Below, piece after piece: positions 1 through 25,659 of a stretch of 25,659 bases of DNA. The position numbers and the translations under genes were made by a program. The notes beneath the pieces were generated by a model. That model saw only the letters and a list, made by a program, of their open reading frames with translations, was not told the origin of the DNA and ran no database searches. The stretch spans positions 1 to 25,659 of IMG/VR virus record IMGVR_UViG_3300042446_000488, one strand, 5' to 3'. Position 1 is the stretch's first letter. Each line of letters begins with the position of its first letter. The stretch is from a virus.

Positions 1-2
1 CG

Positions 3-266
3 GCTATTGTCAAACGGGCAACAACCGGGCGCAACGTATCATTTGCCGACATCACAACGCCATCCGTAAAAGGCGAGGAAATCAACGCGGTGAGACTCGC
101 AATTATACACGCCGCAGCATCGAGCGGCATTACATCGGCTAACATTGCGAGGGGTCTGAACCTAGGCAGGGTAAACGCGACTCTGCTTGTCAAAAAGGCT
201 GATTGCATGTATAGCAATAATGAAGCATTCAGGGACTCGGCAGATCGGGCTTATAAATCAAAATAA
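3..266 (+). CDS. C-terminal part of a possible winged-helix DNA-binding protein (5' truncated)
   Basis: An open frame enters from the left edge and ends at TAA 264-266, giving 87 residues. The middle part (GITSANIARGLNLGRVNAT) has the spacing of a winged-helix or HTH segment, in which a threonine or serine starts the helix pair and a hydrophobic helix follows. The last residues are polar and basic. No start is present, so total length is unknown. It lies 17 bases before the ParB-like gene and probably belongs to the same rightward transcript. A regulatory or DNA-binding role is inferred only from this pattern; no family is recognised with certainty. Confidence 0.55.
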   Translation, partial: AIVKRATTGRNVSFADITTPSVKGEEINAVRLAIIHAAASSGITSANIARGLNLGRVNATLLVKKADCMYSNNEAFRDSADRAYKSK

Positions 267-283
267 ATCTCCAGAAATAAAAT

Positions 284-1006
284 ATGACACTAAACATTGA
301 CCAAGAATACAAAGCATTGATACCGCCATTAACGGCGAAAGAATTTGCACAACTAGAAGCAAACATTTTACGCGATGGATGCTTGTATCCGATTGTAACG
401 TGGGAGGAAACAATCATCGACGGGCACAACCGATACGCGATTTGCAAAAAACATGATTTGCCTTTCAAAATTATCACGATGGAGTTTGATGATCGAGACG
501 CAGCAATGGACTGGATGGACACTAACCAACTAGGACGGCGCAACCTATCGCCAGTTGATTTCAAGCTGGCACTTGGGCGGCGTTATAATCGGACTAAGAA
601 AAGCCAAGGGGGAAATCATGGAAATCAGCATGTGGCAAAAGATCAAAATGACCCTTTGCCAAACACCGCCGCCAAACTAGCCACGCAGCACGGCGTGAGT
701 GAAGCAACAGTCAAACGCGCTGGAAAGCTAGCGGAAGCCGTGGAAGCTCATCCAGAGATCAAGGAGTCGATTGCTAGCGGGAAGTCGATCAAGGAAGCCA
801 TGAAAGAGCATGAAGAACCGCCAACAACTGTTTTTAACGGGGCAAAATTTCCATTGCCAAAATATGAAATTTCAAACGAATCAAAAGAAAAAGCGGAACA
901 AGCTGCAAAAGATTCAGAAACACTTTGGTTGCTAAAATCCACATGGAAAAAGGCAAACAAAAAAGAAAAAGCCGACTTTGAAAAATGGCTTAAATCTAAC
1001 CAATAA
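284..1006 (+). CDS. ParB/sulfiredoxin-fold phage protein with C-terminal helical region
   Basis: This 240-residue protein has a ParB-like N-terminal domain at about residues 10-90, with the signature IIDGHNRYAIC (44-54) matching the nucleotide-binding loop of ParB and related nucleases. Residues 127-150 (TAAKLATQHGVSEATVKRAG) form an HTH typical of the ParB central domain. The C-terminal third is rich in Lys and Glu and is probably helical. In phages such proteins are usually DNA-binding regulators or nucleases; chromosomal ParB works with ParA in segregation, but no ParA is seen here. The start follows an A/T-rich stretch without a Shine-Dalgarno sequence. It is the first of three ParB-fold genes in the region. 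Fold is fairly secure, function is not. Confidence 0.8.
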   Translation: MTLNIDQEYKALIPPLTAKEFAQLEANILRDGCLYPIVTWEETIIDGHNRYAICKKHDLPFKIITMEFDDRDAAMDWMDTNQLGRRNLSPVDFKLALGRRYNRTKKSQGGNHGNQHVAKDQNDPLPNTAAKLATQHGVSEATVKRAGKLAEAVEAHPEIKESIASGKSIKEAMKEHEEPPTTVFNGAKFPLPKYEISNESKEKAEQAAKDSETLWLLKSTWKKANKKEKADFEKWLKSNQ

Positions 1007-1023
1007 CACAAAGAAAATACAAT

Positions 1024-1851
1024 ATGAAAATTGAAATCGAAACGATAACGCCTGCAAAGGCAAAGAAAATGCTAGAGCTTAATGTTTGCAATCGCAACGT
1101 GAGGGAGAGTCGGGTTTGTGAATACGCAAACGAAATGGCGGCTGGCAGATGGCGATTGACTGGTCAGGGCATTATAATTCTTGAAGACGGCACGGTGGGA
1201 GATGGGCAGCACAGGCTTTATGCAATCGTAAAAAGTGGCGCGACCGTTCAAATGCCAGTCGCTAGAGGTGCAAAAAAAGAAACAATGGCGGTAATTGATA
1301 TTGGGGCAAAAAGAACCACTGCCGATTATATGCACCTACATCACGGAATCAAAAATGCCACCCGTGTTTGCGGATCTGTAAATATTATTTATTTCATCGC
1401 ATTTAACTTTCAATCCTTTACGGTTCAACCACATATTGCAAAGATTGGGATTGATTATTTTTATGAGCAAATCAGAGAAATTATTGTCATAAACGGCAAT
1501 TTCTCAGTTGGTAAAAATTCACTTATTACTGGCGCATTGGCATTTGCGGCAAAGACAAATCCAAGAATTATAGAGTTTGTAAAACAGTTTGCAACTGGAG
1601 AAAACTTGAAAGCTGGAGACCCCGCTTTTGTCATGAGAAATTGGGTGATAAATGGAAACGCCTTGCAATCGAGCAATCCAAGCAGGAAGACAACGCTTGA
1701 GTGCATTTTTAATTGTTTGATGGCGTTCATGAAAGGTAAAACAATGGGGAAAATGAAATCAGGACAAGAGGGAGTGAGTTACTTTAGAGCAAGAAACCGC
1801 GAATTTATTGAGCTAGTGCAAGAGGAAGTGCGCAGACTAAAGAAAAACTAA
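1024..1851 (+). CDS. DGQHR-motif ParB-like phage protein
   Basis: This 275-residue protein carries GDGQHRLYAI at residues 59-68, the hallmark of DGQHR/ParB-superfamily proteins, preceded by a strand and helix of the usual type (about 20-55). A second conserved stretch, VIDIGAKRTTADYMHL, follows at about residue 90 and recurs in phage proteins of this type. The rest is helical, with a basic C-terminus. Related proteins occur in actinophages and other siphoviruses and are called ParB-like nuclease-domain proteins; their role is unclear. The gene lies 17 bases after the previous ParB-like gene and is followed directly by a terminator, so the two probably close one transcription unit. Confidence 0.75.
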   Translation: MKIEIETITPAKAKKMLELNVCNRNVRESRVCEYANEMAAGRWRLTGQGIIILEDGTVGDGQHRLYAIVKSGATVQMPVARGAKKETMAVIDIGAKRTTADYMHLHHGIKNATRVCGSVNIIYFIAFNFQSFTVQPHIAKIGIDYFYEQIREIIVINGNFSVGKNSLITGALAFAAKTNPRIIEFVKQFATGENLKAGDPAFVMRNWVINGNALQSSNPSRKTTLECIFNCLMAFMKGKTMGKMKSGQEGVSYFRARNREFIELVQEEVRRLKKN

Positions 1852-1856
1852 CAACT

Positions 1857-1893
1857 AAGCCACAGCAAGCCTTGAACTTGCCTAGTGGCTTTT
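1857..1893 (+). terminator. Rho-independent terminator after the DGQHR gene
   Basis: AAGCCAC (1857-1863) pairs perfectly with GTGGCTT (1885-1891), with inner CAAG/CTTG pairing in the loop and a short T run at the end. It starts 5 bases after the stop codon of the DGQHR gene. The T run is short, so termination may be partial. Confidence 0.65.
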
Positions 1894-1916
1894 ACTACGC
1901 ATAAATTGCTTTTGTC

Positions 1917-1946
1917 TTGACTTTTTAGAGGGGCAGTCGGTAAAAT
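1917..1946 (+). promoter_or_regulatory. Candidate sigma-70-type promoter
   Basis: TTGACT (1917-1922) and TAAAAT (1941-1946) are separated by 18 bases in the gap between a terminator and the next rightward gene. Five of six bases match consensus in each box. It would give a leader of about 95 bases before the ATG at 2048. Position and boxes support it, but there is no experimental evidence. Confidence 0.5.
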
Positions 1947-2014
1947 TAAGAAGAAGATACAAGCGATTTCTTTTTTTACCTTTGACTACAGATTATCGGC
2001 TTAAATTATTATCT

Positions 2015-2043
2015 TGACAATTTAGCAAATAGTGACAATCTAG
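2015..2043 (+). repeat. 11-base direct repeat just before the HTH gene (possible operator)
   Basis: TGACAATTTAG (2015-2025) and TGACAATCTAG (2033-2043) match at 10 of 11 positions with an 18-base period, ending 4 bases before the ATG at 2048. The first copy overlaps a perfect TTGACA (2014-2019) that lacks a good -10 box. The next gene encodes a small HTH protein, so an autoregulatory site is a reasonable guess. Confidence 0.45.
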
Positions 2044-2047
2044 GCGC

Positions 2048-2404
2048 ATGAATAGCGAGCTTCACGACATCGCAGAGGAGCAACCGAACGTTTATAGGGA
2101 ATGCGCACAGGCCATGTTGCGCGTGTTATATGCGGCTATTACAGCGAGCGGAGAGTCAAAGGTTAAGGCATGGGGTGTAATGTTTGCCGTTAATCATCCT
2201 TCATGCATGGGCAAGAGTATGTCTGAAATTGCCGTGATATTAAAAGTATCGCGAGCGTCGATTAGCAACGCCGCAACTGAGTTTTGCATTCAAAACAATT
2301 TACCCCCTAGCAATTACATGAAATCAGAGGATGCTCAAGATTCATCGAGAGCGGCAAGAATCGGATTGATCGAACGGCACAAACAACGAATAAAAGTGAA
2401 ATGA
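2048..2404 (+). CDS. Small HTH phage protein, probable regulator
   Basis: This 118-residue protein has a central HTH, MSEIAVILKVSRASISNAAT (about residues 58-77), with the Ser-Arg-Ala turn and following recognition helix common to sigma-like and regulatory phage HTH domains. The N-terminal half is a predicted helix and the C-terminal tail is basic. It is the first gene after a terminator and promoter region, with an 11-base direct repeat touching its start, which suits an autoregulated control gene. Its stop overlaps the next start (ATGA, 2401-2404), implying coupled translation. The exact family is not recognised. Confidence 0.65.
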   Translation: MNSELHDIAEEQPNVYRECAQAMLRVLYAAITASGESKVKAWGVMFAVNHPSCMGKSMSEIAVILKVSRASISNAATEFCIQNNLPPSNYMKSEDAQDSSRAARIGLIERHKQRIKVK

Positions 2405-2895
2405 ATAAAGAACTACAAAGCGCAACGGCACAACGAATAAACGAATTGCATCAAACGGTTTTAGATAGCGTCAAGGGTGCATCTGAGCAAGTAAACGCAG
2501 CTATGATGGCAAGCGTTGAGATTGGCGGTCACATCGGGGAGATTAGTAGGGGTCAGCGCATGGCATGGCTGAGAGACAACTGTCCTAACATTGATCAGAA
2601 GCAAATCGCGGCATACCTTAGCATAGCAGCGACTTATCGCAAACGACCTGAGAATGCTATAGACCATCGATTCTTTGCCCTGCTTGGAATGATTGATGAA
2701 AAAACAACAGAAGACACACATACAAAGCTATCAAGCATAACAACACCTTGGATTGCATGGACTGGTAAACTAGTAGGACATTTCAGACAATTTACAAAAA
2801 CAATGCCAGTCAATCAATGGCAGGATAGCGAGAAAGAAGCTGTCGCGGCACAATTAAAGCCGATTGTTGAGCTTTACAATGTGATCACAAAATGA
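2401..2895 (+). CDS. DUF3102-like phage protein
   Basis: This 164-residue protein resembles DUF3102 proteins: a long N-terminal helix (VNAAMMASVEIGGHIGEI, about 31-48), then a GQRMAWLRDNCP segment, then QIAAYLSIAATYRKRPE. In that family this reads as a helix, a Gly-x-W turn and an HTH-like unit. DUF3102 proteins occur in phages and plasmids, often near ParB-like genes, and may bind DNA; their function is not settled. Translation is coupled to the upstream HTH gene by an ATGA overlap. The C-terminal half (about 110-164) has tryptophans but no known motif. The family call is by sequence pattern and could be wrong. Confidence 0.55.
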   Translation: MNKELQSATAQRINELHQTVLDSVKGASEQVNAAMMASVEIGGHIGEISRGQRMAWLRDNCPNIDQKQIAAYLSIAATYRKRPENAIDHRFFALLGMIDEKTTEDTHTKLSSITTPWIAWTGKLVGHFRQFTKTMPVNQWQDSEKEAVAAQLKPIVELYNVITK

Positions 2896-2911
2896 AAGGA
2901 AACAGCAAAAT

Positions 2912-3031
2912 ATGCATACTAACAGACCCGCGGTAAGGAATCTTTTGATACATAAGGGCTGCGGGGTGTCGGTCTCATCGCGATCTGTCTTTATGACAAC
3001 TTTTTTAAATCAAAGTTACACTATACTATGA
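2912..3031 (+). CDS. Possible 39-residue leader or small protein coupled to the ParB-like gene
   Basis: This short frame starts at ATG 2912, about 11 bases after AAAGGA (2895-2900), one of the few SD-like sequences here. It ends at TGA 3029-3031, overlapping the next ATG (3028) in an ATGA arrangement, as most true gene pairs here do. It fills almost the whole gap between its neighbours. The product is basic with Ser and Val and has no known motif. It could be a coupling leader or a chance frame; the exact overlap is the main argument for it. Confidence 0.35.
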   Translation: MHTNRPAVRNLLIHKGCGVSVSSRSVFMTTFLNQSYTIL

Positions 3032-3633
3032 AGAACAAACCAAAAATCGAGCAAATCAAGACAAACATGCTAATACCTTACGCACGCAACAGCAGGACGC
3101 ACAGCGAAGCACAGGTGGCGCAGATTGCGGGATCAATCCGCGAGTTCGGATTTACAAATCCAGTTCTGATCGATGCCGAGAACGGAATCATTGCCGGTCA
3201 CGGTCGCATCATGGCAGCGCAGAAGCTTGGACTTGAAGATGTTCCTTGCATTCGATTGGATCACCTGACAGATACGCAGCGCAAGGCATACATCATCGCC
3301 GATAACAAGCTGGCGCTGAACAGCGGCTGGGATGAGGAGATGCTTGGGCTGGAACTGGCAGACCTGCGGGAATTGGACTTCGATCTTGGATTGCTTGGAT
3401 TTACGGAGGATGAAGTCGGAGCCTTCGACGTGGAAGAAGCGGGAATGCCAGAGCTATCCAGCGACGACAAGCAACCCTTTCAGCAAATGACATTCACCGT
3501 CCATGACGAGCAAGCCGAGGAAATCAAGGCAGCTATGGATCGTGCCAAAAGCATGGGGCATGGCGAGTCAGCCGTGAACGAAAACAGCAACGGCAACGCC
3601 CTGGCGTTTATCTGCCAATCATTTAACCGATGA
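3028..3633 (+). CDS. ParB N-terminal domain protein (methyltransferase-associated type, without a methyltransferase)
   Basis: This 201-residue protein has a clear ParB N-terminal domain: LIPYARNSRTHSEAQVAQIA (15-34), a REFGFTNPVLID strand, the IIAGHGR loop (54-60), and RKAYIIADNKLAL (85-97). This form is usually the N-terminal half of phage DNA methyltransferases, where it precedes a C-terminal methylase domain. Here the protein stops shortly after the ParB part, followed by an acidic linker and a short tail, and no methylase motif (DPPY-type) is present. A role in DNA binding or packaging is likely, since such genes often sit just upstream of terminase genes. Its end overlaps a minus-strand gene by 15 bases. 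Confidence 0.85.
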   Translation: MKNKPKIEQIKTNMLIPYARNSRTHSEAQVAQIAGSIREFGFTNPVLIDAENGIIAGHGRIMAAQKLGLEDVPCIRLDHLTDTQRKAYIIADNKLALNSGWDEEMLGLELADLRELDFDLGLLGFTEDEVGAFDVEEAGMPELSSDDKQPFQQMTFTVHDEQAEEIKAAMDRAKSMGHGESAVNENSNGNALAFICQSFNR

Positions 3634-3849
3634 GTATTTTTTGCACACAGCATCCCATCCTATTGCGATCAAAGATTCTGGGTCGCGTCCAATTTGCCGA
3701 TAAAATGAAGGATTGCCAATCGCATCTTTCGCTCTTAAAATGGCATCTCTGGCATCGTCTAGTCGTGGAAACTTTGCTGCAAATTTTATCGCGTCATGCC
3801 GTTTGTCATTTGCAATTAAATCTCGTAGGACATCAATCTTTTTTTCCAT
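3619..3849 (-). CDS. Small conserved phage protein on the opposite strand (AAKFPRL family)
   Basis: The minus strand encodes a 76-residue protein starting at ATG 3849-3847. It has a very protein-like sequence: AIKFAAKFPRLDDARDAI (20-37), then NPSFYRQIGRDPESLIA (46-62), then a Trp-Asp and Lys-Lys-Tyr end. Phages of proteobacteria have small proteins with the same pattern (AAKFPRL, then an FYRQLG-type segment, then DPE); their function is unknown to me. The plus-strand frame over the same bases is rich in Cys, His and Trp and has no recognisable pattern, so the minus frame is the real one. It is the only minus-strand gene in the first 24 kb, overlaps the ParB-like gene end by 15 bases, and lies between ParB-like and Mom-like genes. 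A longer frame starting at 3981 is possible but its extra part looks non-coding. Confidence 0.75.
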   Translation of the reverse strand: MEKKIDVLRDLIANDKRHDAIKFAAKFPRLDDARDAILRAKDAIGNPSFYRQIGRDPESLIAIGWDAVCKKYSSVK

Positions 3850-3895
3850 GCGCAGGAAATAATCAGATTGCTGTAGAACTTCCACACAAAATTCA

Positions 3896-4660
3896 ATGAA
3901 CGCGAAAAAAAACGAACAACTAAAAGAATGCCGAGTTGCGCCAATATCACTTTTGGATGCAAAGCGCATTACTACCAGCAAGCACTATATGAAAACATGG
4001 CCACAAGGAGCCAAGGTTGCATTTGGCTTATTTTACAAAGGGTCATGCGTTGGCTGTATGGTCGCCGGCTACGCTCCAACCACAGAACGCAAAGTTAAAA
4101 GATGGTGCAATAAAATTGTAAAGCACCAATACATCGAATTGCAAAGAACGTGGATTAGCGACGCGATGGGCCACAATACCGAATCATGGATGATGGCCAG
4201 AGTGATGCGCTATTTCAAAAGCGCAGGCGTTTGGCTAGTCTTGACGCATAGTGGTGGATGCAAGGATGATGTTGGTTTTATATTTCAAGCATCTGGGTGG
4301 ATGTATTTTGGATGCGAGCCGTGCAATGATTTTTATGAAACAGAAAAGGGTGAATACAAGAATTTAGTATCTGCAATGCGATTCGGGAGAGTGCCTAGCG
4401 AGTTAATCAAAAAAGGACAGCAAGCAATCGGAGAGCATTTATTCGGTAAAGGAAAAATTGTGAACGCAAGACGGCATCTATACATGTATCTCACTCATAG
4501 AGGCATTCGTCGCAGACTTGCAAAAAAAACACTTCCATTTCCTAAAAATCCTGCTATTTTTCGCCAAGGCCAACAATGGTTTCCCAATGGGGATGTTTGC
4601 ACGAGGCATCAACCTAACAAGGTTTCTGGGTCACTCCCAGACATCCCCGCCAAACCATGA
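3896..4660 (+). CDS. Mom-like DNA modification protein (first of two)
   Basis: This 254-residue protein resembles the Mom family, whose Mu founder converts adenine in DNA to N6-carbamoylmethyladenine with a GNAT-like fold. Visible family features are SLLDAKRI (18-25), a KHY pair (29-31), the central strand VAFGLFYKGSCVGCMVAGY (41-59), IELQRTWISD (80-89), NTESWMMARVMRYF (94-107) and the FQASGW segment (130-135). The last 80 residues are Arg/Lys-rich and could touch DNA. It ends in an ATGA overlap with a second, clearly related gene. The substrate is inferred: a GNAT-fold protein with another role cannot be excluded. Gene position just before terminase fits DNA modification before packaging. 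Confidence 0.75.
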   Translation: MNAKKNEQLKECRVAPISLLDAKRITTSKHYMKTWPQGAKVAFGLFYKGSCVGCMVAGYAPTTERKVKRWCNKIVKHQYIELQRTWISDAMGHNTESWMMARVMRYFKSAGVWLVLTHSGGCKDDVGFIFQASGWMYFGCEPCNDFYETEKGEYKNLVSAMRFGRVPSELIKKGQQAIGEHLFGKGKIVNARRHLYMYLTHRGIRRRLAKKTLPFPKNPAIFRQGQQWFPNGDVCTRHQPNKVSGSLPDIPAKP

Positions 4661-5376
4661 AAGCCAAAGACATCATTGTAAAGCCGATCAGCGCAAAGGA
4701 TGCGAATCGCATTGTGAAATCTTGTCACTACTCAGGCAAGGTGGTTCCTAATTCACAGTTGCATTTCGGTGTTTTTCTTGACGGTAAATGCGGAGGAGCA
4801 ATGCAGTTCGGGCCGTCAATGCGTAAAGATTTAATACAGCCATTAGTGCATGATACAAAATGGAATGGATTTATAGAGCTAAATCGCATGGCATTCGCTG
4901 ATTGGCTGCCACGAAACAGTGAAAGCCGAGCAATCTCAGTCGCAATGCGTTTGATCCGAAAATCATATCCTCATATTGAATGGGTTATTTCTTTTGCTGA
5001 TGGCACGCAATGCGGAGACGGCACAATTTACAGGGCAAGCGGATTTGCTTTGACTGGCATCAAAAAAAATACCGAAATGGTAATACATCCAGTGACAGGC
5101 GAGATTATGGCTACCATGGCAGCATACCACAAAGGACACGCAGCAGAAATATCTAAATGGCAACGTATGGATGGATTTATGTTCCGCTATATCTACTTTC
5201 TCAACCCAGAAGCAAAATCACGCTTGACAGTCCCGATTTTACCGTTTACTGAAATTGAGCGTCGCGGCGCGGGAATGTATCTCGGCAAACCAAAACGCGC
5301 GGAAAGCATCGCAGTCGATGCGCCTTGCATCCAGCAGGGAGAGGGCAGTGCAAGTCTGACCTCCGCGCTCCAATAG
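4657..5376 (+). CDS. Mom-like DNA modification protein (second of two)
   Basis: This 239-residue protein has the same arrangement as its neighbour and is the more typical Mom-family member: PISAKDANRIV (10-20), CHYSGK (23-28), LHFGVFLDGKCGGAMQFG (35-52), IELNRMAFAD (73-82), NSESRAISVAMRLIRK (87-102), WVISFAD (109-115) and GDGTIYRASGF (120-130). Paired His-Tyr near the start and the Asp and Gly of the SFAD and YRASGF blocks fall where the family has its conserved functional residues. Identity between the two copies is low outside these blocks, so they are ancient paralogs or separate acquisitions. The start overlaps the previous stop (ATGA). The terminase small subunit follows after 3 bases. 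Activity and base target are inferred. Confidence 0.8.
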   Translation: MKAKDIIVKPISAKDANRIVKSCHYSGKVVPNSQLHFGVFLDGKCGGAMQFGPSMRKDLIQPLVHDTKWNGFIELNRMAFADWLPRNSESRAISVAMRLIRKSYPHIEWVISFADGTQCGDGTIYRASGFALTGIKKNTEMVIHPVTGEIMATMAAYHKGHAAEISKWQRMDGFMFRYIYFLNPEAKSRLTVPILPFTEIERRGAGMYLGKPKRAESIAVDAPCIQQGEGSASLTSALQ

Positions 5377-5379
5377 GTT

Positions 5380-5988
5380 ATGAAGATAGACTCTGCCACA
5401 GTTGATAAGATCAACCAAGCGAACCTCGCCAACATCCTAAAAAAGGTGAAGGCGGGGAAGGTGCTTACATCGGCGGAGCGGAAGTTAATTGACGGATCTA
5501 GTGTAAAGCCAAGCGAACTTGTTACACAGAAAAAGATTGTTGATATTTTCAACATCACTCGCAAGTCAATCGCTCAGTGGCGACGTGAAAAAAAGATTGG
5601 CTTGCCTGAAAAAGAGCAAGGCATGGAAAACCTTGCAAAGTGGCGAGAGTTCTTTGCATCAAATCCTGATGCTGGTTTTTTTGATGGTAAGCCAAGGCTT
5701 GACCGTGAATCACTACTTTGCCAAAAACTTACGGTGGAAATCGAGTGCAAGAAAATTGAGTTGAAAAAGCTCGAAGACACTTGCATCGACATGATCGATG
5801 TGCAAAACGCTTTTTACAAATTAGGTGCCGTAATGAGGGCTGGCATCATGCGACTGCAAGCGGATCTCCCGCCAGTATTAGAGGGTCGAACCCCCGCAGA
5901 AATGGCAAAGCGCATCGGAGAAGCTGCAGACAAATTACTCACCGAACTAAGCAGCAACGCCGCAGAAGTGTGGGGGGATGATGAGTAA
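5380..5988 (+). CDS. Terminase small subunit (Nu1-like DNA packaging protein)
   Basis: This 202-residue protein fits a small terminase subunit: an HTH at about residues 47-70 (VTQKKIVDIFNITRKSIAQW), matching the Nu1 N-terminal winged-helix type, then a basic linker. A coiled-coil middle part follows (LCQKLTVEIECKKIELKKL, about 109-127), then a helical C-terminus that would bind the large subunit. Small subunits recognise the packaging site on viral DNA and recruit the ATPase. Position immediately before a GpA-type large subunit, with an 11-base overlap, supports it strongly. No cos or pac site could be recognised from sequence alone. Confidence 0.85.
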   Translation: MKIDSATVDKINQANLANILKKVKAGKVLTSAERKLIDGSSVKPSELVTQKKIVDIFNITRKSIAQWRREKKIGLPEKEQGMENLAKWREFFASNPDAGFFDGKPRLDRESLLCQKLTVEIECKKIELKKLEDTCIDMIDVQNAFYKLGAVMRAGIMRLQADLPPVLEGRTPAEMAKRIGEAADKLLTELSSNAAEVWGDDE

Positions 5989-7696
5989 AACCGCACAACT
6001 CTTTGCGGCATTTCGCCAATCGTGCAGACCTCCGGCACGGCTAAAGCCTAGCGCGTGGGCGCATGGCAGGGTGGCACTTTATGAAGGACTCTCGCCATAT
6101 TTCGAGGCGGACGCATCACCTTGGCTAGTCGAACCACTAAACGCATTTGCCGACATCGGCGCGAAAGAGGTTTGCTTACTTGCACCGGTTGGAACTGGAA
6201 AAACCACCATGCTAGAAGCCGCGATGTGCTACATCATCAGCGAGGACGCAGGGGCGACAATGCTAGTAGGTCAAACCGATAGCGACATCAAGGACTGGGT
6301 TGAAACTAGGCTAGATTTTTCGTTGATTAACACCAAGGAAACAGCGGGATTGCTACCAACGGGAAAACATCGGCACAAGAAGAGGAAAGACGCTATCATT
6401 TTCCCTCACATGGCTTTATTTATGACAGGCGCAAACTTGTCTGGACTCCAGGCAAAGTCGATGCGTCGAGTGCTATGTGATGAGCCGTGGATTTATCCAG
6501 ACGGAATGATTCGAGAAGCGGAGGGGCGGCTACATGACAGATGGAATCGGCAGTTTTATCTTTTGGCTCAAGGTGGCTTTGTGAATACCGAGTGGCACAA
6601 GAAATGCGAAAACACCGCGATGCGCGAGTTTTGCTTTACGTGCCCGTCATGCCAACATGAGCAAGCGTGGAAATGGGAGAACGTTATTTATGACACTACG
6701 ATCACAGACCGCGTAAAAATGGCACAATCCGCACAAATAAAGTGCGCGAACGTCGATTGCGATTACCGATTGCAAGACAAACCGCAACCACGGCGAGAGT
6801 TGGCAATCTCAGCGCGTTACGTGCAAATTAAAGAGGGCATGCCTGACAGTTACGGATACCACTACAACGCGCTTTGCAACTGGAGACTACCATTGTGGCG
6901 GCTAGTCATCGAGCGATGTAATGCGATGGATGAAGTGGCGCGGGGCAATCTTAAACTACTGCAACAATTTATTCAAAAACGACTAGCAGAATTTTGGAGC
7001 GATGAGCAAGAGGACGAACGGGTAAAGCTAACGGGTCACGGCTACTCAGTGCGAGATTATGCGAACGGCGAATCATGGGAGGATGAATCGCATAGGTTTA
7101 TGACGATCGACCGCCAGCAAGATCACTTTTGGGTGGCGATCCGCGCTTGGGGCATTGGTGGCAATTCGCGCCTTTTATTTTACTCAAAGGTTGACACATG
7201 GGAACGAGTCAAGGTAATTCAAGAAACCTACAAGGTAGAAAACCGAAAGACGCAAATTGACTGCGGTTATCAAAAAGATGAAGTTTATAAACGCTGCACT
7301 CAATACGGATGGCTTGCATTGCGCGGCGACCAACGCGACCAATATCCACATCGGAACCGACAAGGTAAAACCATTTTCAAATCTTATTCGCCGTATCAAT
7401 CAGTCACGGCCAGTGACGGCAAAAAAACAATGGTGGCGTATTTTTCCAATACGTCACACAAGGACATACTTTTTCAACTGCGCAATCAGCGCGGCGTAGA
7501 TTGGCAAATCCCCGATGATGTTGGCAGTGAATACTTGCGGCAAATCGACGCAGAGGTTAGGCGTGGAGAGGGCAAAACGGCGCGATGGACTAAACGGCAC
7601 AACGACAACCATGCCGTTGACTGTGAAAACATGCAAATCGTGCTTGCTTCAATATTTGGCTTAATCGGAACGCCAGAAACAGAAACGGAAGAATGA
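5978..7696 (+). CDS. Terminase large subunit, lambda GpA family
   Basis: This 572-residue protein is the packaging motor and nuclease. Walker A is APVGTGKTT (69-77); the Walker B Asp-Glu is RRVLCDEP (163-170). A zinc-binding insert has CPSC (222-225) and CANVDC (256-261), as in GpA relatives. The nuclease domain has acidic residues at MTID (Asp 378), QIDCG (Asp 428) and DNHAVDCEN (Asp 548). Length is a little below lambda gpA (641). GpA-type terminases usually cut at cos sites, so cohesive genome ends are likely. Two adjacent ATGs (5978 and 5981) could start it; the first is used here. Confidence 0.95.
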   Translation: MMSKTAQLFAAFRQSCRPPARLKPSAWAHGRVALYEGLSPYFEADASPWLVEPLNAFADIGAKEVCLLAPVGTGKTTMLEAAMCYIISEDAGATMLVGQTDSDIKDWVETRLDFSLINTKETAGLLPTGKHRHKKRKDAIIFPHMALFMTGANLSGLQAKSMRRVLCDEPWIYPDGMIREAEGRLHDRWNRQFYLLAQGGFVNTEWHKKCENTAMREFCFTCPSCQHEQAWKWENVIYDTTITDRVKMAQSAQIKCANVDCDYRLQDKPQPRRELAISARYVQIKEGMPDSYGYHYNALCNWRLPLWRLVIERCNAMDEVARGNLKLLQQFIQKRLAEFWSDEQEDERVKLTGHGYSVRDYANGESWEDESHRFMTIDRQQDHFWVAIRAWGIGGNSRLLFYSKVDTWERVKVIQETYKVENRKTQIDCGYQKDEVYKRCTQYGWLALRGDQRDQYPHRNRQGKTIFKSYSPYQSVTASDGKKTMVAYFSNTSHKDILFQLRNQRGVDWQIPDDVGSEYLRQIDAEVRRGEGKTARWTKRHNDNHAVDCENMQIVLASIFGLIGTPETETEE

Positions 7697-7718
7697 TTTT
7701 TGACATGTCGCCCCAAGC

Positions 7719-7994
7719 ATGGGAGTGGCTGACTTAATCAAAGCATGGTATGACGCATCGTTAGACGATCCGACGATTCTGCAATCGCTCATAACGGCGA
7801 GAACAGCGGCATTAAATGGAACGTTGTCAAAAGGCGGTGGCAACACGCTGACTTCCAGCCAAAAAAATGGCATAAGCTACACGGTTTTAGTTAGTCTGCC
7901 AGAGACAGATAGAATCACGGTATTAAACCGCGCAATCAACGCGATCAAAGCGAATAACCGCCCTAGTTCAGTAGGAAAGGGGGTATTCCAGTGA
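7719..7994 (+). CDS. Probable gpW-like head-tail joining protein
   Basis: This 91-residue protein lies between the terminase large subunit and the portal gene, exactly where lambda and relatives keep gpW, which fills the portal channel and permits tail joining. It has an N-terminal helix, a Gly-rich turn (SKGGGNTL), a short strand pair (NGISYTVLV) and a final helix, the alpha-beta-beta-alpha order of gpW. Sequence similarity to gpW is too weak to see directly, so the call rests on size, order and position. It is preceded by a TTTTTGACA sequence and coupled to the portal by a GTGA overlap. Confidence 0.6.
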   Translation: MGVADLIKAWYDASLDDPTILQSLITARTAALNGTLSKGGGNTLTSSQKNGISYTVLVSLPETDRITVLNRAINAIKANNRPSSVGKGVFQ

Positions 7995-9484
7995 TTGTAG
8001 ACCGTTGGGGTAACTCTTACAAAGCAGCGCAAGGAGCTATTACTGAGACGCGAGATCGTCCGTATATCCCAGTGCAAATGAAGGACATCAGCGAGCTTGT
8101 CCCGTCACGCGACAGGAAAGCACTTGTTTCATTTTCGCGCCGTCTCATACTAAACGAAGGAGTATTAAAAGGTGCGATTGAACAAAAAAGCATGTATGCT
8201 GTCGGCAGATCATGGCAAGCTCAATCGAAATCCAAAGACCGCGAATTTGCTTTATTGGCAGAGGAAAAAATCAACGACGAATGGCAAAAGATTTGCGATG
8301 TTGCAGGGGGTCAAAACAATTTTCAAACGCTACTTTATTCATTTTCAGTAGCGATCAGTCGAGACGGTGAAGGTTTTATTTTGCTGACGAAAACCGAAAA
8401 CGATTACCCGCGAGTTCAGCAAATACCATCGCATCGGATTTCGACACCTAACGGATTGCGTGATGGAAAACTAACAACTGGAAAATTCAAAGGCAGAAAT
8501 CTTGTCGATGGCATAGTATATCGCAACGGTGCGCCCGTAGCTTATTGCTACGTCGATCAAAACAACGATTTAATCGAATACTTTGACGCTCAGAATATCA
8601 TCCACTCATTCGATCCCTCATGGCAAGAGCAAGGGCGAGGATTGCCAGCATTTACCCATGCATTAAACGACTTGCGAGACGCTTTGCAATCCCACGAATG
8701 GGAAAGACACGCGCAACTTATGCTATCTCAAATCGTAATGTCTGAACATAACGAAACGGGACTAGCGCCAGATGACAACGCATCGATCATCACTGGCGAC
8801 GACACAACTTGCCAAGGCCCAATCGGTGCAAATGGCATTATTTCCGATACGCTCGGCGGCGGTCAAGTGCGATACTTTGCGGCAAAAAGTGGTGCAAAAC
8901 TCGACATCTTAAAAAACGATAGGCCTGGTGAATCATGGGAATCTTTTCAAAATCGGATTTATCGAAAAGCACTTAGCGGCGACAACTGGCCACTGTCAAT
9001 GTGCTGGACAGCCACAGGCCAAGGCACAGCAGAACGGGCAGACCTTGGACGCGCACAACGCGCAGTCGAGGATAGGCAAGACCTACTAGAATACGCCGCA
9101 AATCGCATGACAGGATACGCAGTCGCCAAGCTCATCAAGCTCGGAGAATTGCCAGCGGCTAACGATTGGTGGAAATGGAAATTCACTTACCCTAAAAAAC
9201 TAACGATTGACGATGGCAGGGTTTCAAAAGAACTGATCGAGCAATGGAAAGCTGGTTTCTTGAATACTCAAGACGTTCTTGGCTATCTCGGAAAAAGCGA
9301 GGACGAACATTTAGATCAACGCATCAACTACCTTGTGAAAATGAAAACCAAGGTATTGGAGGCGAACAAAGCAAATCCAGAAATCACAATCGAGCCGCGC
9401 GAAATGCAAATGCTCACGGCTAACGACATGGGGCAACCAATAGAACCACTAAAAGAAAAAGAAGATGACCTATCTAAAGATTGA
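7991..9484 (+). CDS. Portal protein, lambda gpB family
   Basis: This 497-residue protein is the dodecameric ring at the capsid vertex through which DNA passes. It matches the lambda-type family: an early LVSFSRRLILNEGVLKGAIE segment, then the SRDGEGFILL block (about 133-142), a QIPSHRIST strand, and the long C-terminal helix with WEDFQ-like and RADLGRAQRAVEDRQ parts (about 344-358). It starts with GTG, overlapping the previous stop by 4 bases (GTGA). Its end overlaps the protease gene by 20 bases. Length is close to lambda gpB (533). Confidence 0.92.
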   Translation: MIVDRWGNSYKAAQGAITETRDRPYIPVQMKDISELVPSRDRKALVSFSRRLILNEGVLKGAIEQKSMYAVGRSWQAQSKSKDREFALLAEEKINDEWQKICDVAGGQNNFQTLLYSFSVAISRDGEGFILLTKTENDYPRVQQIPSHRISTPNGLRDGKLTTGKFKGRNLVDGIVYRNGAPVAYCYVDQNNDLIEYFDAQNIIHSFDPSWQEQGRGLPAFTHALNDLRDALQSHEWERHAQLMLSQIVMSEHNETGLAPDDNASIITGDDTTCQGPIGANGIISDTLGGGQVRYFAAKSGAKLDILKNDRPGESWESFQNRIYRKALSGDNWPLSMCWTATGQGTAERADLGRAQRAVEDRQDLLEYAANRMTGYAVAKLIKLGELPAANDWWKWKFTYPKKLTIDDGRVSKELIEQWKAGFLNTQDVLGYLGKSEDEHLDQRINYLVKMKTKVLEANKANPEITIEPREMQMLTANDMGQPIEPLKEKEDDLSKD

Positions 9485-10559
9485 AAACAAAGCAGGAAAA
9501 ATCAAGCTCAACGATACTGTTACAAAGCAGTCTATCGGTAAAGTGATTGACGAAATCGGAAAATTGTTTGGCGCAACTGCCAGCAATGAAGGCGCAGATT
9601 TTGGCGAGATTATGAACGCCGCTGAAAACGGAATTGATACGCTCAATATCGAAATCAATTCTCCAGGTGGAAGCATCTTTGACGGATACACGATGTATCA
9701 GGAAATCAAGTCGCTTCAAGATCGTGGTGTATATGTGACAGCTACCATCACGGGTATGGCAGCAAGCATGGCTAGCGTTATTTGCATGGCGTGTGACAAG
9801 GTGGAGATCGTGCCGCACGGACGCATGATGATTCATGACGCATCTGTCTCGGCATCGGGCAACGCGGAATCGCTCAGAAAATCCGCTGACTTGGTGGACA
9901 ATCTTTCTGCCGACATCGCCAATCTTTACTCAGAAAAAACAGGAATCCAATCTGACGAAATCAGAGAAATGATGAAAGCGGAAACTTGGATGACTGCGAA
10001 AGAATCAGTTTCTAAGAAATTCGCAGATACAATTTTTGACACCAAAGCAAAGAATATGGCTAGTATTTTATACAGATTCAAACCAGACGCAGCACTCACC
10101 GAAAAAGTTATCGGGCTAGAGTCTGCCATCGTTGACGCAGAAAATCAAATCAGCGAACTAGCGGAAAACCTAGCAACCCGCGAAAGCGATTTGCAAAATG
10201 CCGTTACTGAATTGGCAGAAGTGAAAGCATCCAATGAAGAAATCACCGCAAAGCTAGCAGAATCCGAATCGGCATTGCAATCTGAGAAAGAAGCAGTAAT
10301 CGCAAAAGCATCTGAGATTGAAACTCTGAACGCAAAACTTGTAGAAGTCGAAGCAGACGCGAACGCAAAACTAGTCGAAGCAGAATCATCGGCAGCTAAA
10401 AAAGCCGCTGAGATTCTCGCATCGGCTGGAGTGCCTGCGGTTGACGTGCAAGCGGGAGAGAAAAGCAAATCAAACCAAGTTACCCGCGCTGAATTTAACG
10501 GAATGAGCGACAAGCAAAAAATGGCTTTCGCTAAAAACAAAGGAACAATCACCAACTAA
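9465..10559 (+). CDS. ClpP-type (S14) head maturation protease fused to a scaffold domain
   Basis: This 364-residue protein has two parts. Residues 1-190 form a ClpP-like domain: INSPGGSIFDG (64-74), TGMAASMAS with nucleophile Ser 101, and MMIHDAS with His 124; Glu 173 lies where the family usually has its Asp. Residues 200-330 are almost purely coiled coil, rich in Ala, Glu and Ser, as in lambda gpC/Nu3 scaffolds. The last 30 residues (QVTRAEFNGMSDKQ onward) are a typical basic scaffold tail. It probably guides coat assembly and then clears the inner space by self-cleavage. Neighbouring portal and coat genes support this. Confidence 0.9.
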   Translation: MTYLKIENKAGKIKLNDTVTKQSIGKVIDEIGKLFGATASNEGADFGEIMNAAENGIDTLNIEINSPGGSIFDGYTMYQEIKSLQDRGVYVTATITGMAASMASVICMACDKVEIVPHGRMMIHDASVSASGNAESLRKSADLVDNLSADIANLYSEKTGIQSDEIREMMKAETWMTAKESVSKKFADTIFDTKAKNMASILYRFKPDAALTEKVIGLESAIVDAENQISELAENLATRESDLQNAVTELAEVKASNEEITAKLAESESALQSEKEAVIAKASEIETLNAKLVEVEADANAKLVEAESSAAKKAAEILASAGVPAVDVQAGEKSKSNQVTRAEFNGMSDKQKMAFAKNKGTITN

Positions 10560-10602
10560 TTTTTCAACTAACAAAAACAATCAAATTAACTAATCAAATA
10601 TC

Positions 10603-11757
10603 ATGGCTAATACCTTAACTAATCTAATCCCTCTCGCATACGAAGCACTTGACGTTGTTTCTCGCGAGGTCACAGGCTTAATCGCCGCCGTCAATCTTGA
10701 CTCTGCCGCTGAAACCATTGCCAAAGGGCAAACAGTTTATAGCCCAGTTGCTCCAGTAAATACCACTGGCAACATCACACCAGCAATGACAGTGACAGCA
10801 GCATCCGATCAAACTATCGGCACAAAGTCGCTTGTTATTGACAACTACAAAACATCTGGATTTAACTGGACGGCAGAAGAAGAATTCGGCTTGAATTCAG
10901 GTGGGCGTTTGGAAAATATCATCCGCGATCAAATGTCGCAATGCTTCCGCGTTCACGTGAACGAAATCGAATCCGCTCTTTGCCTTGCTGCATCCGTTGG
11001 TGCGTCACGAGCAATCGGAACGACCGCTGGCACTGCTCCAATCCTTGCCGACTTTGCAGGAGCGCAAAAAATCCTTACCGACAACGGCGCACCACTTACT
11101 GACCGTCACGCAATCTTTGACACTACTGCTGGCGTTGCACTACGTGGCACTTCTAACCTTTACAAAGTTAACGAATCTGGCGATGCTAACCTATTGCGTC
11201 AAGGCGTTCTAGGTAGCTTGTATGGTTTTGAATTGCGCGAATCCGCTGGCATTGTTTCGACTGCCGCTGGCGCAATGGCATCAGCCACTAGCACTAGCGC
11301 GGCGTTTACCGTTGGTCAAACTGTCATCCCTCTTGCTGCCGCAGGAACGGGAGTGGTTGCCGCTGGTGACATCATCACTTTTGCTAACGACACTAACAAG
11401 TATGTGGTCGCATCTGTTAGCTTTGCAGGCGCAAACCCAGCATCTGGCGATAGCATCACTCTTGCCGCCCCAGGCTTGCGTAAAGCACAAAGCGCAGCAA
11501 CTCGCGCAATCACAGTTTTTGCCACTTCCACTCGCAACTTGGCACTGAGCCGCAACGCAATTACGCTTGCAACTCGCTTGCCAAAATTTCAAGCAAACGA
11601 CCAAGCCGCTGACCGTTACGTGATGACCGATCCGCGCACGGGACTTGCGTTTGAAATTGCAATGTATCCTGGCTATCGCATGGTTAAATATGAAGTTTCG
11701 ATTGCTTACGGATTGAGTGTTATCAAACCAGAACACCTTGCCATCATCATTGGCTAA
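10603..11757 (+). CDS. Major capsid protein, P22 coat (gp5) family
   Basis: This 384-residue protein matches P22-type HK97-fold coat proteins: MANTLTNLIPLAYEALDVVS at the start, then SGFNWTAEEEFGLNSGG (about 86-102), VNEIESALCLAAS (about 119-131), the LTDNGAPLTDRHAIFDTTAG block (158-177) and the GFELRESAG strand. A Ser/Ala/Thr-rich insert at about 222-305 corresponds to the surface I-domain typical of the family. It is probably the most heavily expressed gene in the window. It has no SD sequence; an A/T-rich 43-base leader ending in aaatatc precedes it. A terminator follows 29 bases after its stop. Confidence 0.92.
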   Translation: MANTLTNLIPLAYEALDVVSREVTGLIAAVNLDSAAETIAKGQTVYSPVAPVNTTGNITPAMTVTAASDQTIGTKSLVIDNYKTSGFNWTAEEEFGLNSGGRLENIIRDQMSQCFRVHVNEIESALCLAASVGASRAIGTTAGTAPILADFAGAQKILTDNGAPLTDRHAIFDTTAGVALRGTSNLYKVNESGDANLLRQGVLGSLYGFELRESAGIVSTAAGAMASATSTSAAFTVGQTVIPLAAAGTGVVAAGDIITFANDTNKYVVASVSFAGANPASGDSITLAAPGLRKAQSAATRAITVFATSTRNLALSRNAITLATRLPKFQANDQAADRYVMTDPRTGLAFEIAMYPGYRMVKYEVSIAYGLSVIKPEHLAIIIG

Positions 11758-11786
11758 CATTTTTTTGTTGTATTGTGTTTCATAGC

Positions 11787-11823
11787 GGGTGCGTCACTGG
11801 AAACGGTGGCGCACTTTCTTTTT
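11787..11823 (+). terminator. Rho-independent terminator behind the coat protein gene
   Basis: GTGCGTCAC (11789-11797) pairs with GTGGCGCAC (11806-11814) over nine base pairs with one G-U wobble, around an 8-base loop, followed by a T-rich tract at 11815-11823 broken by one C. It probably lowers transcription of the tail genes relative to the coat gene, since no other promoter is seen for them. Confidence 0.8.
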
Positions 11824-11840
11824 GACTTGCGAGCTACTAC

Positions 11841-12155
11841 ATGAGCCTTGTCGATGATTTCTTACTAACGCACAACGACGAATCGGATTCCACAATGGGA
11901 ACTGATACCATGATTTGCGAGGGGCAAACCTTTTCCGTGGTATCAAACCTTATCGGCAAAACTATCGACGCTGACATCGGCATTGAGCCGCAAATAAACG
12001 GCACGGTGACAGCGCAACCCGCAGACGTGACAACGCCTAAAACACTCTTAAACAAGCGTTGCACAGTTGGCGGCGTAGCGTATCGAGTTATCGGCGTTGA
12101 CGTTGGCACGGTGGCAATCCACTTCACCCTGAGTGATCCTAGTGAGACGCGATGA
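11841..12155 (+). CDS. Small head-tail connector-region protein
   Basis: This 104-residue protein of unknown family follows the coat gene and comes before a gp10-like tail-completion gene, where siphoviruses keep head-closure or connector proteins. It is acidic and predicted to be mostly beta strand (VGGVAYRVIGVDVGTVAIHF near the end), like the small barrel of lambda gpFII or other stoppers. It is preceded by TTTTTGACTT and overlaps the next gene by ATGA (12152-12155). No catalytic motif is seen. The assignment to connector function is positional. Confidence 0.5.
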   Translation: MSLVDDFLLTHNDESDSTMGTDTMICEGQTFSVVSNLIGKTIDADIGIEPQINGTVTAQPADVTTPKTLLNKRCTVGGVAYRVIGVDVGTVAIHFTLSDPSETR

Positions 12156-12847
12156 TTAGAATCTCTATCAGTCCGAGACAACGGCGCATACTGGATGCGG
12201 AAATGAAAGCATTTGCAACACGCGCAGGGGTGGCAGTCGGTGAAGTTGTCGCCATCGTGGGGCAATCGTGCGCGAAAGAACTGGCAAGAAAAATTCAACC
12301 TTGGGGGCTTAGTAAAGCGGTTGGGCAAGAGTTTGAAAAGTCTATTGCGAAGCAAATACAAAAAGCCGCAAGATACGCAGAGCAGACAGCAATACAAGGC
12401 GACCTTGCATCAGTTCATAAAAACCTACGAGTTCACGGCGCAATCTTAGTTAGGCCATCAAAGCAATTTCAACCAAAACGCAAACTATTTCCAAAAGCAG
12501 AAAGAGACACGCTTGCTGATAAAAAAATGGCACGTGCTGGACTTGCTAAGGCTGGATGGATTGCGGCGGGAGAATCAATTTCGTCACCCTTATTAAAAAC
12601 GGCAAAGGGAATAGCTAGGAAAATCAAAGGCATCGCGCCATGGATCCGACGTCACGCAAAAACATCAGAAGGGTCATCGGTTTTTAAAATGACAGGTGGG
12701 TTGTCGTCAACGATATTTCTTACGAACAATTCAAGTTATGCTTACAGTTCAAACAACACCAACAGGGGCGATGTATCAACGGCGTTAAGCGATGGATACA
12801 AGCGAAGCATCACAATGATTAGAGCAAGATTGAAAAAACTAAAATGA
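12152..12847 (+). CDS. Probable tail-completion protein, HK97 gp10/lambda gpZ-like
   Basis: This 231-residue basic protein has a long N-terminal helical part (ILDAEMKAFATRAG, about 13-26) and a C-terminal part with LTNNSSYAYSSNNTNRGDV (about 190-208), the Tyr-Ala-rich segment found in gp10/gpZ proteins that attach the tail to the head. It lies between the connector-like gene and a gpU-like tail terminator, matching gene order Z then U. It is linked to both neighbours by ATGA overlaps. The family call is by order and this motif; sequence similarity to lambda gpZ itself is weak. Confidence 0.6.
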   Translation: MIRISISPRQRRILDAEMKAFATRAGVAVGEVVAIVGQSCAKELARKIQPWGLSKAVGQEFEKSIAKQIQKAARYAEQTAIQGDLASVHKNLRVHGAILVRPSKQFQPKRKLFPKAERDTLADKKMARAGLAKAGWIAAGESISSPLLKTAKGIARKIKGIAPWIRRHAKTSEGSSVFKMTGGLSSTIFLTNNSSYAYSSNNTNRGDVSTALSDGYKRSITMIRARLKKLK

Positions 12848-13245
12848 ACATACAAACACTAAAAGAGCGGATTGTTACAGTCCTAAACACGGAAATTACG
12901 ACCGTCACAAGCTACGATGCTGAGAAGTTTTCAGAGATTGATTTGCCTAACATATCGGTAAAGGTGGCATCGTGTGAACGACTTTCAAAGGCAATGCGGT
13001 CATACTCGGCGAACATTGAAATTACGCTTCGGGCGCATAGCGGAGATAGTCTGACAGTATCACAAATCAATGCCGTTACAAACGACATCGAAAGCTTGCT
13101 AAACGATGAATTTGCCAGCGAGATCAATAACAACATCGCAAACTTGCAAGTGGACTATTTCGCTCATAACGGCGGCGTGCCTGATTGGACTGACAACGCG
13201 CTAGAGTGCAAATTTGATTGTGAAGTCATATTTCAGACGGCTTAA
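12844..13245 (+). CDS. Probable tail terminator protein (gpU-like)
   Basis: This 133-residue protein has the size and the helix-strand pattern of lambda gpU and related tail terminators: an N-terminal helix (NIQTLKERIVTVLNTE), then strands ISVKVAS and ANIEITLRA, a helix (SQINAVTNDIESLLND) and a final CKFDCEVIFQT strand. Tail terminators cap the growing tube and stop its growth. It follows the gp10-like gene and precedes the tail tube gene, which is the order in many siphoviruses. A TTTTTGACA sequence lies in the gap behind it. Confidence 0.65.
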   Translation: MNIQTLKERIVTVLNTEITTVTSYDAEKFSEIDLPNISVKVASCERLSKAMRSYSANIEITLRAHSGDSLTVSQINAVTNDIESLLNDEFASEINNNIANLQVDYFAHNGGVPDWTDNALECKFDCEVIFQTA

Positions 13246-13270
13246 TTTTTGACACAAAACTAAAAGTATC

Positions 13271-13648
13271 ATGGCGACGCTTTTAGGTGTAACAAATGGA
13301 GTTTTCGGAATCACAGCACAGCAAACAGGCTTCTTGCTTGATACGCAAACGTGGGCATATAGCGACGAGGTTAAGATGGTCAAGAACATCAGCGGCGATG
13401 ACACTGGCGAATCACATTATAATGAAAAAGTAGAAATTTCTCTAAGTGGATTTTTGCCTAGCTCTTCACCATTTGCGGGGACGTTAGCATTAAGCCTAAC
13501 GCTTATTACCGTGCCGACAGATCACATCATCGGGTCAATGACAGCTGGCATGACAATCATTCAAACGATCAACCGAAGCAACACTTCTGAGGATTATCAA
13601 AAGGTTGATTTAACCGCCAAGTATTCGCCAACAATCGTTTCAGCTTAA
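13271..13648 (+). CDS. Probable major tail tube protein
   Basis: This 125-residue protein lies right after the tail terminator and ahead of the chaperone genes, where the major tail tube gene is expected. It is predicted to be all-beta with a single helix: KVEISLSGFLP, TLALSLTLITVP and TIIQTINRSN strands, then DYQKVDLTAKYSP, which resembles the last strand of tube proteins. It is shorter than lambda gpV (246) because it lacks an Ig-like C-terminal domain. The start lies 16 bases after TTGACA (13249-13254). Function rests on position and fold pattern. Confidence 0.65.
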   Translation: MATLLGVTNGVFGITAQQTGFLLDTQTWAYSDEVKMVKNISGDDTGESHYNEKVEISLSGFLPSSSPFAGTLALSLTLITVPTDHIIGSMTAGMTIIQTINRSNTSEDYQKVDLTAKYSPTIVSA

Positions 13649-13669
13649 TCGCCTAACAATTTACACGAA

Positions 13670-14368
13670 ATGAAAAACTTCACTGGTAAAACGGGTGATG
13701 CGGTTTCGCATATTAAAAGCGAGACAAGCAATCCGCAGCTTGCAGCGGCAATCATCGCAATAGATGTGCCATTGCTAAAGACTGCGCCAATGAATACTTT
13801 CGTCGGCGATGGCATAAAAGGAAAGCTAGTTACTTGGCAGTTTTACGGCGCGTCGCCAACTGGCAATACTGCCGACATGGTGATCAAAGCCTGGCACGAT
13901 GAACAATGGCTACGGGCTAACGCATCGCATACCGTGGCTAGAATCAAAGTTGCATTTGACGCAATGCACCAACTATCGAGACAAGCTCAAGGTCGGGAAG
14001 ACTACCTGCCAAAGTGCGAACTTGCCGACACTGTTTTCACCGCATCAACGCCACAAGCGGCGACTATGATTGCGCTCGGTCATATCTGCCAGGGTTACAA
14101 GTTGCACGCCGGCAGTCACTTCTGGCAATTTCCACAAACCGCATCGGTGGACATGGATTTATGGACAGACCATTTCATCCACGACAAGCTACCAACAGCG
14201 GATTTGTCGTATATCAAAGTCGCCTTGCTGAACTGGAAACAACTGATTTCAGACATCAAATCGCCAACGCATACCGCAGTTAAGCACGGAAAAAGAACCG
14301 CTTACATCGGGCGGGATGACGACGCGAAAGCACAATCTCAAATTGAAAAAATACTATACAGAAAATGA
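13670..14368 (+). CDS. Unknown phage protein between tail tube and tail chaperone
   Basis: I do not recognise this 232-residue protein. It is mixed alpha/beta, with several Trp and His residues (AWHDEQWLRANASH, about 74-87; LHAGSHFWQFPQ, about 145-156) and no membrane segment or signal peptide. It starts 21 bases after the tail tube gene and ends in an ATGA overlap with the chaperone gene (14365-14368), so it is made with the tail proteins. In most lambda-like phages nothing, or only a short minor tail protein, lies at this place. It could be a minor tail component or assembly factor, but no motif supports either. Confidence 0.6.
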   Translation: MKNFTGKTGDAVSHIKSETSNPQLAAAIIAIDVPLLKTAPMNTFVGDGIKGKLVTWQFYGASPTGNTADMVIKAWHDEQWLRANASHTVARIKVAFDAMHQLSRQAQGREDYLPKCELADTVFTASTPQAATMIALGHICQGYKLHAGSHFWQFPQTASVDMDLWTDHFIHDKLPTADLSYIKVALLNWKQLISDIKSPTHTAVKHGKRTAYIGRDDDAKAQSQIEKILYRK

Positions 14369-14733
14369 ATACGCCACCAATCATCAAAGACAAGCAATCG
14401 CGACCACTGACGAAATTCCTATGGAATCGAATCCGTGAATTTATTACGCCTGACAAATCGCGCGGGAAAGACGCATCGTTCATCATCGTTTTTGGCTATG
14501 CTGCCTTAGCATTATCCGACGATAAGGAAACGCAAAAAGCATATTGCGATGATGATTCATTTTTTGAACTTATTGCCAAGGTCGGAATCAATCTTAGCGA
14601 ATCGGAAGAAGAAGAAATCGGCAACTATATCAATGGCGTAATCAAACGATGGGAGGCGGCACAGATCGAAGTTGACGGCGCGGGAAAGACGGAATTGACA
14701 GAGGAGACGCGCCAAGTGACAGCGACTATCTGA
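14365..14733 (+). CDS. Tail assembly chaperone G-type protein (unshifted product)
   Basis: This 122-residue protein is the short product of the chaperone pair that binds the tape measure protein during tail assembly. It is mostly helical with an acidic stretch (NLSESEEEEIGNYINGVIKR, 95-114 approx.), in keeping with gpG-like proteins. Near its 3' end lies the lambda-type slippery heptamer, and the -1 frame stays open for 92 codons behind it, which identifies the gene as the G member of a G/GT pair. It begins in an ATGA overlap with the unknown gene before it and lies upstream of the tape measure gene, as expected. Confidence 0.8.
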   Translation: MNTPPIIKDKQSRPLTKFLWNRIREFITPDKSRGKDASFIIVFGYAALALSDDKETQKAYCDDDSFFELIAKVGINLSESEEEEIGNYINGVIKRWEAAQIEVDGAGKTELTEETRQVTATI

Positions 14734-14966
14734 CAGATTTATTCGCCAGCGAATACGGATGGACACGGCAAGAAATCAATGAGTTACCAATGGATGAAGA
14801 AGCGCGATTGTTTCACGCGATCTTGTTTAGAAAAGGGGTTAAGTGCTACAAGAGACAAATTGAGATGGGGCAACACGACAAGACGCTTAAAGAACGATTG
14901 GAGGAAATCACAGCGCAAATTGACATAGCCAACTTAGAAGAAGAACTATTATGGGATTCACCGTAG
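14365..14966 (+). CDS. Tail assembly chaperone GT-type fusion protein (by -1 frameshift)
   Basis: Ribosomes slipping back one base at 14682-14688 read 108 codons of the first frame and then 92 codons of the second (from 14688), making a 200-residue protein that ends at TAG 14964-14966. The second part has a clear T-domain look: LTDLFASEYGWTRQEINELP, then MDEEARLFHAILFRKG, then a Lys/Glu-rich helix. In lambda the G part binds itself and the T part binds the tail tube subunit, so the fusion links tube to tape measure. The extension overlaps the tape measure start (14951) by 16 bases. It would be missed if only ATG-to-stop frames were annotated. Confidence 0.85.
14682..14688 (+). promoter_or_regulatory. 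Programmed -1 frameshift site G GGA AAG
   Basis: The heptamer GGGAAAG sits in the chaperone reading frame as G-GGA-AAG, so both tRNAs can re-pair at GGG and AAA after slipping back one base. It is the same heptamer used by the lambda G gene. The -1 frame has its last stop at 14673-14675, 7 bases before the site, and is open afterwards to TAG 14964-14966. No clear downstream pseudoknot was seen. Confidence 0.85.
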
Positions 14967-16213
14967 ATATTAAAGGCAACGCAAGCCACTTGGATAAGAC
15001 GATCAAGAATGTGAAAACCTCACTTTCGGCAATCGGCAGCGTGGCGACTACAGCGGCAACTTCACTTGCTGGCATCGGCGTAGCTGGTGGCGCGGCTATG
15101 GCTGCATTTATAATTACAAGCAGTAAGGCGGCGGCAGATGTTGAGGATTTAGGAATTCAATTTGAAGTTCTAACTGGCAGTGCAAAAACGGCAGCGGAGT
15201 TGATGAAAACATTCCGCGACGAAGAAAAGAAATCAGCTTTGAGTCTATCGGACTACGCAAACGCTGCAAAAACAATGTTAGCGTTTGGAACGTCCTTAGA
15301 TGACGTAACGCCATCTTTGCGTATGCTTGGTGACGTGTCTATGGCTAACTCTGAACGCTTTGGCAGTCTTGCGCTTGCTTTCGCGCAAACAACGGCAGCT
15401 GGTCGTTTAATGGGTCAAGAGGTGTTGCAATTCGTCAACGCTGGATTCAACCCGCTAGAGCAAATCTCACGCGATACAGGGCGGTCAATGCAAGACCTTA
15501 AAAAAGACATGGAGGACGGCGCAATTACCGTTGATATGGTCAAGCAAGCATTTGTTAGTGCGACTAGCGAGGGCGGCAGATTTTACAAAGCAATCGACAA
15601 GGGTAGCGCGTCAACTAACGCCAAGCTCAACCAATTAAGCGCGGCGGCTACACAATTACGAGTCGCCTTTGGAACTGGATTCAACGAGGGGTTGAAAGAC
15701 GCACTTGATGCAAGCAATAATTTTTTACCACAGTTAGAAAACAAATTTGCCAGATTTGGAGACATAGTAGGAAGCGCAATCAGTCAAGGCACAAAAGGCA
15801 ACACAGAAGAACTAGCGTTGATTGGCGGATTGATTGGCGACGTAATACTAGAGGGCGCAAAAGCAACTTTTCAAAAAGGCTTAGACTCAATGGTAAGTGA
15901 AGCCTTGCCAGCATTTTTAGAGTTTCAAGCAAAATATAACAAGCTCCCTGGAGGTGCAGCTCTTGGTAATTACGTTGCAAGCGACATCAGAAGCAAGGTG
16001 GGATCATCTGCGCCAACATCGGCGTATATGCAAACAGCGATTGAGAACGTGCAAGCAAGTGGAAGCATTGGAAAACTGCAAGACGCACAAATGAAACGCG
16101 ACATTGCGGCGGGGATTAAAACTGGCATCACATCAAGTATGAGCGAAGAAGTGAAAAAAGGCATTTTAGACGCATGGGCAAAACAGCCACAAGGGGCAAA
16201 ATTTTCTAACTAA
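14951..16213 (+). CDS. Tail tape measure protein
   Basis: This 420-residue protein fixes tail length and leaves with the DNA during infection. It begins like phage tape measures: FTVDIKGNASHLDKTIKNVK, then a hydrophobic Ala/Gly segment at about 26-57 (GSVATTAATSLAGIGVAGGA) that can cross the membrane. Next comes a central domain typical of the family: DYANAAKTMLAFGTSLDDV, AQTTAAGRLMGQEVLQFVNA, FNPLEQISRDTGRSMQDLKK and the QLRVAFGTGFNEGL segment. By the common rule of about 0.15 nm per residue it predicts a tail near 60 nm, short for a siphovirus. It follows the chaperone pair as expected. Confidence 0.92.
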   Translation: MGFTVDIKGNASHLDKTIKNVKTSLSAIGSVATTAATSLAGIGVAGGAAMAAFIITSSKAAADVEDLGIQFEVLTGSAKTAAELMKTFRDEEKKSALSLSDYANAAKTMLAFGTSLDDVTPSLRMLGDVSMANSERFGSLALAFAQTTAAGRLMGQEVLQFVNAGFNPLEQISRDTGRSMQDLKKDMEDGAITVDMVKQAFVSATSEGGRFYKAIDKGSASTNAKLNQLSAAATQLRVAFGTGFNEGLKDALDASNNFLPQLENKFARFGDIVGSAISQGTKGNTEELALIGGLIGDVILEGAKATFQKGLDSMVSEALPAFLEFQAKYNKLPGGAALGNYVASDIRSKVGSSAPTSAYMQTAIENVQASGSIGKLQDAQMKRDIAAGIKTGITSSMSEEVKKGILDAWAKQPQGAKFSN

Positions 16214-16215
16214 TT

Positions 16216-17043
16216 ATGGCAGCGACAATTCTAGGACTAGATTCGACAAGCGTTCGACCGCAACCCGCTTTCCGTTGCCAGCAATCGGAGAACGGCGGGT
16301 GGACGGCATCGCATACAATTATCGTCACCCGTGCTGGATTTGATACGGCTGGGATACAAGCATTGTTTGCCAAGGGTTCATTACTAACGGGAGTCGATGC
16401 GGGAATACCCACGTTCTTTGCTTTTTTAAAAATCACCGATGTAAGCGTATCAGCGGAGGAGGGAGATCTCATTACGCTAGAGGTAAATGCAGCAGGAAGC
16501 ACGGCGGCACAATACGAACTAGGCGATGGAACGGGTCTAGACATTGACTCACTGCCAACGTATGAACTAAGAGGGCAACTATCTGATGCGGGATTTCAGC
16601 ACCACAGAAAGTGGCTACCATTGTCTAATGCTGACAAAAAACTGCTAGGCATTTTACTTGGTGGCTATTACGAATACAATGCAGCCACAGGAAAGCTATT
16701 TATCATAACGGAAGATAACAATTTTCAAGACGCTTCGGAACAACTAACAGCAGATGACGCAAAATCGTTCGCGGCATTGATACAGCAAGGGCAAACGACT
16801 TATGAACGGTCGCAATATACGTGGACAGAAAGCACGGAAGGAGCGGGGCAACTCACAGAGCCGCAACTCAATAAACTAGGCTTAATTGCAACGCCACGGG
16901 GAACGCCGCCAGATGCAGGGGGAACTCGTAACTGGAAACTTGTTAGCGCGTCACAATCGCAGCAAGGGGAACTATTCAGAACTACTCTCGAATGGCAACT
17001 AAGCGACAGCGGTGGACACAACGCATTTTTATATGATAGTTAA
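16216..17043 (+). CDS. Tail tip or distal tail protein (unrecognised family)
   Basis: This 275-residue protein is predominantly beta strand with one Tyr-rich region (LLGGYYEYNAATGKLFIITE, 146-165 approx.) and a C-terminal part ending in FRTTLEWQLSDSGG. It starts 2 bases after the tape measure gene, where distal tail proteins are normally encoded. It does not resemble lambda gpM or gpL. Absence of signal peptide and membrane segments fits a structural virion protein. Distal-tail function is inferred from position alone. Its stop overlaps the start of the next gene by about 11 bases. Confidence 0.55.
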   Translation: MAATILGLDSTSVRPQPAFRCQQSENGGWTASHTIIVTRAGFDTAGIQALFAKGSLLTGVDAGIPTFFAFLKITDVSVSAEEGDLITLEVNAAGSTAAQYELGDGTGLDIDSLPTYELRGQLSDAGFQHHRKWLPLSNADKKLLGILLGGYYEYNAATGKLFIITEDNNFQDASEQLTADDAKSFAALIQQGQTTYERSQYTWTESTEGAGQLTEPQLNKLGLIATPRGTPPDAGGTRNWKLVSASQSQQGELFRTTLEWQLSDSGGHNAFLYDS

Positions 17044-17833
17044 TAACGGCGAGAATCAAATCACGTTGCCAGATCTTGTAAAGGTTGGCGACAGCATAAG
17101 CGCGAGGTGGGCAAACTCGTTGCGTGATTGCGTCCAGAAACTACGGGACAGAAAGCCAACTGCAATATCTCAAACGCGCACAACAAAATCAGCGCATCCA
17201 TTTAAAATAGTAGCGGTAACAGAAGAAAGCGAGTTGCGTATTTATGTCTGCTTTGGAGTTGTTACCTACATGATTTGGAATACTGCCGAAGAGCCAATTT
17301 ACAAAGATGGGCAAGTTTATTTTGCACAGTCTCCAGGATTGACATACTTAAAAAACGATCCTTTTTACACAACGCCAGTCGGCTACTTTGTCGGAGCGGT
17401 AAGCACCTCATACGGCGTTTGGCTAAAGGTGGCAAGGAACGCATTCGGCAGCCTTAACTCACCAGCGGGAAGCGCAGAACCTTATACAACGGTTGACTAT
17501 AGTTCATTCATCACAGGCAGTGAAATACTTGTTACAAGCTCATTTACCGATCCTACAGCAACGCCAACTTACGACAGTGATTTTGCTCACATCTACCTTG
17601 GCAAAGTTACCTACGATAGCGGGGGTGCGCCAACAGTTATTCAGTTTAGAAGAAGCGATGTTATCACAAGTCTCGCATCATGGCCGACGAACTTCACAAT
17701 CGTGAGCGCAGATGCAGGAAATCAAATTTCAACAGGAACCGACGGCGGAGCGTATGGAGTTATAATTTCAACAGATGCTGGAAACGATATTTCAGCGGGG
17801 GCGGATGATGGCGCATATTACAACGCCCCTTAA
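17033..17833 (+). CDS. Tail tip protein with C-terminal Asp-Gly repeats
   Basis: This 266-residue protein has a start at ATG 17033, preferred over a GTG 21 bases upstream because it gives a short overlap with the preceding gene. The first half has a helix (ISARWANSLRDCVQKLRDRK) and then beta strands; the last 43 residues hold two copies of a D-A-G-N-x-I-S-x-G-x-D-x-G-A-Y unit. Units of this type occur near the ends of phage tail and fibre proteins and may bind a partner. Location between distal tail and fibre genes supports a tail-tip role. No enzymatic motif is seen. Confidence 0.6.
   Translation: MIVNNGENQITLPDLVKVGDSISARWANSLRDCVQKLRDRKPTAISQTRTTKSAHPFKIVAVTEESELRIYVCFGVVTYMIWNTAEEPIYKDGQVYFAQSPGLTYLKNDPFYTTPVGYFVGAVSTSYGVWLKVARNAFGSLNSPAGSAEPYTTVDYSSFITGSEILVTSSFTDPTATPTYDSDFAHIYLGKVTYDSGGAPTVIQFRRSDVITSLASWPTNFTIVSADAGNQISTGTDGGAYGVIISTDAGNDISAGADDGAYYNAP
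17702..17830 (+). repeat. Two tandem copies of an Asp-Gly repeat unit in a tail protein gene
   Basis: Translation of 17702-17758 gives SADAGNQISTGTDGGAYG and 17759-17830 gives ISTDAGNDISAGADDGAYY with flanking residues. The units agree at about 12 of 17 positions, a head-to-tail duplication inside the coding sequence. The DNA is less similar than the protein, so the duplication is old. Confidence 0.6.
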
Positions 17834-17860
17834 TAACATTTGACACAACCATCATAATAT

Positions 17861-18715
17861 ATGGCGATCTCAACAGCACTAACTAACACGGGAACGAGCT
17901 TTGTAGCTGTTCCGACATCGTCCATGACATCGGGGCGATTTACCGTAGGGTTGATACCAACGGCGCAATCATTTCCAACGGCAGACATCGGCTATGCAGT
18001 CAGCGCGAGACTAACCACGGCATCGACCACGGCAACGCTAGATGTTCAAAGCGGAGTTTGCACAGGCAGCGCGGCATTTGTCGCGGGAACGGCTCAAGTC
18101 GAGACTGCCACGGTCACAGCGGCATCGGGGGCAACGTCTAACGGTAACTGCATTGTCACAGTCACAGGCGCAACGCTGACAGGCTCACCGCTAGCGGTAA
18201 CAGTGGCACTAACCACGGCAAGCAACACGGCGACCTTGGTTGCGGCGGCATTGGCGGCAGGGCTACAAGCGAACGCTGCAATAGCGGCAAAATACACGGT
18301 CACAAGCTCAGGATCTAACATCATTCTAACCGTCAATGCGGATTCTGACAGTAACTATCTTGCCAACGATGGGACGCTTAATATCGCTATCCCTAGCGGA
18401 TTGGGAATCACCGCAGCGGCAACAAGCGCAAATACCACAACGGGAGTTGCTACTAGCGGCGTTCAAGTGTTAGACGGTGGTGGCACGGATTTTGAAGGCG
18501 TAACACTCGTTTCAATGGCGCGGATTTACGCAATCGAAATCAACGTCACAAGCGGCACGGCATCAGCGGCAAATGGCACTCAGGTTTTACCTTTGCCAAT
18601 CAAGCTATGGAATACGAGCGGCATTACGGGAAGCATGCTCACAGCGGATTTAGTTATCACGGCTTTGACGGCTGGGACTAACGTAACAATCACGGTTTTA
18701 GGCAAATCATCATGA
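17861..18715 (+). CDS. Beta-rich structural protein of the tail tip or fibre base
   Basis: This 284-residue protein is unusually rich in Ala, Thr, Ser, Val and Gly, with long runs of alternating strands (TATVTAASGATSNGNCIVTV, 101-120 approx.) like Ig-like or jelly-roll phage decoration domains. No signal peptide is present. The C-terminal third, with VSMARIYAIEINVT and VLPLPIKLWNTS, is less repetitive and may be the anchoring domain. It starts 15 bases after TTGACA (17840-17845) and overlaps the next gene by ATGA (18712-18715). Specific function is not known. Confidence 0.55.
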   Translation: MAISTALTNTGTSFVAVPTSSMTSGRFTVGLIPTAQSFPTADIGYAVSARLTTASTTATLDVQSGVCTGSAAFVAGTAQVETATVTAASGATSNGNCIVTVTGATLTGSPLAVTVALTTASNTATLVAAALAAGLQANAAIAAKYTVTSSGSNIILTVNADSDSNYLANDGTLNIAIPSGLGITAAATSANTTTGVATSGVQVLDGGGTDFEGVTLVSMARIYAIEINVTSGTASAANGTQVLPLPIKLWNTSGITGSMLTADLVITALTAGTNVTITVLGKSS

Positions 18716-19035
18716 GCGATTTCGTAGATTATAACTTCGGGACGTATCGCGTTGGAACTACTTTTGACGCTTTGCCATTTACGGCGGCACGGACACCAAC
18801 GGCGTTTGCTAACTTGGCAAGCGTTACGGTCACATTTACGTCATCAGATTCTTGCCAACATACTTTTACATGGACTGGAACGATAACCGATGCGGCAACG
18901 TGGGCGTTTACCTTGCCAGCAATTACAACCATTGCATACGAGACTGGTTACTACACTGGCAGTTTCGTTTTCACCGATGTGAACGGACGCAAAAAGCCAT
19001 ACCTTAGAGGGGCAATCAATATCATTCCAATATGA
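18712..19035 (+). CDS. Small beta-sandwich tail protein
   Basis: This 107-residue protein looks like a single beta sandwich: ASVTVTFTSSDSCQHTFTWTG strands (positions about 37-57), then AWAFTLPAITTIAY, and a final GYYTGSFVFTD-NGRKKPYLRG edge. The pattern resembles the N-terminal domain of phage baseplate upper or fibre-adaptor proteins, in which a small sandwich docks a fibre. It is sandwiched between two structural genes with ATGA overlaps on both sides, so it is probably made in fixed ratio with the fibre. The similarity is structural impression only. Confidence 0.5.
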   Translation: MSDFVDYNFGTYRVGTTFDALPFTAARTPTAFANLASVTVTFTSSDSCQHTFTWTGTITDAATWAFTLPAITTIAYETGYYTGSFVFTDVNGRKKPYLRGAINIIPI

Positions 19036-20708
19036 GCGAAACAGTAACACTTGACGTAACAACCGTAGAAGAAACCGTTAGTGTAACAACCACGGACGGC
19101 GGAGTAGTGCAGATTGCTGTTATGGCAGAACGCGGGGAAGCAGGCACCAACGGCACCAACGGCGGGTCAACCTCAGCGTGGCAATATAATGCCAAGACCA
19201 ACGCAACGAGCGGCTACCCGGGTAATGGCTACCTCCTTTGGAACAACGCAACGCAGACAAGCGCGACTAGCATACTTGTCTCACACTTAACCGATGACAA
19301 TACCGACATCGAGCTTTTTCTTTCCTTTTTTGTCGTCAATCAAAAAATCTTTATTCAGGACCGCGACGACTCAAGCAAAAACCAAGTGTGGCTAATCAGC
19401 GGCACGCCAACGGTGACAGGGGCAAACACATCGACCGCATATTACACTTTTCCAGTCACGTTAGTATCATCGGCGGGGGGTGCATTTACAAACAACCATT
19501 CGATTTTATTTGGGCAAATCTCAGTTGCAACTAACGCCGTAACAAGCGCGACTACCAGCGATGGCACGGCAACACTCAGCACGTCCACACTGACCACAGG
19601 GACGCTCACGGTATCGACAAGCGGAGTATTTAACGCCACGTCCTACACCTACGGCACAGGGGCAGCTAGTGCAATGAGAACGGCATTAGCACTTGGCACA
19701 CTAGCTACTCAATCGGGAACATTTAGCGGCACATCGAGCGGAACAAACACAGGCGACCAAGATTTAAGCGGATATGCGACCATAAATTCTCTTGGCACGG
19801 CAGCAGCTTTTGATGTAGCCCCTACTGCTAATATCTCCGAAGATGTAGTAACAACGGCAGTTGCTCAAACACTCACCAACAAAACGCTGACATCGCCGAC
19901 AATCGACGCGCCAACGATCAGCGGCAGCGCAGCATTCACATCGACGACACGCCCGACATCGGCAGGCACTGGAATGCCATCGGCTACGAGCTTAATGACA
20001 AGAGACGATGTTGCGCTAGAGCCATTTTACAACCTCGGCAGTGTTTTCCGCGTATCGGCAACGCCCGCTTTTGCAAATAGCGGAACTGGCTCAGCGGCAT
20101 CTCAAGCAGCAGGCGACCGATGGGCAGCATTAAGCTCAGGAACTTCCAATAGTGGCTGGGGGAGAGCGCAAATAGGTAGAGGTATCACAACAATCCCATC
20201 ATTGTCTGGAGCAGGTATAAACTTTGCATCAAAACTGGGAGTTTCGATTGTTTTATGGCTTGGAAATTCGGCAGCAACTAATAACTTAAACATTTTTCGA
20301 TTGCGTTTTGGTTCAGATAACACACCTGTTGCCGATGGCGTTGATGCTGTTTCGTATCGAGGATTTGGTGTAGAAATTAAAGCACGTGGAACCTCACACG
20401 ATTGGCGAGTGTATGGACACAATGGAACATCAATAACATATAGCGCATGGTCAAATACAGGATTGAACGCAAATTCACTTCAAAGCAGAATTTCCCTAAC
20501 TGTAATGAGCAATGGTGCTGGAAGTATTACTGCTAGTATTGGCATAAATGGATCAAGAATACTATCAACCATATCAACAACTGGTGGGCCAACTACGGCA
20601 GGCACTAGCGCACAATCTCAGGTTGAGTGCCATGTAGCAAACTCAGCTAGCGGAACATTGCCATTGGCTGCCGCGCTTTACGATGCAATCTTTTACGCTC
20701 AATCATAA
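19032..20708 (+). CDS. Tail fibre / receptor-binding protein
   Basis: This 558-residue protein has a fibre layout. An N-terminal strand region (1-30) leads into a very short collagen-like piece, GEAGTNGTNGG (35-45). A Thr/Ser-rich shaft region follows with TSDGTATLSTSTLTTGTLTV, then the motif AQTLTNKTLTSPTI (about 279-292), which recurs in many phage tail fibres. A globular C-terminal part (about 350-558) with several Trp, Asn and Gly residues is the probable receptor-binding head. As the last long gene of the tail module it likely decides host range. Codon and base composition in the C-terminal part (20180-20640) is more A/T-rich than the shaft, which suggests exchange of this domain. Confidence 0.75.
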   Translation: MSETVTLDVTTVEETVSVTTTDGGVVQIAVMAERGEAGTNGTNGGSTSAWQYNAKTNATSGYPGNGYLLWNNATQTSATSILVSHLTDDNTDIELFLSFFVVNQKIFIQDRDDSSKNQVWLISGTPTVTGANTSTAYYTFPVTLVSSAGGAFTNNHSILFGQISVATNAVTSATTSDGTATLSTSTLTTGTLTVSTSGVFNATSYTYGTGAASAMRTALALGTLATQSGTFSGTSSGTNTGDQDLSGYATINSLGTAAAFDVAPTANISEDVVTTAVAQTLTNKTLTSPTIDAPTISGSAAFTSTTRPTSAGTGMPSATSLMTRDDVALEPFYNLGSVFRVSATPAFANSGTGSAASQAAGDRWAALSSGTSNSGWGRAQIGRGITTIPSLSGAGINFASKLGVSIVLWLGNSAATNNLNIFRLRFGSDNTPVADGVDAVSYRGFGVEIKARGTSHDWRVYGHNGTSITYSAWSNTGLNANSLQSRISLTVMSNGAGSITASIGINGSRILSTISTTGGPTTAGTSAQSQVECHVANSASGTLPLAAALYDAIFYAQS

Positions 20709-20712
20709 AATT

Positions 20713-21075
20713 ATGCTCACACCAAAAACACAACTTGAAAAAGACCTAGCGGAAAAAGACGCTGGAATCATCCGTGCAGCAACTGCTTTGCACTACGCTG
20801 GAACCGTTATTGCAGCGGAGAACGCGCAGTTCTGGGCTTTACCACAAGATCGTTTGCTTGCCGTTCTCAACGACAACGTAGAGCGCACGCTGGCAATGTT
20901 TGAAGCAAACAGCGCAGCGGCTAACGCAATAAATTCGTTGCTTGATCAGATCGACAACGAAGCGTTGAGTCATCGCGTTCCGACTGCCATGCCTGCAAAC
21001 TGGGTTTTTGCAAACGGAGCATTTGCATACGCTGAGCCACAGCCTGAGCCTGAACCTGAATCTCTTCTAGAATAA
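20713..21075 (+). CDS. Small protein of unknown function after the tail fibre gene
   Basis: The preferred start at ATG 20713 lies 4 bases after the fibre stop; an upstream ATG at 20683 would overlap the fibre gene in another frame. The 120-residue product is mostly helical (LEKDLAEKDAGIIRAATALH, positions 8-27 approx.), with a Pro-Glu run near the end (PQPEPEPES). No motif or signal is seen. By position it might be a fibre-assembly chaperone or a minor tail protein, but nothing in the sequence proves either. Confidence 0.55.
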   Translation: MLTPKTQLEKDLAEKDAGIIRAATALHYAGTVIAAENAQFWALPQDRLLAVLNDNVERTLAMFEANSAAANAINSLLDQIDNEALSHRVPTAMPANWVFANGAFAYAEPQPEPEPESLLE

Positions 21076-21080
21076 ATATC

Positions 21081-21263
21081 ATGATTGAGGAACACAGTGC
21101 GACATACAATATTGTCAATGGGCTTATCGGCATTGCCGCATCCTCATTAGGGGTCATTACTCAGTTCCAAGAACAATTGGATTGGGCTTTGAAAACATCT
21201 TCTACAATGTTATTAATTTGTGTTTCTATTGTTACTCTTTACAACCTATTGAAAAAGAAATGA
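21081..21263 (+). CDS. Small membrane protein, holin candidate
   Basis: This 60-residue protein has two hydrophobic segments, NIVNGLIGIAASSLGVI (about 10-26) and TMLLICVSIVTLYNLL (about 42-57), and ends in KKK, the usual positively charged cytoplasmic tail of holins. It opens the lysis cassette, ahead of a second small membrane protein and an endolysin. Holins time lysis by opening the inner membrane. Its stop overlaps the start of the next gene by ATGA (21260-21263), so the two are coupled and may be a holin/antiholin pair. Confidence 0.6.
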   Translation: MIEEHSATYNIVNGLIGIAASSLGVITQFQEQLDWALKTSSTMLLICVSIVTLYNLLKKK

Positions 21264-21457
21264 ACCAAAAACAATCTAGAGCAAGACTATCTCTGTATAT
21301 TCTTATTGCAATGGGAACAAGTGCCAGCGCTGGCTTAACAACAGTTGATTTTTCGGATTGGCGAGAGACTGTTTCATTTATGCTATCAGTTGCAATGACA
21401 GGATTAATAACGGCACGAAGCTACATCGACCAAACACCAAGCAGAATTGATCAATGA
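21260..21457 (+). CDS. Second small membrane protein, holin or antiholin candidate
   Basis: The ATG at 21260 is preferred to one at 21182 because it makes an exact ATGA overlap with the previous stop. The 65-residue product has a polar basic start (MNQKQSRAR), a hydrophobic segment (LSLYILIAMGTSASAGL) and a second one (VSFMLSVAMTGLITA), then a polar tail. That is the two-segment plan of class II holins. Its position directly after another holin-like gene suggests they act together. The stop overlaps the next start (21454-21457). Confidence 0.6.
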   Translation: MNQKQSRARLSLYILIAMGTSASAGLTTVDFSDWRETVSFMLSVAMTGLITARSYIDQTPSRIDQ

Positions 21458-21927
21458 ACTACAGAATTCTTCATCCAATTAAAGAAGGAAAGCGCAAATA
21501 TAGATTTGCAGCAGTGGGAGTAAATTGCATAGCCTTGAAGGGTAAGTTATCACAGCATCCGAATGTTGAGTTCTACAGCGCTGACGGAGTGCTAAGAGCA
21601 TGGATTAAGAACGGATGGATGTTCGCAACAAACGAGTATTTTTGGAACGGTTGCAGCCCTAAAAAATACGTCGGGATTCACCCGTTTGGATTTTGGGCGG
21701 GAACACCAGACTTTGCTGGCACCATCGAAGCGTCATTTTGGCATGATGTTTTGTTCCAATTCGCGGCAGTCGGAATGTATGACGCGCACGATGCAAACTA
21801 TCAATTTCTGCACCTCATGGAGCGCAATGGCTTTTTGCTTGCCAGTCATTATTACGATGCGGTTGAGGCTTATGGAGATCAATACTTTGGCAAGGATAAA
21901 GACGGCGTTTATGTAAAAATCTTATGA
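21454..21927 (+). CDS. DUF1353-like phage protein in the lysis cassette
   Basis: This 157-residue protein has a WNGCSPKK segment (64-71) and an ASFWHDVLFQF segment (93-103). These correspond to the DGASVPR-like turn and the conserved His-Asp helix of DUF1353 proteins, which are common in phage lysis and tail regions and of unsettled function. Residues 80-92 (FWAGTPDFAGTIE) link the two. It has no signal peptide. Linked to both neighbours by ATGA overlaps, it is co-made with the holin-like proteins and a small lipoprotein. The family call is moderate; a peptidoglycan-related role is only a guess from context. Confidence 0.6.
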   Translation: MNYRILHPIKEGKRKYRFAAVGVNCIALKGKLSQHPNVEFYSADGVLRAWIKNGWMFATNEYFWNGCSPKKYVGIHPFGFWAGTPDFAGTIEASFWHDVLFQFAAVGMYDAHDANYQFLHLMERNGFLLASHYYDAVEAYGDQYFGKDKDGVYVKIL

Positions 21928-22073
21928 AACTACTAATTGCAATCATTTTAGCACTTGCTTACTCAAGCTGCACATTAACGGTCAACCCAGATGGAAGCCG
22001 AACCTACGGAACGGACGCAAAAACGGCAGCGATCATCGCGGCGCAAATCGTGGAGGCTGAGAGCGGGAAATGA
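21924..22073 (+). CDS. 49-residue lipoprotein, possible outer-membrane spanin
   Basis: This short gene starts at ATG 21924 (ATGA overlap with the previous stop) and ends at TGA 22071-22073, overlapping the amidase start. The product has a hydrophobic signal (MKLLIAIILALAYSSC) with Cys 16 as lipidation site; the lipobox YSSC has an unusual Tyr at -3. The mature part of 34 residues ends in a helix. Small lipoproteins beside endolysins are often o-spanins (Rz1-like) that complete lysis of Gram-negative hosts. No obvious i-spanin partner is seen unless a membrane protein nearby serves, so the role is tentative. Confidence 0.65.
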   Translation: MKLLIAIILALAYSSCTLTVNPDGSRTYGTDAKTAAIIAAQIVEAESGK

Positions 22074-22639
22074 TGAGTAATGAAAAATCAAAAATGCTGG
22101 TGGTAATTGACCCTGGTCATGGAATGTCTAACCGTAAATCAGGACGTTACGACAGCGGCGCAGAATCGAACGGAATTACCGAAGCTGAAATTGTCATGAC
22201 GTGGGCAAACGAACTGCGCGACATTTTACGCGCAAGGAAAATCGCAGTTGTCAGAACTCGCGTTGACGCAAAAGACCCGTGCAGTATTTCCGAACGCGCT
22301 AGGATTGCCAAGCGATACGGTGGCACGATTATGATTTCACTGCATTGCAACGCAGCAAACGGCAAAGCTAGCGGAACTGAAACATTCTATCGCGGTGAAA
22401 CTAATAAATCAATGGCGCTGGATTTGAATCTTGCCGTATGCGCTGGATTGCTCACTGTAAATCGCGGAGTGAAAACAGAGAATCAATCTCAGCACTCGAC
22501 ACTTGCCGTCATGTCGTTTCAACCATGCTTTTTAATTGAGCTAGGATTTATCGACCACGCTGGAGATCGTGCGAAAATGCTAGACGCTGACAAACGCAAA
22601 AAGACTTGCTTGGCTATTGCGGATTTGCTACTTGAATAA
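22070..22639 (+). CDS. Endolysin: N-acetylmuramoyl-L-alanine amidase (Amidase_3)
   Basis: This 189-residue protein is a zinc amidase that cuts the bond between muramic acid and the peptide stem. Family signatures are VVIDPGHG (11-18, zinc ligand His 17), the Glu of GITEAE (Glu 38), SLHCNA (90-95, His 92) and FLIELGFI with catalytic Glu 157 (154-161). It lacks a signal peptide and a cell-wall-binding domain, so release probably depends on a holin. It overlaps the lipoprotein gene by ATGA and is followed by a metallopeptidase gene. The length is that of a single-domain phage endolysin. Confidence 0.92.
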   Translation: MMSNEKSKMLVVIDPGHGMSNRKSGRYDSGAESNGITEAEIVMTWANELRDILRARKIAVVRTRVDAKDPCSISERARIAKRYGGTIMISLHCNAANGKASGTETFYRGETNKSMALDLNLAVCAGLLTVNRGVKTENQSQHSTLAVMSFQPCFLIELGFIDHAGDRAKMLDADKRKKTCLAIADLLLE

Positions 22640-22648
22640 ATCATCAAC

Positions 22649-22942
22649 ATGAAATTACCGCGCAACGTGACAATCGGAGGAATCAAATTCAGGGTTGTCA
22701 TCGCGGCACTAGATGATGGCGATTTTGGGCGCATGTGTTTTGACGAGCGCAAGATAGTCATCAGCGATGAGTGCGCGGATTTTAACACCAAGCTAGAGAC
22801 GTTACGCCATGAAATGCTACACGCAGCGTTACACGTTAGCGGCGTATCATTCTCTCAAAGATACGACGAAGAAAACATTGTTCGCGCCATCGAGCATTTA
22901 TTTTTTCCTAGTTTTCACAAAGTCACTTCAAGCCTAAAATAA
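22649..22942 (+). CDS. Small HExxH metallopeptidase-like protein
   Basis: This 97-residue protein has the zinc-metallopeptidase signature RHEMLHAAL (His 54, Glu 55, His 58), preceded by an IVISDECAD strand and followed by a Glu-containing helix (ENIVRAIEHLFF, about 75-86) that may give the third ligand. Small phage proteins of this type are related to SprT/ImmA-type peptidases. In phages of several bacteria they are found near lysis genes or structural genes; targets are unknown. It lies 9 bases after the endolysin gene and 2 bases before the phosphoesterase gene, so it is part of the same transcript. Confidence 0.75.
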   Translation: MKLPRNVTIGGIKFRVVIAALDDGDFGRMCFDERKIVISDECADFNTKLETLRHEMLHAALHVSGVSFSQRYDEENIVRAIEHLFFPSFHKVTSSLK

Positions 22943-22944
22943 TC

Positions 22945-23679
22945 ATGAGCAAATACAAGAAATTTTTAGTAGCGGCAGACAATCACGGCAGCCTAGTTTG
23001 CCAAGATGCGAAGAAAGTTTTACTGTCATTCGCGGAAACGTGGAAGCCTGACTATCGGGTGCATTTGGGGGATTTGTGGGACTTCTCACCATTGCGGCGC
23101 GGAGCAAGCCAAGAAGAAAAAGCCGATGGGATTTCTGATGATTTTATTCAGGGCTTGGAATTTCTCGACGACTTCAAACCAAACTTTTTGACGCTCGGAA
23201 ACCACGATGACCGCATATACCAACACGCGACGCATTGCGGCGATGGAATCCTACGCGAGAGATGCGAGGAGCTAGTCAAGGCGGCAGAGCAACAATTCAA
23301 ACGGCGCCGCATTACTTTTTGCCAATACAAGGTCACGGAATACCTGCAAATGCCTAATTGCGATGTAAAATTGATTCACGGATTCAAATCTTCGACATAC
23401 CCAGCGAAGGCACATTTTGATACGTGGGGCGAATGTCTGCACGGTCACACTCACACAAAAGACGAGCACACGGCGCGACATATCGACGGCGGCAAATCGT
23501 TCAGCGTGGCTTGCATGGCAGACCTTAACAAGTTAAGTTACTCAGACAGGCAGCCAGCAAAACTAGGTCACAGAAACGGATTTTTATATGGCATTATCAA
23601 CACAAAAAATGGAAGGTGGGAAGCATGGCAGGTAACAAAGGAACACGGGGACTGGATAAGTCCACAAGGGCTACTCTGA
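22945..23679 (+). CDS. Calcineurin-like metallophosphoesterase
   Basis: This 244-residue protein contains the full set of metallophosphoesterase motifs: ADNHG (11-15, with Asn in place of the variable residue of DxH), HLGDLWD (40-46), LGNHDDR (84-90), LIHG (143-146) and LHGHTH (165-170). Two metal ions bound by these Asp, His and Asn residues hydrolyse phosphomono- or diesters. Phage members may act on nucleic acids or nucleotides, but substrate cannot be told. No signal peptide is present, so it acts in the cytoplasm. The next gene starts 55 bases inside its 3' end. Confidence 0.88.
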   Translation: MSKYKKFLVAADNHGSLVCQDAKKVLLSFAETWKPDYRVHLGDLWDFSPLRRGASQEEKADGISDDFIQGLEFLDDFKPNFLTLGNHDDRIYQHATHCGDGILRERCEELVKAAEQQFKRRRITFCQYKVTEYLQMPNCDVKLIHGFKSSTYPAKAHFDTWGECLHGHTHTKDEHTARHIDGGKSFSVACMADLNKLSYSDRQPAKLGHRNGFLYGIINTKNGRWEAWQVTKEHGDWISPQGLL

Positions 23680-23906
23680 GCGCGCTTGATTATGCGCTAG
23701 AACAAACCGACACAGCATCGGCGCGGAGAGGGGATGAATTCACATCTCAGGAATACTTTGCAGGGCTAATAGCCAAGGGTGAGCAGATAGGGCAATCAGG
23801 CGCGTTATATCGGCTCAATGGATTGGTGACTAGCGGCAAGCTCAAGAAGCGCAAGACGATGATAAACGGAGCAACGACTAACCTCTATAGTAAACCCAGC
23901 CTTTAA
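23625..23906 (+). CDS. Small winged-helix-like protein
   Basis: The start at ATG 23625 is preferred because a purine-rich AAGGTGGGAAG lies just before it; a GTG at 23616 is also possible. The 93-residue product begins basic (AGNKGTRGLDKSTR) and then has a winged-helix pattern: EFTSQEYFAGLIAKGEQIG, a helix, then LYRLNGLVTSGKLKKRKT and a strand with NLYSK. This order suggests a DNA-binding regulator. The gene overlaps the phosphoesterase gene by 55 bases in another frame. Its target is unknown; it may act late, since it is in the lysis operon. Confidence 0.6.
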   Translation: MAGNKGTRGLDKSTRATLSALDYALEQTDTASARRGDEFTSQEYFAGLIAKGEQIGQSGALYRLNGLVTSGKLKKRKTMINGATTNLYSKPSL

Positions 23907-23947
23907 TATGGATTCTGTTATTAAACATAATGAACGTATACTTTAAT

Positions 23948-24139
23948 ATGAGCGACGAGCTACCAAAGTGTGAGCATTGCAAAAAGAAGCCTTGCAGAAT
24001 CGCAACCTTGATTAACAGCGATAAAAAAGCGCAACGAATGATCGGTCGAGTGTGCGATGATTGCGAACATTTGATTTGCGGATTTGATTTACCGTTCGCG
24101 GAAAAGATGCACTTGATGATGTTGCGTCCGATTATATGA
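23948..24139 (+). CDS. Small zinc-ribbon-like protein
   Basis: The ATG at 23948 gives a 63-residue product; an ATG at 23930 would add six residues. It contains two Cys pairs, CEHCKKKPC (8-16 approx.) and VCDDCEHLIC (about 34-43), spaced like a small zinc ribbon, and basic residues in between. It might bind DNA, RNA or protein. It is the last clear gene in the rightward operon, 41 bases after the winged-helix-like gene. The gap in front holds a TATACT (23937-23942) that could be a -10 box, without a clear -35. Confidence 0.55.
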   Translation: MSDELPKCEHCKKKPCRIATLINSDKKAQRMIGRVCDDCEHLICGFDLPFAEKMHLMMLRPII

Positions 24140-24398
24140 CCGCGCCACTGCCGACCGTTTCCGATCCTAAACAGTGACACAGCCGAAAGTGGCTAGACCC
24201 GCCATAGCGAATCCGTATCTTTTCCTACGCATGGCAGGTAAGCGAGAAAACAATCGCAGAAATACGCAGATTGCGCAACCTCGAATTTTCGTGGCAAAAA
24301 AGAACGCCACGAGACCTATTGCGCGGGGGCAAGGAAGGTTTCTCGTGGCTAGGTAAGTATTTTAACATGGAAAATCAGCATTGCAAGCCTAACAATTT
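24140..24398 (+). other. 259-base stretch without a convincing gene, with alternative hairpins
   Basis: No frame here is convincing. One frame (ATG 24231 to TAA 24356) gives a 41-residue Arg/Ala-rich peptide. Another frame, without a start or a stop before the terminator, encodes a helix-like SYAWQVSEKTIAEIRRLRN stretch and may be a decayed gene. TCGTGGC (24289-24295), GCCACGAGA (24306-24314) and TCTCGTGGC (24341-24349) can pair in two mutually exclusive ways. With the strong terminator directly behind it, this could be a structured 3' RNA rather than coding DNA. Confidence 0.35.
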
Positions 24399-24439
24399 GC
24401 ACAATAAAGTGGCAAGGTTTATTGTGCTTTTGCTTTTTT
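24399..24439 (+). terminator. Strong rho-independent terminator of the late operon
   Basis: GCACAATAAA (24399-24408) and TTTATTGTGC (24418-24427) are perfect 10-base inverted repeats around a 9-base loop, followed by TTTTGCTTTTTT (24428-24439). It ends rightward transcription of the lysis and accessory genes. The stop codon of the facing leftward gene (24419-24421) lies in the second arm, so the hairpin separates two converging transcripts. Confidence 0.85.
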
Positions 24440-24616
24440 GTAAATCGCCTTACAATGCGCCACAAGCTCGCTTTGCATCAATCGCCCGTTGCCATAACCA
24501 ACAGCGCGGCGAATGTCAGCAATGAGGAAAAGCGCGGCAACAAGTGACCCGCTAATGTCGGCAAGTCGCTTTTCAAGATCGGCGTTTTCTATTTTCAGTT
24601 TTTCAATGTCGTTCAT
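24419..24616 (-). CDS. Small leftward protein with coiled-coil start
   Basis: This 65-residue protein begins with a heptad-like stretch, IEKLKIENADLEKRLADISG (about 4-23), then a hydrophobic helix (LVAALFLIADIRRAVGYG) and a basic tail. It has no signal peptide. It is the second gene of a two-gene leftward operon: its start overlaps the previous stop by ATGA (24613-24616, read on the minus strand). Function is not known. The amino-acid pattern and the exact coupling make it a likely real gene. Confidence 0.6.
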   Translation of the reverse strand: MNDIEKLKIENADLEKRLADISGSLVAALFLIADIRRAVGYGNGRLMQSELVAHCKAIYKKAKAQ

Positions 24617-24852
24617 TTTGTTAGTTCATTTTCTTTCATTTCCGCGAACATTTGATCAATGCTGGATCTCAATTCTATCCATTCGCCCGCGTCGATATTT
24701 ATTGCGTTTACGACACTACCGCTTGATTGTGAGATTGACAAATACTCACCAGCCCCATCATCGACAATGCTGATTAATGTTGCCGTCTCTGAAATTAGAG
24801 CTTCGCCATCTTTTAAGACAGTCATTGCGGTTATTCGTTTTTTGTATTTCAT
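24613..24852 (-). CDS. Small phage protein of unknown function (KRITAMTV type)
   Basis: This 79-residue protein starts KYKKRITAMTVLKDGEALIS and has a central IVDDGAGEYLSISQ segment and a C-terminal helix with IDAGEWIELRSSIDQMF. Similar small proteins, with the order basic start, D-x-x-GEY strand and EW helix, occur in other phages, often in regulatory or accessory regions. Their function is unknown to me. It is the first gene of the leftward operon with a good promoter upstream. Confidence 0.65.
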   Translation of the reverse strand: MKYKKRITAMTVLKDGEALISETATLISIVDDGAGEYLSISQSSGSVVNAINIDAGEWIELRSSIDQMFAEMKENELTK

Positions 24853-24876
24853 TTTGTTTCTTTCGTTGTTTCGTTT

Positions 24877-24904
24877 ATGTTAGTGTTATCTTGTCGCTTG
24901 TCAA
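24877..24904 (-). promoter_or_regulatory. Leftward promoter for the two-gene operon
   Basis: On the minus strand TTGACA (24904-24899) and TAACAT (24882-24877) are separated by 16 bases. The -35 is perfect and the -10 matches 4 of 6. It lies 25 bases before the ATG at 24852, giving a short leader. Its position just upstream of a coupled gene pair makes it credible. Confidence 0.55.
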
Positions 24905-25210
24905 TTAGTATCAGCTCCCGACAATCAAAGCGAGCCAAACAGACACAATTCACCTCTTACAAGGTAAATCATGCCAAATACTCCCGCATAACCATCGGTC
25001 GCCATTTTTGCACATCGCATTACTGCGAACCCTTTTCTAAACCGCGGCTTGTGACCTTGTTGACGGCTTCAAACAAAAAGAGCATTGCTCACTTATTAAG
25101 ATGCATCGGTGTGTGCATCGCCTTAACTTGTCCAGTCTAATCACTATCCCGCTTTCATCGCGACGGACTCATGCCTAATATGTGAACCTTTCAAACAACC
25201 GCAAAATGAA

Positions 25211-25243
25211 AAGCCCGTCCGAGCTGATCCCTCGAACGGGCTT
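25211..25243 (-). terminator. Leftward rho-independent terminator
   Basis: AAGCCCGT (25211-25218) pairs with ACGGGCTT (25236-25243), with CGAG/CTCG inside the stem after one mismatch. Read leftward, the stem is followed by TTTTCATTTTG; read rightward there is no T run. So it probably ends transcripts coming from the right, or blocks readthrough toward the leftward operon. Confidence 0.65.
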
Positions 25244-25261
25244 CTCTGCTATGAAACACAG

Positions 25262-25399
25262 ATGAAAAACTTTGTTATGCGGGATCAGCGCGAACGACGA
25301 AAAGTAAAACAGAAAACGCGGATTGGCAAGAATTATTTTGCAATTATCGCAAATACTATGTTTGTCGTAGTTGGATTGTGTCACAAATCATGCCGTTAA
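25262..25399 (+). CDS. Possible 45-residue basic membrane-anchored peptide
   Basis: The frame ATG 25262 to TAA 25399 encodes a strongly basic first half (RDQRERRKVKQKTR, 7-20) and a hydrophobic second half (YFAIIANTMFVVVGL, about 25-39), a plan seen in small regulatory membrane peptides. It is coupled by ATGA to a 19-residue frame (25206-25265) that covers the terminator hairpin. There is no SD sequence and no known family. It may well be a chance frame. Confidence 0.25.
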   Translation: MKNFVMRDQRERRKVKQKTRIGKNYFAIIANTMFVVVGLCHKSCR

Positions 25400-25408
25400 A
25401 TCGTGACA
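25376..25408. promoter_or_regulatory. Palindromic site, possible operator
   Basis: TTGTGTCACAA (25376-25386) is a perfect palindrome around one central base. TGTCAC (25379-25384) also pairs with GTGACA (25403-25408). A similar GTGACA occurs upstream of the HTH gene at 2032-2037. The three sites could bind one regulator, but the words are short and chance matches are possible. Confidence 0.25.
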
Positions 25409-25566
25409 AAATATCCGCTTTTTGCCGTAAATATTAGCTATTTTCTCTAACAAAATGCGCGTTCTAGGCTATATAAAATATAGGAAAATGAAAATAGTTG
25501 AAAAAGTTCTATACATTTATCAGTTTTTCGCTTATTTCTTTCCTCGTCAGCCGACAATAACACAAT

Positions 25567-25659
25567 ATGAAAACCAGCACGATTACACACGCACAAAGGG
25601 CAACAGTATTTTTCAAACAAGGGATGAGATGGGTTGCAAGATACCAATTTGCTAATATT
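25567..25659 (+). CDS. N-terminal part of an unknown gene (3' truncated)
   Basis: This frame begins at ATG 25567 after an A/T-rich stretch (AATAACACAAT) like other starts in this window, and is open to the right edge: 31 residues, basic with aromatic residues (RATVFFKQGMRWVARYQFAN). A competing frame (25455-25655) has a less protein-like second half. Too little is present to name a family. It is a rightward gene downstream of the control-like region, so it may open the next operon. Confidence 0.45.
   Translation, partial: MKTSTITHAQRATVFFKQGMRWVARYQFANI

Follow-up and report, generated by a model that had tools for sequence, protein, structure and literature searches.

In this study, which was based on an IMG/VR-type virus record of 25,659 bases (hereafter the window, meaning this whole stretch of DNA) and the contigs related to it, we found that the region upstream of the tape measure gene very likely encodes a G/GT pair of tail assembly chaperones that is expressed via programmed -1 frameshifting; the arrangement of the locus, its conservation and the selection on both frames were established here, and the slipping, its efficiency and the binding roles of the products are what we infer. 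A lambda-like G/GT architecture is supported by the gene order, an invariant slippery heptamer, protein-level selection on the extension and a profile match to the chaperone extension of Arthrobacter phage KellEzio. On these sequence-based grounds, the lambda-type -1 frameshift that the initial annotation had proposed as joining two chaperone frames was supported. The locus is very probably an ordinary and well-supported new example of a mechanism and a role that are already textbook knowledge. It adds a family that lacks a model to the known frameshifted tail chaperones, and it offers a correction to the annotation of at least 45 viral contigs, in which the T half was likely missed or misplaced.

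Organisation of the G/T junction and its neighbouring genes

The genes and the heptamer described here between 13271 and 16213 lie on the plus strand. The 0-frame ORF at 14365-14733 encodes a 122-aa short tail assembly chaperone that was classified as G-like based on its conservation and a predicted helical model. Close to its end, at 14682-14688, is the heptamer GGGAAAG, and its proposed phase was confirmed from the ATG at 14365, relative to which it reads G GGA AAG in the X XXY YYZ pattern of a -1 slip. The -1 frame (14676-14966) had been described as opening 7 bases upstream of the heptamer; the open frame was found as stated, but the distance was corrected to 6 nt, since the -1-frame TGA at 14673-14675 leaves the frame open from 14676. 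Its reported length of 92 codons proved right when counted after the slip, from 14688 to 14963, with the TAG at 14964-14966 as the stop. A single -1 slip would thus yield a predicted GT fusion of 200 aa (14365-14966), as reconstructed from the sequence.

The heptamer string is not rare by itself, as the window has three matches compared with the 2.6 that would be expected; one of these three, at 14464-14470, lies in the wrong phase. When the full arrangement was defined as GGGAAAG preceded by at least 100 open 0-frame codons, with a 0-frame stop close by and a -1 frame that stays open for 90 codons or more, only one site on both strands of the window had it, namely 14682-14688. That the heptamer exceeds chance is concluded mainly because the related contigs keep GGGAAAG in phase.

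The gene order is that of a tail module: a probable tail tube gene, a second conserved gene, G, the T extension and the tape measure gene. The tape measure protein (14951-16213, 420 aa) was recognised by PF20155 (TMP_3, E 3e-21) and by the PHROG tape-measure families, and its length among the relatives ranges from 408 to 433 aa. If tail length scales with the tape measure protein in the usual way, the 420 aa in the window would correspond to a short tail, roughly 60 nm long. The stop of T overlaps the start of the tape measure gene by 16 nt (14951-14966); this overlap is identical in the closest groups and comprises 1 to 4 nt or is missing in the others, and translational coupling may be its cause. 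Upstream, the conserved tail-module gene at 13670-14368, the stop of which shares 4 nt with the start of G, is 68% identical in the related contig L014, while the probable tail tube protein (13271-13648, 125 aa), which was named by its position only, is 78% identical there, and both genes are retained in L014 in the same order. Neither of them had a family model above the cut-off in Pfam or PHROG, nor did the 13670-14368 gene in NCBIfam. Elsewhere in the window, the large subunit of the terminase (5978-7696) was compared with those of cultivated phages and no close relative was found among them, the closest being that of Verrucomicrobia phage P8625 with an identity of only 25%.

Conservation of the heptamer and selection on both frames

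The relatives were gathered by searching with the G, T and tape measure proteins, which resulted in 44 distinct IMG/VR contigs that span the junction. Every one of the 44 has GGGAAAG in phase at this G/T junction, although many are near-identical within a lineage; together they represent about seven lineages, and the 300-nt junction regions of these share 30-67% identity when no correction is made for gaps. This conservation is not circular because nine of the contigs were reached via the tape measure protein alone and were therefore unselected on G or T, and because none of the searches selected on the heptamer. In a 20-sequence alignment, the heptamer was the longest invariant run. The residue that precedes the Gly-Lys pair can be Ala, Ser, Thr, Glu or Pro, and its codon always ends in G. 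Taking Gly-Lys as given and the seven lineages as independent, the codon usage puts the probability that codon choice would produce the heptamer in every one of them at about 1e-10, a value that is indicative only because the lineages share ancestry. Moreover, the relatives differ in how much 0-frame tail follows the heptamer (0 to 25 codons) while the T half is conserved, and the identity of the G protein is 62% in L014 and 49-57% in the neighbouring lineages.

The nearest informative relative, L005 (94-96% protein identity), enabled the substitution pattern to be followed across the junction. In G, 25 of the 34 substitutions between the window and L005 fell at the third positions of the 0 frame (p = 2e-6), and in T past the overlap, 13 of the 19 fell at the third positions of the -1 frame (p = 0.002), so that the third-position bias switches from the 0 frame to the -1 frame past the heptamer. 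The dN/dS values were 0.03-0.33 over both halves; in the T frame they ranged from 0.03 to 0.19 across the computable pairs, with 0.10 against L005, which was similar to the G frame. Both the G and the T halves are under purifying selection at the protein level. Additionally, there were no substitutions between the window and L005 in the 88 nt around the site (14629-14716; p = 0.004 in a simple permutation).

A GGGAGG sequence is commonly seen in the relatives some 25 nt upstream of the heptamer. As a possible stimulator it was set aside; it codes for part of a conserved Trp-Glu-Ala stretch and is absent from some lineages. The stimulator of the dnaX type lies nearer to its slip site than GGGAGG does to this heptamer. 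No downstream stimulatory RNA structure was detected either, as the fold z-scores were near zero and no supported consensus structure was found; the heptamer may therefore act alone or with elements that escaped detection.

Frameshifting model and alternative explanations

By analogy with lambda, most ribosomes would stay in the 0 frame and produce the 122-aa G-like protein, while a minority would slip back by one base at G GGA AAG as the tRNAs in the P site and the A site re-pair on GGG AAA, and would then translate 92 further codons to give the 200-aa GT fusion. The efficiency of the slip would set the G:GT ratio. In lambda, low-level -1 frameshifting gives G and GT at about 30:1, the tape measure protein is bound by G and the tube protein by T (PMC5009743); another survey lists 7% as measured for one phage tail chaperone (PMC3711429). 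Correspondingly, G and the G part of GT may coat the tape measure protein that is encoded downstream, and the T part may recruit the tail tube subunits. According to PMC5009743, G_GGA_AAG is highly shift-prone in E. coli, and G-T frameshifting is widely conserved even with low sequence similarity. The initial annotation had considered conservation alongside a tail tip that is not lambda-like to be notable, which we judged to be unremarkable.

The conservation in the relatives makes it unlikely that the arrangement reflects chance, an indel introduced by sequencing or a T gene with a start of its own. A single missing or extra base introduced by sequencing or assembly would look alike in one contig, having split one gene into two frames, but the identical split occurs at the heptamer in 44 other contigs from many samples and with differing flanks, which refutes this explanation and leaves it a negligible probability. 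The heptamer could also work via slippage of the polymerase, which can likewise join frames, and AAAAAAA occurs at some of the distant loci that share the T-module. However, slippage during transcription has been linked to longer A/T runs (PMC3711429), whereas the homopolymers in GGGAAAG do not exceed three bases, and we regard this mechanism as very improbable here.

A little less remote, and still improbable, is that T is a separate gene whose translation begins within the -1 frame through re-initiation or coupling, the heptamer being incidental. There is a -1-frame ATG at 14790, a GTG, TTG or ATG codon occurs in some of the relatives around +45 to +57 relative to the heptamer, and in a few relatives a -1-frame start might be placed ahead of the conserved motif of T. 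However, the first ATG, GTG or TTG in the -1 frame of the window comes only after that motif (DLFASEYGW), and a -1-frame start before EYGW is not common to the relatives, with L030, L033, L042 and L005 having none. A separate start would also fail to account for the fixed choice of the GGGAAAG codons and for a -1 frame that is conserved even ahead of any start codon.

Identity of the proteins and other loci with the T-module

Neither G nor T had a model above the cut-off in Pfam, PHROG or NCBIfam, and a tblastn search with the fusion produced no matches among the cultivated phages. Three members of the T family weakly matched phrog_33493, 'tail assembly chaperone' (best E 0.0024, below the cut-off). 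Residues 1-108 of G gave a mainly helical AlphaFold model (pLDDT 86), for which Foldseek and VIA-align searches of solved structures and viral models found no confident match; the model of T was weak (pLDDT 72, pTM 0.45) and also had no confident match among the viral models. None of the 18 members of the G family matched PF06894 (Phage_TAC_2, the lambda gpG homologues), and T had no Pfam match to PF06223 (Phage_tail_T) and an hhalign probability of under 1% to eight lambda-type T proteins. Lambda T itself matched PF06223 and lambda G matched PF06894. No homology between T and lambda gpT was thus detectable by Pfam or hhalign. In contrast, the T profile matched the KellEzio chaperone extension with an hhalign probability of 94% and an hmmsearch E of 2e-6. 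The description of the extension as 'T-domain-like' therefore stands as regards its position and the KellEzio match, but not as regards homology to lambda gpT.

The features shared with lambda are GGGAAAG itself, its phase and its place close to the end of G, the -1 extension, and a T frame that runs into the beginning of the tape measure gene. Nevertheless, homology was undetectable for either half, the extension has 92 aa compared with 144 in lambda, and the 420-aa tape measure protein is far shorter than lambda gpH. KellEzio gp31/gp32, which carry the annotation of a joined tail assembly chaperone and precede a tape measure gene, share a -1 extension with DLxxSEYGWTxxxI, although the in-phase heptamer of KellEzio is GGGAAAA rather than GGGAAAG and the G halves are not detectably related. 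The conserved motif in T is DLFASEYGW(T)xxxIxxLPxDE, and in its module form DLxASEYGWTxxxIxxLPxDE. The T-module is also found at distant loci with AAAAAAA or GGGAAAA sites, where the conservation of the motif is partly built in because these loci were found with the motif pattern; a scan of genome contigs returned distant T-modules only.

The most useful additional finding is a single-frame variant of the T-module beside other tape-measure families. At the loci L049-L057, as in the window, the module lies at the C-terminus of the gene directly upstream of a tape-measure-like gene, but this gene is a single ORF of about 200 aa. The ORFs have 201-222 codons (L049:3611-4219, L051:3626-4231, L053:3515-4183, L055:3581-4201 and L056:3581-4198), and the ORF downstream of each of these five is large and mostly tape-measure-like. 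With the T-module inside one uninterrupted ORF, frameshifting is unneeded at these loci. The extension may well represent a tail-chaperone family that has no confident library model and that is defined by a helical module of roughly 30-40 residues with different tape-measure neighbours and several expression architectures, with -1 sites of GGGAAAG, GGGAAAA or AAAAAAA in some lineages and one unbroken ORF in others. If this is true, the T-module series would be a natural one for asking why some lineages retain frameshift control of the G:GT ratio and others lose it, and a comparison of its frameshifted with its single-frame forms could help to test how stringent the need for this ratio is.

In L055 only, the linker contains AAAAAAA in phase, followed seven codons later by a stop in the -1 frame; this might be a dnaX-like inverse site. 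We do not claim such an inverse frameshift for the single-frame relatives, as the linker site occurs in L055 alone and a suitable site is absent elsewhere. In the cultivated Verrucomicrobia phage P8625 (L102), the hypothetical gene gp18 (4918-5538) directly precedes the tape measure gene, and its C-terminal stretch weakly resembles the T-module (hhalign 7%, below significance); this is a hint that a cultivated phage, too, may encode its chaperone in a single frame. Finally, two Akkermansia genome contigs (L088:3555-4171 and L092:815-1431) carry the T-module with an in-phase GGGAAAA upstream of a tape-measure-like gene, which in L088 has a weak match to PF20155; judged from their sequences, these loci point to prophages with a putative frameshifted chaperone.
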